Shown one piece after another: positions 1 to 64,000 of a DNA stretch of 64,000 nt (position 1 is the first letter of the stretch; each line of letters begins with the position of its first letter). A model generated the notes under the pieces. It did no database searches. It had not been told where the DNA came from and saw nothing but the letters and a program-made list of their open reading frames with translations. Made by a program: the position numbers and the translations under genes. The stretch is from contig NZ_CP011340.1 of assembly GCF_001278075.1 (NCBI RefSeq), forward strand, positions 7,189,501 through 7,253,500, read 5' to 3'. The stretch is from Streptomyces pristinaespiralis. GTDB taxonomy: Bacteria; Actinomycetota; Actinomycetes; Streptomycetales; Streptomycetaceae.

Positions 1-408
1 CACGGCGAGACGTCGAAGGGGTTCACCTCCGTCGCCGATCTCCTCGAGGAGCAACTGGCCGCGCTCGGGCTGCAGTCCGTCGGCGAGGTGGGCGAGCCGT
101 TCGATCCGACGGCCCATGAGGCGCTCGACTACACGGAGTCCGAGGAACAGGAGCGGCCCGTCTGCAGCGCGGTGCTGCGGCCCGGCTACCGGGTCGGTGA
201 CCATCTGCTGCGGCCCGCCCAGGTGGTGGTGACCGGTCCGCCCGTCGCCGGTGCGGGTGGTGCAGACGCCGATGCGGGCACCGGTGTGGACGGGGGCGCG
301 GCCGTCGGGGACGGCGCGACGGTCGCAGGTGAGCGGGACACCCGTCGGGACGGGTTGCGGGGCGGGCCCGGGACGGGCGGCGACCGCGGGTCCCCGTCCG
401 CGGGCTGA
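1..408 (+). CDS. grpE: GrpE-type nucleotide exchange factor, 3' part only
   Basis: The frame is open from the first base, so the 5' end lies outside the window. The first 80 residues match the C-terminal beta domain of GrpE, with the family signature around FDPTAHEAL and the closing RVGDHLLRPAQVVV strand. GrpE releases ADP from DnaK in the cytoplasmic Hsp70 cycle. After residue 80 the protein does not stop as GrpE normally does but continues for about 55 residues of Gly/Ala/Asp/Arg-rich low-complexity sequence. The core is also divergent from housekeeping GrpE, so this may be a second, accessory GrpE. The gene following on the same strand is unrelated. Confidence 0.85.
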   Translation, partial: HGETSKGFTSVADLLEEQLAALGLQSVGEVGEPFDPTAHEALDYTESEEQERPVCSAVLRPGYRVGDHLLRPAQVVVTGPPVAGAGGADADAGTGVDGGAAVGDGATVAGERDTRRDGLRGGPGTGGDRGSPSAG

Positions 409-800
409 TCGGCGTCCGGCCTTCCGTGCACCTCGGGGCCGTCCAGCCGGCGGACCTTCCCGCGCGGGTCCGGTCGGGGACCGGCAGCCGTCCCTGCGGC
501 GCCGGTCCGGCGTCCGGTGCCCTGACGCGGGGGCCGTTACGCGTCCGGGACCGGCAGCACCGGCACGGGCACCGGCATCCGGCAGCACCGGCACGGGCAC
601 GCGGCAGCACGGGCACGCGGCCGCGACCGGCACGGCTCCGCGGCAGCGTCCGGCACGGGCTCCGCGGCAGCGTCCGGCACAGGCTTGCGGCCGCGACCGG
701 CACCCGCATCCGGTCGCGTCCGGCACCGGAACCACACCCCCCGGCCCCTGGGCCCCGAAAAGCAGGTGCGTGCGTCCACCGGCGCTGCCAAGCTGCGCCG
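409..800. other. Gene-free gap with degenerate GC-rich repeats
   Basis: No convincing gene or promoter is visible between grpE and the methyltransferase. Frames are open only because of extreme GC content and give Arg/Pro/Ala-rich nonsense on both strands. The stretch from about 540 to 720 is built from degenerate copies of CGGCAGCACCGGCACGGG-like units. It includes an exact 23-bp repeat in tandem (634-656 and 658-680) and a repeated GCGGCCGCGACCGGCAC string. Confidence 0.6.
634..680. repeat. Tandem 23-bp direct repeat
   Basis: GGCTCCGCGGCAGCGTCCGGC plus AC occurs at 634-656 and again at 658-680, exact over 23 bases with a one-base spacer. It is the best-preserved part of a wider degenerate repeat field. 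Confidence 0.85.
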
Positions 801-1538
801 GTGGACCGTCAACAGATCTCCCTCCTCGCCCATGCCGACCACCCAGTGGCCTCCCCGCTGGACGACGACTCGGTGCGCCGACTGCTCGATCACGGCCTCC
901 GGCCCGGCGCCGAGCGCGTGCTGGACCTGGGCTGCGGCGGCGGTGAATGGCTGCTGCGTGCCCTGGCCGCGCAACCCGCTCTGAAGGGAGAAGGCGTCGA
1001 CGTCTCCGAAGACGCCCTGTCCCGGGCGAGAGAGGCCGCGATCAAGCGGGGCGTTCACGAGCGCCTCACCCTCCATCGCCACGACGCGGCGGACTTCGAC
1101 TCCCCGCACGCGTTCGACCTTGTGATCAGTTCCGGGGCGACGCACGCCTTCGGCGGCCTGCTTCCCACCCTCGCGGCGGCCCGCACGCACCTGGCGCCCG
1201 GGGGCCGCGTCCTGATCGGGGACGGCTTCTGGGAACGTACGCCCTCGCCGGAGGCCGTCGAGATGCTCGGGGACCTCATGGACCTGGCGACCACGGTGGA
1301 GCGGGTCGTCGACGCCGGCTGGACACCGGTCCACGGGCATGTGAGCACCCGCCAGGAGCTGGACGCCTACGAGTGGTCCTGGACGGGATCGCTGGCCGGC
1401 TGGGCGCTCGACCACCGTGACGATCCGGACGGTGCGCAGGCGCTCGCGGCCGCCACCGCCCACCGGTCCGGGTGGCTGCGTGTCTACCGCGACTGCTGGG
1501 GCTTCGTCTCCCTGGTCCTGCGGCGGACGGCTGACTGA
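801..1538 (+). CDS. Class I SAM-dependent methyltransferase
   Basis: A 245-residue protein with a Rossmann-type methyltransferase core. SAM motif I (VLDLGCGGGEWLL) lies near residue 35, an acidic motif II follows in GEGVDVSEDAL, and LAPGGRVLIGDGFWE marks the post-motif III strand. It resembles small-molecule methyltransferases of unknown substrate in actinomycetes. GTG at 801 is the only usable in-frame start; upstream the frame turns into Arg/Pro-rich noise. It has no good ribosome-binding site, so the start is the weak point. It converges on the unknown gene at 1636-3105. Confidence 0.8.
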   Translation: MDRQQISLLAHADHPVASPLDDDSVRRLLDHGLRPGAERVLDLGCGGGEWLLRALAAQPALKGEGVDVSEDALSRAREAAIKRGVHERLTLHRHDAADFDSPHAFDLVISSGATHAFGGLLPTLAAARTHLAPGGRVLIGDGFWERTPSPEAVEMLGDLMDLATTVERVVDAGWTPVHGHVSTRQELDAYEWSWTGSLAGWALDHRDDPDGAQALAAATAHRSGWLRVYRDCWGFVSLVLRRTAD

Positions 1539-1635
1539 ACCGGATCCGACAGGCCTCCGCCCTGCCGGCCGACCCCTGTGGCACGTACGTCGATCGGACC
1601 GCCACCGCGGGCGACGGACCTGTCTGTGAGGGGGC

Positions 1636-3105
1636 CTACGACGGTCCCCGGCCGAGCCGCGCGACGGCCCACGTAGCCCGGGCCGGCAGATCGCCCAGCG
1701 AGGAGCGGAACCCGTCGGCGATCGACTTCAGCAGGACCTTCCCGTGCCGCATCGTCTCTCGCGCCAGGTCCGCCTCACCGGCCTCGACGGCCGTGATGAC
1801 CAGCTCCAGGTGCTGCTGCGTGATCATCCGGCCGAGACCCCGGCGGTGCCACTCGGACACCGTCGCGTCGGGTGCGGCGCCGTCGAGTCCCACCGCCGTC
1901 CGCGCGCGTTCCAACGCCCGCCGCGCCGCTCCCAGATCGCCCTTGCGGAGCTCCAGCCGGGCCAGGACGTGTGCTTCCGCTGCCCGGTCCCATCCCGTGT
2001 CCTGCAGTGACAGCAGGTCGGACTGAGCCCGGGCCGCCTGGGCGTGGTCGCCGAGCCGTTCCAGCGCGCGGCTCAGTTCCCGGAGCCGCTCCGCGTCGGG
2101 GCCTGTGTCGTCCAGCATGCGGATCAGCGCGACCCGGGCGTGTTCCGTGCGGCCCTGCCGGCGGGCCAGCTCGATCCAGGTGAACTCGCTCTCCGCCGCG
2201 GGGTCCTGGCCGTGGCACTCCTCGTCCTCCTTCCGGGCCCGGCTGACGGCGCCCTCGGCGTCCGTCACCCAGCCACCGGTCGCCTCTCGAAGCAGCTGCA
2301 CATCCTCCGTGCGGCCGTGCAGACCCACAAGGACGGCAGCCGACAGGCGTTCATGGAACCAGTCGGTCCGTTCGGTGTTCTCGCGCTCCAGCAGGAAGCA
2401 CAGCAACGGCAGGTCGTCCGCCCGGCGGTCGTACTGCGCGGCCCGGATCACCCCGGCCCGCAGTACGGCGTCGGCGCCCACCTCCTCCCAGGAGCCGGGC
2501 TCGCCGGACCGCATCCTCTCCAGGGCCTCCCGGCCCGGCGCCAGCACGACGTCACGCAGCGAGCGGCGCGGAGGGTCGCCTGGCAGGCGGTACGCCCCCA
2601 GCTCGTGGGCATTGAGCAGCACATGGTCGGGTTCCGTGCGTCGCGCGGCCGACTCCGCCATGGCGGCGAGCTCGAAGAGGGGGCGGTCGGGCAGACCCAG
2701 GCCGCTCAGCAACGCCGCGCGTCGGGCGTCCAGTTCGGGGGCGAACTGCTCCCGTGCCTCCTCGTCGCCCTCGCGGACCGCGGCGAGCAGCTGCTCCTCG
2801 TCGAGGCCGGGACGTATGCCCTCGCACCACCTGGGCAGCCTGATGATCGTCTCCAGTGCCTCGGTGACACTGTCGGCGATCAGTACGGCCTCGCCCTCTG
2901 AGGACGCGTACAGCACCGCGCCGTCCCCGCAGACGAAGTAGGTGCCGCCGGTGTCGTCCCCGGCGACCGGTTCCAGCGGGGCGCCGGACGCCAGCCGGAC
3001 ATCCTCCACGTGGTAGGCGCGAGCGATGTCGAAGTCGAACGGGAACGCGGCGAGGTCGGCGAGATCCGGACGGGTGCGCAGCAGCTCCAGGGCGGGGTCC
3101 TTCAT
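1636..3105 (-). CDS. Uncharacterised 489-residue protein with helical repeats
   Basis: Function not recognised. The first 95 residues alternate short strands and helices with aromatic and acidic residues, in a style like the SUKH (SMI1/KNR4) superfamily, but no diagnostic motif is visible. The rest is strongly helical and Ala/Arg/Glu/Leu-rich. Segments such as RLRELSRALERLGDHAQAAR and ELRKGDLGAARRALERARTA look like tetratricopeptide repeats, which usually bind other proteins. No signal peptide or membrane helix is seen, so it is probably cytosolic. It is divergent from the ArsR-type gene at 3277, with a palindrome in the shared upstream region. Confidence 0.75.
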   Translation of the reverse strand: MKDPALELLRTRPDLADLAAFPFDFDIARAYHVEDVRLASGAPLEPVAGDDTGGTYFVCGDGAVLYASSEGEAVLIADSVTEALETIIRLPRWCEGIRPGLDEEQLLAAVREGDEEAREQFAPELDARRAALLSGLGLPDRPLFELAAMAESAARRTEPDHVLLNAHELGAYRLPGDPPRRSLRDVVLAPGREALERMRSGEPGSWEEVGADAVLRAGVIRAAQYDRRADDLPLLCFLLERENTERTDWFHERLSAAVLVGLHGRTEDVQLLREATGGWVTDAEGAVSRARKEDEECHGQDPAAESEFTWIELARRQGRTEHARVALIRMLDDTGPDAERLRELSRALERLGDHAQAARAQSDLLSLQDTGWDRAAEAHVLARLELRKGDLGAARRALERARTAVGLDGAAPDATVSEWHRRGLGRMITQQHLELVITAVEAGEADLARETMRHGKVLLKSIADGFRSSLGDLPARATWAVARLGRGPS

Positions 3106-3187
3106 GCGACCGAACCCTACTGTCGCCCGGGCAGGCCCCCCGGCGGGTGCCGTGCGGCTCTCCGCCGGGCGGGCCGGGTTTATGATG

Positions 3188-3201
3188 TGAAGAATTCTTC
3201 A
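3188..3201. promoter_or_regulatory. Perfect 14-bp palindrome, likely ArsR-type operator
   Basis: TGAAGAATTCTTCA reads the same on both strands. It lies 76 bp before the ArsR-type gene and 83 bp from the start of the divergent unknown gene, in an AT-rich island. ArsR/SmtB proteins bind such inverted repeats and usually repress their own gene. The link to this regulator is inferred from position. Confidence 0.55.
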
Positions 3202-3276
3202 ATTCGACAGGTGCCGAGGTCGGGAGCGTGGTGTGGGCGCGGCGGCCGAGGCGACGGCGAACGGGGTGGGTGAAGC

Positions 3277-3627
3277 GTGACCGCTCTGCCGGTACCGCTG
3301 TACCAGGCGAAGGCCGAGTTCTTCCGGATGCTCGGGCACCCGGTGCGAATCCGGGTTCTCGAGCTGCTGCAGGACGGGCCGATGCCGGTACGGGACCTCT
3401 TGGCGGCGATCGAGATCGAGCCGTCGAGCCTGTCGCAGCAACTGGCGGTGCTGCGCCGCTCGGGCATCGTCAGGGCGACCCGGGAGAGTTCGACGGTCGT
3501 CTACGAGCTGGCGGGCGGGGACGTGGCGGAGCTGCTCGCCGCTGCCCGCCGCGTTCTGTCGGTGCTGCTGACCGAGCAGCAGGAACTGCTGGCCGAGCTG
3601 CGCCGGGCGGAGTCGGACGTGTCCTGA
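3277..3627 (+). CDS. ArsR/SmtB-family winged-helix regulator
   Basis: A 116-residue protein with the ArsR fold: MLGHPVRIRVLELLQDGP (first helices), then the recognition region around EPSSLSQQLAVLRRSGIV, then the wing RESSTVVYEL. The C-terminal helix is Leu/Glu-rich and probably dimerises. It contains no cysteine, so it lacks the usual ArsR/SmtB thiol metal site; it may sense another ligand or be a sulfur/redox-independent variant. Translation is taken from GTG at 3277. The perfect palindrome at 3188-3201 suggests autoregulation. The small membrane protein gene follows on the same strand after 122 bp. Confidence 0.85.
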   Translation: MTALPVPLYQAKAEFFRMLGHPVRIRVLELLQDGPMPVRDLLAAIEIEPSSLSQQLAVLRRSGIVRATRESSTVVYELAGGDVAELLAAARRVLSVLLTEQQELLAELRRAESDVS

Positions 3628-3749
3628 CGAGTGCGTGGCCTGCCGGCACGTGTGGACTGCGGCGCGGCGACCGACGGGGCCCACCGCCGCTTGTGAGGTT
3701 CCGGCCACGTGCCCAGGGCCGCTTGACCGAGACGACTGTGAGGGACGAC

Positions 3750-3902
3750 GTGGCACGCAAGGCGAAGCGCCAGGAGCAGGACCTGGAGAAGTGGAAGGAG
3801 CGCGGTGTGATGCTGCGCGTCTTCGTGTACGTCTTCGCGAGCCACTTGTTCGCCGGTTTCGTGTGGCTGCTGTTCTATGTGGGCGAGCACGCGCAGAAGT
3901 GA
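3750..3902 (+). CDS. Small single-helix membrane protein (DUF6126-like)
   Basis: A 50-residue protein: a basic, charged N-terminus (ARKAKRQEQDLEKWKERG), one membrane helix rich in Phe, Val and Leu (VFVYVFASHLFAGFVWLLFY), and a short hydrophilic end GEHAQK. It resembles the small actinobacterial DUF6126 membrane proteins as I remember them; their function is unknown. GTG at 3750 is preferred because GAGGGA precedes it at good spacing; GTG 3738 is possible and would add four residues. The gene may be read with the ArsR-type gene upstream. Confidence 0.7.
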   Translation: MARKAKRQEQDLEKWKERGVMLRVFVYVFASHLFAGFVWLLFYVGEHAQK

Positions 3903-4117
3903 CGGTGGACCGGCGCGGGCGTGCGGGGCTGACGTCCAACCTGCGGTGAGCCACGCCGCCGCCCGGCCTTGCCGGACGAGTCGCTGGATCGCGGAAGGGA
4001 GGGTGGCCGTGGACGCCGATCCGAGGCGGACGGACCCCAGAAGCCCAGGGCGATGAATTCCGACGCGTTCGCCGGTCTTATCCCCGACACGCGTCCACCG
4101 CGATCGAGGAGAGCGCC

Positions 4118-4696
4118 ATGACCGCTACCTATACCTTCGACGTCTTTTCCAGCCTCGACGGCTTCGGCGCCGCAGGCGGCGACTGGACCGGCTACTGGGG
4201 CAAGCAGGGGCCCGAGCTCCTCGATCACCGCCTCGGCCTGTACCGCGAGGAGCAGCGGATGGTCTTCGGTGCCAACACGTATCGGGCGTTCGCGCGGATG
4301 CTGGCCTCGAGCACCGAGGAGTCCGAGGTGCGTGACCCGTGGGTCACGCGGATGAGGAGCCTGCCGGCGACGGTGGTGTCGACGACCCTGGAGGAACCCC
4401 TCGACTGGCCGGACGCGAACGTCGTGAGTGGCGATGCCGTCGACGTCGTTGCCCGGCTCAAGAAGGAGTCCGAGGTGCCGTTGCGCTCGCACGGCAGCCT
4501 GTCGATGAACCGGGCGCTGATGGCCGCAGGCCTGGTGGACCGCGTACAGGTGACGCTCTTCCCTGTGATCACCGGTCGGAGCGGGCTGGACCCGATCTTC
4601 CAGGGCGCGGCCGACTTCGACCTCGAGCTGATCGACCACCGGACGCTCGACGGGCACATCCAGGAACTCGTCTACCGGCCCACCCTGCACGCCTGA
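4118..4696 (+). CDS. RibD C-terminal/dihydrofolate-reductase-like protein
   Basis: A 192-residue protein of the RibD_C/DHFR-like reductase superfamily. Typical elements are FDVFSSLDGFGA at the N-terminus, MVFGANTYRAFARM, PATVVSTTLEE, the nucleotide-binding region with LRSHGSLSMNRALMAAGLVD, and LFPVITGRSG. Family members bind NADPH; the substrate of this stand-alone form is unknown and it is not a proven folate reductase. A GAGGAGAG ribosome-binding site sits just upstream of ATG 4118. Flanking genes give no pathway. Confidence 0.85.
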   Translation: MTATYTFDVFSSLDGFGAAGGDWTGYWGKQGPELLDHRLGLYREEQRMVFGANTYRAFARMLASSTEESEVRDPWVTRMRSLPATVVSTTLEEPLDWPDANVVSGDAVDVVARLKKESEVPLRSHGSLSMNRALMAAGLVDRVQVTLFPVITGRSGLDPIFQGAADFDLELIDHRTLDGHIQELVYRPTLHA

Positions 4697-4813
4697 CCGA
4701 GTCCTGCGGCGGCTGCGTACGCCGCCCCTCGGCCAAGACGCGCGGCCGTGCTCTCTGCGTTCTACGGTGAGGAGGGTGCAGCGACAGTGCTCGGGCCCTG
4801 CTGGAGGTAGCTC

Positions 4814-5779
4814 ATGCCCCGTCCCATCTGGTCCGGCGCCATCAGTTTCGGCCTGGTCACCATCCCGATCAAGGTCGTGCCCGCCACCGAGAACCACAAC
4901 ATCTCCTTCCGGCAGGTCCACCTGGAGGACATGGGCCGGGTGCGCTACCGCAAGGTCTGCGAGCTGGACGGGAAGCAGCTGTCCGACAACGAGATCGTCA
5001 AGGGCTACGAGGTCGCGAAGGACCAGCTGGTCGCCGTGACGGACGAGGACCTGGCGGAGATTCCGCTGCCGACGGCGAAGGCGATCGAGATCGTGGCGTT
5101 CGTGCCGGCGGGGTCGATCGACCCGGTACGGATCGGCGACTCGTACTACCTGGAGGGTGACGGTCAGGTCGCGGCCAAGCCGTACAAGCTGCTGCGGCAG
5201 GCACTGGAGCGGTCGTCGAAGGTCGCGGTCGCCAAGTTCGCGCTCCGGGGCCGCGAGCGCCTGGGGCTGCTGCGGGTCAAGGGGGACGCCCTGGTCCTGC
5301 ATTCGATGCACTGGCCGGACGAGATCAGGTCCCCCGCCTCGCTGGCGCCGCCGGCCGTGGAGATCGAGGATTCCGAGGTCGACGGGGCGATCGCGCTCAT
5401 GGATGCGATGGGTGAGGAGGACATCTCCCACTACACCGACCACTACCGTGAGGCGCTCGAGGAGCTCATCGCCGCCAAGGCCCAGGGCAAGCAGCCCGCC
5501 CCCGTCGCGGAGGCGCAGGAGCCGGGCGGACAGGTCGTCGACCTGATGGCCGCCCTCAACGCCTCCGTCGCGCAGGCGCGCGAGTCCCGGGGAGAGGGCG
5601 AGCACGCCACGGTGCACGAGATGCCCAAGCCGAAGAAGACGGCCAAGAAGGCGGCCAAGAAGACGCCCGCGAAGAAGACCGCGGCCAAGAAGACCGCGGC
5701 CGGGTCCACTGCCGGGTCCACCGCCAAGAAGGCCACGCCGAAGAAGACGGCCGACCGGCGAAAGCCGCGGGCCTCCTAG
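4814..5779 (+). CDS. ku: Ku protein of bacterial non-homologous end joining
   Basis: A 321-residue bacterial Ku. The N-terminus MPRPIWSGAISFGLVTIPIK and the segments CELDGKQLSDNEIVKGYE and LRGRERLGLLRVKGDALVL are diagnostic. Ku homodimers encircle broken DNA ends and recruit the LigD ligase. After the core (about residue 265) comes a tail dominated by KK, AKK and KKT repeats, as in other Streptomyces Ku proteins; such basic tails increase DNA binding. No ligD gene is visible in this window, so its partner must be encoded elsewhere. Confidence 0.97.
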   Translation: MPRPIWSGAISFGLVTIPIKVVPATENHNISFRQVHLEDMGRVRYRKVCELDGKQLSDNEIVKGYEVAKDQLVAVTDEDLAEIPLPTAKAIEIVAFVPAGSIDPVRIGDSYYLEGDGQVAAKPYKLLRQALERSSKVAVAKFALRGRERLGLLRVKGDALVLHSMHWPDEIRSPASLAPPAVEIEDSEVDGAIALMDAMGEEDISHYTDHYREALEELIAAKAQGKQPAPVAEAQEPGGQVVDLMAALNASVAQARESRGEGEHATVHEMPKPKKTAKKAAKKTPAKKTAAKKTAAGSTAGSTAKKATPKKTADRRKPRAS

Positions 5780-6106
5780 CCTGCCGCGCGGCCCGCCCGT
5801 CATCGTCGATGCTCGCGTGCGCCCCCTGCCAGGGCTGCGGCGGCTCCTTCCGACGGGGCGATCGATGCCCGCCGCGCGGCCCTCTGCCCCGGCTGTCGCG
5901 GCTCGTCCCCCTCGTGATGGATGCCGCGCCCTGCGTGGTGCGGCGGTTCACTGCCCCGTGATCGACGCCTGCCGCCCGGCCCTCCGCCCTGCTGTGGCGG
6001 CCTCATTACCCCTGGGGTAATCGACCGCTCCTCCCTCCCCGGGCAGGATCGAGCACATCGACGGGAACCCCCGCCGGGATCCGGCCGCAGCCGCGAGGAG
6101 AGCGCC
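5780..6106. repeat. Gap with imperfect direct repeats and a palindrome
   Basis: No gene is seen. Two roughly 50-base segments starting with GATCGATGCCCGCCGCGCGG (near 5860) and GATCGACGCCTGCCGCCCGG (near 5960) match at about 80 percent, and a weaker third copy may begin near 5801. The second copy runs into the palindrome at 6005-6021. The region ends with the ribosome-binding site of the NTF2-like gene. Confidence 0.55.
6005..6021. promoter_or_regulatory. CsoR-like palindrome ATTACCCC-T-GGGGTAAT
   Basis: Eight-base arms are perfectly complementary around a single central T. The TACCCC...GGGGTA core matches the type of site bound by CsoR/RcnR (DUF156) metal- or persulfide-sensing repressors, and resembles the two larger sites at 10974-10992 and 11005-11022. 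It lies 85 bp before the NTF2-like gene. The assignment to CsoR is inferred from sequence type only. Confidence 0.5.
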
Positions 6107-6565
6107 ATGTCCGTCAGGTCCACTGCCACCACGGCCAGTGCAGTCACCACCGCGAGTTCCGTCGCCGAGGCCACCCGGGCCACCGTGCAGGAGTTCCTCG
6201 CCGCGCGGATCGCCGGGGACACGGGGCGGCTCGTCCAGCTCTTCGCCGACGAGGTCGACTGGCTGCTCGCGGAGAACCCCGCCGTCCCGTGGATCCGCCC
6301 GAGGTCCACCGCCGCCGAATGCGCCGCGCAGTTCACGGAGTTGACGGAGTACACCGTGCCCGAGGACGCGCGCGCCTCCGTCGACACCTTCCTCGTCGAC
6401 GGTAAGGACGCCGTCCTGATGGGGCACCTGTCGGGGACCGTACGCGCCACGGGGAAGTCCTTCGAGGGCCCGTTCGCGCTGCGCCTGACCGTCGAGGACG
6501 GCCGGATCACCCGGCACCACCTCTACGAGAACAGCCTGTCGATCGCCGAGGCCTGCACCCCGTGA
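6107..6565 (+). CDS. NTF2/SnoaL-like protein
   Basis: A 152-residue protein with the cone-shaped NTF2/SnoaL-like fold. Signs are the N-terminal helices TRATVQEFLAARIAGDTGRL, the motif LFADEVDWLLAENPAVPW, and C-terminal strands ending ITRHHLYENSLSIAEA. Members are small-ligand enzymes or polyketide cyclases, so function cannot be assigned. The first 20 residues are Ser/Thr/Ala-rich and look disordered. A GAGGAG site precedes ATG 6107. The CsoR-like palindrome upstream suggests a metal or sulfur stress link, as inference. Confidence 0.8.
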   Translation: MSVRSTATTASAVTTASSVAEATRATVQEFLAARIAGDTGRLVQLFADEVDWLLAENPAVPWIRPRSTAAECAAQFTELTEYTVPEDARASVDTFLVDGKDAVLMGHLSGTVRATGKSFEGPFALRLTVEDGRITRHHLYENSLSIAEACTP

Positions 6566-6590
6566 ACCCGGGACGGCCGGGCCCCCGGCC

Positions 6591-7700
6591 CTACGGGATC
6601 CGCCGCTGATCGCCGGACGGCTTCGACGACGGCCCTGACGACGGCCCCGGCGCGCCGCGCCGGCGACCCAGCCGGGACAGGACGTGGGCCGCGTCGCGGC
6701 CCACGCCGCGCAGCGTCTTGGACGAGAAGCTCCGCTGGAACTCCATGCCGACGAACCCGAGCGACGGCACGGCGGTGGCGAGGCCGCCGCGGTGCCGGGG
6801 CCGGCCGTCGGCGTCCAGGGCCCCGCTGCCGGTCAGGTAGGGGAAGGCGAGGCGGTACCCGGTGGCCCAGACGACCGCGTCGACCGGTTCCTTCGTACCG
6901 TCGGCCCACAGCACGCCGTCCCGGGTGAGGCGGGTGAACATCTCCCGCCGGTCCACGCCGTACTCCTCGAGGGCGGAGCGGTGGTGCCCGTCGTCGAGGA
7001 CGGAGACCGGCACCCTGGTCAGCAGCCGGCGCAGCGGCGCGGTGTCGAAGCGGGTGTGCTCGAACCACCAGTGCACGTCCCGGCCCAGCGGTCGCTGTGG
7101 CGTCCAGCCGATGGGGCGGCGGGTGGCGAGCGTGGTGTCGGCGACCGCGCCGAGTTCGGCGGCGATCTGGACGGCGGAGTTGCCGCCGCCCACGACCACG
7201 ACCCGCCGGCCGGTAAAGGGGCCGGGCCTGCGGTATTCGGCGGCATGCAGTTGCTGCCCAGCGAACCCGTCCCGCCCGGGCACGTCCGGCAGGTACGGGT
7301 TCGTGTAGTCGCCGGTCGCCGCGACGATCGCGCGTGCCGTGATCTGCCTGCCGTCGTCCGAGCCGACCACCCAGGTGCCGTCCCGGCGGGTCACGGAGGT
7401 GACTTCGGTGGACGTGCGGATGTCGGCGGGCAGGCGGCTCGCGTAGTCGCGCAGGTAGTCGACCACCTCGTCCCGCCTCGGGTAGCGGTCCGGATCGCCG
7501 GGGAAGCGCATCCCGGGCAAAGAGGAGTAACGGGCGGGGGAGAAGAGGGTGAGGCTGTCGTAGTAGCGCGGCCAAGCCCCGCCCGCCTGGTCGGCGGCTT
7601 CGAGAACCAGGGTGCGGGCGAAGCCGTGACGGGGTGCGAGCGCGGCGGTGGCCAGGCCGGACTGGCCTGCTCCGACGACGACGAGGTCGGCGTGTTCCAT
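6591..7700 (-). CDS. Flavin-containing monooxygenase-like FAD/NAD(P) enzyme
   Basis: A 369-residue flavoprotein. The FAD-binding motif VVGAGQSGLA is at residues 7-16, the NAD(P)-binding motif VVVGGGNSAVQIA near residue 165, and an ATG-type motif in AVVWATGYR near 300. This two-nucleotide layout is that of small flavin-containing monooxygenases, including the ArsO proteins found in actinomycete arsenic clusters. It is divergent from an ArsR-type gene (60-bp gap), so that regulator probably controls it. ATG 7700 begins exactly at the conserved start; the upstream extension overlaps the regulator. The ArsO role is an inference from context. Confidence 0.85.
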   Translation of the reverse strand: MEHADLVVVGAGQSGLATAALAPRHGFARTLVLEAADQAGGAWPRYYDSLTLFSPARYSSLPGMRFPGDPDRYPRRDEVVDYLRDYASRLPADIRTSTEVTSVTRRDGTWVVGSDDGRQITARAIVAATGDYTNPYLPDVPGRDGFAGQQLHAAEYRRPGPFTGRRVVVVGGGNSAVQIAAELGAVADTTLATRRPIGWTPQRPLGRDVHWWFEHTRFDTAPLRRLLTRVPVSVLDDGHHRSALEEYGVDRREMFTRLTRDGVLWADGTKEPVDAVVWATGYRLAFPYLTGSGALDADGRPRHRGGLATAVPSLGFVGMEFQRSFSSKTLRGVGRDAAHVLSRLGRRRGAPGPSSGPSSKPSGDQRRIP

Positions 7701-7727
7701 GAGAAGGTGAACTCCAATACATCGTTG

Positions 7728-7745
7728 TTTCGGGAACTGTCGAAA
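7728..7745. promoter_or_regulatory. Inverted repeat TTTCG-N8-CGAAA between divergent genes
   Basis: Five-base arms lie in the 60-bp gap between the flavoprotein and arsR genes and could be the ArsR operator. The arms are short, so confidence is low. Confidence 0.3.
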
Positions 7746-7761
7746 TGTTGGAGACGGGGCT

Positions 7762-8088
7762 GTGGCAGCAGGAAGCGATCCGGACGCGGGGGTCGACCGG
7801 GCGACGGCCGACTTCCTCAAGGCTTTGGCGAGCGAGACCCGCCAGCTGATCATGCGGCAGTTCGCCGGCGGCCGGGAGCTCGGCGTCGGTGAGATCGCCG
7901 AGCGCTGCGGACTGAAGCCGTCGACCGCCTCGGAGCACCTGAGCCTGCTGCGCCGTGGTGGCCTGGTCCTCTCCCGCAAGGAGGGCAAGCAGGTCTTCTA
8001 CCGAGCGGACGGCGCCACCATGGCGAACCGTCTGGATGCGCTCAAGGAGTACCTGCTGCGCTGCTGCCCGCCCGACTGCACCGGCTGA
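7762..8088 (+). CDS. arsR: ArsR-family winged-helix regulator
   Basis: A 108-residue ArsR-type protein: FLKALASETRQLIMRQFAGG, then the reading helix in CGLKPSTASEHLSLLRRGGL, then the wing LSRKEGKQVFYRADG. It lacks the CxC of classical ArsR in the DNA-binding helix but ends in LRCCPPDCTG, three cysteines that could form a C-terminal thiolate site, as in some atypical ArsR proteins. GTG 7762 is the start. It is divergent from the FMO-like gene and converges on the second arsR. Confidence 0.88.
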   Translation: MAAGSDPDAGVDRATADFLKALASETRQLIMRQFAGGRELGVGEIAERCGLKPSTASEHLSLLRRGGLVLSRKEGKQVFYRADGATMANRLDALKEYLLRCCPPDCTG

Positions 8089-8237
8089 CCGGCCCGACCG
8101 GGGGCGGACCGGGCGCGCAGGTCGAGCGCTCGAGCCACACTGCCGGCCGCCTGGCCGGACCGGCTGACCGGCGCGACCGGACGAGTCGTCGGGCAGGTCG
8201 AGGCGCTCGACCGCGCTGCCGGCCGCACCGGCTGACC
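8080..8237. repeat. Imperfect tandem duplication between convergent arsR genes
   Basis: The string ACCGGCTGACC recurs at 8080, 8159 and 8227, bounding two related copies of 79 and 68 bases. Both contain GACCGG, GCAGGTCGAG, GCGCTCGA and CTGCCGGCCGC in the same order. The first copy begins at the stop of the arsR at 7762; the last ends 16 bp before the stop of the arsR at 8253. Confidence 0.7.
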
Positions 8238-8252
8238 TCCCTTACGGGACGG

Positions 8253-8618
8253 TCAGGTGCGCAGATCGAGCATGGCGGACATCGCCGCCACCACGGACGG
8301 GGCGACCTGGTAGTACACCCATGTGCCGCGCCGCTCGGACGTCAGCAGCCCTGCCTCGCGCAGCTTCTTCAGGTGGTGCGAGACGGTCGGCTGCGAGACG
8401 CCGACATCGGCGATGTCGCACACGCACGCCTCGCCGCCCGGGTGCGAGGCCACCTTGGAGAACAGGCGCAACCGCACGGGGTCCGACAGCGCCTTGAACA
8501 TGGCGGCCATCTTCTCCGCGTCCGCCTGTGACAGCTCCCCGGCGGCGATCGGCGGGCAGCACGGCACCACGATCTCGCTCTCGAGGACGGGCAGCTGCGC
8601 GACTTCTGATTTCGACAT
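8253..8618 (-). CDS. arsR: ArsR-family arsenite/metal-responsive repressor
   Basis: A 121-residue ArsR. The helix motif ACVCDIADVGVSQPTVSHHL carries C65-V-C67-D, the As(III)-binding CxCD of the classical ArsR/ELCVCD type; a further C20-C21 pair sits near the N-terminus. Such proteins leave the operator when arsenite binds. The ATG at 8618 removes a poorly conserved N-terminal extension and is the likely start. It is divergent from the small CxxC protein, flavoprotein and CadI/ArsI genes, with an inverted repeat between, and probably represses that operon. Confidence 0.93.
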   Translation of the reverse strand: MSKSEVAQLPVLESEIVVPCCPPIAAGELSQADAEKMAAMFKALSDPVRLRLFSKVASHPGGEACVCDIADVGVSQPTVSHHLKKLREAGLLTSERRGTWVYYQVAPSVVAAMSAMLDLRT

Positions 8619-8657
8619 GTGTCTATGTTGACACTCGTCGATACGAGTGGCAAGCTC

Positions 8658-8677
8658 CGATGTATCGACAGACATCG
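8658..8677. promoter_or_regulatory. Likely ArsR operator CGATGT-N8-ACATCG
   Basis: Six-base arms flank ATCGACAG in the gap between arsR (minus) and the metalloid operon (plus). Related TCGATA/TATCGA strings at 8637-8643 and 8663-8668 suggest a second half-site. The position 16 bp before the first operon gene fits repression of both promoters. Confidence 0.55.
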
Positions 8678-8692
8678 AAACAGGGGGTTGTC

Positions 8693-8863
8693 GTGACGAC
8701 AGCGATCCGCACCGCGCTCAGCGCCGCCAAGGCGCGCCGCACCGCCCGCCACATGGCCGGCGTCAGCTTCTGCGACTCGTGCGCCCGGATCAGCGACAGT
8801 GCCGGCCGAGCTGCGCAACGACAGGCGCACGCTCGGCTGACCGCGCTCATCCACTCCCGCTGA
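8693..8863 (+). CDS. Small CxxC protein at head of metalloid operon
   Basis: A 56-residue basic, Ala-rich protein with one conspicuous motif, SFCDSCARI, at residues 25-33. The N-terminal half (TALSAAKARRTARH) should form an amphipathic helix. GTG 8693 is preceded by GGGGG at good spacing, and the codons show the expected third-position GC. I do not recognise the family. The CxxC pair and its place as the first gene behind the ArsR operator suggest a thiol or metal-binding accessory role, but that is inference. Confidence 0.65.
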   Translation: MTTAIRTALSAAKARRTARHMAGVSFCDSCARISDSAGRAAQRQAHARLTALIHSR

Positions 8864-8894
8864 CCACCCCACCGCACCGAGGAGATCCATCACC

Positions 8895-10256
8895 ATGAGC
8901 ACCCAGCAGCTCCCCGTCATCGTCATCGGAGCCGGCCCCATCGGACTCGCGGCCGCCGCCCATCTGCTGGAGCGCGGCATCGAGCCCCTCGTTCTCGAGG
9001 CAGGTGACGCGGCCGGCGCCGCCGTGCGCGAGTGGAGCCATGTGCGGCTGTTCTCCACCTGGGGCGAAGTCGTCGACCCTGCCGCGGAGAAGCTGCTGGC
9101 CCCGACCGGCTGGGTCAGGCCCGACGCCGACACCTACCCGTCCGGTGGCGACTGGGCCGAGCGGTACCTCCGGCCGCTCGCCGCCGTCCTCGGCGACCGG
9201 GTGCGCCTGGGCGCCACCGTCACCGGCGTCTCCCGCTCCGGCCGTGACCGGGTGGTCGACGCCGACCGTGAGAGCCGGCCCTACGTCGTCCACGTCGAGC
9301 ACGCCGACGGCCGCGAGGAGCGGCTGACCGCCCGCGCCGTGATCGACGCCTCCGGCACCTGGGCCACCCCCGGCCCGGCAGGCGGCAGCGGCCTCCCCGC
9401 CCTCGGCGAGAAGGCGGCGGCCGACCGCATCACCTACCGCGTCCCGGACCTCAAGGACCCGGCCGTACGCGCCCGTTACGCGGGCCGCCGCACGGCGGTC
9501 ATCGGCTCCGGCGCCTCCGCGTTCACCGCGCTCGCCTACCTCGCCGACCTGGCCAGGTCGCAGGACGGCGTCGGCACCCACGGCGTGTGGATCCTGCGCC
9601 GCGGCATCTCCGGCTCCACCTTCGGCGGCGGCGAGGCCGACCAGCTCCCCGCCCGCGGCGCCCTCGGCCTCGCCGCCAAGGCAGCCGTCGACGGCGGCTA
9701 CGCCGACGCCGTCACCGGCTTCCGCACCGAGGCCGTCGAACGCGACACGGACGGCCGTCTGGTTCTCGTCGGCGAGGACGGCCGCCGCCTGGACCCGGTC
9801 GACGAGGTCATCGTGCTCACCGGCTTCCGCCCCGACCTCACGTTCCTCGACGAGCTGCGCCTCGGTCTGGACGACCGCCTCCAGGCCCCCGTCGCGCTGG
9901 CGCCGCTGATCGACCCCAACCAGCACTCGTGCGGCACGGTCTATCCCCACGGCGTGAACGAGCTCTCCCACCCGGAGAAGGACGTCTACCTGGTCGGCAT
10001 GAAGTCCTACGGCCGCGCCCCCACCTTCCTCGCGATGACCGGCTACGAGCAGGTCCGCTCCGTCGCCGCGTCCCTGGCCGGCGACCAGGAGGCCGCCGAG
10101 CGCGTGGAGCTGACCCTCCCCGAGACCGGCGTGTGCGGCGGAGCGGGACTGTTCGACGAGCCCGAGACCGCGCAGTCCGACGGCGGCGGCTGCTGCGCGG
10201 CCCCCGCCACCCTCCAGATCGGCGTCGGCGCCCCCGCCATCTCCGGCGGCTGCTGA
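8895..10256 (+). CDS. FAD/NAD(P) oxidoreductase with cysteine-rich tail (ArsO-like)
   Basis: A 453-residue flavoprotein. FAD motif VIVIGAGPIGLAAAAHLL is at residues 8-25, an NAD(P) motif AVIGSGASAFTALAYL near 200, and a VLTGFRPD motif near 305. The last 40 residues are unusual: cysteines at 414, 433, 434 and 453 in a Gly/Ala-rich linker (GGGCCAAP ... SGGC). It lies behind an ArsR operator and 33 bp before a CadI/ArsI gene, so it most likely oxidises or reduces an arsenical or handles bound metalloid. Streptomyces ars clusters are known to carry putative flavin monooxygenases (arsO) and thioredoxin reductases (arsT). The exact reaction is not known. Confidence 0.87.
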   Translation: MSTQQLPVIVIGAGPIGLAAAAHLLERGIEPLVLEAGDAAGAAVREWSHVRLFSTWGEVVDPAAEKLLAPTGWVRPDADTYPSGGDWAERYLRPLAAVLGDRVRLGATVTGVSRSGRDRVVDADRESRPYVVHVEHADGREERLTARAVIDASGTWATPGPAGGSGLPALGEKAAADRITYRVPDLKDPAVRARYAGRRTAVIGSGASAFTALAYLADLARSQDGVGTHGVWILRRGISGSTFGGGEADQLPARGALGLAAKAAVDGGYADAVTGFRTEAVERDTDGRLVLVGEDGRRLDPVDEVIVLTGFRPDLTFLDELRLGLDDRLQAPVALAPLIDPNQHSCGTVYPHGVNELSHPEKDVYLVGMKSYGRAPTFLAMTGYEQVRSVAASLAGDQEAAERVELTLPETGVCGGAGLFDEPETAQSDGGGCCAAPATLQIGVGAPAISGGC

Positions 10257-10289
10257 CGCTCAACCACCCCATCCAGCAGGAGGACCGTC

Positions 10290-10742
10290 ATGTCCCGTGT
10301 ACAGCTCGCCCTGCGCGTCCCCGACCTGGCCGCATCCGTCGCCTTCTACACGAAGCTCTTCGGCGCCGAGCCGGCCAAGCTCCGTGACGGCTACGCCAAC
10401 TTCGCCATCGCCGAGCCCCCGCTCAAGCTCGTCCTCATCGAGGGCGCGGCGGACGAGGACACGCGTATGGACCACCTCGGCGTGGAGGTCGAAAGCACCG
10501 AGGCCGTTCACGCGGCCACCGCCCGACTGGACGAGGCGGGCCTCGCGACGGCTGAGGAGAACGACACCAGCTGTTGCTACGCCCTCCAGGACAAGGTCTG
10601 GGTCCATGGCCCCGGCCGGGAGCCCTGGGAGGTGTACGTCGTCAAGGCCGACGCCGCCAACCTGACCAAGCAACAGGGCAGCTCGTGCTGCGCCGGGCCG
10701 GCCGCCGACGACACCGACGCTCGCGCCGGCGCCTGCTGCTGA
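10290..10742 (+). CDS. arsI: ArsI/CadI-family metalloenzyme (VOC fold) with Cys tail
   Basis: A 150-residue vicinal-oxygen-chelate protein. The N-terminus MSRVQLALRVPDLAASVAFY, DHLGVEVES, and TSCCYALQDKVWVHGPG are characteristic of ArsI/CadI. ArsI cleaves the C-As bond of trivalent methylarsenicals; CadI is a cadmium-induced relative. The vicinal pair C95-C96 would bind the arsenical; H62 and E114 match metal ligands, but residue 5 is Gln where ArsI enzymes described from bacilli have His, as in mycobacterial CadI. Extra cysteines at 133-134 and 149-150 form a tail. CAGGAGG precedes ATG 10290. A strong terminator follows. Confidence 0.88.
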   Translation: MSRVQLALRVPDLAASVAFYTKLFGAEPAKLRDGYANFAIAEPPLKLVLIEGAADEDTRMDHLGVEVESTEAVHAATARLDEAGLATAEENDTSCCYALQDKVWVHGPGREPWEVYVVKADAANLTKQQGSSCCAGPAADDTDARAGACC

Positions 10743-10768
10743 CCCTGCACCGACCTCCGCACACCTGA

Positions 10769-10805
10769 GAGGCCGCGACCGGAACGGGGGACCGGTCGCG
10801 GCCTC
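10769..10805 (+). terminator. Strong intrinsic hairpin after metalloid operon
   Basis: GAGGCCGCGACCGG (10769-10782) pairs perfectly over 14 bases with CCGGTCGCGGCCTC (10792-10805) around a 9-base loop, starting 27 bp after the ArsI/CadI stop. No long T run follows, as is common in Streptomyces. Confidence 0.85.
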
Positions 10806-10822
10806 GAGCCGTTTCCGCCCCC

Positions 10823-10862
10823 GTCGCCCCGTCGCCCCGTCGCCCCGTCGCCCCGGCGCCCC
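10823..10862. repeat. 8-bp tandem repeat GTCGCCCC
   Basis: Four exact head-to-tail GTCGCCCC units (10823-10854) are followed by one GGCGCCCC variant. They sit in the gap between the operon terminator and the CsoR-like promoter. Length may vary between strains by slippage. Confidence 0.85.
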
Positions 10863-10973
10863 GGCGCTCACGGTCACGAACTCCATTGCTGCTTGCTGCC
10901 TGAGACGTGATGCCGCAGCTCGAAATGCCTGCGCGCCGGATCGCCGAAGACCACGGAAGAACCCTTGCCCCTT

Positions 10974-10992
10974 GATACCCCCTGGGGGTATC
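10974..10992. promoter_or_regulatory. CsoR-like operator 1 of the DHA2 transporter
   Basis: GATACCCCC-T-GGGGGTATC, 9-base arms perfectly complementary around a single T. The site overlaps possible promoter hexamers (TTGCCC near 10965 and TATCTT near 10989), so a bound repressor would block RNA polymerase. The TACCCC..GGGGTA core is the known site type of CsoR-family regulators. Confidence 0.7.
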
Positions 10993-11004
10993 TTGCGATC
11001 GACA

Positions 11005-11022
11005 GATACCCCCTGGGGGTAC
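11005..11022. promoter_or_regulatory. CsoR-like operator 2 of the DHA2 transporter
   Basis: GATACCCCC-T-GGGGGTAC repeats operator 1 with the last arm base changed, 31 bp downstream (about three helical turns) and 21 bp before the start codon. The spacing places both sites on the same DNA face, which favours cooperative binding. Confidence 0.7.
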
Positions 11023-11043
11023 GCAAGCAAGGGAGAAACGGTC

Positions 11044-12489
11044 ATGTCAACGGTCAATCCCCGGCGGTGGTGGGCGCTCGCCGTGCTCGCAGCCGCCCAG
11101 TTCATGGTGATCATGGACACCTCGATCATCGGGGTCGCGCTCCCCGAGATGCAGAAGGACCTCGGCTTCTCGCAGGGCGAGCTCCAGTGGGTGTTCAACG
11201 CGTACGTCATCGCCTTCGGCGGCCTGCTGCTCCTCGGCGGACGTCTCTCCGACCTGCTCGGCGCACGCAAGGTGTTCAATGCCGGCTGGGTCGTGATGAT
11301 CGCCGGCTCCGTCGTCGCCGCGGCGGCCCAGACCGCCTGGGTCGAGGTCCTCGGCCGCGCCGTCCAGGGTGCCGGCGGAGCGCTCATCGCCCCGGCCGCG
11401 ATGACGCTCCTGATGATGCTCTTCGGGCACGACCCGAAGGAGCTCGGCAAGGCGATGGCCCTCTACGGTGCCGCCGCTCCCGCGGGCGGCACCGCCGGTG
11501 TGTTCCTCGGCGGTGTATTCACCGAGTGGCTGAGCTGGCCGTGGGTGTTCATCGTCTACGTACCGATCGGCCTGGCGACCCTCGCGGCGACCCGGCTGCT
11601 GCCGTCCGTCGAGAGCCGTCGCGGTTCCGTCGACGTGCTGGGCGCGGCCGCCGTCACCGCCGGGCTCGCGCTCACGGTCTTCGCCGTCGTCCGGGCACCG
11701 GAGGCGGGCTGGGGGTCGACCGGAACCGTGCTGCAGTTGGCCGGTGCCGCCGCTCTGCTGATCCTGTTCCTCGTGATCCAGCGGTCGGTGCGCCGGCCGC
11801 TCATGCCGCTCGGCATCTGGCGTGTGCCGCGGCTCGGCCCGGCCAACCTGGCCATGACGCTGCTGGGCGCCGCCTGGATCCCGATGTGGTACTTCCTCAA
11901 CCTCTATTTGCAGCAGGTCCTCGGCCACGGGGCCTTCGCCTCCGGCGCCGCCCTGCTGCCCATGACCGTGCTCCTCATGATCTTCATGACGGCCGTCACG
12001 GCCCGGCTGATGGGCAGGTTCGGAGCCAAGCCGCTGATCGCCGGCGGTCTGCTGGTCCTCGCCGCGGGCCTGCTGTGGCTCTCCGCCGTGGAGCCGACCG
12101 GTACGTTCCTGATCGACGTCCTGCCCGCGTCGCTGGTCGCCGCGCTGGGCATGTCGCTCGCCTACATCCCGGCCATGATGGCCGCGATGTCCGGCGCCCC
12201 GCAGGAGCAGGCCGGTCTCGCGTCCGGCATCGTCAACACGACGTACAACGTGGGTTCGGCCCTCGGTCTGGCCGCCCTGACAGCGGTGGCGATGTCGCAG
12301 GGCGCCGGCGAGCCGGGCAACCTGCCCGCGCTCACCGACGGATTCTCGTCCGCGTTCATCGGCGCCGCTGTGATCGCGGCGGTCGGTGGCGTCGTCACCC
12401 TGCTGGTCATGCGGGGTGAGAAGTCCGCCGCGGCCGCCGCGCAGGCACCTTCGGCCTCCGCGTCGCACGGTGAGCAGGTCGGCGTGTAG
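11044..12489 (+). CDS. DHA2-family (EmrB/QacA) MFS efflux transporter
   Basis: A 481-residue integral membrane protein with about 14 hydrophobic segments. Diagnostic motifs are FMVIMDTSIIGVALPEM in helix 1, the motif-A loop GGRLSDLLGARKVF, and the motif-C-like GAAAPAGGTAGVFLGG in helix 5. These proton-driven antiporters export drugs, dyes or toxic organic ions. GGGAGA precedes ATG 11044. Two CsoR-like palindromes lie in the promoter although no CsoR gene is in the window. It may export a product of the adjacent metalloid operon, but the terminator between them argues for separate control. A perfect terminator follows. Confidence 0.93.
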   Translation: MSTVNPRRWWALAVLAAAQFMVIMDTSIIGVALPEMQKDLGFSQGELQWVFNAYVIAFGGLLLLGGRLSDLLGARKVFNAGWVVMIAGSVVAAAAQTAWVEVLGRAVQGAGGALIAPAAMTLLMMLFGHDPKELGKAMALYGAAAPAGGTAGVFLGGVFTEWLSWPWVFIVYVPIGLATLAATRLLPSVESRRGSVDVLGAAAVTAGLALTVFAVVRAPEAGWGSTGTVLQLAGAAALLILFLVIQRSVRRPLMPLGIWRVPRLGPANLAMTLLGAAWIPMWYFLNLYLQQVLGHGAFASGAALLPMTVLLMIFMTAVTARLMGRFGAKPLIAGGLLVLAAGLLWLSAVEPTGTFLIDVLPASLVAALGMSLAYIPAMMAAMSGAPQEQAGLASGIVNTTYNVGSALGLAALTAVAMSQGAGEPGNLPALTDGFSSAFIGAAVIAAVGGVVTLLVMRGEKSAAAAAQAPSASASHGEQVGV

Positions 12490-12535
12490 CCGATGGGCTG
12501 CCACGCGGCCGGGGGAGTGCACAGGTCCGACCCGG

Positions 12536-12573
12536 GGACCGCCCGATGTCCCGAGGCGGACATCGGGCGGTCC
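12536..12573 (+). terminator. Perfect 16-bp stem terminator after DHA2 gene
   Basis: GGACCGCCCGATGTCC (12536-12551) and GGACATCGGGCGGTCC (12558-12573) are exact complements around a 6-base loop, followed by CTTT. It lies 47 bp after the transporter stop. Confidence 0.9.
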
Positions 12574-12704
12574 CTTTCCGCGTCGCCGCGCGACCGGCTC
12601 CGCCGGAGGGGAAGCCCGGAGTCGGCGAAGGGTCGGACGCGCGGAAGTGACGGTTCCGGCCACGCCGTTGATCCTGAAGTACAGCCACCGGATAGCCTGG
12701 GAAA

Positions 12705-13571
12705 ATGCTTACAGAGGTCACCGCGACCCGTTACGTCACGCCCCTGCGCGAGGGCGGCTCGCTCCCCGGGATCGTCGAGGCCGACGATCTCGGCACCTAC
12801 GTCATGAAGTTCACCGGCGCCGGGCAAGGGCGCAAGACCCTTGTCGCGGAGGTCATCTGCGGGGAGCTCGGGCGGCGGCTCGGGCTGCGGGTGCCCGACC
12901 TCGTCACGATCCAGCTGGACCCGGTCATCGGTCTCTCGGAGCCGGACCAGGAGGTGCAGGAGCTGCTCAAGGCCAGTGGCGGGCTCAACCTCGGCATGGA
13001 CTTCCTGCCGGGCTCGCTCGGGTTCGATCCGCTCGCCTACGAGGTCTCCGCCGCCGAGGCCGGCAAGGTCGTCTGGTTCGACGCGCTGATCAACAACGTG
13101 GACCGGTCCTGGCGCAACCCCAACATGCTCGTGTGGCACGGGGACCTCTGGCTCATCGACCACGGCGCCACCATGATCTGGCACCACAACTGGCCGGGCG
13201 CGGCCGCCTCCGCCGCCAAGCCGTACGACGCGTCCGACCACGCCCTGGCCCCCTTCGGCCCGGACGTCGCGGCGGCCGCCGCCGAGCTCGCGCCGTTGGT
13301 GACGGAGGAACTGCTCACCGAGGTCGCGGCGGACGTACCCGACGAGTGGCTGGTCGACGAGCCGGGCTTCGACTCCACCGACGCGCTGCGCCGTTCCTAT
13401 GTGGAGGCCCTGCTGCCGCGTGCCGCGACGATCCACGAGCGGATCACGCTGAACCCCCCGACGAAGTCCCGGCCGTCCCAGGCGCCCGGCTGGCTGACCG
13501 AACACGCGACGCCGTGGCCGCACGCCCCGAAGAAGCACGCGCAGACGGACGAGAAGGACGCACGCCGGTGA
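12705..13571 (+). CDS. HipA-like kinase family protein
   Basis: A 288-residue protein of the HipA/PI3K-like kinase type found widely in actinomycetes. Recognisable parts are the basic strand GTYVMKFTGAGQGRKTLVAEV (nucleotide-contacting Lys), ALINNVDRSWRNPNML (catalytic-loop-like D and N residues near 135), and DLWLIDHGATMIWHHNWPG (metal-binding-like D/H near 150). It is shorter than HipA toxins and has no HipB partner; instead the stop overlaps the start of a DUF3037 gene by four bases (GTGA), so the two are co-translated. Confidence 0.85.
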   Translation: MLTEVTATRYVTPLREGGSLPGIVEADDLGTYVMKFTGAGQGRKTLVAEVICGELGRRLGLRVPDLVTIQLDPVIGLSEPDQEVQELLKASGGLNLGMDFLPGSLGFDPLAYEVSAAEAGKVVWFDALINNVDRSWRNPNMLVWHGDLWLIDHGATMIWHHNWPGAAASAAKPYDASDHALAPFGPDVAAAAAELAPLVTEELLTEVAADVPDEWLVDEPGFDSTDALRRSYVEALLPRAATIHERITLNPPTKSRPSQAPGWLTEHATPWPHAPKKHAQTDEKDARR

Positions 13572-13951
13572 ACGACCGCGATGTTTTCGAGTACGCGCTG
13601 CTGCGCGTGGTGCCGCGGGTCGAGCGCGGGGAGTGCTTCAACGCGGGCGTGGTGGTCTACTGCCGTGCCAGGACCTTCGTGGCCGCCCGCACCCACCTCG
13701 ACGAGGCGAAGCTGCGGGCGCTCGACCCGGCGGCTGACGTGACCGGGGTACGGGCGGCCCTCCATGCCGTGGAGGGTGTCTGCCGGGGTGGTGACGACGC
13801 GGGACAGGCCGCACGTGACGACGCGGGCCGGCGCTTCCGCTGGCTGATCGCCCCCCGGTCCACGGTCGTTCAGCCGGGACCGGTGCACACCGGGCTCACC
13901 GCCGATCCGGCGGCGGAGGTGGAGCGTCTGCTCGACCTGCTGGTGCGCTGA
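13568..13951 (+). CDS. DUF3037 protein, partner of the HipA-like kinase
   Basis: A 127-residue protein matching DUF3037: FEYALLRVVPRVERGECFNA followed by GVVVYCRARTF and the C-terminal GPVHTGLTADPAAEVERLL. Its function is unknown. GTG 13568 overlaps the HipA-like stop, which indicates coupled translation and a functional pair. No membrane helix or signal peptide is visible. Confidence 0.88.
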   Translation: MNDRDVFEYALLRVVPRVERGECFNAGVVVYCRARTFVAARTHLDEAKLRALDPAADVTGVRAALHAVEGVCRGGDDAGQAARDDAGRRFRWLIAPRSTVVQPGPVHTGLTADPAAEVERLLDLLVR

Positions 13952-14044
13952 CGGACGCGGGCTGATCGATGTGACATGCGCCGTGGATCCCTGGTGCCGT
14001 TGACACCGCGTGCCAGGGCTTCTAGCGTCCTGTCTGCCGAAGGT

Positions 14045-14062
14045 ACTAAGCGGTTGCTCAGT
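14045..14062. promoter_or_regulatory. TetR-type inverted repeat before the SDR pair
   Basis: ACTAAGC-GGTT-GCTCAGT, seven-base arms with a single mismatch, 62 bp before the SDR gene. ACTAAGC..GCTTAGT-like repeats are typical of TetR regulators of fatty-acid and acyl-CoA genes. No such regulator lies beside these genes, so control would be in trans. Confidence 0.5.
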
Positions 14063-14123
14063 CAAGGGCCGTGAGCATCACCGGCACAGGGATCGACGGG
14101 CTTCAAGGGCGAGGAGAACCAGA

Positions 14124-14885
14124 ATGTCCACCAGCGAGCAGCGTGTGGCTGTCGTTACCGGGGGCGCGCGCGGCATCGGCGCCGCCGCCGCCGTCCGGCT
14201 CGCGGCCGACGGCCGCGCCGTAGCCGTACTCGACCTCGACGAGGCGGCCTGCAAGGACACGGTCGAGAAGATCACCGCAGCCGGCGGCAAGGCGCTCGCG
14301 GTGGGCTGCGACGTCTCCGACGCCGCGCAGGTGGAGGCCGCCGTGGCGCGCGTCGCGGCCGAGCTCGGCGCGCCGACGATCCTGGTGAACAACGCCGGTG
14401 TGCTCCGCGACAACCTGCTCTTCAAGATGAGCGAGTCCGACTGGGACACCGTGGTCAACGTGCACCTCAAGGGCGCGTTCCTGATGGCCAAGGCCTGCCA
14501 GAAGCACATGGTCGACGCCGGCTTCGGCCGGATCGTCTCCCTGTCCTCGTCCTCGGCGCTCGGCAACCGCGGCCAGGCGAACTACGCGGCGGTCAAGGCC
14601 GGCCTCCAGGGCTTCACCAAGACCCTGGCCAAGGAGCTCGGCAAGTTCGGCATCACCGCCAACGCCGTCGCCCCCGGCTTCATCGTCACCGAGATGACGG
14701 CGCAGACGGCGGCCCGTGTCGGCATGGGCTTCGAGGAGTTCCAGGCCGCCGCCGCCACCCAGATCCCCGTCCAGCGCGTGGGCCGGCCCGAGGACGTCGC
14801 GAATGCGATCGCCTTCTTCGCCGGTGACGACGCCGGATTCGTCTCCGGCCAGGTCATGTACGTGGCCGGCGGCCCGCTCAACTGA
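14124..14885 (+). CDS. SDR oxidoreductase, 3-oxoacyl-ACP reductase (FabG) type
   Basis: A 253-residue classical short-chain dehydrogenase: NAD(P) motif TGGARGIG at residues 12-19, NNAG near 92, catalytic Ser in IVSLSSSSALG, YAAVK (Tyr-Lys) near 154, and PGFIVTEM. The overall form is that of FabG-like beta-ketoacyl reductases. GAGGAGA precedes ATG 14124. A second SDR follows 17 bp downstream, so the two form an operon, probably in fatty-acid or secondary-alcohol metabolism. The inverted repeat upstream supports a lipid-linked TetR control. Confidence 0.92.
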   Translation: MSTSEQRVAVVTGGARGIGAAAAVRLAADGRAVAVLDLDEAACKDTVEKITAAGGKALAVGCDVSDAAQVEAAVARVAAELGAPTILVNNAGVLRDNLLFKMSESDWDTVVNVHLKGAFLMAKACQKHMVDAGFGRIVSLSSSSALGNRGQANYAAVKAGLQGFTKTLAKELGKFGITANAVAPGFIVTEMTAQTAARVGMGFEEFQAAAATQIPVQRVGRPEDVANAIAFFAGDDAGFVSGQVMYVAGGPLN

Positions 14886-14902
14886 ATCGGGGTCCGAACG
14901 AC

Positions 14903-15682
14903 ATGGCAGCACAGACAGCAGGCGCGGAGCAGGTCGCGGACAGCGGCAAGGTCGCGCTGATCACCGGCGCGAGCCGGGGCATCGGGTACGGCATCGCGGA
15001 GGCGCTCGTCGCCCGCGGCGACCGGGTGTGCATCACCGGCCGCGGCGAGGAGGCCCTGAAGGAGGCCGTGGAGCGGCTCGGCGCCGACCGGGTCATCGCC
15101 GTGGCGGGCAAGGCCCACGACGAGGCCCACCAGGCGGCGGCGGTCGAGCGCACGATGGAGGCCTTCGGCCGCGTCGACTTCCTGGTCAACAACGCCGGCA
15201 CCAACCCGGTCTTCGGCCCGATCGCCGAACTCGACCTGAACGTGGCGCGCAAGGTCTACGAGACCAACGTGATCTCCGCCCTCGGCTTCGCGCAGCAGAC
15301 ATGGAAGGCATGGCAGAAGGAGAACGGCGGTGCGATCGTGAACATCGCCTCGGTCGCCGGTGTCTCCGCGTCGCCCTTCATCGGTGCGTACGGCATGAGC
15401 AAGGCGGCCATGGTCAACCTGACGCTCCAGCTGGCGCACGAGCTCGCGCCGTCCGTACGCGTCAACGCCATCGCCCCCGCGGTGATCAAGACCAAGTTCG
15501 CGGAGGCGCTCTACGAGGGCCGGGAGGCCGAGGCGGCCGCCGCCTACCCGCTGGGGCGGCTCGGGGTGCCTTCGGACATCGGTGGCGCCGCCGCGTTCCT
15601 CACGTCCGAGCAGTCGGACTGGATCACGGGGCAGACGCTCGTCGTGGACGGCGGTATCTTCCTCAACGCGGGCGTCCACTGA
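14903..15682 (+). CDS. SDR family oxidoreductase
   Basis: A 259-residue short-chain dehydrogenase: TGASRGIGYGIAEAL near residue 21, NNAGTNPVFGP near 95, IVNIASVAG with the catalytic Ser, YGMSK (Tyr-Lys) near 160, and PAVIKTKFAEALYEGRE. The TNPVFGP loop is frequent in SDRs that act on acyl or steroid-like ketones. It is the second gene of the SDR pair and has a short N-terminal extension before the Rossmann fold. Two hairpins follow. Confidence 0.92.
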   Translation: MAAQTAGAEQVADSGKVALITGASRGIGYGIAEALVARGDRVCITGRGEEALKEAVERLGADRVIAVAGKAHDEAHQAAAVERTMEAFGRVDFLVNNAGTNPVFGPIAELDLNVARKVYETNVISALGFAQQTWKAWQKENGGAIVNIASVAGVSASPFIGAYGMSKAAMVNLTLQLAHELAPSVRVNAIAPAVIKTKFAEALYEGREAEAAAAYPLGRLGVPSDIGGAAAFLTSEQSDWITGQTLVVDGGIFLNAGVH

Positions 15683-15692
15683 CGCCCATCGG

Positions 15693-15708
15693 ACCGCCCT
15701 GAGGCGGT
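15693..15708 (+). terminator. Short hairpin after the SDR pair
   Basis: ACCGCC-CTGA-GGCGGT followed by TTGTT, 11 bp after the stop. It is the only terminator here with a recognisable T tract. Confidence 0.6.
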
Positions 15709-15729
15709 TTGTTCCTGAATGATCCAAGT

Positions 15730-15763
15730 GCCCCGCCGGGCCTCCAGGTTGACCCGGCGGGGC
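15730..15763. terminator. 11-bp GC hairpin before the lipoprotein gene
   Basis: GCCCCGCCGGG (15730-15740) pairs perfectly with CCCGGCGGGGC (15753-15763) around a 12-base loop. It probably ends leftover SDR transcription; it could also be part of the next leader. Confidence 0.65.
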
Positions 15764-15809
15764 GCTGCGGTATGGTTCGCCGACCCATGGCTGAACGAGG
15801 AGCGTGCAC

Positions 15810-17384
15810 GTGTTCTACCGGACCTGTCTGCAGGCCGCTGCAGCCCTAGCGTCCATATCTCTGCTGGCGGGGTGCGGCCTGTTCTCGGACGAGGACGCCG
15901 ACCGTGAACAGAAGATCTCCGTCGGTACGACCAGCGAGCCGAGCACTCTCGACCCGGCTGCCGCCTGGGACGGTTCGTGGGAGCTGTACCGGAACGTCTT
16001 CCAGACCCTGGTGAGCTTCCCGACGGGGAGCACCGTGCCGCAGTCCGACGCGGCCGAGTGCCGCTTCGCCGACACCGCCAACAAGGTCTTCGAGTGCGAG
16101 CTGCGGGAGGGTCTCACCTTCACCAACGGCGACAAGCTCGACGCCACCGCGGTCAAGCACTCCATCGACCGCATCCGGACCATCGCCGTGCAGGGTGGTC
16201 CGAAGGGTCTGCTGGGGTCGCTCGACAAGGTGGAGACGACCGGTGACCGCATTGTGACCTTCCGGCTCAAGACGGCCGACGCCACGTTCCCGTTCATCCT
16301 CGCCACCCCGGCCATGTCGATCGTGCCGCCCTCCGAGTACCCGGCCGACAAGCTCCGTGAGGACGGCAAGCTCACCGGCTCCGGCCCGTACGCCCTGGCC
16401 TCCTACGAGAAGGGCGAGCGGGCCGAGCTGACCCGCTTCGCCAAGTACAAGGGCTTCGCCAAGATCAAGAACGACGCGGTGACGATCCGCTACTTCCAGG
16501 ACTCCGCCCTCATGATGACGGCCCTGAAGAAGCAGGAGATCGACGCGATCAACCGCGGTCTGACCGCGGAGCAGGTCGTCGAACTCCAGGAGAAGAAGCC
16601 GGAGAACGATCACCTCCAGCTCGTCGAGACGGTCGGCGCCGACATCCGCTACCTCGTTTTCAACCCGTCCGACCCGGGCGCCGGCAAGCTGGCGGTGCGC
16701 CGAGCGATCGCCCAGATCGTCGACCGCGGCGCGCTGGTGGAGAAGGTCTACAAGGGCACGGCGGAGCCGCTGTACTCGATGGTCCCCAAGGGCATCGCCG
16801 GGCACACCACCGAGTTCTTCGACCGCTACGGCGAGCCGGACGTCAAGAAGGCGGAGGAGATCCTCGAGGACGCGGGCATCACCGAGCCCGTGTCGCTGAG
16901 CTTCTGGTACACCACCGACCGGTACGGCTCCGCGACGGCTCCCGAGTTCGCCGAGCTCAAGCGGCAGCTCGAGGCGACCGGCCTGTTCAAGATCTCCATC
17001 CAGGGCAAGCCGTGGGCCGAGTTCCAGAAGGGCTACCAGGCGGGCCAGTACCCGGTCTTCGGCCGTGGCTGGTTCCCGGACTTCCCGGACCCGGACAACT
17101 TCATCGCGCCGTTCGTCGGCCCGAACAACGTCCTCGGCACCCCGTACGAGGCGCCCGAGATCTCCGAGCAGCTCGTGCAGTCCCGGCGTGAGAGCGACCG
17201 CGGAGCGGTCACCAAGCAGTTCGAGAAGGCGCAGGAGATCCTCGTCGACGACGTTCGCCTGCTGCCGCTGTGGCAGGGCAAACTGTACGTGGCGGCCAGC
17301 GAGGAGATCGGCGGCGGCGAGCGTTCGCTCGACCCGCAGACCGTCATGCAGGTGTGGGAGCTGTACCGCAAGGCCAGCTGGTAG
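15810..17384 (+). CDS. Oligopeptide-type ABC substrate-binding lipoprotein
   Basis: A 524-residue extracytoplasmic solute-binding protein of family 5 (DppA/OppA type). A short signal sequence ends in the lipobox SLLAGCG, so Cys is lipid-modified and the protein is anchored outside the membrane. The family signature region is VGTTSEPSTLDPAAAWDGS. GTG 15810 is preferred to GTG 15804 because GAGGAG is 8 rather than 2 bases away. No permease or ATPase gene is nearby, so it is an orphan receptor that must share a transporter encoded elsewhere. Confidence 0.93.
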   Translation: MFYRTCLQAAAALASISLLAGCGLFSDEDADREQKISVGTTSEPSTLDPAAAWDGSWELYRNVFQTLVSFPTGSTVPQSDAAECRFADTANKVFECELREGLTFTNGDKLDATAVKHSIDRIRTIAVQGGPKGLLGSLDKVETTGDRIVTFRLKTADATFPFILATPAMSIVPPSEYPADKLREDGKLTGSGPYALASYEKGERAELTRFAKYKGFAKIKNDAVTIRYFQDSALMMTALKKQEIDAINRGLTAEQVVELQEKKPENDHLQLVETVGADIRYLVFNPSDPGAGKLAVRRAIAQIVDRGALVEKVYKGTAEPLYSMVPKGIAGHTTEFFDRYGEPDVKKAEEILEDAGITEPVSLSFWYTTDRYGSATAPEFAELKRQLEATGLFKISIQGKPWAEFQKGYQAGQYPVFGRGWFPDFPDPDNFIAPFVGPNNVLGTPYEAPEISEQLVQSRRESDRGAVTKQFEKAQEILVDDVRLLPLWQGKLYVAASEEIGGGERSLDPQTVMQVWELYRKASW

Positions 17385-17404
17385 CGCTGTCAGTGCCCCC
17401 GGGT

Positions 17405-17440
17405 AGGTTCTGAGATCCCGGTTCCGTGATCTCGGAACCT
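17405..17440. terminator. 13-bp hairpin after the lipoprotein gene
   Basis: AGGTTCTGAGATC (17405-17417) pairs with GATCTCGGAACCT (17428-17440), one G-T pair, 10-base loop. It lies 21 bp after the lipoprotein stop and 24 bp before the ung start. Confidence 0.7.
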
Positions 17441-17463
17441 GCCCTCAGACGGAGGTTGTTGAC

Positions 17464-18147
17464 GTGACCGACACCGACTTGCTGCCCGAGTCCTGGCGCG
17501 GCGTCCTCGGCGAAGAGCTGCAGAAGCCGTACTTCAAGGAGCTCACCGAGTTCGTCGAGAAGGAGCGGGCCAACGGGCCGGTGTATCCGCCGAGCGCGGA
17601 GGTGTTCGCCGCACTGGAGGCCACGCCGTACGAGCGGGTGAAGGTGCTCATCCTCGGCCAGGACCCGTACCACGGCGAGGGCCAGGGGCACGGTCTCTGC
17701 TTCTCGGTGCGGCCGGGCGTCAAGACCCCGCCGTCCTTGCGCAACATCTACAAGGAGATGCAGAGCGAGCTCGGCCACCCGGTCCCGGACAACGGCTATC
17801 TCATGCCGTGGGCGCGCCAAGGCGTGCTGCTGCTCAACGCGGTGCTGACCGTCCGGGCCGGCGAGGCCAACTCCCACAAGGGCAAGGGCTGGGAGAAGGT
17901 GACCGACGCGGTGATCCGCGCGGTGGCCTCCCGGCCGGACCCGGCCGTCTTCGTCCTGTGGGGCAACTACGCGCAGAAGAAGCTGCCGCTCATCGACGAG
18001 GAGCGGCATGCCGTGGTGAAGGGGGCGCACCCCTCGCCGCTGTCCGCGAAGAAGTTCTTCGGCTCGCGGCCGTTCACCCAGATCAACGAGGCCGTCGCCG
18101 CGCAGGGCCACGAGCCCATCGACTGGCGCATCCCCGACATCGGCTGA
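17464..18147 (+). CDS. ung: Uracil-DNA glycosylase (family 1)
   Basis: A 227-residue Ung. The water-activating motif GQDPYHG is at residues 65-71, the uracil-specific LLLNAVLTVR near 122-131, and the DNA-intercalation motif HPSPLS at 189-194. It removes uracil from DNA, which arises by cytosine deamination, a frequent lesion in GC-rich genomes. GTG 17464 is preceded by GGAGG. The full family length is present. Confidence 0.98.
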   Translation: MTDTDLLPESWRGVLGEELQKPYFKELTEFVEKERANGPVYPPSAEVFAALEATPYERVKVLILGQDPYHGEGQGHGLCFSVRPGVKTPPSLRNIYKEMQSELGHPVPDNGYLMPWARQGVLLLNAVLTVRAGEANSHKGKGWEKVTDAVIRAVASRPDPAVFVLWGNYAQKKLPLIDEERHAVVKGAHPSPLSAKKFFGSRPFTQINEAVAAQGHEPIDWRIPDIG

Positions 18148-18267
18148 ATCGGCGCACCCGGCTGACAGGCCGGGGCCGCCGCCCGAGCCTGTGCGGGATC
18201 GGCCCCGGCGGCGGCTAGCGTCGGTTTCCTCAAGCAGCACTTCGCCGCGGACGAGGAGGCCACAGTG

Positions 18268-18735
18268 ATGGAGCAGCAGGAGGCGTCGCAGGACATCGTC
18301 ATGACCAGGATCGGGCAGGCGATGATGCTGCTGCACGGGGGAGACCGCGAGGAGGCGCGCAATCGCTTCGCCCTGCTCTGGTCGGAGATCGGCGAGGAGG
18401 GGGACGCCCTGCACCGCTGCACACTCGCCCACTGCATGGCGGACGTCCAGGACGACCCGGCGGACGAGCTGGCCTGGGATCTGCGTGCCCTGTCGGCGGC
18501 CGACGGGCTGAGCGACGAACGGCTCGCCCGGCACCAGACGCTCGCTGTGCGGGCCCTGTACCCCTCGCTCCATCTGAATCTGGCGGCGGACTACGTCAAG
18601 CTGCGCCGCCCCGAGGAGGCGCGCGCCCATCTGGACCGGGCACGCGCGTCCACGGACGCCCTGGGGGACGACGGCTACGGCCGCGGGGTGCGGGCCGCCA
18701 TCGACCGCCTGGAGCGCACCCTACGGGCCGGCTGA
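18268..18735 (+). CDS. Uncharacterised helical protein with TPR-like end
   Basis: A 155-residue all-helical, acidic protein. IGQAMMLLHGGDREEARNRF and LNLAADYVKLRRPEEARAHL are tetratricopeptide-like helix pairs; between them DALHRCTLAHCMAD has two cysteines. No catalytic motif is seen. AGGAGG lies 8 bases before ATG 18268; GTG 18265 is also possible. It follows ung after 120 bp, but nothing ties the two functionally. Confidence 0.8.
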   Translation: MEQQEASQDIVMTRIGQAMMLLHGGDREEARNRFALLWSEIGEEGDALHRCTLAHCMADVQDDPADELAWDLRALSAADGLSDERLARHQTLAVRALYPSLHLNLAADYVKLRRPEEARAHLDRARASTDALGDDGYGRGVRAAIDRLERTLRAG

Positions 18736-18757
18736 GCCGCCTGCCGGTCCCGCCGGG

Positions 18758-19270
18758 TCACTCGCCCGTGACACCGTCGATGTGTTCGCGCAGCAGGTCG
18801 GCGTGGCCGTTGTGGCGGGCGTACTCCTCGATCATGTGGGTGAGGATCCAGCGCAGGCTGAACGGCTCACCGCCACGGCCGCGGGACAGGGACAGGTCGT
18901 CGAGTCCGTGCGCTTCGGTGACCTTGCGGGCATCGGCGACCTGGGTGAGCCAGGTCGCGTGCGCCTCGGCCCAGGTGTCCTGCGCGGTCACATGGAAGTC
19001 CCTGTCCCCGTCCTCCTCCGTGGAGTACAGGTCGGGCAGGTCCTCGTCCTCCATGATCTCGCGGAACCAGTAGCGCTCGACCTCGGCGAGGTGGCGTACG
19101 AGGCCCAGCAGGGTGAGCTCGGAGGGCGCCAGCGCGGCCGTCCGCAGCTGTGCGTCGTCCAGACCGGCGCACTTCATGATCAGCGTCTCGCGGTGGTAGT
19201 CCAGGAAGCCTTCCAGCATGGCGCGTTCGTCGGCGGTGGTGGACGGCTCGGTACGTGTATCGGTGGTCAT
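18758..19270 (-). CDS. DinB-like (DUF664) four-helix protein
   Basis: A 170-residue protein of the DinB/YfiT superfamily. LTLLGLVRHLAEVERYWFRE carries the first metal-type His, and LRWILTHMIEEYARHNGHAD carries two more, the three-His pattern of this fold. Some actinobacterial relatives are mycothiol- or bacillithiol-dependent transferases, so a thiol S-transferase role is possible but unproven. ATG 19270 has AGGA at 9 bases; ATG 19279 is less likely. Confidence 0.85.
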   Translation of the reverse strand: MTTDTRTEPSTTADERAMLEGFLDYHRETLIMKCAGLDDAQLRTAALAPSELTLLGLVRHLAEVERYWFREIMEDEDLPDLYSTEEDGDRDFHVTAQDTWAEAHATWLTQVADARKVTEAHGLDDLSLSRGRGGEPFSLRWILTHMIEEYARHNGHADLLREHIDGVTGE

Positions 19271-19310
19271 GACGATCATCCTGCGTCACCTCCCGCTTTA
19301 CGGCCACGAG

Positions 19311-19925
19311 TTATTCGCTTTGTCCGGTTTGTGGGCCGAGCATGCCGCGCAACAACTCCTGGAACCCTTGGCGCAGTTCCTCCGCGCTCGGTACCGCCGC
19401 GTGGTAGGAGCCGACGGCGCAGGCGAACATCAGCCCCTCGCACCATGCGACGAGGGACAGGGCGTGCCGTTCCGGCTCCGGCGAACCCGCCTCTGCCATC
19501 AGCGCGTTGAGCGGGGCACGGAAGCGGCTGCCCGTCCGGTCGTAGAACTCGCGCAGCTCCGGGCGCCGGGTGGCCTCCAGGGCCAGCTCGTAGCGGGCGA
19601 CGAGCAGTTCGGGGTGACCCGTCAGATAGCGGTGCAGCGCGAGCGCCATGGCGTCCAGCAGGTCGCCCCTGCCGCCCATGGCCGACGGCAACTCCGCCAC
19701 GGTGAGGACGGCCGCCTCGCGGTCCGCCAGCCTGCGCACCGCCGCCTCGAGCAGTGCCTGGCGGGTGCGGGCGTGGTTGGAGGTCGAGCCCTGGGGCAGA
19801 CCCGCCGCCTCGTCCACGGCGCGGTGGGTGAGCCCGCGCATGCCGCGCTCGGCGAGGAGCGCGAGCGCGGTGTCGGCGATGAGTTCTGCCCGAGGGGCGC
19901 CGGGCGGGGCGGTGCGTGCGGCCAT
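19311..19925 (-). CDS. TetR-family repressor of the divergent monooxygenase
   Basis: A 204-residue TetR protein. The N-terminal helix-turn-helix covers residues 12-58 (ELIADTALALLAERG ... LTHRAVDEAAGLPQGSTSNH). The C-terminal part is helical and Ala/Leu-rich, the ligand and dimer domain. It is divergent from the FAD monooxygenase at 20009. The intergenic region has two copies of ACTACA-GG-TGTAGT, so it most likely represses both genes until a small aromatic or antibiotic-like ligand binds. Confidence 0.93.
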   Translation of the reverse strand: MAARTAPPGAPRAELIADTALALLAERGMRGLTHRAVDEAAGLPQGSTSNHARTRQALLEAAVRRLADREAAVLTVAELPSAMGGRGDLLDAMALALHRYLTGHPELLVARYELALEATRRPELREFYDRTGSRFRAPLNALMAEAGSPEPERHALSLVAWCEGLMFACAVGSYHAAVPSAEELRQGFQELLRGMLGPQTGQSE

Positions 19926-19945
19926 GCGGTCAATCTACCGTCGCA

Positions 19946-19959
19946 ACTACAGGTGTAGT
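19946..19959. promoter_or_regulatory. TetR operator copy 1
   Basis: ACTACA-GG-TGTAGT, perfect six-base arms, 20 bp upstream of the tetR start. The identical element recurs 29 bp downstream, which makes a shared regulator very likely. Confidence 0.75.
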
Positions 19960-19974
19960 AGCGTTGGCCGTGTC

Positions 19975-19988
19975 ACTACAGGTGTAGT
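19975..19988. promoter_or_regulatory. TetR operator copy 2
   Basis: The second ACTACA-GG-TGTAGT copy, 20 bp before the monooxygenase start, so the two sites are arranged symmetrically between the divergent genes. Confidence 0.75.
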
Positions 19989-20008
19989 TACCGAGTGAAG
20001 GAGCAGAC

Positions 20009-21259
20009 ATGCCCGTACCGCGGAAAACCGCTCACGCCGTCGTCGTCGGCAGCGGGATCGGCGGCCTCACCGCGGCCGTCGCCCTGCGGCAGCACGGCTG
20101 GCAGGTCACCGTCCTGGAGAGGGCCGCGTCCCTCGAGCCCGTCGGCGCGGGCATCGGGCTCGCCCCCAACTCCCAGCGCGCGCTCGACGTCGTCGGACTC
20201 GGCGACGAGATCCGCGGCCTGGCCGCCTGGCAGGGCGCCGGCGGGATGCGGAACCCGGCCGGCCGCTGGCTGTCCCGCACCGACAGCGGCGCCGCCGCCG
20301 AACGCTTCGGCGGGCCTCTCGTGCTCGTCCACCGCGCCACCCTGATCGACCGGATCGCCCGCAGACTGCCCGAGGGCACCGTCCGCACCGGCTGCCCCGG
20401 CGAACTGGCCGACGCGGGCATCGCCGGCGGCCGCCCCGCCCGGGTGACCACCCCCGACGGCGACATCGAGGCTGACCTCGTCATCGGCGCCGACGGTATC
20501 CACTCCGCGGTGCGCCGTGCCCTCTTCCCCGCCCACCCGGGGCCCGCCTACTCCGGGCTGACCACCTGGCGCGTGGTCGTCCCCGCGCCGGAGCTGCCCT
20601 TCGAACCGCACGAGACCTGGGGCCCCGGCTCCCTGTGGGGGACCCAGCCCCTCAAGGACGGCCGCGTCTACGCCTACGCGGCGGCCACCGCCCCGCAGGG
20701 CGGCAAGGCACCCGACGGTGAGAAGGCCGAACTGCTGCGCAGGTTCGGCGACTGGCACGACCCCGTCCCCGGCATCATCGCCGCCGCCGCACCGAAGAGC
20801 GTGCTCCGCAACGACGTCCACCACATGATCCGGCCGCTGCCCGCCTACCACCGCGGCCGTACCGTGCTCCTCGGCGACGCCGCCCACGCCATGGCCCCGA
20901 CGCTCGGCCAGGGCGGCAACCAGGCCATCGAGGACGCGATCGTCCTCGCCCACCACACGGCCACCGGCCTCGACCTCGGCGCCGGGCTCGCCGCCTACAG
21001 CGCGGAGCGGCAGCCGCGCACCGCGGCGATCGTCCGCAAGTCGGCACAGGTCGCCCGGCTGATGTCGCTGAGCGGCACACCCGCGGTCGCCGTCCGCGAC
21101 GCCCTCATGTCCACCGTCTCCCGTCTCGGCCCCGGCCTGGTCCTGCGGACCTTCGACGGCATCGCCGACTGGCGGCCACCACGGCGCACGTATGCTGCCG
21201 GAGCACAGGACGCGCACGGAGAGCCGGGCGCGCACGAAGAACGACCGGCACGGCGGTGA
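20009..21259 (+). CDS. FAD-dependent aromatic monooxygenase (PHBH type)
   Basis: A 416-residue group A flavin monooxygenase. The FAD fold begins VVVGSGIGGLTAAVAL near residue 12; GADGIHSAVR supplies the DG motif; GDAAHAMAPTLGQGGNQAIE binds the FAD ribityl near 290. These enzymes hydroxylate aromatic or polyketide substrates using NAD(P)H. Twin TetR operators lie upstream and the regulator is divergent, a common layout for resistance or catabolic monooxygenases. The Gfo/Idh gene starts 28 bp downstream on the same strand. Confidence 0.93.
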   Translation: MPVPRKTAHAVVVGSGIGGLTAAVALRQHGWQVTVLERAASLEPVGAGIGLAPNSQRALDVVGLGDEIRGLAAWQGAGGMRNPAGRWLSRTDSGAAAERFGGPLVLVHRATLIDRIARRLPEGTVRTGCPGELADAGIAGGRPARVTTPDGDIEADLVIGADGIHSAVRRALFPAHPGPAYSGLTTWRVVVPAPELPFEPHETWGPGSLWGTQPLKDGRVYAYAAATAPQGGKAPDGEKAELLRRFGDWHDPVPGIIAAAAPKSVLRNDVHHMIRPLPAYHRGRTVLLGDAAHAMAPTLGQGGNQAIEDAIVLAHHTATGLDLGAGLAAYSAERQPRTAAIVRKSAQVARLMSLSGTPAVAVRDALMSTVSRLGPGLVLRTFDGIADWRPPRRTYAAGAQDAHGEPGAHEERPARR

Positions 21260-21287
21260 GCCGGCCGGGCATGTGAGGGGGAACCCC

Positions 21288-22193
21288 GTGAAGGTCGGCT
21301 GCATCGGGCTCGGCGACATCGCGCGCAAGGCGTACCTGCCGGTGCTCACCACTCTGCCCGGGGTCGAGCTGCACCTGCACACCCGCACGCCGGCCACCCT
21401 GACCCGGACCGCGGAGACCCACCACATCCCCCCCGAGCGCTGCCACACCGACCTCGGCTCCCTCCTCGCCCAGGGGCTGGACGCGGCGTTCGTCCACGCG
21501 TCGACCTCCGCCCACGCCGAGATCGTCACCCGGCTGCTCGAGGCCGGCGTGGCGACCTACGTCGACAAGCCGCTCGCCTACGAACTGGCCGACTCCGAAC
21601 GGCTCGTGGCGCTGGCGGAGGAGCGCGGCACCAGCCTCGCCGTCGGTTTCAACCGCAGGTTCGCCCCCGGCTACGCCCAGTGCCTCGAGCACCCGCGCGA
21701 ACTGATCCTGATGCAGAAGAACCGCGTCGGCCTCCCCGAGGACCCGCGCACCCTCGTGCTCGACGACTTCATCCATGTCGTGGACACCCTGCGCTTCCTC
21801 CTTCCGGGAACCGTCGACCACACCGACGTACGGGCACGCGTCGTCGACGGGCTGATGCACCACATCGTGCTCCAGCTGTCGGGGGACGGATTCACCGCCA
21901 TCGGCGTCATGAACCGGATGAGCGGCTCGACGGAGGAGATCCTCGAGGTCTCGGGGCAGGACTCCAAGCGCGAGGTGCGCAACCTCGCCGAGATCGTCGA
22001 CCACAAGGGCCAGCCCAGCGTCCGGCGGCGCGGCGACTGGGTGCCGGTGGCCCGCCAGCGCGGCATCGAGCAGGTCGTGCACTCCTTCCTCGACTCCGTA
22101 CGTGCGGGGAAGGTCCTCAGCGCACAGGACGCCTTGAGGACTCACGAGTTGTGCGAGCGGGTGGTCCGGCTCGCCCTGGAGCAGGCCGCCTGA
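21288..22193 (+). CDS. Gfo/Idh/MocA-family oxidoreductase
   Basis: A 301-residue protein with the NAD(P) motif VGCIGLGDIARKAYLP at the N-terminus and the sugar-dehydrogenase signature VDKPLAYELADS near residue 98. The C-terminal sheet domain is shorter than in many members. GAGGGGGAA precedes GTG 21288. Its last 77 bases overlap the 3' end of the convergent lnt gene. Substrate is unknown; the 28-bp distance to the monooxygenase suggests co-transcription. Confidence 0.9.
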   Translation: MKVGCIGLGDIARKAYLPVLTTLPGVELHLHTRTPATLTRTAETHHIPPERCHTDLGSLLAQGLDAAFVHASTSAHAEIVTRLLEAGVATYVDKPLAYELADSERLVALAEERGTSLAVGFNRRFAPGYAQCLEHPRELILMQKNRVGLPEDPRTLVLDDFIHVVDTLRFLLPGTVDHTDVRARVVDGLMHHIVLQLSGDGFTAIGVMNRMSGSTEEILEVSGQDSKREVRNLAEIVDHKGQPSVRRRGDWVPVARQRGIEQVVHSFLDSVRAGKVLSAQDALRTHELCERVVRLALEQAA

Positions 22194-23748
22194 GGACACG
22201 CAGACCGCCGGCGGCACCCAGCACGGCGAGCAGCGCCACCGACGCGTACACCGCCCAGTCACCGAACCTGACGTACAGCGTGCTGCCGGTCGCCAGCGGC
22301 ACGTCGTAGACCGCGGCGGTGCTCCTCTCCGTCGAGAGCGGTGCTCCGACACGCTCGCCGCCCGCCGCGTACACCGCGCTCACGCCGGTGAGCGTGGCAT
22401 GCACCATCGGCCGGCCGCTCTCCGCCGCGCGCAGCGCCGCCAGCGACGCGTGCTGCTCGGGGGCCCAGCTCTCCTGGAACGACGACGTCGCCGACTGGGC
22501 CACCAGCACCTGCGCGCCGTCCCGGGTCAGCCGCCGGCTCATGTCGGGGAACGCCGACTCGAAACAGACCAGCGGCCCGAGCCGCGGACCGGGTGCCTGT
22601 GTGCCGTCACCCGGCAGCGTCATCACCACCGGAGCGTTCCCACGCAGCCGGTCCTCGCCCGCCGCGCGGCCCACCGACGTGGCCCAGCCGAGGAGCGACC
22701 TGGCCGGGATGTACTCACCGAACGGAACGAGCCGCATCTTGTCGTACCGGTCCCCGGTCGGCCCGTCCGGGCCGACGAGCACCGAACTCTTGTAGATCCC
22801 CGGCGCACCGGAGGCGTCTTCACTCCGCGCGTCCACATTGACCAGGACGGGGGCGCCGACCTCGCCGGACAGCGCGCCGAGGCGCTCGGCCAGATCGGGC
22901 CGTGTCCCGAGGTCCGCGCCGACGCTGCTCTCGCCCCAGACCACCAGATCGGGATCGCGCCCCTTCACTTCGCGCGTCAGCTCCTCGCCGCGGTCGAAGC
23001 GCCGCTCCGCGCTGAGCATGCCGCCGACGACCCCCGGCTGGACCACCGCGATCCGCAGCCGGCCCGACTCACGCGGCTGGGGCGCCCACACCCACACCAG
23101 GGTCACGGCGGTCGAGCAGAGGACGAGCGCCGCCAGCGCGGGGCGACGGGCGCTCCTGACCGCCAGGAGCAGCACGGCCACCGTGTTGACGGCCAGCACC
23201 AGCAGACTCACCAGCCAGACACCGCCGACCGAGGCCAGCCGCAGGGCGGGCGTCACCTCCCACTGGCTCGCGCCCAGCAGGCCCCACGGGCCGCCCAGCC
23301 CCTCCCAGGAGCGGACCAGTTCGATCATGAGCCAGCCGGCGGGGACGGCGCCGACGGCCGCCACCGCGCGGGCCGTCGAGGGCGTCCCGCCGAGCATGAG
23401 GCGCACGAGCACCCCCCACGGCGCCCACAACAGGCCCAGCAGCGCGGCCAGCACCAACAGGAAGACATGGAGGCTCGGCAGCAGCCAGTGATGCATGGCG
23501 ATCATGAAACCGGCACCGCCGAGCCAGCCCTCGAACGCCGCACGACGGGCGTTGGGCGCCGTGCGCAGCAGCAGCATCCACGGGACCAGGGCCAGATAGG
23601 CGAACCACCACAGGGACGGCTCCGGAAAGGCGAGCACGGGCAGCGCGCCCGTCACGACCGCGACGGCGCCGCGCGGCCCCCGTGAACGGAGAAACTGCTC
23701 GTGCCCGTCGTACCGCGTCCTGTCCCGCCTGCCGACCGGAATCCGCAT
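22117..23748 (-). CDS. lnt: Apolipoprotein N-acyltransferase
   Basis: A 543-residue membrane enzyme with about seven hydrophobic helices in the first 220 residues, a periplasm-facing nitrilase-type domain, and a last helix near 505. The catalytic triad is present: E273 (WGESSVG), K337 (YDKMRLVPFGEY) and C395 (LVCFESAFPD). Lnt adds the third acyl chain to lipoproteins in the membrane; Streptomyces often have two Lnt paralogues. ATG 23748 gives a family-length protein. The C-terminal coding end runs antisense to the Gfo/Idh gene. Confidence 0.93.
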   Translation of the reverse strand: MRIPVGRRDRTRYDGHEQFLRSRGPRGAVAVVTGALPVLAFPEPSLWWFAYLALVPWMLLLRTAPNARRAAFEGWLGGAGFMIAMHHWLLPSLHVFLLVLAALLGLLWAPWGVLVRLMLGGTPSTARAVAAVGAVPAGWLMIELVRSWEGLGGPWGLLGASQWEVTPALRLASVGGVWLVSLLVLAVNTVAVLLLAVRSARRPALAALVLCSTAVTLVWVWAPQPRESGRLRIAVVQPGVVGGMLSAERRFDRGEELTREVKGRDPDLVVWGESSVGADLGTRPDLAERLGALSGEVGAPVLVNVDARSEDASGAPGIYKSSVLVGPDGPTGDRYDKMRLVPFGEYIPARSLLGWATSVGRAAGEDRLRGNAPVVMTLPGDGTQAPGPRLGPLVCFESAFPDMSRRLTRDGAQVLVAQSATSSFQESWAPEQHASLAALRAAESGRPMVHATLTGVSAVYAAGGERVGAPLSTERSTAAVYDVPLATGSTLYVRFGDWAVYASVALLAVLGAAGGLRVLRRPAPGRAGPPARTTRESSRRPVR

Positions 23749-23939
23749 GCAGCGCCTCCTCGTCCGGCCTCGAGGGGCCACGAGCCGTTCACCACCAGTG
23801 TGCGCGAAGATCGGCGCCGACGAACAGTGCGCCTCTCCCGTCCCAGGGGCCACGAGGAGTACATCGCGGCGCCCTCAGGCGTCGCCGAGCGCGGCGTACC
23901 TCTCGCCTCAGCGTCGCCGGGCGCCGCGTTCCCGCCGCG

Positions 23940-24398
23940 TCAGGCGTCGACGGGCTGCCCGCCGCCGCGCCGCCACTTCTCCTCGATCACCACGGACCGC
24001 AGCCGCCATCCTGCTTCCTCGCGGGTCAGGACGAAGCCGTAACGGCCGCCCGACACGAACTCGTCGCCGGATTGCGTCCGCATCGGATTGAGGTAGTCGG
24101 CGCGCACCTCGGCCCGGTCACCCGGATACCCGCCCAGGTCCTGGACAGTCACCCGCCGGTTCACGATGAGGTGCTGACGGACGGGAAAGAGCCGCATCGC
24201 ACGCGCCAGCCACTCGGCGACCTCGGCCGCCGGCCCCTCGATACCGCCGGAGCCGCGGTAGTCGGCCCGGCCGTCGCCGGTGAACAGCGCCCGGTAGGCG
24301 TCCCAGTCGCCGTCGTCGACGGCCACCGCGTAGCCGGTGACGACATCGTCGACGGCGAGCCTGTCCATCACGGTCGCCAGATCCACGCGCTGTGTCAT
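23940..24398 (-). CDS. SnoaL-like/NTF2-fold protein
   Basis: A 152-residue protein with the SnoaL_4-type pattern: RLAVDDVVTGYAVAVDDGDW, YRALFTGDGRADYRGSGGIE, a central MRLFPVRQHLIVNRRVTV containing His, and WRLRSVVIEEKWRRG. Related proteins are aromatic-ring dioxygenase-like beta subunits or small hydroxylases and isomerases. ATG 24398 (MTQRVDL) is chosen over an upstream ATG with unconserved residues. Function unknown. Confidence 0.85.
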   Translation of the reverse strand: MTQRVDLATVMDRLAVDDVVTGYAVAVDDGDWDAYRALFTGDGRADYRGSGGIEGPAAEVAEWLARAMRLFPVRQHLIVNRRVTVQDLGGYPGDRAEVRADYLNPMRTQSGDEFVSGGRYGFVLTREEAGWRLRSVVIEEKWRRGGGQPVDA

Positions 24399-24487
24399 CG
24401 GGTCAGTGTCGGCCAGGCGGCGTGCCAGGCCAAGAGCCGTGCACACCCGTCACCCGCACGGCGTCGGCAACCGGCCATACTCCACCC

Positions 24488-25111
24488 ATGCGCATCGACT
24501 TCGATCCCGCCCGCTGTGACCGCGACGCCTTCTACCGGCTGCTGACGGCGACCGTCGTGCCACGCCCCATCGCCTGGGTGTCCACCACCTCGGCGGACGG
24601 CACCGACAATCTCGCCCCGCACTCGTTCTTCACGATCTCGTGCGTGGCACCGCCGGTCGTCCAGTTCACCTCGGTCGGGCGCAAGGACTCCTTGCGCAAC
24701 ATCGAGGAGACGGGGGAGTTCGTGGTGAACTTCGCGCCGGAGAGCATGTTCGAGCAGATCAACGCCACGGCGACGGATTTCCCCCGTGGGGTCAGCGAGT
24801 TCGACGCCGTCGGCGTTACCAGGGAGCCCGGCCTGCGGGTGAAGCCGCCGCGGGTCGCGGCATCACCCGTGGCTCTCGAGTGCGAACTGCACAGCACCCT
24901 GCGGCTCGGCGACTCGACCGTCGTCTTCGGCAGGGTGGTGCATGCCGCGGTCAGCGAGGAGGTCATGGCGGAGGGGCACCCCGAGGTGACCAGGCTGGCG
25001 CCGCTGACCCGGCTCGGCAGGGACGAGTGGGGCACGCTCGGCGGCGTGCGAGAGATCTCCCGTGTCCCGTACAGCCGTTGGCAGGAGACGCAGGCGCGGC
25101 CGGCCCGCTGA
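24488..25111 (+). CDS. Flavin reductase-like (FMN-binding split barrel) protein
   Basis: A 207-residue protein of the flavin reductase/DIM6-NTAB family. PRPIAWVSTTSADGTDNLAP and SFFTISCVAPPVVQF form the FMN-binding barrel, and RNIEETGEFVVNFAPE is a typical middle motif. Members reduce FMN with NAD(P)H or bind FMN for unknown reactions. It is divergent from the SnoaL-like gene (89 bp) and its stop is 3 bp from the stop of the convergent methyltransferase. Confidence 0.92.
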   Translation: MRIDFDPARCDRDAFYRLLTATVVPRPIAWVSTTSADGTDNLAPHSFFTISCVAPPVVQFTSVGRKDSLRNIEETGEFVVNFAPESMFEQINATATDFPRGVSEFDAVGVTREPGLRVKPPRVAASPVALECELHSTLRLGDSTVVFGRVVHAAVSEEVMAEGHPEVTRLAPLTRLGRDEWGTLGGVREISRVPYSRWQETQARPAR

Positions 25112-25114
25112 GGC

Positions 25115-26278
25115 TCAGCGCCGTACGGCCTTGAGCACGACGAACTTGGGGTCGCCGGCGACGACTTCGCAGTTTCCGAACAGCCGCCGGAGCCGCACGT
25201 GGTAGCCGAGATGCCGGTTGCCGACGACCCAGAGCTCACCACCGGGACGCAGCGCGCGGCGCGCGTCGGCGAACATCCGCCGTGCCGCCGTGTCGGTCGT
25301 CGCGCGGTGCGAGTGGAACGGCGGGTTGTTCAGGACGAGGTCGACCGACGCGTCCGCGAGGGCGGACAGCCCGTCGCCGACCAGGAACTTCGCCGTGCCG
25401 GACGGCACGTTGTCCTGGAAGGTGGCCTCCGCGGAGGCCACGGCGGAGTACGACTCGTCGACGAAGGTGATTTCCGCCTCGGGATCGGCCAGTGCCGCCG
25501 CCGTGCCGACCACGCCGTTGCCGCAGCCCAGGTCCACGACCCGCGCCGGGCCGTGGCGCCGCGGCAGGTGGCGGAGGAAGAAGCGGGTGCCGATGTCGAG
25601 GCGTTCCGCGCAGAAGATGCCCGCGTGGTTGGTGACGGTGCGGCCGGCGAGGACCCCGGTGTCGGACGGCAGGGCGTACCGCAGCGGCCACGGGCTCGGG
25701 AGCCGGGGGAGGGCCGGGTCGGGGCTGCAGAAGATCAGCCGCGCCTTCTTCACCGCGAGTGACGTCCTGGTGGGCCCGAGGATGCGCTCGAACAGCTTCA
25801 GCGTGGACGTGTGGATCTCCGTGACCATGCCCGTGCCGACGACGACGGTGTCCGCGTCCACGGACGGCGCCAGCCGGTGCAGCTGGTCCTCGAGCAGCGC
25901 GAGACTCTTCGGCACCCGGATCAGGAGCACGTCGATGTGCTCCGGTGGTTCGTCCCTCGCGGTGAGCAGCCTCACCGCGCCCGGCTCGACGCCCCCTCGG
26001 CGGAGATTGCCGCGGGTCGCCTCCTGGCCCAGGAAGGAGTCGGTGATCTGGATGATCTCCCCGGTCGCGTGGGCGGCGAGGGAGGTGACCAGCGCGCCCC
26101 ACCGGTCGCCGACGACGGCCACCGTGCCGGACAGGTCCACCGGCGGGGCGTCGTCGATGCCGTGCAGATGGCGGAGCAGGTACTCGTCGGCGGCGTCCCA
26201 GGCGCGGAGCGTGTCGCGCGGGTCCTCGGGGAAGCGGGCGAGCTCGTACGCGCCCCATGGCGTGGTCAGACGGTTCAT
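25115..26278 (-). CDS. RlmG-like rRNA (guanine-N2) methyltransferase
   Basis: A 387-residue protein with the two-lobed RsmC/RlmG layout. The N-terminal half is a degenerate methyltransferase fold; the C-terminal half has SAM motif I VVDLGCGNGVVGTAAAL near residue 245 and the amino-methylating NPPF tetrad in LVLNNPPFHSH near 312. RlmG makes m2G in 23S rRNA helix 74 in E. coli. The substrate in actinomycetes is unproven, so no gene symbol is given. Confidence 0.9.
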   Translation of the reverse strand: MNRLTTPWGAYELARFPEDPRDTLRAWDAADEYLLRHLHGIDDAPPVDLSGTVAVVGDRWGALVTSLAAHATGEIIQITDSFLGQEATRGNLRRGGVEPGAVRLLTARDEPPEHIDVLLIRVPKSLALLEDQLHRLAPSVDADTVVVGTGMVTEIHTSTLKLFERILGPTRTSLAVKKARLIFCSPDPALPRLPSPWPLRYALPSDTGVLAGRTVTNHAGIFCAERLDIGTRFFLRHLPRRHGPARVVDLGCGNGVVGTAAALADPEAEITFVDESYSAVASAEATFQDNVPSGTAKFLVGDGLSALADASVDLVLNNPPFHSHRATTDTAARRMFADARRALRPGGELWVVGNRHLGYHVRLRRLFGNCEVVAGDPKFVVLKAVRR

Positions 26279-26378
26279 CGTGCACTCAGGCTAGCCGAGC
26301 GGGGGAGGGACACTGCCCGCCGCCGGGCGGCGCGGCCGGGCAGCGGCAGCACGGGGTGCCGGCGCCGGCCGCTGCTCG

Positions 26379-26558
26379 CTACGCGGCGCGCTGTACGTCC
26401 TCGCGTGCCGCAGCGGCCCACTCCACCACCAGTGCCTCGTACTCCGGACGCCGGTCCTCGGGCAGCGCGCCGTCGGCCCACAGCTCTCGGATCCGTGCGT
26501 TCAGCTCGGATGCGGACAACAAGGTTTCGGATTCGGACTCGCGGGGAAAGGCGGACAT
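26379..26558 (-). CDS. Small acidic helical protein (59 residues)
   Basis: ATG 26558 starts a 59-residue acidic protein ending at TAG 26379-26381: the core runs ELNARIRELWADGALPED, then RRPEYEALVVEWAAAA. It is helical, Glu-rich and without cysteine. Codon third positions are GC-rich in the body. It is similar in style to conserved small Streptomyces proteins but I do not recognise it. It sits between the RlmG-like gene and uppP, all on the minus strand. Confidence 0.65.
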   Translation of the reverse strand: MSAFPRESESETLLSASELNARIRELWADGALPEDRRPEYEALVVEWAAAAREDVQRAA

Positions 26559-26612
26559 GTTTGCCAGGTTACGGCCTCGGTGCCGCGCCCGTCTTCCCCG
26601 CGAACTGCTCGC

Positions 26613-27488
26613 TCAGTCCCCCGACTCACCCGCGTGCGGGCTCAGCACATCCGTCCCCACCAGGATGTACAGCAGGATTCCGAGCAGAATCCGGTAGATC
26701 ACGAACGGCATGAAGCTCTTCGTAGTGATGAATTTCATGAACCAGGCGATCACCGCGTAGCCCACACCGAAGGCGATGACCGTCGCGAAGATCGTCGGCC
26801 CCCACGACACATGGCCGCCCTCGCCCGCGTCCTTGAGCTCGAACAGCCCCGACGCCAGCACGGCGGGGATCGCGAGCAGGAACGAGTAACGGGCCGCCGC
26901 CTCACGGGTGTAGCCCATCAGCAGACCGCCGCTGATGGTGGCGCCGGAGCGGGAGACGCCCGGGATCAGCGCCATCGCCTGGCAGACGCCGTAGATCAGA
27001 CCGTCGCGGACGCTCAAATCCTTGAGCGTCTTGCGCTCCTTGACCACCCGGTGCCGGCCGCCCGCCTCGTCACGGGCGGCGAGCCGGTCCGCGAAGCCGA
27101 GGACGATGCCCATGACGATCAAAGTCGTGGCGATGAGGCGCAGATCACGGAACGGGCCCTCGATCTGGTCCTTCAGCGTGACGCCCAGCACACCGATCGG
27201 GATAGAGCCGACGATCACGAGCCAGCCCATCTGCGCGTCGTGGTCGCCGCGCATCGCCTTGTCGGTGAGCGACCTGAACCACGCGGACACGATCCGGGCG
27301 ATGTCCTTGCGGAAATAGATGAGGACGGCCGTCTCCGTGCCGATCTGGGTGATCGCGGTGAACGCGGCCCCCGGGTCGTGCCAGCCAGCGAACGCGGCGG
27401 TGAGCCGGAGATGCGCGCTGGAGGAGATGGGGAGGAACTCCGTCAGCCCCTGGACGAGCCCGAGGATGAATGATTCGAACCAAGACAT
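26613..27488 (-). CDS. uppP: Undecaprenyl-diphosphate phosphatase
   Basis: A 291-residue membrane protein with about eight helices. The two catalytic signatures are present: GLVQGLTEFLPISSSAHLRL near residues 10-29 and LIPGVSRSGATISGGLLMG near 175. UppP (BacA) recycles undecaprenyl diphosphate to the monophosphate carrier for peptidoglycan and confers bacitracin resistance. ATG 27488 is the only start that keeps the conserved MSWFESFILG end. Confidence 0.97.
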   Translation of the reverse strand: MSWFESFILGLVQGLTEFLPISSSAHLRLTAAFAGWHDPGAAFTAITQIGTETAVLIYFRKDIARIVSAWFRSLTDKAMRGDHDAQMGWLVIVGSIPIGVLGVTLKDQIEGPFRDLRLIATTLIVMGIVLGFADRLAARDEAGGRHRVVKERKTLKDLSVRDGLIYGVCQAMALIPGVSRSGATISGGLLMGYTREAAARYSFLLAIPAVLASGLFELKDAGEGGHVSWGPTIFATVIAFGVGYAVIAWFMKFITTKSFMPFVIYRILLGILLYILVGTDVLSPHAGESGD

Positions 27489-27746
27489 GAAAGCTACGCC
27501 ACCCAAGAGCTGATCACGGTCTGTCAGGCGCGCGCGAAGGCACATGACCCGTGAGATACGACTCACGTACGTCATCGGGCCGGCGCCGGGTGGCAGCGTA
27601 GCGCCCCAAAATGAAGCGCTTGCCGCAGCCCCCGCCGCAGGGGCGGGACACGGCCCCGCCCGCGCCCGTCGCACGCGGGTCCCAAGAGGCGGCGGCGGGA
27701 CCGGCGCACGGTGTTCCCGCGCGCGTGCCGCAGCGGCCGGGGACTC

Positions 27747-28583
27747 CTACGCCGCTGCGGTGTTCGATGCCTTCGGCGACTCGGCTGCCGGTGCCGCGCC
27801 TTCGGCGACGCGGGCGTCGGAAGTGCCGGCGATGCGGGCTTCGGTGGTGCGGCCCTCGGTGTCGCCGGCGCCCCGATCCTCGGTGCCGCGGAGGCGGTGG
27901 CGCTTGGTCCAGGCGACCGCGGCGGCGGCCAGGCCCGTCACCACGATGAAGCCCATCGCTATCAGGAAGGCGGGAGACGTCGGCGAGCCCGCCCGGCTGC
28001 CGGCGACCACGTACGCCGCCGTGTTGGGGATCGAGCCCAGACCGGTCGCCAGGAGAAAGGGCAGATAGCCCATGCGGGACACGGCCGCGCAGTAGTTGGC
28101 GGCGGCGAACGGCACACCCGGGAACAGCCGGATCGCCAGCATCGAACGGAAACCGTGCCGGCTGAGCTGACCGTCGGCGGCCTTCAGCCAGCGGCCCCGC
28201 AGCAGCGGCCGGAGCGCTTCCTGACCGAGCAACCGGCCCAGCGTGAAGGCGATGCCGGCCCCCAGCACCGTGCCGGCGAGTGCCGCCGCGAGCCCGGCCT
28301 GCGAACCGAACAGCGCCCCCGCCGCCAGATTGAGGATCGGCCGCGGCACGAACGCCGCCGTGCACACCCCGTACCCGACGCCGAACAGCACGACGGCCGC
28401 CGGCCCGCCCAACTGCGGCGGCCAGCCCGCCGAGAGCAGCCGCTGCGGCTCGTAGAGCAGGACCGTCACCGCCGCGGAGGCCAGCACCACCGCGAGAAGG
28501 GACAGCCGCGACCAGGGCGAGAACAGCGCCCTGGAACAGCGGAAGGCGAGGCCGGATGCCGGCCTGGGGACGGGGTCGAGCAT
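27747..28583 (-). CDS. TVP38/TMEM64-family membrane protein (VTT domain)
   Basis: A 278-residue membrane protein with six hydrophobic segments. The VTT/SNARE-associated motif is seen in LNLAAGALFGSQAGLAAAL, then LGRLLGQEALRPLLRGRW, then IRLFPGVPFAAANYCAA, which has the family's RxxPGxP/FxxxN pattern. The last 45 residues are a hydrophilic Thr/Glu/Ala-rich tail. Relatives move or scramble lipids; the role here is unknown. It lies upstream of uppP on the same strand, with 258 bp between. Confidence 0.9.
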   Translation of the reverse strand: MLDPVPRPASGLAFRCSRALFSPWSRLSLLAVVLASAAVTVLLYEPQRLLSAGWPPQLGGPAAVVLFGVGYGVCTAAFVPRPILNLAAGALFGSQAGLAAALAGTVLGAGIAFTLGRLLGQEALRPLLRGRWLKAADGQLSRHGFRSMLAIRLFPGVPFAAANYCAAVSRMGYLPFLLATGLGSIPNTAAYVVAGSRAGSPTSPAFLIAMGFIVVTGLAAAAVAWTKRHRLRGTEDRGAGDTEGRTTEARIAGTSDARVAEGAAPAAESPKASNTAAA

Positions 28584-28632
28584 CCGGGGAGACTAACCGA
28601 CAGCCGCCCGTGATCGCCTTATTGTGTGCCGT

Positions 28633-29331
28633 ATGACGCACGTCGTACCGCGCAGCGATCTCGCCGGGACCGTCATGGACCGGCTCGTCGTCGTGTATCC
28701 GGCCGCGGCGGACGCGGACCGTGCCGCCAAGGCCGCCGCGTACATGAAGGGCGTCGCCCCGTTCCTCGGCATCCCCACGCCCGAACGGAGAAAGCTGTCC
28801 CGCACGGTGCTCGCCGGCACGCCCCGGCCCGACGAGGCCGACTGCACGGCCGTGGCCCTGCGCTGCTGGGCACTGCCCGAGCGGGAGTACCACTACTTCG
28901 CCGCCGACTACCTCCGCCGCCACGTCGGCCGCTGCTCCTCCGGCTTCCTGCCGGTGGCACGCCGGCTCGTCACCACCGTGCCCTGGTGGGACACCGTCGA
29001 CGTGCTCGCCGTTCATGTCGTCGGACCCCTGGTGGCCGCCGATCCGGCGCTCGGGGCCGTGATGGACGAATGGATCGACGACGAGGACGTGTGGGTGGTG
29101 CGCACGGCACTCCTGCACCAACTGCGCTTCCGGGCCGCGACGGACAGCGGCAGGCTGTTCGACCACTGCCTCCGTCAGGCCGGCCACCCCGACTTCTTCG
29201 TCCGCAAGGCGATCGGCTGGGCCCTGCGCCAGTACGCCGCGACCGACCCCGACGCCGTACGGCAGTTCGTCGACGGCGCCCGGGACCGCCTGTCGCCGCT
29301 GTCCGCCCGCGAGGCGCTCAAGCACCTGTGA
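28633..29331 (+). CDS. AlkD-like DNA alkylation repair protein
   Basis: A 232-residue all-helical HEAT-repeat protein of the AlkC/AlkD glycosylase type. Visible signatures include MKGVAPFLGIPTPERRKLSR near residue 36, PWWDTVDVLAVHVVGPLV near 117 with the catalytic-type W and D, and FVRKAIGWALRQYAATDPD near 195. AlkD removes bulky or cationic alkylated bases without flipping them. ATG 28633 is preferred over GTG 28624. It is divergent from the TVP38 gene by 49 bp. Confidence 0.9.
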   Translation: MTHVVPRSDLAGTVMDRLVVVYPAAADADRAAKAAAYMKGVAPFLGIPTPERRKLSRTVLAGTPRPDEADCTAVALRCWALPEREYHYFAADYLRRHVGRCSSGFLPVARRLVTTVPWWDTVDVLAVHVVGPLVAADPALGAVMDEWIDDEDVWVVRTALLHQLRFRAATDSGRLFDHCLRQAGHPDFFVRKAIGWALRQYAATDPDAVRQFVDGARDRLSPLSAREALKHL

Positions 29332-29637
29332 CGGCGCGGATGACGGGCCCCCGGCGATCCGCTCCCGCGTGAAGCGGCCCGCCGGGAAAACCGTTCGACG
29401 CCCGCACCCTCGGCGGGCGATCATTCACCCATGTTCAGGCACGCCTTCCTCGCAGCGCGGTCCGCAGTCGCGGACGCGCCGAAGGCTGCCGTTCCTCCCG
29501 CAGCCGGTGCTGTCACGGCGCCCCTCGACGGCGCCCGAAGCTGACCCTTCCCGGATCGTCCGGCGGACCCCGCAGGGGGAGGGTCGGCCAGGCCCAGGGG
29601 TCCCACACTTCGAGTTCCGGGAAGGAACCAACGCGCC
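29332..29637. other. Leader region of the divergent EF-Tu gene
   Basis: No gene is seen. The last part can form an extended hairpin: GACCCTTCCC (from 29543) opposite GGGGGAGGGTC (ending 29585), with smaller nested stems such as GTCC-GGC-GGAC. The strong ribosome-binding site GGAAGGA lies near 29620. The structured leader suggests regulation at transcript level, unproven. Confidence 0.45.
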
Positions 29638-30807
29638 ATGCCCAAGACGGCATACGTGCGGACCAAGCCGCACCTGAACATCGGCACCATGGGCCACGTC
29701 GACCACGGCAAGACCACCCTGACCGCCGCCATCACCAAAGTCCTCAGTGAGCGGGGGAGCGGCACGTTCGTGCCGTTCGACAGGATCGACCGGGCGCCCG
29801 AGGAGGCCGCGCGGGGCATCACCATCAACATCGCGCACGTCGAGTACGAGACCGACACCCGCCACTACGCCCACGTGGACATGCCGGGTCACGCCGACTA
29901 CGTCAAGAACATGGTCACCGGCGCCGCCCAGCTGGACGGCGCGATCCTCGTCGTCTCCGCGCTCGACGGCGTCATGCCGCAGACCGCGGAGCACGTGCTG
30001 CTCGCCCGCCAGGTGGGCGTCGACCACATCGTCGTCGCCATCAACAAGGCCGACGCGGGGGACGACGAGCTGACCGACCTCGTCGAGCTGGAGGTCCGGG
30101 AGCTCCTGACCGCACACGGGTACGGCGGCGACGCCGCGCCGGTCGTGCGTGTCTCGGGGCTGCGGGCGCTCGAGGGCGACCCGCGCTGGACGGCCGCCGT
30201 CGAGGCACTGCTCGACGCCGTCGACACCTATGTGTCGATGCCGGTCAGGTACACGGACGCGCCGTTCCTGCTGCCGGTGGAGAACGTGCTCACCATCACG
30301 GGGCGCGGGACCGTCGTCACCGGGGCCGTCGAGCGCGGCACCGTACGGGTCGGCGACCGCGTGCAGGTGCTCGGCGCGGACACCGAGAGCGTGGTGACGG
30401 GACTGGAGACCTTCGGCAAGCCGATGGAGTCGGCCGAGGCCGGGGACAACGTGGCGCTGCTGCTCCGCGGTCTGCACCGCGACCGGGTCCGACGCGGCCA
30501 CGTCGTCGCCGCGCCCGGCAGCGTCGTGCCGAGCCGGCGCTTCACCGCGCAGGTGTACGTGCTGTCCGCCCGTGAGGGCGGCCGGAGCACACCGGTCTCC
30601 ACCGGCTACCGGCCGCAGTTCTACATCCGCACCGCGGACGTCGTCGGCGACATCGACCTCGGCGGGACCGGCGTGGCACGGCCCGGCGAGACGGTGACGC
30701 TGACCGTCGAGCTCGGCCGGGACGTCCCGCTCGAGCCCGGGCTCGGCTTCGCGATCCGCGAGGGCGGCCGCACGGTCGGCGCGGGCACGGTGACGGCCGT
30801 GCTGTGA
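29638..30807 (+). CDS. tuf3: Divergent elongation factor Tu (tuf3-type)
   Basis: A 389-residue EF-Tu with all three domains, slightly shorter than the housekeeping 397. G1 is GHVDHGKT (19-26), the switch I region RGITI is at 60-64, G3 is DMPGHADY (81-88, where housekeeping EF-Tu has DCPGHADY), and G4 is NKAD (136-139). The C-terminal domain shows [11 protein letters not shown]. Streptomyces carry tuf1 and, in some strains, a diverged tuf3 induced under stress; this gene stands alone, not with fusA, which supports the tuf3 reading. It should deliver aminoacyl-tRNA but may act under special conditions or resist elfamycins. Confidence 0.9.
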
Positions 30808-30837
30808 GGCGGGGCGCGGGACGGGGAGAATGGCCCG

Positions 30838-31680
30838 GTGAACGAGCCGATCCCCGTCCTGCGCGCCGTCGACGGCGGCACCGCCAAGCTCATGCCCGAC
30901 GTGGACCACGAGCGGGCCTGGCTGCTGACCGTCGACGGCGCCCCGCAGTCGTACGTCGACCTGGACGATCCCACGCACCTCGAGTTCGAGTACCTGCGCC
31001 GGCTCGCCCACGTCGTCGACTGCGCGGCCGACGAGGGCACGCCGCTCTGTGTGCTGCACCTCGGCGGCGGCGCCCTCACGCTGCCGCGCTACATCGCCGC
31101 CACCAGGCCAGGCTCCCGTCAGGACGTGGTCGAGTACGACGCCGGGCTCGTCGACCTGGTCGCCGAGCATCTGCCGCTGCCGGACGGGTCCGGCGTCACC
31201 GTCCACCGTGCCGACGCGCGCACCTGGACCGAGGAGGCGGCGGACTCCGTGGACATGGTGGTCGCGGACGTCTTCGGCGGGTCACGGGTCCCGGCGCACC
31301 TGACCACGGTCGAGTACGCGAGGGCCGCGGAACGGGTGCTCCGGCCGGGCGGCGTCTACGCCGCCAACCTCGCCGACGGCGCGCCGTTCACCTTCCTCCG
31401 CTCCCAACTCGCGACCTTCGCGGAGGTCTTCGCCGAACTCGTCCTCATCGCGGAACCCTCGGTGCTGCGGGGGCGCCGCTTCGGCAACGCGGTGCTGCTC
31501 GCCTCGCAGTCGCCGATCGACACGGGGCCGCTGGCGCGGCGGACGGCGTCCGACGCGTTCCCGGCACGGGTCGAGCAGGGGGCGGCGCTGACGCGGCTGC
31601 GGGGCGGCGCGGGGCCGGTGGACGACACGAAGGCGGTGCGGTCGCCACAGCCGCCGGACGGAGCGTTCACGGTGGGGTGA
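30838..31680 (+). CDS. Spermidine synthase-like methyltransferase-fold protein
   Basis: A 280-residue Rossmann protein of the spermidine/spermine synthase superfamily: VLHLGGGALTLPRYIAATRP (nucleotide loop near residue 71), VVEYDAGLVDLV (acidic strand end), and MVVADVFGGSRVPAHLTTVE (the D near 141 takes the place of the synthase catalytic D). No membrane helices precede it, unlike the MFS-fused forms. It begins with GTG 30838, 30 bp after EF-Tu. True polyamine synthase activity is not established. The palindromic repeat follows its stop. Confidence 0.85.
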   Translation: MNEPIPVLRAVDGGTAKLMPDVDHERAWLLTVDGAPQSYVDLDDPTHLEFEYLRRLAHVVDCAADEGTPLCVLHLGGGALTLPRYIAATRPGSRQDVVEYDAGLVDLVAEHLPLPDGSGVTVHRADARTWTEEAADSVDMVVADVFGGSRVPAHLTTVEYARAAERVLRPGGVYAANLADGAPFTFLRSQLATFAEVFAELVLIAEPSVLRGRRFGNAVLLASQSPIDTGPLARRTASDAFPARVEQGAALTRLRGGAGPVDDTKAVRSPQPPDGAFTVG

Positions 31681-31701
31681 CGGTCCGCTGCGCGGGGCGT
31701 T

Positions 31702-31989
31702 TTCCCCACCCCGCCCCTTCCCGAAACCGGGCTCCGCCCGGACCCGGCACCGCGCTCCGCGCGGTGTTTCGGGGGCTCTGCCCCCGGGCCCCCGCGCCTC
31801 AAACGCCGGCGGGGCTGAAGTTGCCGGCGCGGCTTGATTTCGCGCAGCGAAATCAAGCCTGCCTGGGGCACCTCCCACGGCCGCCAGGCCGTAGGGGGAG
31901 CTTGAGGGCACCGCGCGAAGCGCGGTACGCCGCCCGCAGGGGGTACGGGCCCGGGCGGAGCCCGGTTCGGGAAGGGGCGGGTAGGGGAA
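31702..31989 (+). repeat. Palindromic dispersed intergenic repeat, copy A
   Basis: The ends (31702-31741 and 31951-31989) are near-perfect 40-base inverted repeats, TTCCCCACCCCGCCCCTTCC against the complement ending GGGTAGGGGAA. Internal hairpins include CTTGATTTCGC-GCA-GCGAAATCAAG (31833-31857) and the ACCGCGCGAAGCGCGGT palindrome. A second copy with the same orientation lies at 55784-56041. It occupies the 341-bp gap between two convergent genes, so it may also act as a two-way terminator. No ORF of its own is credible. Confidence 0.85.
31833..31857. terminator. 11-bp perfect hairpin inside repeat copy A
   Basis: CTTGATTTCGC (31833-31843) and GCGAAATCAAG (31847-31857) pair exactly around a 3-base loop, AT-richer than anything around it. 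A bidirectional terminator between the convergent genes is likely. Copy B keeps only part of this hairpin. Confidence 0.65.
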
Positions 31990-32021
31990 CAGCCCGCCGC
32001 AGGCGTCACGCGCCCGCCCCC

Positions 32022-33335
32022 CTATGCCTGCGGCGCCGCTTCCTTCGACAGCGTCGGCGCAGCCGCAGGCGCCGGCGGACCGCCCGTCGCGACCGTCGCC
32101 CCGCGCCGCTTCAGGTTCCGTACGTCAGGAACGCACAGCACCGCCGCGGTCACGACCACCACCAGCGCCGCGCACCCCAGCAGGGACGCCCGCCGTCCGA
32201 ACAGGGACTCCGCCGGGCCGGCGAGGGCCGTGGCGAGCGGGAGCATCGCGACCGAGCCGAACCAGTCGTAGGCGGAGACACGCGAGAGCATGTCCTCGGG
32301 GATCTCCTGGTGCAGCGCCGTCATCCAGGCCACACCGAACACCTCGATGGCCACGCCGCTGACGAACATCACCACCGCGAGGCCCTCCACCTGGAGGGGC
32401 ACCGCGAGGGCCGCGGACGGGGCCGCCAGCGGGAAGACGCACAGCGTTCCGGCGAGCAGCAGCCGGCGCGGTTTCCACCGCATCATCAGCAGCGCTCCGC
32501 CGAGCGTGCCCACGCCGAACGCCGCGAGCGCCACTCCCCAGGGCGCCGCGCCGCCGAGTTCGTCCCTGGCGACCAGCGGCCCGTAGACGGACTCGGCCGC
32601 TCCCACCACGGCCACGACCACCGAGAACTGGGCCACGATCGCCCACAGCCACGGCCGGGCGACGAACTCCTTCCAGCCGTCGCGCAGGTCGGCGAGCAGT
32701 CCGCCGCCCGCTTCCCGCGGCCTGATGTGGCTCACGTCGAGGAACGCACGCAGCGCGCCCGCGACGGCGAAGGCCGCAGCGTCCACGGCGAGGACCCAGC
32801 CCGGTCCGATCGCGGCGATCATCGCTCCGCCGAGCGCGGCGCCGCCGATGGCCGCACCGTGCATGGCCATCCGGAACAGGGCGAAGGCCCGGCTCGCCTG
32901 CTCCCCGCTGACGCTGGACATCAGCATGCCCTCGGCGGCGGGGTTGAAGAACGCCTGGCCGGTGCCGCACAGCGCGGTCAGCAGCATCATCTGCCACAGC
33001 TGCGGTTCGCCGGACAGCACGACGACGGCGAACAGCGCCTGCGAGACGCAGTTGAGGGCGTTGGCGGCGACCATCACCCGGTGCCTCGGCAGCCGGTCGG
33101 CGATCGCGCCGCCGATGAGCAGGAACAGCACCAGCGGGAGCGTGCGGGCGGCCGCCACCAGACCGACGTCCCCGCCGTCGCCGCCCGCCTGCAGCACGGC
33201 GAACGCCGCCGCGATCAGCGCACCATGGCTTCCCAGGTTGGTGATGATCGCGGCGGCGGTCAGCAGTGTGTAGTTGCGGCCCGCCCACTCGGGGCGGCGC
33301 GATGCGCGGCGTGGCGCGGCAGCGGGAGATGTCAC
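32022..33335 (-). CDS. MFS exporter of the EntS-like (MFS_3) type
   Basis: A 437-residue protein with 12 hydrophobic segments. GGAIADRLPRHRVMVAANAL is the motif-A loop after helix 2, GTGQAFFNPAAEGMLMSSV follows in helix 4, and a long middle loop carries DVSHIRPREAG. These single-component exporters remove siderophores, macrolides or other natural products. Starts: GTG 33335 gives the shortest conserved protein; TTG 33371 would add 12 residues. The tail is Pro/Ala-rich. A perfect 12-bp palindrome lies 37 bp upstream. Confidence 0.92.
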   Translation of the reverse strand: MTSPAAAPRRASRRPEWAGRNYTLLTAAAIITNLGSHGALIAAAFAVLQAGGDGGDVGLVAAARTLPLVLFLLIGGAIADRLPRHRVMVAANALNCVSQALFAVVVLSGEPQLWQMMLLTALCGTGQAFFNPAAEGMLMSSVSGEQASRAFALFRMAMHGAAIGGAALGGAMIAAIGPGWVLAVDAAAFAVAGALRAFLDVSHIRPREAGGGLLADLRDGWKEFVARPWLWAIVAQFSVVVAVVGAAESVYGPLVARDELGGAAPWGVALAAFGVGTLGGALLMMRWKPRRLLLAGTLCVFPLAAPSAALAVPLQVEGLAVVMFVSGVAIEVFGVAWMTALHQEIPEDMLSRVSAYDWFGSVAMLPLATALAGPAESLFGRRASLLGCAALVVVVTAAVLCVPDVRNLKRRGATVATGGPPAPAAAPTLSKEAAPQA

Positions 33336-33371
33336 CGGAGGACTATCCCTGCTGCCGCCCGGACTTGCCAA

Positions 33372-33383
33372 ACGACATGTCGT
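33372..33383. promoter_or_regulatory. Perfect 12-bp palindrome ACGACATGTCGT
   Basis: It lies upstream of the MFS gene at the likely promoter. A dimeric repressor such as a MarR or TetR protein could bind it; no regulator gene is adjacent. A 12-bp palindrome in this base composition may also occur by chance. Confidence 0.35.
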
Positions 33384-33412
33384 GTCGCTGTCCGCGGACG
33401 GCGGTGGGCGGC

Positions 33413-34444
33413 TCAGCCCGAGCTGCCGGCCAGCCGTACGGTGCTGAGGATTTGCTGGATCGTGGCGTCGGGGACCTCGTCCGGCACGCCCGTGTTGGAG
33501 TACAGCACCCAGCTGGCGAAGTCACCCTTGGTGTTCTTGAAGCTGAACGCGATCGACTTACCGTCGGTCTCGCACTTGTTGTCCTTCTTCACGCCCTTGG
33601 CCGTGGCGGTGGAGAGACTGCCCTTGAGGCCCGACTTCGTCGTGTAGTCCACGGCCTTGGTGATCTTGACGGTTCCCTTCGGCTCCGTCTGGGCGAAGGC
33701 GGCCCAGACCCAGTTGCCGGCCTCGTTGTAGGCGGCTTCCGCCGTGCTCTTGGCGCCCTTTCCGCCCTTGGTGCCGGTGCTGGCCATCCCGTAGTCCTCT
33801 TCGCTGCCGTCCTTGTCGGAGTCGATGAGGCACCACTTGCTCTTGTAGTGAGCCGGGGCCGACATGACAACGGCGAGAGAGCCGTCGCCCTTCTTCTCGT
33901 CCTCGAAGCCGGTGGCCATGCCGGAGCTCGCCACCTCCCACTCCGCGGGCACGTCGAACTGGGTGCCGTGCTTGGGGTTGGTGACGACCTTCCAGCCGGC
34001 GATGGTGGGCTCGGCCTCACCGCCGCGCGGGTTGCCCGTCGGCGACGGGGCCGGTTCGTCGGAGCCCTTCGGCTTGTCCGAGGCGTTCGGGTCGGCCGGC
34101 TTCGAGGCGGCGACGTCACCGCCCTTGCCCGACTGCTTCTCGTCGTCCGGCAGCACGACGATGCCGGTCACGACGGCGGTCGCGACCACCGCCGTGGCCG
34201 CCACGATCGCGATGATCGTCGTCTTCTTCTTGTCGTCCCCGGCCGGCTGCGGCGCTCCCGGCGTCTGGCCGGGCACGGCGTACTGCGGCACGGTCGGCTG
34301 CTGGTACGGGTTGGGCTGCTGGTACCCCTGCTGCTGGTATCCCGGCTGCTGGTACGGATTCGGCTGCTGGTACCCCGGCTGCTGGTACGGATTCTGGTCC
34401 TGCGGGTTCTGCTCGCCCCCGGGCGGCTGCTGTCCTGGCCACAT
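33413..34444 (-). CDS. Membrane protein with Gln/Pro/Tyr-rich repeats
   Basis: A 343-residue protein in three parts. Residues 1-70 are built from PYQQPGYQQ/PNPYQQP repeats, disordered and cytoplasmic. A single membrane helix follows (TTIIAIVAATAVVATAVVTG, about residues 75-95). Then comes a Pro/Asp/Lys-rich linker and an extracytoplasmic domain of about 200 residues with KVVTNPKHGTQFDVPAEWEV and a C-terminal half with two cysteines. The layout is frequent in actinomycetes, where the sensor-like outer domain is of unknown function. The start codon has no clear ribosome-binding site. It is divergent from the thioesterase gene. Confidence 0.85.
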   Translation of the reverse strand: MWPGQQPPGGEQNPQDQNPYQQPGYQQPNPYQQPGYQQQGYQQPNPYQQPTVPQYAVPGQTPGAPQPAGDDKKKTTIIAIVAATAVVATAVVTGIVVLPDDEKQSGKGGDVAASKPADPNASDKPKGSDEPAPSPTGNPRGGEAEPTIAGWKVVTNPKHGTQFDVPAEWEVASSGMATGFEDEKKGDGSLAVVMSAPAHYKSKWCLIDSDKDGSEEDYGMASTGTKGGKGAKSTAEAAYNEAGNWVWAAFAQTEPKGTVKITKAVDYTTKSGLKGSLSTATAKGVKKDNKCETDGKSIAFSFKNTKGDFASWVLYSNTGVPDEVPDATIQQILSTVRLAGSSG

Positions 34445-34538
34445 GGCCAGTAACCATAGAGGTGCGGGCGGGCCTCTTCTACGTCCGGGCCCCGCGGGGG
34501 GATGGCCAAGCGCATCTACTCGCGGGTAACATCCGGGC

Positions 34539-34991
34539 ATGAGCGCAGACCAGATGTCCATCGGCGAACTGCTCGCCGCCACCGTCCCCATGGTCAGGAC
34601 CCTCAACCTCGAGTACCTGGAGACGACGGCGGAGCGAGCCGTACTCCGGCTGCCGGACCAGCCCGAGTACCACAACCACGTCGGCGGGCCGCACGCCGGT
34701 GCGATGTTCACCCTCGCCGAGTCGGCGAGCGGCGCCGTCGTCCTGGCCGCGTTCGGCGATCAGCTGAGCCGCTCCGTGCCGCTCCCGGTGAAGGCGGAGA
34801 CCAGCTACAAGAAGCTCGCCAAGGGCGTCCTCACGGCGACCGCGACGCTCGGCCGCCCCGTCGCCGACGTCGTCGAGGAGCTGGACGCGGGGCAGCGCCC
34901 CGAGTTCCCCGTCACGGTCGCCATCCAGCGCGCCGACGGCGCCGTGACCGGCGAGATGCACATCATCTGGACCTTGCGCCCCAACAGCTGA
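34539..34991 (+). CDS. Hotdog-fold thioesterase-like protein (DUF4442 type)
   Basis: A 150-residue hotdog protein. EYHNHVGGPHAGAMFTLAES is the long central helix with the HxxxxHxG-type turn seen in PaaI and DUF4442 proteins; LPVKAETSYKKLAKGVLTAT continues the sheet. These may hydrolyse acyl-CoA; the catalytic acid is not clearly placed, so activity is uncertain. The N-terminus MSADQMSIGELLAATVPMVR fits the DUF4442 group. DedA follows 159 bp downstream. Confidence 0.88.
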   Translation: MSADQMSIGELLAATVPMVRTLNLEYLETTAERAVLRLPDQPEYHNHVGGPHAGAMFTLAESASGAVVLAAFGDQLSRSVPLPVKAETSYKKLAKGVLTATATLGRPVADVVEELDAGQRPEFPVTVAIQRADGAVTGEMHIIWTLRPNS

Positions 34992-35150
34992 GCGCGGCCA
35001 CCGCACCGCACCGGGCCGCCCGGCACCCCCCAGGTGACCGGGCGGCCTTTCGCGCGCCGGGACGCACCCGTGCGACCAGGTAGGCTGCCCGGCGTGCGCC
35101 GGCGGGGCGCGCGTCGGGCGAGCGGGCCCGGTGGTACCGGGAGGAACGGC

Positions 35151-35807
35151 GTGCACGTCCAGGAATGGCTCGAGACTGTCCCGGCGGTCAGCATCTATCT
35201 CCTGGTGGGAGTGGTGATCGGGCTCGAGAGCCTCGGTATCCCGCTCCCCGGAGAGATCGTCCTCGTCAGCTCGGCGCTCCTCGCCTCCCAGCACGGAGAC
35301 ATCGATCCCTACATCCTCGGTGCCTGCGCGACCGCGGGCGCCATCATCGGCGACTCGATCGGGTACGCCATCGGCCGCAAGGGCGGCCGACCGCTGCTGG
35401 CCTGGCTCGGCGGGAAGTTCCCCAAGCACTTCGGGGAGGCCCAGATCGCGATGGCCGAGCGGTCCTTCGAGAAGTGGGGCATGTGGGCCGTCTTCTTCGG
35501 CCGCTTCGTCGCCCTGCTGAGGATCTTCGCCGGGCCGCTCGCCGGTGTGCTGCGGATGCCGTACTGGAAGTTCCTGATCGCCAACGTCTTCGGCGGCATC
35601 CTCTGGGCGGGCGGCACGACGGCCGTCGTCTACTCGGTCGGTGTCGTGGCCGAGGCCTGGCTCAAGCGCTTCTCCTGGCTGGGGCTCGTCCTCGCGGTGG
35701 CGGTCGGCGTCACGTCGATGCTGGTGCTCAAGAGCCGGGCGAAGAAGGCGGCGCAGCAGCCGACGACCTTGGCGCCCGAGCCGGAGCCCGTCCCCGTCGC
35801 CGACTGA
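35151..35807 (+). CDS. DedA-family membrane protein
   Basis: A 218-residue DedA/VTT protein with five or six hydrophobic segments. LVGVVIGLESLGIPLPGEIV has the family ExxxxPxPGE motif near residue 27, GDSIGYAIGRKGGRPLLAWL near 70, and FFGRFVALLRIFAGPLAG the conserved R...R motif near 120. DedA proteins move polyprenyl or phospholipid carriers across the membrane. GGAGGA precedes GTG 35151. The Pro/Glu-rich tail is cytosolic. Confidence 0.93.
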   Translation: MHVQEWLETVPAVSIYLLVGVVIGLESLGIPLPGEIVLVSSALLASQHGDIDPYILGACATAGAIIGDSIGYAIGRKGGRPLLAWLGGKFPKHFGEAQIAMAERSFEKWGMWAVFFGRFVALLRIFAGPLAGVLRMPYWKFLIANVFGGILWAGGTTAVVYSVGVVAEAWLKRFSWLGLVLAVAVGVTSMLVLKSRAKKAAQQPTTLAPEPEPVPVAD

Positions 35808-35932
35808 CCCGCCACCCGCGGCGGACGCCCGAGCCCGGGCCGTTCGCCGGCCCGGCGTGGTGCGCCGGCCCGCCGGGGCGGGCCCGGTGAGCAGGCCCTC
35901 GTCCCGGCGCGCCGGGCTCCCGGCCCGGACCC

Positions 35933-36463
35933 TCAGTCCTTGTGCGCGTCCCGGTGCTGGGCCGCCAGGTCCAGATAGACCGCCGCGTTGAGCTTGATGC
36001 CGTCCTGCTCCTCCTGCGTCAGCTCGCGCCGCACCTTCGCGGGCACTCCCGCCACCAGGGAGCCGGGCGGTACCCGCATCCCCTGCGGTACGAGGGCCTG
36101 TGCCGCGATCAGTGAACCGGTGCCGATGTGCGCCCCGTTGAGGACCGTGGCCCCCATACCGACGAGCACGTCGTCCTCCACCGTGCAGCCGTGCAGGATC
36201 GCGTTGTGGCCGACCGAGACACGTTCGCCCACGGTGACGGGGAAGCCGGGGTCGCTGTGGACCGTGCAGTTGTCCTGGATGTTGCTCCCGGCGCCGATCG
36301 TGATCGGCCCGCAGTCGGCGCGCAGCACCGTCTGGTACCAGACGCTCGCCCCCGCGGCGACGGACACGTCACCCATCACCACCGACGTCGGCGCCGCGAA
36401 CGCCTCCGGGTCGATCGCGGGCTCCTTGCCGCCCACGCCCGCAACCAATGCCCGCTCCGTCAT
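35933..36463 (-). CDS. Gamma-class carbonic anhydrase family protein
   Basis: A 176-residue left-handed beta-helix protein. Hexapeptide turns such as ITIGAGSNIQDNCTVHSD, VTVGERVSVGHNAILHGC and VLVGMGATVLNGAHIG are spaced at about 18 residues. His residues in TVHSD, VGHNA and LHGC match the zinc-ligand pattern of gamma carbonic anhydrases; the proton-shuttle Glu loop is short, as in many inactive or low-activity family members. ATG 36463 follows GGGAG. Confidence 0.92.
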   Translation of the reverse strand: MTERALVAGVGGKEPAIDPEAFAAPTSVVMGDVSVAAGASVWYQTVLRADCGPITIGAGSNIQDNCTVHSDPGFPVTVGERVSVGHNAILHGCTVEDDVLVGMGATVLNGAHIGTGSLIAAQALVPQGMRVPPGSLVAGVPAKVRRELTQEEQDGIKLNAAVYLDLAAQHRDAHKD

Positions 36464-36653
36464 GCCTGCTCCCTCGTGCTTCACCGGGTGTCCCGCGCCT
36501 ACCTGCACCGTAAGCCCCCGGATCCCGCGACATGCGGCAGGGGGCGCGGGTCCGCTCCCGGGCGCGCACCCGTGAGCGCCGCCTGCCGTCTGTCGTCCTT
36601 GTCGGCGGCTCAATAACTTGACGGACATCGCCCGTTGCTGACGAGGGAGCCCG

Positions 36654-37880
36654 ATGGCCACCGCACAGCACATCCCGGACATCCTGTCGCCCGAGTTCGC
36701 CGCCGACCCGTATCCCGCCTACCGGTCGATGCGCGAGCACGCCCCGCTTCTCTGGCACGAACCCACCGGCAGTTATCTGCTCTCGCGCTACGAGGACGTC
36801 GAGCGCGCCTTCAAGGACAAGGAGTCGGTGTTCACCACCGAGAACTACGACTGGCAGCTCGAGCCTGTCCACGGCAGGACGATCGTGCAGCTCAGCGGGC
36901 GTGAGCACGCCGTGCGCAGGGCGCTCGTCGCTCCCGCCTTCCGGGGCAGCGACCTCAGGGACAAGTTCCTGCCGGTCATCGAGAGCAACTCCCGTGAACT
37001 GATCGACGCGTTCCGGCACAAGGGCGAGGTGGATCTCGTCGACTCCTTCGCCACCCGGTTCCCCGTCAACGTCATCGCCGACATGCTGGGTCTGGACAAG
37101 GCGGACCACGACCGCTTCCACGGCTGGTACACCTCCGTCGTCGCCTACTTCGGCAACCTCGCCAGGGATCCCGACGTGGCCGCCGCCGGTGAGCGGACCC
37201 GCGTCGAATTCACCGAGTACATGATCCCGATCATCCAGGAGCGGCGCGAGAACCTGGGCGAGGACCTGCTTTCCACGCTCTGCGCGGCGGAGGTGGACGG
37301 CGTGCGGATGAGCGACGAGGACATCAAGGCGTTCTGCAGCCTGCTGCTCGCGGCGGGCGGCGAGACCACCGACAAGGCCATCGCCGGCATGTTCGCCAAC
37401 CTGCTGGTCCACCCGGACCAGATGGCCGCGGTACGCGAGGACCGCAGCCTGATCGACCGTGCCCTCGCCGAGACGCTGCGCTTCACGCCCCCCGTTCACA
37501 TGATCATGCGGCAGACCGCCGCGGAGGTCACCGTCAGCGGCGGCACCATTCCGGCGGGTGCCACGGTGACCTGCCTGATCGGCGCGGCCAACCGCGACGA
37601 GGAGCGGTACCGCGACCCCGACCGCTTCGACATCTTCCGCGACGACCTCACCGCGACGACCGCGTTCTCCGCGGCCGCCGACCATCTGGCCTTCGCGCTC
37701 GGGCGGCACTTCTGTGTGGGCGCGCTGCTCGCCAGGGCGGAGGTCCGAACCGGGGTCGGCCAACTGCTGGACGCCATGCCGGACCTGCGGCTCGCCGACG
37801 GCTTCGTCCCCCGTGAACAGGGCGTGTTCACCCGTGGACCGAGGTCGCTGCCCGTGCGCTTCACACCAGCTGGCGGCTGA
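36654..37880 (+). CDS. Cytochrome P450
   Basis: A 408-residue soluble bacterial P450. The oxygen-binding I-helix motif AGGETT is at 234-239, the ExxR pair at E273/R276 (ETLR), and the heme loop FALGRHFCVG with Cys354. All catalytic features are present, so the enzyme is likely active. GAGGGAG precedes ATG 36654. No ferredoxin gene is adjacent, so it must borrow redox partners. It is divergent from the carbonic anhydrase and on the same strand as the SMP-30 gene, whose intergenic region has its own inverted repeat, so joint transcription is doubtful. Confidence 0.96.
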   Translation: MATAQHIPDILSPEFAADPYPAYRSMREHAPLLWHEPTGSYLLSRYEDVERAFKDKESVFTTENYDWQLEPVHGRTIVQLSGREHAVRRALVAPAFRGSDLRDKFLPVIESNSRELIDAFRHKGEVDLVDSFATRFPVNVIADMLGLDKADHDRFHGWYTSVVAYFGNLARDPDVAAAGERTRVEFTEYMIPIIQERRENLGEDLLSTLCAAEVDGVRMSDEDIKAFCSLLLAAGGETTDKAIAGMFANLLVHPDQMAAVREDRSLIDRALAETLRFTPPVHMIMRQTAAEVTVSGGTIPAGATVTCLIGAANRDEERYRDPDRFDIFRDDLTATTAFSAAADHLAFALGRHFCVGALLARAEVRTGVGQLLDAMPDLRLADGFVPREQGVFTRGPRSLPVRFTPAGG

Positions 37881-37999
37881 ACCGACGGAGCACCGGAGGG
37901 CACCGCGGGGTACGGCCCCCGTGGGCGGGTGTGATCCACGACTCTCCGTTCGGATCCACCTTGCGGTGGCCATACGAGGTCATGCAATCTTCGTCATAT

Positions 38000-38016
38000 G
38001 CTGAATAACATTCAGC
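38000..38016. promoter_or_regulatory. Inverted repeat GCTGAAT-AAC-ATTCAGC
   Basis: Seven-base arms are perfect around a 3-base spacer in an AT-rich stretch, 20 bp before the SMP-30 start. GntR- or IclR-type regulators commonly bind such sites upstream of sugar-lactonase genes. No regulator is encoded beside it. Confidence 0.55.
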
Positions 38017-38035
38017 GCTTGGAGGGGAGTGTCGT

Positions 38036-39001
38036 ATGACCAGTGAGCGCGCCGCGCTGTACGAGATGTTCGACGACCGGTTCCGGACCGGCCGTTGCAT
38101 GAACGGCGACGACGGCCTGGAGGTCCTGTACACCGGCTGCCGCTGGGCGGAGGGACCGATCTATCTGCCCGCCTGGCGGCAGGTGGTCTGGAGCGACATC
38201 CCCAACGACCGGATGCTGCGCTGGGACGAGGAGACGGGCGCCGTGAGCGTCTTCCGCCGCACCGCCGGGCACACCAACGGGAACACCCTCGACCGGCAGG
38301 GCCGACTCGTCACCTGCGAGCAGGGCAACCGCCGGGTGACACGGACCGAACACGACGGCAGGGTCACGGTGCTGGCGGACCGCTGGCAGGGAAAGCGCCT
38401 GAACAGCCCGAACGACGCGGCGGTGAAATCGGACGGCTCGATCTGGTTCTCCGACCCGGACTTCGGCATCACCAGCGACTACGAGGGCTACCGCGCCCAC
38501 AGCGAGATCGGCTCCAACAACGTCTACCGCATCGATCCCGACACCGGCGAAGTGCGGCTGGTCGCCGACTGCTTCGGCGCCCCGAACGGCCTCGTCTTCT
38601 CGGCCGACGAGCGGCAACTGTTCGTCTCCGACACCCGGGCCGGCTGCATCCGGGTCTTCGACGTGCGCGATGACGGCACCCTGTCGGGCGGCAAGATCTT
38701 CGCCGAGGCCGGGGCCAGGCCGAAGGCCCGATTCGACAACCTCCGCTTCGACGACGCCGGCCGGCTCTGGGCGGCGGCGATGGACGACGGAGTGCACTGC
38801 TACGACCCCGACGGCACCCTGATCGGGCGGCTCCACGTCCCCGAGGCGGTCGCCAACATCGCCTGGGGCGGAGCCAAGCGCAACCGTCTCTTCATCACCG
38901 CGGAGACGAGCCTCTACTCGGTGGTCATGGGCGTCGCGGGCACGCACCCCACCGGACCGGGGCGCAGGCCGTGGCTGGATCCGGAGAACCACGCCGGCTG
39001 A
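38036..39001 (+). CDS. SMP-30/gluconolactonase/LRE-like lactonase
   Basis: A 321-residue six-bladed beta-propeller. CRWAEGPIYLPAWRQVVWSD carries the Glu metal ligand near residue 36, SPNDAAVKSDGSIWFSDPDF carries the Asn near 121, and FVSDTRAGCIRVFD the Asp near 198. These Ca/Zn-dependent enzymes hydrolyse sugar or aromatic lactones. GGAGGGGAG precedes ATG 38036. Its neighbours, two unrelated P450s, give no pathway. Confidence 0.93.
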   Translation: MTSERAALYEMFDDRFRTGRCMNGDDGLEVLYTGCRWAEGPIYLPAWRQVVWSDIPNDRMLRWDEETGAVSVFRRTAGHTNGNTLDRQGRLVTCEQGNRRVTRTEHDGRVTVLADRWQGKRLNSPNDAAVKSDGSIWFSDPDFGITSDYEGYRAHSEIGSNNVYRIDPDTGEVRLVADCFGAPNGLVFSADERQLFVSDTRAGCIRVFDVRDDGTLSGGKIFAEAGARPKARFDNLRFDDAGRLWAAAMDDGVHCYDPDGTLIGRLHVPEAVANIAWGGAKRNRLFITAETSLYSVVMGVAGTHPTGPGRRPWLDPENHAG

Positions 39002-39096
39002 CAACGCCCTTCATACAGGCGTGCGGTGAGCGGGCCGGGCCCAGCCGATGAGGAGCGGGGAGCGGGCCGCCACCGCGGCCGCTCGGCGGACCGCCC

Positions 39097-40392
39097 CTAT
39101 CGCGGAGAGCCGTTCCGGTACTCCCCGAGGTCCACGACCGGTGTGAAGCTCACCGGCAGCGAGGTCAGTCCCCGCATCCAGACCGACGGACGCCAGGTCA
39201 GTTCGTCGGGGTCCACGGCGAGGACCACGTCCGGCAGCCGCTCCAGCAGTGTCTCCACCGCGGTACGGGCGATCACATCGGCGAGCAGCGGTGCCGGATA
39301 CGGGCACCGGTGCTCGCCGTTGCCGAAGGACAGGTGCGCCGAGTTCTCGGCGCTGATGTGTCCCTCCGGCCAGATCCGCGGATCGGTGTTGGCGGCCGCG
39401 AGCCCCAGCATCAGACAGTCGCCGGCTCGGATCCGGCGGCCGCCGAGCGTGGTGTCGCGCACCGCCCAGCGGCCGATGACGTTCTGGGTCGGGGTGTCGA
39501 GCCACAGCACCTCGTTGAGCGCCTGGCCCACACTGAGCCGGCCGCCCGACACGTTCAGCGCGAAGCGGTCGTCCGTCAGCAGCAGCCGCAGCGTGTTGCA
39601 GATCCAGTTGGCCGTCGGCTGCTGGGTCGCGGCCATGACCACGATCAGGTCCTGCACGGCCTCCTCGTCCGTCAGCGCGGCCGGGTGCGCCAGCATCCGG
39701 GAGGTGACGTCGGGACCCGGCGCGCCGCGCTTGTCCTCGACCAGCCGCTGGATGCGCTCCTGGACCCGGACGTACGCGGCGACCGGTGCGTCGTTCCCCG
39801 CCGCGTCCAGCGAGATCCGCAGGTCCCGCACAAGGCCCTCGGTGTCCGCCCCGTGGGCCGGCATCCCGCACATCCGCACGGCGGCGCGCATCGGAAGCGC
39901 GTGCGCGTAGGCCGTCATCAGCTCCGCCCGACCGCTGCCGGCGAAGGCGTTGATCAGTTGTTCGGCGATCTCACGGCACCAGTGGGCGAGTTCGAACTGG
40001 TCGACGGCCTCGAGCGCCTCCGTGACGACACGGGCACGCCGCTGGTGCTCCGCTCCCTCGGTGAAGAGCACGGACGGCTGATGCCCGACGAACGGCAGCA
40101 GCGGCCAGTCGGGGGGAACGGCTCCCCACTGGTTCCAGCGCCGCGAGTCGCGGGCGAAGAGCTCGTCGTGTGCGGTGACGTACGTGACCTCGGTGTAGCC
40201 GAGGACCAGCCACGCCGGAATGTCCGCGTCCAGCAGGACCGGCGCGACGGAGCCGTACCGGCCGCGCAGGGAGCGGTACAGCTCCGAGGGGCTCTGCCGG
40301 TACTCGGGGCCGCTGAGCCGGACCGCCTCCTCGTGGGCGGGGCAGCCGGGCGGGTGCGGCACGTGTGCCGCGGTGCCGATCGGGTCGTTCAT
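39097..40392 (-). CDS. Conservon cytochrome P450 lacking ExxR arginine
   Basis: A 431-residue P450, the last gene of the cvn operon. The heme loop is intact (LSFGNGEHRCPYPAP, Cys363). The K-helix ExxR is replaced by E294-V-L-W297, and the I helix reads MAATQQPTANW (253-263) instead of A/G-G-x-D/E-T. CYP157-type P450s of Streptomyces conservons are known to break the ExxR rule, so this fits that group. The start ATG overlaps the stop of cvnD (ATGA), so translation is coupled. Catalysis may be altered or the protein may be regulatory. Confidence 0.92.
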   Translation of the reverse strand: MNDPIGTAAHVPHPPGCPAHEEAVRLSGPEYRQSPSELYRSLRGRYGSVAPVLLDADIPAWLVLGYTEVTYVTAHDELFARDSRRWNQWGAVPPDWPLLPFVGHQPSVLFTEGAEHQRRARVVTEALEAVDQFELAHWCREIAEQLINAFAGSGRAELMTAYAHALPMRAAVRMCGMPAHGADTEGLVRDLRISLDAAGNDAPVAAYVRVQERIQRLVEDKRGAPGPDVTSRMLAHPAALTDEEAVQDLIVVMAATQQPTANWICNTLRLLLTDDRFALNVSGGRLSVGQALNEVLWLDTPTQNVIGRWAVRDTTLGGRRIRAGDCLMLGLAAANTDPRIWPEGHISAENSAHLSFGNGEHRCPYPAPLLADVIARTAVETLLERLPDVVLAVDPDELTWRPSVWMRGLTSLPVSFTPVVDLGEYRNGSPR

Positions 40393-41024
40393 GGTGTCGT
40401 CTCCCGGGCCGTGGCCAGTTCGCGGAGATGGTCGGCGAGGCTGAGCAGGACGTGCTTGCCGGACGAGCGGATCCGCGCGTCGCACTCGACCAGCGGGACG
40501 TGCGGGTCGAGCGCCAGGGCCTGGCGGATCTCGGTGAGGGAGAAGACGGACGGGTCGTCGTCGAACCGGTTGACGGCGACGACGAACGGCGTCCCGCGGT
40601 GCTCGAGGCGGTCGATGGCGTACCAGGAGTCGCTCATGCGCCGGGTGTCGACGAGGACGACCGCGCCGAGCGTGCCGGCGAACAGCCTGTCCCACAGGAA
40701 CCAGAAGCGCTCCTGTCCGGGTGCGCCGAACAGATACAGGACCATACGGTCGTTGAGGCTGATCCGGCCGAAGTCGAAGGCCACGGTGGTGGTGGTCTTC
40801 GTCGTCGCCACGCCCCCGGTCTCGTCGATGCCGACGCCGGCCTGTGTCATCACCTCCTCCGTGTTCAGCGGGCGGATCTCGCTCACGGAACGGACGAGCG
40901 TCGTCTTGCCGACCCCGAAGCCGCCCACGATCACGATCTTGAGGCCGTTCTCCGAATCCCTGCCGAGCGGCGTGCGGCCGGAAAGCTCAGAGGTTCCGGA
41001 AAGCTCAGAGGTTGCGGAGTCCAT
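40389..41024 (-). CDS. cvnD: Conservon GTP-binding protein CvnD
   Basis: A 211-residue small Ras-like GTPase. The P-loop GGFGVGKTT is at 34-42, TQAGVGIDETGGVATT at 60-75 is the switch I region, the G3-like motif is GAPGQE (100-105), and the G4-like motif is NRFD (152-155). In conservons CvnD cooperates with CvnB and CvnC in signalling from CvnA. The first 20 residues hold a small repeat (SELSGTSELSG). It overlaps cvnC by 20 bases and the P450 by four. Confidence 0.95.
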   Translation of the reverse strand: MDSATSELSGTSELSGRTPLGRDSENGLKIVIVGGFGVGKTTLVRSVSEIRPLNTEEVMTQAGVGIDETGGVATTKTTTTVAFDFGRISLNDRMVLYLFGAPGQERFWFLWDRLFAGTLGAVVLVDTRRMSDSWYAIDRLEHRGTPFVVAVNRFDDDPSVFSLTEIRQALALDPHVPLVECDARIRSSGKHVLLSLADHLRELATARETTP

Positions 41025-41364
41025 CGAGCACCTCCTTCAAGAGGTCGGTGTCCGGCAGCGAGCCCCGGAAGCGGCCGACCGGCGGATGGCGGGCGGTGAC
41101 GCGGCCCGTGACGAGCAGGTCGCACAGGAGGATCCGTACGACCGTCACGGGCAGCCGCAGTTCGGCCGAGATCTCCACGACCGCCGTAGGGGCACGGCAG
41201 AGTTCGAGGATCCGCACGTGCTCCGACTGCATGCCGTGCGACGGTTCGCACTCGGTGACGATCAACGTGACCAGGTCGAGCGAGTCGTCGTCGGCACGGC
41301 AGCGCCCGCCGGTGACGGTGTACAGCCGTTCCGGATCGCCCGTGTCGACGGGACGCCTTGTCAT
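41005..41364 (-). CDS. cvnC: Conservon protein CvnC (DUF742)
   Basis: A 119-residue DUF742 protein. The C-terminal winged-helix-like part holds CRAPTAVVEISAELRLPVTV followed by LCDLLVTGRV; the family's conserved Arg-Pro motif is RRPVDTGDPERLYTVTGGR at the start. In conservons it is thought to bind CvnD or DNA. Its TGA and the cvnB stop/start junction share one base, so the genes are translated together. Confidence 0.95.
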   Translation of the reverse strand: MTRRPVDTGDPERLYTVTGGRCRADDDSLDLVTLIVTECEPSHGMQSEHVRILELCRAPTAVVEISAELRLPVTVVRILLCDLLVTGRVTARHPPVGRFRGSLPDTDLLKEVLDGLRNL

Positions 41365-41780
41365 CAGCGCGGACTCTCCTGGGCCGGGAGCCGGGGCGCT
41401 GCCCGCAGATGGCCGCCGATCTGCTCGACCAGTTCGGTCATCCGGTGGCCGACCGTGCCCGGGTCGGCGCCTTCCCCCGCGACGACCGCGAGATGCGCGC
41501 CGGAGCCCGCCTCGACGATGAACAGCAGCCCACCGTGGAACTCGGTCATCGAGTGCCGGACGCCGCCGGTGCCGCTGCCGAACTCGATCGAGGCGCCCTG
41601 GGCGAGGGCCTGGATGCCGGAGCAGATCGCGGCCAGCTGATCGGCCTGGTCACGGATGAGGTGCCGCGTCCAGCACAGCTTCAGCCCGTCGCGGGAGAGA
41701 ACGAGGGCGTGCCGGGTGCCGGGAGTGCGCTCCAGCAGGCCTTCCAGGAGCCAGGTGAGGCTGTTGTCGGTCGTCTGCAT
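41364..41780 (-). CDS. cvnB: Conservon roadblock/LC7 protein CvnB
   Basis: A 138-residue roadblock/LC7-domain protein. LSWLLEGLLERTP-like opening (SLTWLLEGLLERT), HALVLSRDGLKLCWTRHL and LLFIVEAGSGAHLAVVAG form the domain, which typically regulates small GTPases, here CvnD. It lies 111 bp after cvnA and directly before cvnC. Confidence 0.95.
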   Translation of the reverse strand: MQTTDNSLTWLLEGLLERTPGTRHALVLSRDGLKLCWTRHLIRDQADQLAAICSGIQALAQGASIEFGSGTGGVRHSMTEFHGGLLFIVEAGSGAHLAVVAGEGADPGTVGHRMTELVEQIGGHLRAAPRLPAQESPR

Positions 41781-41891
41781 GATGGGGGTGGGACGGCGTC
41801 CGGTGAACCGGGTGCCGGCCTGTGCCTCCTGTCGGTTCCGGGGTACGGGATGGGGACGGGACGGGCTGACGCGGCGGTGTGCCGCGCCCGG

Positions 41892-44012
41892 CTACGGCCG
41901 GGCCGTCCCTGACGCCTCTGCGGAGGGACCGGGGTGCGGATCCGTATGCGCCGGCGCCTCGGACGAGGCGGGCGGGCCTGCTTCCGCGGCGGCGGACCCG
42001 GAGCCCAGGGGACGGCGGGAGCGGTGGAACGCGTCGAATTGCGTGCCCGCGTCCCGGCCGGGCGCGGCGTGGCCCTCCGACGGCGGCGCCCCTGCCTCAC
42101 GACCGCGGTCCGCGGCCGCCATCGTGCGGCCGGCCGGCCGCACCGGCAGCCCACCGGTCGTCGCCACCCGCCGCACACCACGCGGGGTGCCGGGCACGGG
42201 GCCGGCGGATCCGGGGGCGGTGGTCGCCGCCGTGCCGTCCCACGAGGTCGTACCGGCCGTGCCCGCGTCGGCGGCCGACATGGTCCCGGCCCCGGCCGTG
42301 GTGGTCGCAGTCGTGCCGTCCCAGGAGCTCGCGTCGACCGCGCCCACGTCGGCGGCCGACATGGTCCCGGCGGTGCCCGCGGCCGACGTGGTTCCGCCCG
42401 TGCCGGGTCCGGCTGCGGTGGTTGCTGTCGTGTTCTCCCACGAGGTGGTTCCGGCCGTGCCCGCCTCGGCGGTCGTGTCGCCCCAGGTCGCGGCGGCTCC
42501 GCCGACCCCGGCTGCCGTGTCGTCCCAGGACGTGGTTCCGGCCGCCGCGCCCTCCCACGGTGGCGTCCCCGCCGTGCCCACCCCGGACGTCGTGCGGGCG
42601 TCGGGCAGGGGGACCGTGATGCCGTGGGCCGGGGTCACATGCCCGGTCGACGCCTGTTCCGGCAGGCCGTTGCGCGGCTGGGCCAGCAGTTGGGGCGGCA
42701 GCAGTACCACCACACCCGTACCGCCGCGCGACGACGGCCGGAAGCTGACGCTCATGCGGTACTTCACGGCCAGTCTGCCGACCACGGCCAGGCCGAGCCG
42801 GGTGCCCTGGAGGGTGGCGAGGTCGGTGACCCTGCCGGCCACCGCCTCCTCCGCGCGGCGCATCGCCGCGTCGGACATCCGCAGACCGCAGTCCTCGATG
42901 GTGACGACCAGGCCGGCCGTCCGCTCCTCGACGTAGACATGGACCTCGTCGACCGGCGGGGAGAAGTTCGCCGCGTTGTCCATCAGTTCGGCCAGCAGGT
43001 GCATCACGCCCTCGGCGGCGAAGCCGGCGACGGCGGCCGTGCTGGAGGAGTGCAGCCGCACCCGCTGGTAGGCGGCGATGCGCCCGACCGCGCCGCGCAG
43101 GACGGATTCCATGGAGATCGGTCGGTTCCAGGCGCGACTGGCCCGGCCGCCCATGAGGAGCGCCAGCCGGTCGGTCAGGAGTCCGAGCTGGGAGACGTTG
43201 TGGTCGAGCTTCAGCAGGTCACCGAAGACCTCCTCGCCGTGCCGGTCCTGCATTTCGCGCAGGTCGGCGAGCATGGTCACGGCCTTCGCCTGCACCCGGC
43301 TCAGCGCCTTCGCGCTCGCGCCCTGCGCTGCCGCGGCGCGTCGCTCGCTGAGGGCGAGCTCCCGCACGGTCGTCTCGAGCAGCACCCGCAGCCGGGCGTC
43401 CGCGGGCCGGTCCAGGCCCGCCATCACCGTCTCGGCCGACGCGCCTGTGCGCAGATGCGCCACGGCGGCGGGCAGGGCGACCGTCGTCATCCGGTCGATC
43501 GCGTCCGCGGCCAGCGCCAACTGCCGCACCGCCCGCGCACAGTCGGCCGCGGACGCCTGTGCGCGGTGCTCCGCGGCGCCGACCTCGGTGGCGAACGCCT
43601 CCAGCACGCGCCGCAACCGGTCGTCCTTCGGGCGCGGCGTGCCGGTCAGGGTGTCCTCGACGGTGGCGCCGTCGCGCAGGCGCCTGACGACGGAGGGGAC
43701 GACGACGTCGAGCAGGTGCGCCGACTCGGCCGCGAGCTGTGCCGACCGGGCCTGGAGCGTACGCAGTTCGCCGCTCGCGGCGTCCCTCACGCCCCGGCGT
43801 CGGCGCAGCGTCACCGTCGCGGCGCCGGCGGTGTACGCGACGCCCAGCCAGGCGACGCAGACGGTGGCGGCCACCCATGCGCGGGCGGGGGCGGGGGCCG
43901 CCACGATCACCGCTCCGCCGGCCGCGGCGGCCGCCAGCAGCGCGGTCAGCGGCAGGGACAAGGGGGAGCGCCGTGACGTAGGTGTCCGGTGCGGGGTGGG
44001 GGCCACTGACAT
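41892..44012 (-). CDS. cvnA: Conservon sensor kinase-like protein CvnA
   Basis: A 706-residue membrane-anchored sensor. A hydrophobic segment near residues 22-60 gives one or two membrane helices. Helical dimerisation sequence follows, with an H-box-like LLKLDHNVSQLGLLTDRLAL near 275, then the HATPase_c domain with the N-box LLAELMDNAANFSPP near 345 and VVTIEDCGLRMSDAAM. CvnA senses the signal for the CvnB-C-D relay. The last 230 residues are low-complexity and hold at least six Thr/Ser-rich repeats centred on Trp (for example TTSWDGTAATT). The start ATG 44012 removes an unconserved stretch. Confidence 0.94.
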   Translation of the reverse strand: MSVAPTPHRTPTSRRSPLSLPLTALLAAAAAGGAVIVAAPAPARAWVAATVCVAWLGVAYTAGAATVTLRRRRGVRDAASGELRTLQARSAQLAAESAHLLDVVVPSVVRRLRDGATVEDTLTGTPRPKDDRLRRVLEAFATEVGAAEHRAQASAADCARAVRQLALAADAIDRMTTVALPAAVAHLRTGASAETVMAGLDRPADARLRVLLETTVRELALSERRAAAAQGASAKALSRVQAKAVTMLADLREMQDRHGEEVFGDLLKLDHNVSQLGLLTDRLALLMGGRASRAWNRPISMESVLRGAVGRIAAYQRVRLHSSSTAAVAGFAAEGVMHLLAELMDNAANFSPPVDEVHVYVEERTAGLVVTIEDCGLRMSDAAMRRAEEAVAGRVTDLATLQGTRLGLAVVGRLAVKYRMSVSFRPSSRGGTGVVVLLPPQLLAQPRNGLPEQASTGHVTPAHGITVPLPDARTTSGVGTAGTPPWEGAAAGTTSWDDTAAGVGGAAATWGDTTAEAGTAGTTSWENTTATTAAGPGTGGTTSAAGTAGTMSAADVGAVDASSWDGTTATTTAGAGTMSAADAGTAGTTSWDGTAATTAPGSAGPVPGTPRGVRRVATTGGLPVRPAGRTMAAADRGREAGAPPSEGHAAPGRDAGTQFDAFHRSRRPLGSGSAAAEAGPPASSEAPAHTDPHPGPSAEASGTARP

Positions 44013-44336
44013 TCCGCGATCCCTCGCTGCTCGAGTGCGGGAAGAGCTGTGGGACCAGACGGCCGGCCGGCGCATCGGCCCGATCGCCTGCCACGGGCGA
44101 CGTGTTGACGCCGATCACCGACAGTGATCCTCCGAAAGCGTGCGGTGCTCATGCTAGCCAGGGGCGAGGCCGTGGACCCCGGAGTGCGCGCACTGCCCAC
44201 GAACGGTGGAGTTGCGCGCGAAGCCGCCTGCGGGAGCCGCTTCCCGTGGTAAACGGCGGGCGGCGGATGGCCCTTGGGGCGAACATCACAACACGTCACG
44301 CCCGTGGTGCCGGGCGCGGCCGACTACCGTGGGCGG
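44013..44336. promoter_or_regulatory. Divergent promoter region of the conservon and acyltransferase
   Basis: No gene is seen in these 324 bases. A clear inverted repeat, GATCAC-CGACA-GTGATC, is at 44113-44129, about 100 bp upstream of cvnA. Much of the rest is GC-rich and unstructured. The repeat is a candidate operator of the cvn operon. Confidence 0.45.
44113..44129. promoter_or_regulatory. Inverted repeat GATCAC-N5-GTGATC
   Basis: Six-base perfect arms, upstream of the conservon operon. CRP/GntR-type and other dimeric regulators bind repeats of this size. Its function is unproven. Confidence 0.45.
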
Positions 44337-45173
44337 GTGCCGAAGAACAGAAACACGTTCTCATCGCCCGCCGTCTGGTGGCGCCGTGGACTCGCACGCG
44401 CGGTCCACCGCGGCTGGCAGTGGGTGCAGGAGGCGGGCGCCGTCACGGGCGACCGTCCCGGACGGCTCAGCTTCCGGCGGATCGGTGCCGGCACCCGGCT
44501 CGCCTTCCCGCAGGGGACCGTCTTCGGTGAGCCGTGGATCGAGCTGGGCGAGCACTGCATCATCGCCGAGCAGGTGACCCTGACCGCCGGGATGATGCCG
44601 GGCCTGGATCTCGGCCCGGATCCCATCCTGACCCTGGGGGACGGTGTGGTCCTGGGGCGCGGCAGTCACGTCATCGCCGACACCCGGGTGACCATCGGCT
44701 CCGACACGTACTGCGGTCCGTACGTCTACATCACCTCGACGAACCACAGCTACGACGACCCGCACGAGCCGGTCGGCAAGCAGTGGCCCCGCACCGATCC
44801 CGTCTCGATCGGTCCCGGCTGCTGGCTGGGGACGGGCGCGGTGATCCTTCCCGGCGCCCGCCTGGGCCGCAACGTGGTCGTGGCGGCGGGCGCGGTCGTG
44901 CGGGGCGAGGTGCCCGACCACTCGGTGGTGGCGGGCGCTCCCGCCCGCGTCGTACGCCGGTGGGACGAAGCGGGTGGCTGGCAGCCGCCGCTGCGCACGC
45001 CCGCACCGGTGCCCATCCCGGAGGGCGTCACGCCGGAGCAGTTGCGGGCGCTCGCCGAGCTGGAGAAGGAACTGCCGCAGGCCGGTGCCCGACCCGGGGC
45101 GGTCGTCGGGAGCGGGACGCCGCCGGAGGCGGCGGCGCCCGGCCGGGCCGTGCCCGAGCTCGAAGGGCGCTGA
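44337..45173 (+). CDS. Left-handed beta-helix acyltransferase
   Basis: A 278-residue protein with hexapeptide-repeat coils between about residues 75 and 205. SDTYCGPYVYITSTNHSYDD near 122 supplies the catalytic-type His used by xenobiotic/maltose acetyltransferases, and SIGPGCWLGTGAVILPGA continues the helix. The N-terminal 45 residues are basic, the last 60 Pro/Glu-rich. GTG 44337 is taken as start. The acceptor is unknown; cell-wall or polysaccharide building blocks are common in the family. Its TGA lies directly next to the stop of the convergent EamA gene. Confidence 0.9.
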   Translation: MPKNRNTFSSPAVWWRRGLARAVHRGWQWVQEAGAVTGDRPGRLSFRRIGAGTRLAFPQGTVFGEPWIELGEHCIIAEQVTLTAGMMPGLDLGPDPILTLGDGVVLGRGSHVIADTRVTIGSDTYCGPYVYITSTNHSYDDPHEPVGKQWPRTDPVSIGPGCWLGTGAVILPGARLGRNVVVAAGAVVRGEVPDHSVVAGAPARVVRRWDEAGGWQPPLRTPAPVPIPEGVTPEQLRALAELEKELPQAGARPGAVVGSGTPPEAAAPGRAVPELEGR

Positions 45174-46040
45174 TCAGCCGCTCGCCAGCAGGACCGTGCC
45201 CACCAGTGCCAGCCCGGCGCCGGCGGCCTGCACCGCGCGCAGCCGCTCCTTGAGGATCAGCAGCGCCGCGAAGACCGTCACCACCGGATAGAGATTCGCG
45301 AGGACGGCGGCCACCGTGACCGGCCCCGTCTGCGCGGCGATCGAATAGGTGCCGTTGGCCGCCACGTCCGCGAGGCCGACGAACGCGAGCGCGGGCAGCG
45401 AGCGCAGGACGGTCCGCAGCCCGCCGTCCTCCGGCAGGGCCCGGCCGCCGCGCCCGACCGACACCCACAGGGCGGCCCCGCCCACGGCGACGTTGGTCAC
45501 GCGCTGGACGAACAGCGCCAGGAACAGTCCGGTGAGCGTCGTCGACGCCTCCGCGATCAGGGCCAGCACGGCGCCGAACCCGAAGGCCGCGACGAGCGTC
45601 ATCAGGACCGCCTGGCGCTGCACCGGTGCGCCGCGCAGCTCGGGCCCGCCGGCGAGCACGATGCCGGCCACGGCCACCGCGATGCCGGCGAACTGGAGTA
45701 CTCCGGGCCGCTCGCCCAGCAGGAGTCCGATGCCGACGGGGACGGCGACCCCGAGTGAACCGAGGGGTGACACCACACCCATCGGGCCGAGTGCGAGGGC
45801 CTTGTAGAAGCAGAGCATCGCCACCGGTCCCACCGCGCCGGCCGCCACGGCGTACCAGAGGCGCGGTCCGGCCTCGGCGAAGCCGCCGGTCGCGACGACG
45901 ATCGCGCCGAGGACCACCACCGCGACGGACTGGGAGGCGACGACCACGGTGAGCGCGGGCGTGCGTCGCGTGAGCAGGCCGCCGCCGAAGTCGGCCAGTC
46001 CCCACAGGAGGCTGGTGGCCAGGGCGAAGAGTGCGGTCAT
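45174..46040 (-). CDS. EamA/DMT-family transporter
   Basis: A 288-residue protein of ten hydrophobic segments, two EamA repeats (FALATSLLWGLADFGGGLL and VLMTLVAAFGFGAVLALIAE). DMT transporters export amino acids or other metabolites. It is divergent from an XRE-cupin regulator 93 bp away, the usual partner in amino acid or ligand-responsive transporter regulation. Confidence 0.93.
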   Translation of the reverse strand: MTALFALATSLLWGLADFGGGLLTRRTPALTVVVASQSVAVVVLGAIVVATGGFAEAGPRLWYAVAAGAVGPVAMLCFYKALALGPMGVVSPLGSLGVAVPVGIGLLLGERPGVLQFAGIAVAVAGIVLAGGPELRGAPVQRQAVLMTLVAAFGFGAVLALIAEASTTLTGLFLALFVQRVTNVAVGGAALWVSVGRGGRALPEDGGLRTVLRSLPALAFVGLADVAANGTYSIAAQTGPVTVAAVLANLYPVVTVFAALLILKERLRAVQAAGAGLALVGTVLLASG

Positions 46041-46133
46041 GCGATGCCTCGCAGTACAGTGCGGTGAACGATTCGGTGCACCACACGGTAGTGCAATTTA
46101 TTGAACTCTGTCATCCAGGATATTGGACGGAAT

Positions 46134-46706
46134 GTGTCGGACCTCGACCAGCTCACCCAGTCGCTCGCCCGTAACCTCAAGCACTGGCGCGGCGAACGGG
46201 GCTTCACCCTGGACGCTCTCGCCGCCCGTTCCGGGGTCAGCCGGGGGATGATCATCCAGATCGAGCAGGCGCGCACCAATCCCAGCGTCGGCACGACGGT
46301 GAAACTCGCCGACGCCCTCGGCGTCAGCATCACCACGCTCCTCGATTACGAGCAGGGCGCCCAGGTCCGCATCGTTCCCCCGGAGCAGGCCGTCCGTATG
46401 TGGTCCACCTCCACCGGCAGTTCCACCACACTGCTCGTCGGCAACGAGCGCGGCGGACCCCTGGAGCTGTGGTCGTGGCGGCTGATGCCCGGTGACGAGA
46501 GCGCCTCCGACCCGCACCCCGACGGGACCACGGAACTGCTGCACGTCACCGCCGGCAAACTGACCCTCGTCGTCGACCGGGAGCCCCACGCGGTCCCCGC
46601 CGGCACCTCCGCCACCTTCGAGGCGAACGTCCCGCACGCCTACCGCAACGACGGCACCGAGGTCGTCGAGCTCCTGATGGCCGTCTCCGTCCCGCCCGTC
46701 CGCTGA
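46134..46706 (+). CDS. XRE-cupin transcriptional regulator
   Basis: A 190-residue protein. The N-terminal helix-turn-helix covers residues 8-65 (SLARNLKHWRGERGFTLDAL, then SRGMIIQIEQARTNPSVGTT); the C-terminal cupin barrel includes WSWRLMPGDESASDPHPDGT and LHVTAGKLTLVVDREPH. Cupins bind a small ligand or metal. GTG 46134 with GGACGGA ahead fits the family start. Two direct GTGCA strings about 16 bp apart lie between it and the EamA gene and may be part of its operator. Confidence 0.93.
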   Translation: MSDLDQLTQSLARNLKHWRGERGFTLDALAARSGVSRGMIIQIEQARTNPSVGTTVKLADALGVSITTLLDYEQGAQVRIVPPEQAVRMWSTSTGSSTTLLVGNERGGPLELWSWRLMPGDESASDPHPDGTTELLHVTAGKLTLVVDREPHAVPAGTSATFEANVPHAYRNDGTEVVELLMAVSVPPVR

Positions 46707-46749
46707 GACACCCGATCGCCGCCGTACGGGCGGTGTTACCGTGCGGCGC

Positions 46750-47304
46750 ATGCGCGCACCCATCGGGAACTTCGACGATGCCACCCCCGCACCCGACTGC
46801 CTCGACCTCCTTGTCGCGCCCGTCGCGGCCGCCGTGCGTGCCTGGCGCGGCGACGTGCCGGCCGAGCAGTTCCTCTACGTGGACACGGACCCGGAGATCG
46901 CCGACACCGCCGTCTTCGTCGAGCACTACGGCCCCGAACTGCTCGAGCAGTCGGCGAACTGCGTCGTCGTCGCCGGGAAGCGGGGCGGCGCCACGACGCT
47001 CGCCGGATGCCTGGTCCTGTCCCGTACGCGGGTGGACGTCAACGGCGCCGTCCGCAGACAACTGGGCGCCCGCAAGGTGTCGTTCGCGGCGATGGAGACC
47101 GCGACCGGCGAGAGCGGCATGGAGTACGGCGGGATCACCCCGATCGGGCTGCCCGCCGACTGGCCGCTGCTCGTGGACCCGGCGGTCGTGGACACCGAAT
47201 GGGTCCTCGTCGGCAGCGGCCGCAGGCGCGGCAAGCTGATCCTGCCGGGCAAGGCGTTCGCCGCCCTGCCCGGTGCCGTGGTCGTCGAGGGCCTCGGCAT
47301 CTGA
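46750..47304 (+). CDS. YbaK/EbsC-like aminoacyl-tRNA editing-domain protein
   Basis: A 184-residue protein with the ProX/YbaK-type editing fold. SANCVVVAGKRGGATTLAGC and VDVNGAVRRQLGARKVSFA hold the central strands, MEYGGITPIGLPADWPLLVD the middle loop, and GKLILPGKAFAALPGAVVVE the C-terminal signature. Free-standing relatives hydrolyse mischarged tRNA; this one is more diverged than YbaK. ATG 46750 is favoured over GTG 46741. Confidence 0.82.
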   Translation: MRAPIGNFDDATPAPDCLDLLVAPVAAAVRAWRGDVPAEQFLYVDTDPEIADTAVFVEHYGPELLEQSANCVVVAGKRGGATTLAGCLVLSRTRVDVNGAVRRQLGARKVSFAAMETATGESGMEYGGITPIGLPADWPLLVDPAVVDTEWVLVGSGRRRGKLILPGKAFAALPGAVVVEGLGI

Positions 47305-47349
47305 CGGAGGGGCCGGCCGGGACGCCCGCCCCGACCGGGCGCGGGCGGC

Positions 47350-47757
47350 TCAGCCCAGCCGCGGGATCTCGATCGCGGGGCACCGGTCCATCACCATGTC
47401 CAGGCCGGCCGCCGTGGTGCGCGCGTACGCCTCCTCGTCGATCACGCCGAGCTGGAACCAGACCGCCTTCGCGCCGATCCCGACGGCCTCGTCGGCCACC
47501 GCGCCGGCCAGGCCCGAGTTCACGAAGACGTCGACGACGTCCACCGGGAAGGGGATGTCGGACAGGCTCGCGTACCCCTTCTCGCCGTGGACCGTCTCGG
47601 CCTTCGGGTGCACCGGCACGATGCGCTTGCCGTAGCGCCGGAGCACGTCGGCCACGCCGTACGCCGCCCGCTCCTCGTTGTTGGACAGGCCGACCACCGC
47701 CCAGGTGTCACCGGTGGCCGTCAGGATTCTGCGGATCGTCTCTGCGTCTGCGTACAT
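47350..47757 (-). CDS. CoA-binding domain protein
   Basis: A 135-residue Rossmann-like protein of the YccU/CoA_binding_2 type: WAVVGLSNNEERAAYGVADV near residue 19, then RIVPVHPKAETVHGEKGYAS and VDVFVNSGLAGAVADEAV. Its function is unknown; many homologues bind CoA. It converges on the YbaK-like gene and is divergent from yigZ. Confidence 0.93.
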   Translation of the reverse strand: MYADAETIRRILTATGDTWAVVGLSNNEERAAYGVADVLRRYGKRIVPVHPKAETVHGEKGYASLSDIPFPVDVVDVFVNSGLAGAVADEAVGIGAKAVWFQLGVIDEEAYARTTAAGLDMVMDRCPAIEIPRLG

Positions 47758-47833
47758 GCCACGAGAACGGGCGGGAGGGCCTCGTGATTCCCCGGTGGCC
47801 GAGGCCGCCCCGGACGGCGCATAGGGTGGCCGG

Positions 47834-48460
47834 ATGCAGGAGCAGTACCGGACGGTCGCCCGCGAAGGTGTCCACGAGACCGAGATCAACCGATCGCGCT
47901 TCATCTGCGCGCTCGCCCCGGCCGCCACCGAGGAGGAGGCCCAGGCCTTCGTCGCGCGTATCCGCAGGGAGCACCCGACCGCCACGCACAACTGCTTCGC
48001 CTATGTCGTCGGCGCCGACGCGGCCGTACAGAAGGCGAGCGACGACGGTGAGCCCGGCGGCACGGCCGGGGTCCCCATGCTCCAGATGCTGTTGCGCCGG
48101 GAGATCCGTTACGTGGCCGCCGTCGTCACCCGGTACTACGGCGGCGTCAAGCTCGGCGCCGGCGGGCTGATCCGGGCGTACGGCGGAGTCGTCGGCGAGG
48201 CCCTGGACGCCCTCGGCACCGTCACCCGCAAGAGGTTCCGGCTCGCCACCGTCACCGTCGACCACCAGCGGGCCGGGAAGCTGGAGAACGACCTCCGGGC
48301 GACCGGACGCCAGGTGCGGGACGTCACCTACACGGACACCGTCCGTATCGGGATCGGGCTGCCCGACGCCGACGTCGACGCCTTCCGCGCCTGGCTGGCG
48401 GACGTCACGGCGGGCACGGCCGGCCTGGAACTCGGGGGCGAGGCGTACGGAGATGCGTGA
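47834..48460 (+). CDS. YigZ/IMPACT-family protein
   Basis: A 208-residue protein with the IMPACT signature (SDDGEPGGTAGVPMLQMLL near residue 75 and VVTRYYGGVKLGAGGLIRAY near 97) and a C-terminal ferredoxin-like domain. Its cellular role in bacteria is not settled. It precedes sbcD on the same strand after 42 bp. Confidence 0.95.
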   Translation: MQEQYRTVAREGVHETEINRSRFICALAPAATEEEAQAFVARIRREHPTATHNCFAYVVGADAAVQKASDDGEPGGTAGVPMLQMLLRREIRYVAAVVTRYYGGVKLGAGGLIRAYGGVVGEALDALGTVTRKRFRLATVTVDHQRAGKLENDLRATGRQVRDVTYTDTVRIGIGLPDADVDAFRAWLADVTAGTAGLELGGEAYGDA

Positions 48461-48502
48461 AGCCGCCCGCATTGTCCGACCCCACCGATACGCTCACGGA
48501 TC

Positions 48503-49669
48503 ATGAGACTCCTGCACACGTCGGACTGGCACCTGGGCCGGTCGTTCCACCGGGTGAGCATGCTCGACGCCCAAGCCGCCTTCCTCGACCACCTGGTGGC
48601 GACGGTGCGCGAGCGCGAGGTCGACGCGGTGCTGGTGGCCGGAGACGTGTACGACCGGGCCGTCCCGCCGCTCGCCGCCGTGGCGCTGTTCGACGACGCG
48701 CTGCACCGGCTGGCGGACGCCGGCGTCCCGACGGTGATGATCTCCGGGAATCACGACTCGGCACGCCGCCTCGGCGTCGGAGCAGGACTCATCGACCGGG
48801 CCGGCATACATCTGCGCACGGACCCGGCGGGCTGCGGCACCCCCGTACTGCTCGCCGACGAACACGGCCCGGTGGCCTGCTACGGACTGCCCTATCTCGA
48901 ACCGTCACTGGTCAGGGCCGAGTTCGGGACGGAGAAGGCCGCCCACGAGAGTGTGCTCGCCGCGGCGATGGAGCGGATACGGGCCGACCTCGCCACCCGC
49001 GAGGAGGGCACCCGCTCCGTCGTTCTCGCGCACGCCTTCGTCATGGGCGGCGAGGAGAGCGACAGCGAGCGGGACATCACCGTCGGCGGTGTCTGCGCCG
49101 TCCCCGCCGGCGTCTTCCGCGGCGTGGACTACGTGGCCCTCGGACACCTGCACGGCTGCCAGACGATCACCGAGCGGATCCGTTACTCGGGCTCCCCGCT
49201 CGCCTACTCCTTCTCCGAGACCGACCACCGCAAGACGATGTGGCTCGTCGATCTCGACGCGTCCGGAGCCGTCACCGCCGAGCGGATCGAGTGCCCGGTA
49301 CCAAGGCCCCTGGCCCGGCTGCGCGGCTCCATCGAGGAACTGCTGGAGAGTCCCGAGCTGGACCGCCACGAGGAGTCGTTCGTGGAGGCGACCCTCACCG
49401 ACGCCGTGCGCCCGGCGGATCCGATGGCACGGCTCACCCGGCGCTTCCCGCACGTCCTCAGCCTGGTGTTCGAGCCGGACCGCGCGCCTTCGGACGCGTC
49501 CGCCTCGTACGCCCAGCGGCTGCGCGGGCGCAGCGACCAGCAGATCGCGGAGGACTTCGTGGCCCATGTACGCGGCGGCAACGGCCCCGACGACGGCGAG
49601 CGCACCGTGCTGCGCACCGCCTTCGAGGACGTACGGGTCGACGCCGGCGTGCGCGAGGTGGCCGGGTGA
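48503..49669 (+). CDS. sbcD: Exonuclease SbcCD subunit SbcD (Mre11-like)
   Basis: A 388-residue metallophosphatase-type nuclease. Motifs are TSDWHLG (6-12), VAGDVYDRA (44-52), ISGNHDSARRL (84-94), VLAHAFVMGG and GHLHGCQ near 218, the metal ligand set of Mre11. SbcCD cleaves DNA hairpins and cuts DNA ends. The C-terminal region, about residues 250-385, holds the SbcC-binding part. Its TGA overlaps the GTG of sbcC (GTGA). Confidence 0.97.
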   Translation: MRLLHTSDWHLGRSFHRVSMLDAQAAFLDHLVATVREREVDAVLVAGDVYDRAVPPLAAVALFDDALHRLADAGVPTVMISGNHDSARRLGVGAGLIDRAGIHLRTDPAGCGTPVLLADEHGPVACYGLPYLEPSLVRAEFGTEKAAHESVLAAAMERIRADLATREEGTRSVVLAHAFVMGGEESDSERDITVGGVCAVPAGVFRGVDYVALGHLHGCQTITERIRYSGSPLAYSFSETDHRKTMWLVDLDASGAVTAERIECPVPRPLARLRGSIEELLESPELDRHEESFVEATLTDAVRPADPMARLTRRFPHVLSLVFEPDRAPSDASASYAQRLRGRSDQQIAEDFVAHVRGGNGPDDGERTVLRTAFEDVRVDAGVREVAG

Positions 49670-52600
49670 GACTGCACAGACTGGCCGTCACCGCGTTCGG
49701 GCCGTTCGGGGCCACCCAGGAAGTCGACTTCGACGCACTGGCCAGCTCCGGGATCTTCCTCCTGCACGGGCCGACGGGAGCGGGCAAGACCTCCGTCCTC
49801 GACGCCGTCTGCTTCGCGCTGTACGGTGCGGTCCCCGGCGCGCGCCAGAGCCCGGGCACCTCGCTGCGCAGCGACCACGCCCCGGCCGGCACACCGACCG
49901 AGGTCAGCCTCGAACTGACCGTCGCCGGGCGGCGGCTGGAGGTCACCCGCCGCCCGGCACAGCCCCGCCCCAAGGCGCGCGGCCAGGGGTTCGTCACCGA
50001 GCGGGCGCACAGCACACTGCGCGAGTACGACACGGCGAGCGGCGAGTGGCGGCCGCTCAGCAAGTCGCACCAGGAGATCGGTGAGGAGATCACCCAGCTC
50101 CTCGGGATGAGCCGCGAGCAGTTCTGCCAGGTCGTGCTCTTGCCGCAGGGTGATTTCGCCCGTTTTCTCCGAGCGGACGCGGAAGCCCGCGGCAAACTCC
50201 TCGGAAGGCTCTTCGACACACGCCGGTTCGCCGCCGTCGAGGACCACCTCGCCGAGCTGCGGCGCGCCGCCGAGAAGCAGGTGAGGGCCGGCGACGAGCG
50301 GCTGCTCGCCGTCGCCCACCGGATCGAACAGGCCGCCGGACCGGCGGCCGCGGAGTGGGCCCGTCCGGAGCAGCAGCCCGGCGACCCGGGCCTCGCCGAC
50401 GCCGTCCTGCAGTGGGCCGCGGTGGCCCGCACGGCCTCCCGTGAGCGGCTCGACATCGCCGAGTACGCCCTCGCCGCCGCCGAGAGCCGGCAGGCGGCCG
50501 CCCGCCGGGACCTCGAGAGCGAGCAGGAACTGGACCGGCTCCAGCGGCGGTACGCGGAGGCGCTGGCCCGCTCCGAGGCACTGGAGTCCCGGCGCGCGGA
50601 GTACGAGAACCGGTGCGCCCGGCTGGACCGGGCACGCAAGGCCGCGCTCGTCGAGCCGGCCCTGCGGGTGCGCGACGCCGCGGAGCGCGAACACCGCGCG
50701 GCCGAGGCCGGACGCGAACGGACGAGGACGTCACTCCCGGTCGGACTCGCCGACGCGGGCGCGGACCAGCTCACCGGCGCCGAACGGGCGCTGCGCCAGG
50801 AGCTCGGCGGCCTGGAAGCCGCCCGCAGGGCCGAGGCCCGCGCCTCGGACATCACGCGCGAGCTGGCGGACCTCGACCGGCAGGCCCGGGCCGACGACGA
50901 CATCCTCGCCGAGGCGGCGGACTGGCTCGCCGAATGGGACGGCGTCCGCCGCGGCCACCAGGAACGGATCACGGCCGCGCAGGAGGCCGCCACCCGGGCC
51001 GAACACCTCGCGGGCAGGCTCGAACCGGCCCGCGAACGACTGCGCGCCGCACAGGAACGCGACGACCTCGCCGCCCGCGCGGACAGGACCGCCGAACGGC
51101 TCCGCACCCTGCACGAGCGCACCAACGAGGCCAAGGCGGCCTGGCTCGACCTCAAGGAGCGCCGGCTCCAGGGCATCGCCACGGAACTGGCCTCGGCGCT
51201 CGTCCCAGGCGAAGCCTGCGCCGTATGCGGCTCCGTGGAACACCCCGCGCCCGCCCGTGCGGACACCGGGCACGTGGACCGTGCCGCCGAGGACGCGGCG
51301 TACGACCGGTACGTACAGGCGCAGAAGGCCAAGGACGACGCCGAGCGGGAGCTGGCCGTGCTCGGCGAGTCCCGCGCGTCCGCGGCGGCCAGGGCCCGCG
51401 GCCCGGAGCCGACGTCCGCCGGGCACTCCCGGCCCGGCGTGACCGTCCCCGTGCCCCGGTCCGGCGAGGACCCGGCGGTCGCGGAACTGCGCAGCGCCGT
51501 GGAGGAACTGGAGCGGGAGCACGCCGGCGCACGCGACCTGGCGGCCACAACGCACGGGGCCCGCGAGGCACTCGAACGCGCGGAGCGGGAGTACGAGAAG
51601 CGGGTCACCGCCCGGCAGGAGGCGGAACGGCGCAGCGCCGCCCGCACCTCCCGGCGGGAGACCCTCGACCAGGAGCTGGCCCAGCTCCAGGACGACCTGT
51701 CCAGAGCACGGGACGGCGCCCGCAGCGTCGCCGAGCGGGCCGCGCAACTGGAGGGCCGGGCCGCTCTGCTGACCGCCGCGGCGGACGCCGTCCGCGCCGT
51801 CGACAGCACCGCCCTGCGGCTGAAGGAGGCCGACGACCGGCTCGCCGACGCCGCCTTCCGCGCCGGCTTCGACACGCCCGCGGACGCGGCGGCACGACTG
51901 CTGACCGACGCCGAACAGCGCGACATCCAGCACCGGATCGACGCCTGGCAGGCGGAGGCCGCCGCCGTCGCCGACCGGCTCGCGGAGGACGACGCACGCG
52001 CCGCGGCGGACCGGCCACCCGCCACGCCCGACGCGGCCCGCGCAGTACACGAGGCCGCCGAGCGCGCACTGCGCGACACCGCCTCGGCGCTCGACGCCGC
52101 ACGGCAGAGGTGCGCCGAGCTCGACCGGCTGTCCCGGCAGGCCACCGGCGAGACCCTCGGGTTGCGCCCGCTGCGCGAGGAGTACGACATGGTGGCCGGC
52201 CTCGCCGCCCTCACCGCCGGCACCTCCGCCGACAACGAACGCAAGATGCGCCTCGAGTCGTACGTGCTCGCCGCCCGCCTGGAACAGGTCGCGGCCGCCG
52301 CCACCGTACGGCTTCAGCGCATGTCCTCCGGCCGGTACACCCTGATCCACTCCGACGCCCGCACCGGCGGGAAGCGGGCCGGCCTCGGACTGCGCGTGGT
52401 CGACGCCTGGACCGGCAGGGAACGCGACACGGCGACCCTCTCCGGCGGCGAGACGTTCTTCGCCTCGCTCGCCCTCGCGCTCGGCCTCGCCGACGTGGTC
52501 ACCGACGAGGCCGGGGGCATGCGGCTCGACACCCTGTTCATCGACGAGGGCTTCGGCAGCCTCGACGACCAGACCCTCGACGAGGTGCTCGACGTCCTCG

Positions 52601-52746
52601 ACTCGCTGCGCGAACGGGACCGCAGCGTCGGCATCGTCAGCCATGTCGGCGACCTGCGCCGGCGCATCCCCGCGCAACTGGAGGTCGTCAAGGACCGAAG
52701 CGGATCGGCCGTGAGGCTGCGGACGGAGGCCGCCCTCAGCGACTGA
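49666..52746 (+). CDS. sbcC: Exonuclease SbcCD subunit SbcC (Rad50-like)
   Basis: A 1026-residue ABC/SMC-type ATPase. The Walker A GPTGAGKTS is at 35-43, two long coiled-coil arms rich in Ala/Arg/Glu run from about 180 to 830, the zinc-hook CAVC is at 518-521, the signature TLSGGETFFASLALALGLAD lies near 924 and the Walker B LFIDEGFGSLD near 957. It pairs with SbcD. The sequence VLLPQGDFARFLRADAEAR is typical of SbcC. Its last bases overlap the stop of the convergent Lrp gene. Confidence 0.97.
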   Translation: MRLHRLAVTAFGPFGATQEVDFDALASSGIFLLHGPTGAGKTSVLDAVCFALYGAVPGARQSPGTSLRSDHAPAGTPTEVSLELTVAGRRLEVTRRPAQPRPKARGQGFVTERAHSTLREYDTASGEWRPLSKSHQEIGEEITQLLGMSREQFCQVVLLPQGDFARFLRADAEARGKLLGRLFDTRRFAAVEDHLAELRRAAEKQVRAGDERLLAVAHRIEQAAGPAAAEWARPEQQPGDPGLADAVLQWAAVARTASRERLDIAEYALAAAESRQAAARRDLESEQELDRLQRRYAEALARSEALESRRAEYENRCARLDRARKAALVEPALRVRDAAEREHRAAEAGRERTRTSLPVGLADAGADQLTGAERALRQELGGLEAARRAEARASDITRELADLDRQARADDDILAEAADWLAEWDGVRRGHQERITAAQEAATRAEHLAGRLEPARERLRAAQERDDLAARADRTAERLRTLHERTNEAKAAWLDLKERRLQGIATELASALVPGEACAVCGSVEHPAPARADTGHVDRAAEDAAYDRYVQAQKAKDDAERELAVLGESRASAAARARGPEPTSAGHSRPGVTVPVPRSGEDPAVAELRSAVEELEREHAGARDLAATTHGAREALERAEREYEKRVTARQEAERRSAARTSRRETLDQELAQLQDDLSRARDGARSVAERAAQLEGRAALLTAAADAVRAVDSTALRLKEADDRLADAAFRAGFDTPADAAARLLTDAEQRDIQHRIDAWQAEAAAVADRLAEDDARAAADRPPATPDAARAVHEAAERALRDTASALDAARQRCAELDRLSRQATGETLGLRPLREEYDMVAGLAALTAGTSADNERKMRLESYVLAARLEQVAAAATVRLQRMSSGRYTLIHSDARTGGKRAGLGLRVVDAWTGRERDTATLSGGETFFASLALALGLADVVTDEAGGMRLDTLFIDEGFGSLDDQTLDEVLDVLDSLRERDRSVGIVSHVGDLRRRIPAQLEVVKDRSGSAVRLRTEAALSD

Positions 52747-53182
52747 TCGGGCGGCGGCGCAGGGGCGACGAGTAGACGACGCTCGTCGTCACGGACCCCA
52801 GCGCGCCGATCTTGCCAGAGACCTGCTCGAGGTGGCTCATCGAGCGGGCGGCGACCTTCAGTACGAAGCAGTCGTCGCCGGTGACATGGTGGGCCTCGAG
52901 GATCTCGGGCGTCGCGTCCAGCAGGTCGTGGAACGGCTTGTAATTGCCGTTCGGATAGCGCAGCCGCACGAAGGCGAGGATCGGCAGCCCGATCCGCTCC
53001 TGGTCCACGACCGCCGCGTACCCCTCGATGACGCCCGCCTCCTCCAGCCTCCGCACCCGCTCGGTGACGGCGCTCGAAGACATCGAGACGGCCCGCGCCA
53101 ACTCGGCGAAGGTGGCCCGGCCCTGGGTCTGAAGGGCCTCGAGTATGCGCCAGTCGGTGGCGTCCGGTGAATATCCCGTCAT
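52736..53182 (-). CDS. Lrp/AsnC-family regulator next to a rhodanese gene
   Basis: A 148-residue Lrp/AsnC protein: helix-turn-helix at residues 9-55 (WRILEALQTQGRATFAELAR, SSSAVTERVRRLEEAGVI) and the effector RAM domain with HHVTGDDCFVLKVAARSMSH. It is divergent from the rhodanese gene with 93 bp between, so it likely regulates it in response to an amino acid. ATG 53182 is the conserved start. Its 3' end overlaps sbcC by 11 bases. Confidence 0.94.
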   Translation of the reverse strand: MTGYSPDATDWRILEALQTQGRATFAELARAVSMSSSAVTERVRRLEEAGVIEGYAAVVDQERIGLPILAFVRLRYPNGNYKPFHDLLDATPEILEAHHVTGDDCFVLKVAARSMSHLEQVSGKIGALGSVTTSVVYSSPLRRRPISR

Positions 53183-53275
53183 GGCGACACACAACAGGGG
53201 ATCGCCCGGCCGATCAAGCCGAACGCCGGGGAATCCCACTTCCTGGAGACGATCACCGACCGTAGGTTTTCGGAC

Positions 53276-53776
53276 ATGACCACCACGCAGAGCAACACCC
53301 CCGTGACCCGGACGGCGAACCCCGTCCTGCGGGTGCCGCCCGCCGACCCGGCCGCCGCGGCCGCGTACTTCGGCGCGAGCCTGGCCTTCCACGCCGACGT
53401 CTCCGACGTCGCGGCCGCGCTGGCCGCCGGAGGCGACCCCGGGTTCGTCGTCCTGGACTCCCGCTCCACCGAGTCCTGGGACCAGGGCCACGTCCCTGGC
53501 GCGGTGCACCTGCCGACCGCCCTCGTCCCGGAGCAGGCCGGGCAACTCCTCGACAGGTCCGTGCCGGTCGTCACCTACTGCTGGGGCCCCGGCTGCAACG
53601 GAGCGACCCGCGCGGCCTTCGCCCTCGCCCGACTGGGCTTCCAGGTCAAGGAGATGCTCGGCGGCTTCGAGTACTGGGTCAGGGAGGGCTTCGAGTACGA
53701 GACCTGGGAGGGCCGCGCGGTCCGCGACGCCGACCCGCTCACCGCTCCGGTCGACGCGGCCGACTGCGGCTGCTGA
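53276..53776 (+). CDS. Rhodanese-domain protein
   Basis: A 166-residue single-domain rhodanese. FVVLDSRSTESWDQGHVPGA and VTYCWGPGCNGATRAAFALA mark the domain; the active-site Cys is in CNGATRA, a six-residue loop typical of sulfurtransferases, with another Cys six residues before. It could relay persulfide sulfur. The last residues DCGC add a second Cys pair. The Lrp-type regulator is divergent. Confidence 0.93.
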   Translation: MTTTQSNTPVTRTANPVLRVPPADPAAAAAYFGASLAFHADVSDVAAALAAGGDPGFVVLDSRSTESWDQGHVPGAVHLPTALVPEQAGQLLDRSVPVVTYCWGPGCNGATRAAFALARLGFQVKEMLGGFEYWVREGFEYETWEGRAVRDADPLTAPVDAADCGC

Positions 53777-53997
53777 ACCGGGCGGGTGCGGGCCGCGCAC
53801 ACGGGGCCGTGCGCCGGGCCCGGTGCGGGCCCGCGCACCCGGGCCACGCATCCGCGCGCACCGGCCCCATGCCTGCGCACCGAGGCGCCGGCCCACAGGC
53901 ACGACCGTTCACCCGCGGCGCGCGCCCGAGGGCCCCTGGGCGGAGTCCGGTGGCGGCAGACGAGGCCGCCACCGCCGAGCGGGTGGGCGGCCCCCGC

Positions 53998-54780
53998 TCA
54001 ACGGCGCACGACGACCGGAGAAGGCCGCAGGAAGCCGGTGTCCCTCGCCGGGATCTCCCCGCGCGGCCGGGCCGCCCGCAGGACGACGTCGAGCACGGCG
54101 TCCTCGTCGCTCGCGTAATGGCCGCTCGCCCACGCCGCGTTGGCCTCGATGACGGCCCAGTCCCCGTCGACCGACCCCACGTCGACGACGATCGCGCTCG
54201 GCAGGGCGGCAGGGTCCAGCCGGGCGGCGAAGGCGAGGATCTGCTCCCGGCACGGGTCCTCCTCCAGCGGAGCAACGTCCAGTTCGCCGCCCACGGCGTA
54301 CCGGCTGCCCGCCACCACCGCGCCGTCGAGCAGGAACAGCCGGTACTCGGCCGTGAACGTCACGATGTCGCTGACCAGCACGGGAGTGTCGTCCTCGACC
54401 GCGTCGGGGCCGGGCAGCCCACTGCCGTCGGGGTAGACCCTGGCAGGGAAACTCTTGTCGTTGGGCGGCTTGACGAACGCCGGCCTGCGCAGCCCCCGGG
54501 CCTCCGCGACCGTCGTCAACTCGATCCGCCGGGACGTCAGTTCCAGGGGAAGCCCCGCCAGCCATGCCTCCGGCGCCTCCAACAGGCCGAGTCCGAGGTC
54601 GCCGGCCACCGCGTCCGCGAAGAGGGGACCGGCGTAGAGGGAGCCTCCCGGCACGCCCTGGGAATCCTCCGGCACCCGCCGGTCGTACAGCGTGCTGGTA
54701 CGCATGCCCCGCCGGACGGCGGCAACCGCAAGTGCCTTGCCCGTGGCGGTGATCCGGGGGGAGAGGAAGAGAGTGCGCAT
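53998..54780 (-). CDS. ATP-grasp-domain protein
   Basis: A 260-residue protein with an ATP-grasp fold similar to the DUF4343 group. FVKPPNDKSFPARVYPDGSG carries the ATP-binding Lys near residue 105, SDIVTFTAEYRLFLLDGAVV the linking strands, and DWAVIEANAAWASGHYASDE has the metal-binding E/N pair near 218. The substrate is unknown. It is divergent from the SDR gene at 54884. The 221-bp gap on its 3' side holds GC-rich hairpins, such as GCGCAC-N8-GTGCGC at 53795-53814, that may end the rhodanese transcript. Confidence 0.85.
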   Translation of the reverse strand: MRTLFLSPRITATGKALAVAAVRRGMRTSTLYDRRVPEDSQGVPGGSLYAGPLFADAVAGDLGLGLLEAPEAWLAGLPLELTSRRIELTTVAEARGLRRPAFVKPPNDKSFPARVYPDGSGLPGPDAVEDDTPVLVSDIVTFTAEYRLFLLDGAVVAGSRYAVGGELDVAPLEEDPCREQILAFAARLDPAALPSAIVVDVGSVDGDWAVIEANAAWASGHYASDEDAVLDVVLRAARPRGEIPARDTGFLRPSPVVVRR

Positions 54781-54883
54781 GACCCGAAGCGTGCCGTACG
54801 GACCCGCACCGCGGTAACGGGTTTCGCCCCCGGCCCCGGTGCCGGAATCCGCATGACAACGCTCAACGCATCGATCATGATGC

Positions 54884-55741
54884 ATGGCCATGCCCAGGAT
54901 GCCCTCACCCTCCGCCGAGTCGCTGCGCCGCGACCCTCTCCCGCTGCGCGGCCGGAACGCCCTTGTCACCGGAGCCAGCCGCACCGGCGGCATCGGCTAC
55001 GCGGTGGCCCGGCGCCTCGCCGCGTACGGCGCGAGCGTCTACCTCCACCACCACGTTCCGCACGACGCCGCCCAGCCGTGGGGCGCGGAGCCCGGCGGGC
55101 CCGAAGCGGTCGCCGCGGGCGTGCGGGAAGCTCTCGGGGACCCCGAGGCCCTCGTGTGCCACGGCCCCGCGGACCTGTCCGACGCCGACGCCCCGGCCGA
55201 GCTGCTGGCGACGGCCGCCGACGCGCTCGGCGGCCGTCTCGACATCCTCGTCGCCAACCACGCGCTGAGCGGCTTCGACGGTCCGCTGGACGCGCTCGAC
55301 GCCGCCATGCTCGACGCGCACTGGGCGGTCGACGCACGCTCCGTGATGCTGCTCGTCCAGGCGTACGCGCGGTCGCGGGCCGCGCTGCCCGCGCGGACGC
55401 CCGGCGGCCGGATCATCATGATGACCTCCGGCCAGGACAGCGGGGGCGGCATGCCCGGCGAGATCGCCTACGCCTTAGCCAAGGGCGCGCTGGCCTCCGC
55501 GACCCGCTCTCTGGCGACCTCGCTCGCCGGCCTCGCCGTGACCGTGAACTGCGTCAACCCGGGCCCGGTCGACACGGATTACCTGGACGGCGAGGCGTAC
55601 GAGGCCGTCGCGGCGATGTTCCCGGCGGGGCGGTGGGGCATGCCGGACGATCCGGCGCGCCTGATCGCGTGGCTGGCGACGGACGAGGCGGAGTGGATCA
55701 CCGGGCAGGTCATCGACTCGGAGGGCGGGTTCCGCCGCTGA
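54884..55741 (+). CDS. SDR family oxidoreductase (extended FabI/FabG-like)
   Basis: A 285-residue SDR. NALVTGASRTGGIGYAVARR near residue 26 has the enlarged Gly-rich loop, DILVANHALSGFDGPLDALD replaces the usual NNAG by ANHA, IIMMTSGQDSGGGMPGEIAY carries catalytic S and Y, and AYALAKGAL the Lys. The substrate is unknown. Start ATG 54884 is taken; ATG 54890 or the inner ATG at MPSPSA are alternatives. The repeat element at 55784 follows its stop. Confidence 0.88.
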   Translation: MAMPRMPSPSAESLRRDPLPLRGRNALVTGASRTGGIGYAVARRLAAYGASVYLHHHVPHDAAQPWGAEPGGPEAVAAGVREALGDPEALVCHGPADLSDADAPAELLATAADALGGRLDILVANHALSGFDGPLDALDAAMLDAHWAVDARSVMLLVQAYARSRAALPARTPGGRIIMMTSGQDSGGGMPGEIAYALAKGALASATRSLATSLAGLAVTVNCVNPGPVDTDYLDGEAYEAVAAMFPAGRWGMPDDPARLIAWLATDEAEWITGQVIDSEGGFRR

Positions 55742-55783
55742 CCCTGTGCGGGCGGGCGGAGGTGGGGCCCTGCGCGGGGCGTT

Positions 55784-56041
55784 TTCCCCACCCGCACCTT
55801 CCCGGGAACGGGCTCTGCCCGGACCTGGTGCGGGGGCTCCTCCCCCTACGCCTGGCGGCGGGGCCCCACCGGACCCCCGCGCCTCGATCTCCGGCGCAGC
55901 TGATTCCGCGGAGCGAAATCCAGCCCGCCCGGGGGCACCCCCGCGGCCGCCAGGCCGTAGGGGGAGATCGAGGGCACCGCGCGAAGCGCGGTACGGGGTC
56001 CGGGGCCTGCCCCGGTTTCGGGAGAGGGGCGGGTAGGGGAA
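55784..56041 (+). repeat. Palindromic dispersed intergenic repeat, copy B
   Basis: It matches copy A (31702-31989) in orientation and in several exact blocks, for example CCGCCAGGCCGTAGGGGGA (55947-55965) and GGCACCGCGCGAAGCGCGGT. The ends TTCCCCACCC...CGGGCTCTGCCCGG and CCCCGGTTTCGGG...GGGTAGGGGAA are imperfect inverted repeats. Like copy A it fills the gap between two convergent genes (54884-55741 and 56076-57764). Confidence 0.82.
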
Positions 56042-56075
56042 CGGCCCCGCGAAGGTAAACGCCCCGCCCCCGCCG

Positions 56076-57764
56076 TCACAGACGGGACAGTTCCTCCACC
56101 AGGTCGTCCAGCCCCAGCGAGCCCTGCGAGAGTGCCGCCATGTGCCATGCCTTCGCGTCGAACGCGTCCCCGTGCGCCCGGCGCGCGTTCTCGCGGCCCA
56201 GGAGCCAGGCCCGTTCGCCGAGCTTGTAGCCGATGGCCTGGGCAGGCATCGACAGGTACCGGGTGAGTTCGCTCTCCACGAACTCCGCAGGACGGCCGCT
56301 GTGCATGCCGAAGAACTCCTGCGCCAGCTCCGGCGTCCACCGCTCGCCCGGGTGGAACGGCGAGTCCGCCGGGATCTCCAGCTCGAGGTGCATGCCGATG
56401 TCGACGATGACCCGGCAGGCCCGCATCATCTGGGCGTCCAGGTAGCCGAGGCGCCGTTCCGCGTCCTTGAGGAAGCCCAGCTCGTCCATCAGGCGTTCCG
56501 CGTACAGCGCCCAGCCCTCGGCGTTGGCGCTCACCATTCCCACGGAGGACTGGTAGCGGGAGAGCCGGTCGGCGACGTGGGCCCACTGGGCGAGTTGCAG
56601 GTGGTGGCCGGGGACGCCCTCGTGGTACCAGGTCGACACCAGGTCGTATACGGGGAACCGGGTCGCCCCCATGGTGGGCAGCCACGTCTGTCCCGGCCGG
56701 GAGAAGTCCTCCGACGGGGCCGTGTAGTACGGCGCGGCGGCTCCGCCGGGCGGCGCGATCCGGGACTCCACCTTCCGTACCCGCTCGGCGAGTTCGAAGT
56801 GGGTGCCGTCGAGCGCCTCGATCGCCTCGTCCATCAGCTTCTGGAGCCAGATCCGGACCTCGTCCTCGCCCTCGATGTGCTCGCCGTGCTCGTCGAGGTG
56901 GGCCAGTGCCTCCCAGGGGCCCGCGCCGGGAAGGATCTTCTCCGCTTCCTTCTTCATCTCGCCGAGCAGCCGGTGGTACTCGGACCAGCCGTACGCGTAG
57001 GCCTCGTCGAGGTCGAGGTCGGTGCCGTTGAAGTAGCGGGACCAGCGGGCGTACCGCTCACGGCCGACGGTGTCCGGGGCGTCCGCCACGGCGGGGGCGT
57101 ACACGTCGCGCATCCAGTCGCGCAGTTCCGTCACGGCCCGGGTCGCCGCTCCGGCCGCGACGTCGAGTTCCATGCGGAGCGTGGCGGGGCCGGCGGCGGC
57201 GAACTCCTCGAACCAGCCGCGGCCGATGTCGCCGCCGCTCCACTCCGTCAGCTGCTCGATGAAGGTCGCCGTGGCCCGCGGGCCGCCGTAGAGCTTCTTC
57301 TCGAGACCGAGGGCCAGGGACCGGCGGTAACCTTCCAGCGCCCGGGGGACGGCGCGCAGCCGCTCGGCGATCGCCGCCCAGTCCTCTTCGGTCTCCGCCG
57401 GAGTGACGGTGAACGTCTCGCGGACCGTGTGGGCGGGGGAGTGGATGTTGCTGACGGCGCGCAGGTTCTCCTGCGCGTCGTGGACGGCGAGTTCGGCGGT
57501 GAGGCGCTCCCGCAGCAGCCGTCCGCAGCGGCGCTCGACGTCACTGTCGGCGCCCGGCAGCTTCTCCGCGTCGTCGAGCCGGGCCAGGGTCTCGCGGGCG
57601 AGGTCGGCGAGCGCTTCGGTCCCTGCGGGCGAGAAGTCGGGGAGAAGCCCTGAGCTCTCCTTGATTCCCAGGTAGGTGCCGAGGGCCGGATCGAGTTCGA
57701 TGAGTGCGTCGACGTAGGCGTCGGCGACCTGACGGGGCAGCGGGCTGCTGGAAGTGTCTGGCAT
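56076..57764 (-). CDS. DUF885-family zinc peptidase-like protein
   Basis: A 562-residue protein of the DUF885 family. The HExxx-type motif YHEGVPGHHLQLAQWAHVAD near residue 375 with a downstream Glu in VSANAEGWALYAERLMDEL suggests a gluzincin-like active site, but no full HExxH is present. The protein has no signal peptide and should be cytosolic. ATG 57764 is preferred to upstream starts as it removes unconserved residues. Peptidase activity is known for some homologues but not proven here. Confidence 0.9.
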   Translation of the reverse strand: MPDTSSSPLPRQVADAYVDALIELDPALGTYLGIKESSGLLPDFSPAGTEALADLARETLARLDDAEKLPGADSDVERRCGRLLRERLTAELAVHDAQENLRAVSNIHSPAHTVRETFTVTPAETEEDWAAIAERLRAVPRALEGYRRSLALGLEKKLYGGPRATATFIEQLTEWSGGDIGRGWFEEFAAAGPATLRMELDVAAGAATRAVTELRDWMRDVYAPAVADAPDTVGRERYARWSRYFNGTDLDLDEAYAYGWSEYHRLLGEMKKEAEKILPGAGPWEALAHLDEHGEHIEGEDEVRIWLQKLMDEAIEALDGTHFELAERVRKVESRIAPPGGAAAPYYTAPSEDFSRPGQTWLPTMGATRFPVYDLVSTWYHEGVPGHHLQLAQWAHVADRLSRYQSSVGMVSANAEGWALYAERLMDELGFLKDAERRLGYLDAQMMRACRVIVDIGMHLELEIPADSPFHPGERWTPELAQEFFGMHSGRPAEFVESELTRYLSMPAQAIGYKLGERAWLLGRENARRAHGDAFDAKAWHMAALSQGSLGLDDLVEELSRL

Positions 57765-57841
57765 GGGACCCATCCTCGTACGAACACGTCCCTCGTCACC
57801 ACCATTGGGCCCCGGTCGCCTGACATCCGGCTCGAAGTGGA

Positions 57842-58330
57842 TCATCCGCCCGCGGATGCCGCCGGGGGCAGCAGGGGCCCGCACTCCCACTGCTGGAAGA
57901 TCAGGCGGGTCTCGACCCTGGCCACCTCGCGCTGCGAGGTGAACTCGTCGAGCACCAGGCGCTGGAGGTCCGCCATGTCGGTCACCGCGACGTGGACGAG
58001 GTAGTCGTCGGGGCCGGTCAGATGGAACAGCGCCAGCGACTCGGGAAGTGCGCGGATGCGTTCGACGAACGGGCCGATCAGTTCGCGCCGGTGCGGGCGT
58101 ACCTGGACCGACAGCAGGGCCTGCAGCCCCCGGCCCAGGCGCGCCGGGTCGAGGGCGAGGCGGTGCCCGAGGATGACGCCGGAGCGGCGGAGTCTGGTGA
58201 CCCGGTCCAGACAGGTCGAGGGGGCCACGCCGATCTCCGCCGCGAGGTCCCGGTAGGTGGTCCGGGCGTCGTTCTGAAGCAGGCGGAGAATCTGGAGATC
58301 GATCGGGTCCAGTGCGACGGAATCAGCCAT
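57842..58330 (-). CDS. Lrp/AsnC-family regulator of a trans-sulfuration gene
   Basis: A 162-residue Lrp/AsnC protein: helix-turn-helix residues 10-58 (DLQILRLLQNDARTTYRDLA and GVAPSTCLDRVTRLRRSGVI), then a RAM domain ending LFHLTGPDDYLVHVAVTDMA. It is divergent from the PLP enzyme at 58390 with 59 bp between, which argues for direct regulation by an amino acid such as methionine or cysteine. Confidence 0.94.
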   Translation of the reverse strand: MADSVALDPIDLQILRLLQNDARTTYRDLAAEIGVAPSTCLDRVTRLRRSGVILGHRLALDPARLGRGLQALLSVQVRPHRRELIGPFVERIRALPESLALFHLTGPDDYLVHVAVTDMADLQRLVLDEFTSQREVARVETRLIFQQWECGPLLPPAASAGG

Positions 58331-58389
58331 TCGCCGAACGTAGCACGGAGGCCACCCGCTACCTCCCGGTAACTGTTCACAGTGCGGCC

Positions 58390-59607
58390 ATGGAGAACGC
58401 AGCCTCGGCCGTGCCCGTGACCCGGGCCCTGGCCACCGATGCAGTGCACGCAGGACGCGAGGATCTCGCGGAGCTCGGCCTGCACGCCCCGCCGATCGAC
58501 CTGTCGACCACCTACCCGTCGTACGACGCCGCCGGCGAGGCCGCGCGGATCGACGCGTTCGCCACGACCGGAGCCCGGCCGGAGGGCCCGCCCGTCTACG
58601 CACGGCTGGACAACCCCACCACCGCCCGGTTCGAGACGGCGCTCGCCAAGCTCGAGGGCACGGAGAGCGCCGTCGCGTTCGCCAGCGGCATGGCGGCCCT
58701 GACCGCCGTGCTGCTGGTGCGGGCGAGCATGGGCCTGCGCCACGTCGTCGCCGTCCGGCCGTTGTACGGCTGCAGCGACCATCTGCTGAACGCCGGACTC
58801 CTCGGCACCGAGGTCACCTGGACCGACCCGGCCGGCATCGCCGACGCCCTGCGGCCGGACACGGGACTGGTCATGGTCGAGACCCCGGCCAACCCGACGC
58901 TCGCCGAGGTGGACCTTCGGGCCGTACGGCACGCCTGCGGCTCGGTGCCGCTGCTCGTCGACAACACCTTCGCCACCCCGGTGCTCCAGCGCCCCGCGGA
59001 GGAGGGTGCCCGGCTGGTCCTGCACAGCGCCACCAAGTACCTCGGCGGCCACGGCGACGTGATGGGCGGTGTGGTCGCCTGCGACGAGGAGTTCGCCCGC
59101 AAGCTGCGCCAGGTCCGTTTCGCGACCGGCGGCGTGCTGCACCCGATGGCCGGATACCTGCTGCTGCGCGGGCTGTCGACGCTGCCGGTGCGGGTGCGGG
59201 CCGCGTCCACCACGGCCGCCGACCTCGCCCGCAGGCTCACCACCGACCCGCGGGTGGCCCGGGTCCACTACCCGAGCATCGGCGGCGCGATGGTCTCCTT
59301 CGAGGTGTACGGCGACCCGCACGACGTGATCGCCGGGGTACGGCTGATCACGCCGGCGGTGAGCCTCGGCAGCGTCGACACACTGATCCAGCACCCGGCT
59401 TCCATCAGCCACCGGATCGTCGACGTGAACGACCGGCGCTCGGCGGGTGTCAGTGACCGGCTGCTGCGGATGTCGGTCGGTCTCGAGGACGTCGAGGACC
59501 TGTGGCGTGACCTGACGGAGGCGCTCAGCGCTCGCCCTGCCCGGTCGGCTCCGTCCGCTCGTAACGGGAGCGCGGACGGCCGGCAGCCGCATCCAGTCGG
59601 GCGGTGA
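58390..59607 (+). CDS. Cys/Met-metabolism PLP enzyme (trans-sulfuration type)
   Basis: A 405-residue PLP fold-type I enzyme: VYARLDNPTTARFETALAKL (YxRxxNPT motif near 72), VAFASGMAALTAVLLV near 96, and the PLP Lys216 in HSATKYLGGHGDVMGG. It could act as cystathionine gamma-lyase/synthase or methionine gamma-lyase; substrate residues do not separate these. The last 28 residues are Arg/Ser/Pro-rich and coded antisense to the end of the GNAT gene. The Lrp regulator is divergent. Confidence 0.93.
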   Translation: MENAASAVPVTRALATDAVHAGREDLAELGLHAPPIDLSTTYPSYDAAGEAARIDAFATTGARPEGPPVYARLDNPTTARFETALAKLEGTESAVAFASGMAALTAVLLVRASMGLRHVVAVRPLYGCSDHLLNAGLLGTEVTWTDPAGIADALRPDTGLVMVETPANPTLAEVDLRAVRHACGSVPLLVDNTFATPVLQRPAEEGARLVLHSATKYLGGHGDVMGGVVACDEEFARKLRQVRFATGGVLHPMAGYLLLRGLSTLPVRVRAASTTAADLARRLTTDPRVARVHYPSIGGAMVSFEVYGDPHDVIAGVRLITPAVSLGSVDTLIQHPASISHRIVDVNDRRSAGVSDRLLRMSVGLEDVEDLWRDLTEALSARPARSAPSARNGSADGRQPHPVGR

Positions 59608-60928
59608 CCACCAGCGTCCCCTCCTCGATCTGGTAGTCGAGCGGCAGTCCGAGGCCGCGCATGGCGGCGACCATCGCGGTGTTCGACGACCGGGTGACGG
59701 CGTACACGCTGTCGCAGCCGGCCTCGGCCGCCATGCCGACCAGTCGCTCCAGCAGTTGCGTGCCGATGCCGCGGCGCTGCCAGTCGTCCTCGACGAGCAG
59801 CGCCACCTCGGTCTCGTCGCCGTCCCACAGCAGGTGGCCGAGGGCGACGAGCCGGCCGGAGGCCGTCTCCACCGCCAGTGTCCGGCCGAAGCGCGGGCTC
59901 AGCAGGTGGTTGAGGTAGCGGTCCGCGTCCCGGACCGGGCCGTGGTAGCGCATCTCGAGCGTCCGGGCGGAGCAGCGTCCGTGCATGGCGAGAGCCGCGT
60001 CGATGTCGTCCTGGTCGGCGCGGCGCACGGAGATCTCGTTGCCCTCGGGGAGGGTGAGGATGTCCTGGCTGCGGGGGACGCGGGGCCCGAGCCGCGCGTC
60101 GAGTTCGACCAGGGCGCGGGCGCGGGCGAACTCGGTCGGGGTGAAGGGCAGATAGGCGCGCTCGACGGTGATCGCGCCGCCGTTCGGGTCACGCAGGCGC
60201 ATCACCGTCTCCTCGAGCACGCCCTCGACCGGGGGCATCTCCCCGGTGGGACGGCCCGTCGGCGACACGGCCGGACGGGACCGGATGGTGCAGCGGCCGA
60301 GCAACTGCCTCAGTGCCAAAGGGAGTTCGGCGGCATCCAGGGCGGTACGGGTGGCGAGGCCGAGCACCCGGGTGGGCGTGTCGACGAGGTCGTGCGCGTC
60401 GGCGCGCTCCGTCCAGGTGCCGCTGCCGCCGGCCGCGGCGACCTCGCGCGTGAGCTGCGGTGCCTGGAGGGACGCCGGCGCCCGCAGCAGGAACTCGTCG
60501 ACCGTCCCCTCGGCCAGCGGATGGGTCTGCAGCGTCAGGATGTCGACGTCGAGCCGGGCCAGGGCGTTGCACAGGGCGGCGAGGCTGCCGGGGGTGTCTT
60601 TGACGGTGGTGCGCATCCGCCACAGGGCGCTCTCGCGGGGCCTCTGCTCCCCGGCTGTCCCCTCGGACGTGGCCGGGGTGTCGACGGCCGCCCCGGACGG
60701 AGGAGGCGCATGACTGTGGCGCCGTGCCCACCATGTGTGGAACGTGGCCGTCGCGGCCAGCGCCACCGCGGAGGCGATGAGCAGGAACGGCCCGTCGGGA
60801 GTGTGCCCGATCAGTTTGGCGATGGTGTCGGCGACCGCGACGGCGGTGAACATGGCGGCCAGTTCGACGAGGTCCCGCCGCCAGTGGTGCGGACGGCGGG
60901 CGCTCTTCGCGGAAGTCACATCTGTCAT
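59525..60928 (-). CDS. Membrane protein with ACT and GNAT domains
   Basis: A 467-residue protein with three parts. Two N-terminal membrane helices (LVELAAMFTAVAVADTIAKL and DGPFLLIASAVALAATATFH) are followed by a Pro/Ser linker, an ACT domain from about residue 104 (MRTTVKDTPGSLAALCNALA), and a C-terminal GNAT domain with EVALLVEDDWQRRGIGTQLL (the RRGIGxxL acetyl-CoA loop) near 400. ACT domains bind amino acids, so the enzyme may be an amino acid-controlled acetyltransferase at the membrane. ATG 60928 is chosen since upstream residues are not conserved. The gene converges on the trans-sulfuration gene. Confidence 0.88.
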   Translation of the reverse strand: MTDVTSAKSARRPHHWRRDLVELAAMFTAVAVADTIAKLIGHTPDGPFLLIASAVALAATATFHTWWARRHSHAPPPSGAAVDTPATSEGTAGEQRPRESALWRMRTTVKDTPGSLAALCNALARLDVDILTLQTHPLAEGTVDEFLLRAPASLQAPQLTREVAAAGGSGTWTERADAHDLVDTPTRVLGLATRTALDAAELPLALRQLLGRCTIRSRPAVSPTGRPTGEMPPVEGVLEETVMRLRDPNGGAITVERAYLPFTPTEFARARALVELDARLGPRVPRSQDILTLPEGNEISVRRADQDDIDAALAMHGRCSARTLEMRYHGPVRDADRYLNHLLSPRFGRTLAVETASGRLVALGHLLWDGDETEVALLVEDDWQRRGIGTQLLERLVGMAAEAGCDSVYAVTRSSNTAMVAAMRGLGLPLDYQIEEGTLVVTARLDAAAGRPRSRYERTEPTGQGER

Positions 60929-61006
60929 GGCTTCACTGTGACCGACCGGTGTTGCGTGATCACGAACGCTTTGTGACTGATGGGTTAAGCGCCTATCTGG
61001 AGCGCT

Positions 61007-61026
61007 ATCGGCCGGTTTTGGCCGAT
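61007..61026. other. Hairpin ATCGGCC-GGTTTT-GGCCGAT
   Basis: Seven-base perfect stem in an AT-richer gap upstream of the GNAT gene and downstream of phoD. It could be part of the phoD terminator or of the GNAT leader. Confidence 0.4.
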
Positions 61027-61060
61027 TCTGGCGTGCAGTGTTCGCTTCCATGGTGCAATA

Positions 61061-61084
61061 CGTACCGGTTTCCGCTCCGGTACG
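61061..61084. terminator. Hairpin CGTACCGG-N8-CCGGTACG after phoD
   Basis: Eight-base perfect arms around TTTCCGCT, 28 bp beyond the phoD stop on the minus strand, in an otherwise gene-free gap. It probably terminates phoD. Confidence 0.55.
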
Positions 61085-61111
61085 CGTCCGCGGGATCCGC
61101 GCCGGGTCCCG

Positions 61112-62695
61112 TCACTGGCCGACACGCCCAGGCTGAAGTGTCTTGGCGAACAGCACCGTTCCGCCCTCGGCGCGCAGCCGCACCGTCAGCTCGCCGCTGT
61201 CGCCGTCGATGTCGACCTCCCCGAAATACTGCGGAGACTCCATCGGAGACACGTTCGCCCGTTGCGGCGCCCGCACGAAGACCCGGTCGGGACCGAACGT
61301 CCCGTCCAGCGCGTTCGCCGGAAATCCGCCGGCGGCCAGCGGCCCGGAGACGAACTCCCAGAACGGCGCAAAATCCTTGAAGGCGGCGCGCTCGGGCGCG
61401 TAGTGCTGGGCCGAGGTGTAGTGCACATCGGCGGTCAGCCACACCGTGCCCGTGATCCGGCGGTGCTTGATGTGCCGCAGCAGTTCGGCGATCTGCAGCT
61501 CGCGCCCCAGCGGTGCGCCGGGATCGCCCTGTGCCACGGCCTCGAAGTTCGCGGAGCCGTCCGGCACCACGAGACCGAGCGGCATGTCGGCGGCGATCAC
61601 CTTCCACACCGCGTTCGACCGGTCCAGTTCCCGCTTCAGCCACGCGAGCTGCGCGGCACCGAGGATGCCCTCGCCCTCGTCCGCCCGCCGGTTCGGCGAG
61701 TTGGCGTCGCGGTAGGTGCGCATGTCCAGCACGAACACGTCGAGCAGCGGCCCGTGGCGGACCACCCGGTGCATACGCCCCTCGGTCCCGTGCCCGGAGG
61801 TGGAGAGCGTGCTGACGGGGAAGTACTCGGCGAACGCGCGCATCGAACGCCGCGCGAGGACGTCCACGTCCTTCTCGGTGTACCGGGCGTCGTCGAGGAT
61901 CTGCCCCGGGTACCAGTTGTTGCGCACCTCGTGGTCGTCCCACTGCACGATCGTGGGCACCTGCGCGTTGAACCGGCGGACGTTCTCGTCGAGCAGGTTG
62001 TACCGGAAGTTGCCCCGGTACTCGTCGAGCGTCTCGGCGACCTTCGACTTCTCCTGTGTGACCACGTTGCGCCACACCCGCCCGTCCGGCAGCGTCACGC
62101 TCGGCACGAGCGGACCGTCGGCGTACACGGTGTCCCCGCTGCACAGGAAGAAGTCCGGGTCCAGACGGCGCATCTCCTCGTACGCCCGGTAGCCGCCGAT
62201 GTCGGGGTTGATGCCCCAGCCCTGCCCGGCGATGTCGCCCGACCACAGGAACCGCACGCCGCGCCGGCGGTTCGCCGGCGCGGTACGGAACGTCCCGTAC
62301 ACCGCCTCGCCGGTACGGCGGTAATCGTCCGGATCGGCGAGCGTGACCCGGTAGTGCACCTGCCGGCCGGCGGGCAGGCCGCGCAAAGCCGTCGTCCCGG
62401 TGAAGTCGGTCCCCGGTCCGAGCAGCGGGCCGTCCCACCTGCGGGCGCGCCGGAACGAGCCGGTCGCCGACGTCTCCACGATCATCCGTGCGGGCCGGTC
62501 GGAACGCACCCACACCAGCCCGGAGGTGGCCGTGACGTCACCGGTCTGCACGCCCCAGGCCGCACGCGGCCGTCCGCTCAGCGCGAGCGCCGGAGCCGCG
62601 CCCACGGCGGGCAGCGCCAGCGCGGCGGAGGCGGCCACCGTGCCGCGCAGGACGGAACGGCGGGCGGGGGGAGAACTCTGCGGGGTCTGTGACAT
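61112..62695 (-). CDS. phoD: Alkaline phosphatase D (PhoD-type), Tat-exported
   Basis: A 527-residue PhoD family enzyme. The Tat signal RRSVLRGTVAASAALAL followed by AVGAAPALA predicts export. The catalytic core has FLWSGDIAGQGW near 147, FLCSGDTVYADGPLVPS near 183, TIVQWDDHEVRNNWYPG near 247 and MPLGLVVPDGSANFE near 370. PhoD hydrolyses phosphodiesters and monoesters outside the cell and is a Pho-regulon enzyme; no PHO box could be confirmed upstream. Confidence 0.95.
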   Translation of the reverse strand: MSQTPQSSPPARRSVLRGTVAASAALALPAVGAAPALALSGRPRAAWGVQTGDVTATSGLVWVRSDRPARMIVETSATGSFRRARRWDGPLLGPGTDFTGTTALRGLPAGRQVHYRVTLADPDDYRRTGEAVYGTFRTAPANRRRGVRFLWSGDIAGQGWGINPDIGGYRAYEEMRRLDPDFFLCSGDTVYADGPLVPSVTLPDGRVWRNVVTQEKSKVAETLDEYRGNFRYNLLDENVRRFNAQVPTIVQWDDHEVRNNWYPGQILDDARYTEKDVDVLARRSMRAFAEYFPVSTLSTSGHGTEGRMHRVVRHGPLLDVFVLDMRTYRDANSPNRRADEGEGILGAAQLAWLKRELDRSNAVWKVIAADMPLGLVVPDGSANFEAVAQGDPGAPLGRELQIAELLRHIKHRRITGTVWLTADVHYTSAQHYAPERAAFKDFAPFWEFVSGPLAAGGFPANALDGTFGPDRVFVRAPQRANVSPMESPQYFGEVDIDGDSGELTVRLRAEGGTVLFAKTLQPGRVGQ

Positions 62696-62844
62696 TGCTG
62701 CGCCTCCAGGCGGTTCGGCCGGTGTGCCGAGCCATGCCTAGCGTCAGGCCGCGTCCGTTGTGCGAACGGCGGGTGAACGACACGCCGCGCCCCCAGGAGC
62801 GTCGTGGCCGGGCCCGACGCGGGGCGTCGCGCCACGCCGCCCGG

Positions 62845-63219
62845 TCAGACCTGCCGCGCCGCCGGGTCCCGGCCCTCGCCCGCTGCGGCCGGCTCGGGCT
62901 CGAAGTCCCAGGAACCGCGCTTGAACGCGGGGCGGAAGTCGGGATGGTCCTCCCAGTGCCGGGCGATGCCCACCAGCTGGTCCCAGTGGTGCGCCAGCGT
63001 CTGGTCGACGACTCGCCTCAACTCCGCGTCGGCCGTGGCGCGCTGTTCGCAGACCCCCTGCACGGCCGCCGCGCTCCTGACGGCACCGAGCAGCGCACGC
63101 AGGGCACGCGAGGTGTCGTCCATGCCGAAGCCGTGCTCGCTGCCGTTCTCCGGATCGAAGAGAGGGCGGAGCCGGTCCTCGAGGAACGAGGTGATCTCCG
63201 AGAAGTGCTGCTGATCCAT
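62845..63219 (-). CDS. Uncharacterised 124-residue helical protein
   Basis: The protein is helical, acidic and Ala/Arg/Glu-rich, with HFSEITSFLEDRLRPLFDPE at the start, VCEQRATADAELRRVVDQTL and LAHHWDQLVGIARHWEDHPD in the middle. The ATG at 63219 has GGAG five bases ahead. It has one Cys and no membrane helix or known motif. It is found in front of the histidine-kinase scrap; a link cannot be shown. Confidence 0.72.
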   Translation of the reverse strand: MDQQHFSEITSFLEDRLRPLFDPENGSEHGFGMDDTSRALRALLGAVRSAAAVQGVCEQRATADAELRRVVDQTLAHHWDQLVGIARHWEDHPDFRPAFKRGSWDFEPEPAAAGEGRDPAARQV

Positions 63220-63553
63220 CACGGCTCCGTTTCCGTCCCGCCGCCGTCGGGCGGTCGGGGTGCTTCACTCGTCTCCCGCGCAGCCGCCTGCGTCTCGTGC
63301 CGCGCGGCGCAAGGTCATTCTCCATGCCGCGGGTGGCGTCCCGTCCATCACCGGCCGCCGGGCCGGTCGCCGAGGCCAGCGGCGTACGCAGTTCGTGCGA
63401 GGCGTTGCCGACGAACCGGCGCTGTGACCGGCATCAGGGGAGCCAACTGCTCCTCGTCGGGATGCCCGCCGCACGGGCGCGGGACCGGTCGCCGGCGGCA
63501 TCTGCCGCACGGCGCCGGGCGGGCCGGCCGGTGGCCGGCGCCACCGGACGGGA
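63220..63553. other. Gap with a histidine-kinase remnant
   Basis: No intact gene is seen in these 334 bases. The only recognisable coding trace is the H-box fragment at 63371-63424 on the minus strand. The rest is GC-rich sequence without conserved motif. Confidence 0.6.
63371..63424 (-). pseudogene. Histidine-kinase H-box scrap
   Basis: The minus strand encodes QRRFVGNASHELRTPLAS, the phosphorylatable H-box of an HisKA sensor kinase. An in-frame stop lies just upstream (63434-63436) and the frame loses all kinase features after it. No HATPase or receiver domain follows, so it is the remnant of a decayed or deleted kinase gene. Confidence 0.65.
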
Positions 63554-64000
63554 TCAGGCGCTGCCGTCGAGCAGCACGCGCGCCACGAGCGCCGGGTCGT
63601 CGCTCATCGGGACGTGCCCGCAGCCGGGCAGCCTGACGAGCCGGGCGCGGGGGATGACGTACTTGGCGCGCACGCCCTGGCGGCGCAGCAGCAGCCGGTC
63701 CTTGGTGCCCCAGGCGATGGTGACGGGAACGTCGCGGACGTCGTCGCCGAACAGCACACCGCCGCCGGCCGCGAGCGTCTGGTGGAATCCGGTCGCCCCG
63801 CGCAGGGCGCGCGTCTCCGCGACGGCTGCCTCGGGCGAACGGCGGCCGGGCCGCGCGTAGATGGTGCTCACCAGCGCCGTACGCCCCGCGGCCGACCGGG
63901 ACAGCCGCTCGATCACCGGCAGCGGCAGTGAGCGTGCCCCCACCCGCATGGCCCGCAGGGTGGTGAAGGCGTAACGCCGCTCCGCCTCCGACCAGAAGCC
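63554..64000 (-). CDS. Alpha/beta hydrolase, C-terminal part
   Basis: The 148 residues available start beyond the window. DVPVTIAWGTKDRLLLRRQG carries the catalytic acid (Asp) region and LPGCGHVPMSDDPALVARVL the catalytic His, both typical of haloalkane/epoxide hydrolase-like alpha/beta hydrolases. The nucleophile elbow lies outside the window. The substrate is unknown. Confidence 0.85.
   Translation of the reverse strand, partial: GFWSEAERRYAFTTLRAMRVGARSLPLPVIERLSRSAAGRTALVSTIYARPGRRSPEAAVAETRALRGATGFHQTLAAGGGVLFGDDVRDVPVTIAWGTKDRLLLRRQGVRAKYVIPRARLVRLPGCGHVPMSDDPALVARVLLDGSA

Follow-up and report, generated by a model that had tools for sequence, protein, structure and literature searches.

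The stretch from 6591 to 10742 is best explained, on sequence evidence, as a two-part arsenic-detoxification island in which an operon controlled by an ArsR-type regulator encodes a 453-residue, cysteine-tailed flavoprotein, labelled FLAV here. By homology, FLAV belongs to an ars-associated family that reaches Proteobacteria and Bacillota, often together with an ArsK-like exporter. The window is the whole stretch of 64,000 nucleotides analysed (G000:C1:7189501-7253500), taken from an 8.53 Mb chromosome, and the nearest named FLAV proteins among the matches listed, 98 percent identical, are those of Streptomyces graminofaciens and S. pristinaespiralis. The first-pass annotation had described a classical CxCD ArsR divergent over an inverted repeat from three plus-strand genes for a 56-residue CxxC protein, a Cys-tailed flavoprotein and an ArsI/CadI-family VOC protein; all of these are present in the sequence (Table 1). 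Directly upstream lie a second ArsR gene and an ArsO-like gene, both absent from that annotation.

In Actinomycetota, Proteobacteria and Bacillota alike, FLAV turns up repeatedly alongside ArsR-type regulators and an ArsK-like exporter, and a reaction for it would fill a gap in the soil-bacterial handling of arsenic-based antibiotics. The two-box operator makes the FLAV regulon and its inducer directly testable. Should FLAV be ArsV, discussed below, this would matter less, giving the actinobacterial members a name and a wide distribution and adding the FLAV-ArsI pairing.

Table 1. Features of the predicted arsenic island (positions in the window)
Feature	Position	Strand	Evidence
ArsO-like flavin-containing monooxygenase, our label ArsO2, 369 aa	6591..7700	-	NCBIfam ArsO 267 bits
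Second ArsR (ArsR2), 108 aa	7762..8088	+	HTH_metalloreg 72.3 bits; divergent from ArsO-like gene
ArsR1, 121 aa	8253..8618	-	HTH_metalloreg 93.7 bits; putative operon repressor
Operator box 1, TTCGACATGTGTCTAT	8611..8626	+	Exact pattern match, conserved upstream of FLAV
Predicted operon promoter, TTGACA-17-CAAGCT	8628..8656	+	Between the two boxes
Operator box 2, TTCGATGTCTGTCGAT	8664..8679	-	Exact pattern match, conserved upstream of FLAV
CxxC small protein, 56 residues, GTG start	8693..8863	+	Homologues in 8/80 loci
Cys-tailed FAD/NAD(P) flavoprotein FLAV, 453 aa	8895..10256	+	Cys346, Cys414, Cys433-434, Cys453; ars context
Predicted ArsI C-As lyase, 150 aa, Cys-rich tail ending in CC	10290..10742	+	NF041414 202.8 bits

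Regulators, operator and adjoining genes

ArsR1 passes the HTH_metalloreg model (NF033788; cut-off 55) with 93.7 bits and stays under the cut-off of 155 for the Rv2640c-family model (103.4 bits). It carries an N-terminal vicinal CC and a CVCD motif of the CxCD type, the third cysteine of the classical ArsR site being missing. Its best PDB match is 6j0e, which we take to be from C. glutamicum, and the N-terminal CC is common to ArsR1 and the C. glutamicum ArsR. The cysteine sites of the latter, including this CC, are described in PMC11868830. Translation of ArsR1 probably starts at the ATG at 8618 rather than at 8675, since the former is kept in the window and eight aligned relatives and the latter is lost in two of those eight (L025 and L060). 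ArsR2 passes the same model and cut-off with 72.3 bits and has C-terminal Cys101-102 plus Cys106; its residues 19-102 align with 14-96 of chain 6j05, presumably AfArsR, and, if the end is left ungapped, the C-terminal CC appears to fall on Cys95-96 of the type-2 site.

The inverted repeat, with arms at 8610-8626 and 8664-8680, is confirmed and, judged by sequence comparison, is a conserved operator. Two copies of TTCGAYNNNYGTCNAT converge on the promoter-like TTGACA-17-CAAGCT; they are the only exact matches in the whole chromosome (reversed control pattern, 0), and the window holds a third operator-like site with one mismatch. Across 80 FLAV loci (1,272,619 bases) every one of the 148 exact sites falls in the 1.4 kb upstream of FLAV, and in 76 loci at least one is no further away than 320 bp, the pattern being derived from these same loci, with flanking DNA and the whole own genome as specificity controls. 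In 58 of the 80 loci the promoter pattern TTGACn-17-CAnnCT lies no further than 320 bp upstream of FLAV, with 66 matches in total in 2,545,238 strand-bases. The operator is absent from L086 and L088, the loci of the genome's Acr3 cluster. It can also occur without FLAV: one exact match lies near ArsR in three of the 20 ArsI loci that lack FLAV (L123, L134 and L137).

The ArsO-like protein stays under the NF040505 cut-off of 425 bits (267 bits) and contains FAGQQLHAAEY; 192/355 aligned residues are identical to the ArsO2 beside FLAV on the Streptomyces FR-008 plasmid and 147/331 to FR-008 ArsO, so that on alignment it is a related second subfamily of ArsO. In line with the first-pass annotation, no Acr3, ArsK or thioredoxin-type ArsC match falls in the window, the genome-wide matches to these models all lying outside it. 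The genome's Acr3 (434.9 bits, cut-off 282.8) lies at 7527426, 327 kb away, beside an ArsC-type match (92.3 bits, under the cut-off of 174.3) that our own ArsC profile also found. ArsK is matched only weakly in the genome (28.3 bits at best), and the operon in the window has no ArsK-like MFS. The DHA2 MFS gene at 11044-12489 is not favoured as the operon's exporter, as it is of a different family and has its own palindromic upstream region.

The FLAV family and its neighbourhoods

FLAV has five conserved cysteines, at positions 346, 414, 433, 434 and 453. The first-pass comparison with ArsO does not hold: FLAV scores 49.2 bits against NF040505 (cut-off 425), and the FMO motif, FxGxxxHxxx(Y/F/W), occurs in none of 240 FLAV proteins, a set made up of the 120 best among roughly 8,000 in each of two capped searches. 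Among 16 ArsO-like proteins 13 have it, by a pattern that also allowed a final L, in which one of the 13 ends. Identity with the ArsO of the arsRBOCT-type cluster was likewise rejected: FR-008 ArsO is a separate protein (120/319 aligned residues identical to FLAV). The nearest fold is that of the bacillithiol disulfide reductase YpdA/Bdr, FLAV scoring 41.1 bits against the Bthiol_YpdA model (cut-off 339.9); a CxxC or CxxxxC redox pair is absent from all 240 proteins, and the GPCGL cysteine of the YpdA chain is replaced in the alignment, giving GPIGL in the window. In the structure model, the tail and the Cys346 loop have pLDDT under 50. The CGTV motif is altered in two of 13 plasmid FLAV proteins (Rhizobium and Kocuria), each with a cysteine near that place. 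Relatives are mostly annotated as 'NAD(P)-binding domain-containing protein' or 'FAD-dependent oxidoreductase'. Selenocysteine was rejected, the in-frame TGA of four matches being ordinary stops just past the CC tail, as was an anti-phage link, whose sole sign is a weak generic FAD match.

The 80 loci compared were the best among 508 confirmed relatives and come nearly all from Streptomyces; FLAV is present in 69 of 121 same-genus genomes sampled. Full flanks are available for 57 loci: 56 of these have one or more of nine ars-type features (L067 has none), and 52 have Acr3, ArsC, MIP or an ArsK-like MFS, the other five having none of these four. The individual counts (divergent ArsR 45, ArsC 43, Acr3 31, ArsK-like MFS 22, ArsN1 20, ArsI 15, MIP 13, ArsO-like 11) are approximate, because the profiles were built from the same loci and most are named by one representative each. 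With a single Acr3 in the own 8.53 Mb genome, chance would not be expected to place such genes beside FLAV. Among relatives at 48-59 percent identity (L099-L109), 10/11 adjoin at least one ars-type profile match, some weak, and the 2.7 kb of L109 shows none. Nor do the short loci of the four most distant relatives (L110-L113, 36-40 percent) show any.

On plasmids, 14 regions were read, our own choice out of 130 records, and 11 contain annotated arsenic genes (FR-008, FR1, Ensifer, Afipia, Rhizobium, Pseudomonas, Cytobacillus, Paenibacillus, Priestia, Kocuria and Arthrobacter). Two Rhodococcus regions have only an ArsR-family gene plus FLAV-MFS, and the Roseomonas region has FLAV-MFS, around which no ars gene is annotated over about 6 kb. 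The Ensifer and Rhizobium MFS genes are labelled arsK in their records and overlap the FLAV gene by 4 bases; against the ArsK model (NF033733), five of six MFS proteins scanned beside FLAV score 152 to 242 bits, under the cut-off of 400, and the Cytobacillus one gives no match. The FR-008 plasmid, from the same genus, carries an arsRBOCT-type cluster (arsR-arsB-arsO plus arsC-trxB) adjoined by an ArsR / ArsO2 / FLAV / MFS island with three operator matches; its ArsO (554 bits) is distinct from FLAV, and the 15 kb stretch has no annotated ArsI. We infer that this record is the published pHZ227 (arsRBOCT). Some other ars clusters neighbouring FLAV also contain trxB genes.

Among the closest known arrangements is ArsV/ArsW, a flavin monooxygenase plus efflux protein conferring methylarsenite-antimonite resistance. 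FLAV loci likewise often pair a flavin enzyme with an efflux partner, as in the Ensifer order ArsR-FLAV-ArsK, and FLAV may be the published ArsV. PMC11719878 names ArsV an organoarsenical oxidase and PMC9144182 names ArsW an efflux transporter. No NCBIfam model named ArsV was among the matches.

ArsI and its link to FLAV

The window VOC protein passes the ArsI/CadI model NF041414 (202.8 bits, cut-off 116), and 93/122 residues are identical, ungapped, to the crystallised Thermomonospora curvata ArsI (PDB 5d4f, 5c4p and others). PMC12607644 names the Fe ligands, vicinal Cys pair and Lys of that enzyme; the metal-binding, substrate-binding and catalytic residues are all kept (Q5, H62, C95, C96, K102 and E114, numbered as in that paper minus 3), and orthology supports assignment as a C-As lyase. 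It differs from T. curvata ArsI in its operon with FLAV and in a long tail with two CC pairs, the PDB chains having 123-126 residues.

ArsI follows FLAV in 22 of the 80 loci by profiles (23 by tblastn), and FLAV occurs without ArsI in 58/80 loci and 49/69 genomes. Among the 121 genomes, 46 have ArsI, 69 have FLAV and 20 have both, against 26.2 expected (Fisher p 0.023, which ignores relatedness). An obligate FLAV-ArsI pathway is thus rejected. The earlier proposal that the flavoprotein converts an arsenical which ArsI then breaks does not hold as a general path. On the other hand, the ArsI beside FLAV forms a distinct subclade; in 15 of the 20 genomes holding both, ArsI is directly downstream. 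From these comparisons ArsI is an optional, specialised partner of FLAV.

The common Streptomyces ArsI locus shares ArsR and ArsI with the window and places ArsR with Acr3 or MIP and ArsC, divergent from ArsI. In the 20 such loci read away from FLAV, ArsR was found in 19, Acr3 or MIP in 16, ArsC in 15 and FLAV in none, and 10 of the 12 copies placed belong to the other ArsI subclade. The ArsI tree, comprising 16 of the 22-23 FLAV-locus copies, the window copy and 12 copies from the 20 unlinked loci (the start and CC patterns missed the others), puts the 17 linked copies in one group of 19; the two unlinked members, L132 and L133, come from genomes with a distant FLAV (56-57 percent) about 24-25 kb off on the same contig. 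Tails end in CC in 16/17 linked and 2/12 unlinked copies, and 8/12 unlinked ones have CxC. On the FLAV tree the ArsI label has to change 15 times, well-supported branches forcing 4 or more of these, but the ArsI tree requires 2 changes. Repeated recruitment is rejected; as linked copies group on the ArsI tree, loss or transfer within the module fits better, with many branches weakly supported. The part of the open literature searched does not describe a FLAV-ArsI operon, which is weak evidence given that key ArsV and arsRBOCT papers lie outside its coverage.

Candidate mechanism, alternatives and the CxxC peptide

The full scheme we favour, at slightly better than an even chance, is an ArsR1-controlled operon in which ArsI cleaves and FLAV oxidises arsenicals, with the ArsO-like monooxygenase working in parallel under the second ArsR. 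ArsR1 would act as repressor on the two converging boxes flanking the promoter; binding of a trivalent arsenical by its cysteines would release it, and the CxxC peptide, FLAV and ArsI would be made. ArsI, as an Fe(II) dioxygenase, would attack trivalent organoarsenicals such as methylarsenite by splitting their C-As bond, and the As(III) produced could be exported by the Acr3 encoded 327 kb away, judging from orthology. FLAV likely acts on a trivalent arsenical: electrons would pass from NAD(P)H to FAD, and its disordered, Cys-rich tail probably grips arsenic, the vicinal pair catching the arsenical and presenting it to the flavin near Cys346. The MerA tail is the model for such delivery; the low pLDDT of the tail and Cys346 loop lends it no structural backing. 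The net reaction would most likely turn trivalent organoarsenicals, perhaps antimonite, into pentavalent, less toxic forms, as ArsV reportedly does. We infer ligand, direction and tail function. Oxidation is favoured because ArsV, a flavin enzyme with an efflux partner, has the same layout and because FLAV usually occurs without ArsI; as the FMO motif is missing from FLAV, it rests on analogy with ArsV. Counted against the scheme are the FLAV-ArsI co-occurrence below expectation, the altered CGTV motifs, the Roseomonas region and the non-exclusive operator, and competition of ArsI and FLAV for methylarsenite would weigh against it too.

The YpdA-like fold and the missing FMO motif would also suit a reductase converting pentavalent organoarsenicals (methylarsonate, arsinothricin-type) to trivalent ones, or reducing arsenic-thiol adducts, and so feeding ArsI and exporters, much as in the convert-then-break proposal; the specialised, adjacent ArsI subclade fits this as well, but FLAV is commoner without ArsI and lacks any CxxC or CxxxxC pair, and we regard the reading as unlikely. 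The same fold, with trxB in some neighbouring ars clusters, could instead indicate a thiol-disulfide reductase that repairs mycothiol or protein thiols under arsenic stress and leaves arsenic itself untouched. Cys-rich FLAV tails are, however, conserved across phyla that use different low-molecular thiols, and the YpdA GPCGL cysteine is replaced, which leaves this quite improbable. A CadI-type cadmium system, the alternative first proposed, draws on the name of the ArsI/CadI model; we consider it very improbable indeed, and arsenic rather than cadmium well supported by comparison, given an ArsI ortholog with intact Fe, catalytic and substrate residues, mainly arsenic genes as neighbours in relatives (56/57 FLAV loci with ars features) and no cadmium exporter among seven window proteins scanned. 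Beyond the favoured oxidation scheme, we entertain as a doubtful speculation that FLAV founds a metalloid-oxidoreductase family with a YpdA-like body and a MerA-style vicinal-Cys tail, which in Streptomyces gained an ArsI subclade of its own with a tail likewise ending in CC, trivalent organoarsenicals being passed tail to tail and the CxxC peptide serving as an additional thiol relay.

The CxxC peptide is probably real, given its GTG start behind a purine-rich stretch, both also found in eight relatives, its GC3 of 0.88 and a mean pN/pS of 0.58 across nine sequences. It is weakly constrained outside the CxxC core, and relative L067 stops after 45 codons. Counted from alignments it occurs in 8/80 loci (a regular-expression search gave 2/80, one spurious), and it has no Pfam or NCBIfam match at E 0.001. 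The first-pass annotation suggested that it may serve as a metalloid chaperone; a search of 5.8 billion proteins gave just 11 homologues, so that the module cannot depend on it, and by distribution it is a rare Streptomyces add-on. Judged by conservation beyond close relatives, the order of small gene, FLAV and ArsI does not stand as a unit, whereas ArsR-FLAV does. Other small CxxC proteins occur in comparable places: a DUF2180 protein at the FR1 plasmid ars flavoprotein locus, and, according to PMC6514093, a DUF2703 protein preceding arsO in Rhodococcus BCP1.

ArsN1, ArsI and fused regulators beside FLAV

Judged from raw counts, ArsN1 and the C-As lyase ArsI tend to exclude each other beside the gene of the Cys-tailed flavoprotein (FLAV): among the 57 full-flank loci of the 80, ArsN1 was found near FLAV in 20, ArsI in 15 and both in two (approximate, profile-based counts). 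In the two Rhodococcus plasmid loci, FLAV and its MFS gene are divergent from a gene fusing an ArsR-family regulator to an ArsN1-like acetyltransferase domain, which in L147 scores 139.5 bits, below the profile cut-off of 170. The small proteins of the Bacillota plasmids are alike, and both lack CxxC.

Features of the window and of related plasmid loci (L numbers)
Feature	Position	Setting
ArsR/ArsN1-like fusion, one protein	L147 4960-5841	Rhodococcus plasmid
ArsR/ArsN1-like fusion, one protein	L148 4968-5837	Rhodococcus plasmid
Small protein, 69 residues	L144 7302-7511	between FLAV and MFS gene, Bacillota plasmid
Small protein, 68 residues	L146 7308-7514	between FLAV and MFS gene, Bacillota plasmid
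Imperfect inverted repeat, arms 13 nt, spacing 16 nt	window 7712-7753	between ArsO-like gene and ArsR2
Two copies of TACCCCCTGGGGGTA	window 10976-11021	immediately 5' of DHA2 MFS gene
DHA2 MFS gene	window 11044-12489	

Flanking regulatory sequences

The inverted repeat is a possible operator for ArsR2, the second ArsR, and its sequence differs from that of the island's two-box operator. The TACCCCCTGGGGGTA pair resembles a CsoR-type operator; with the DHA2 MFS gene, it probably forms a separate unit of copper or multidrug type.

Mobile-element setting

On Rhizobium rhizogenes pC6.5c (L142 1-12224), arsR-arsC-acr3-arsC-arsH and arsR-FLAV-arsK share one interval bounded by TniB/TniQ genes and are apparently a single Tn7-like cargo. 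A TniQ gene also lies near the FLAV copy on the FR-008 plasmid.
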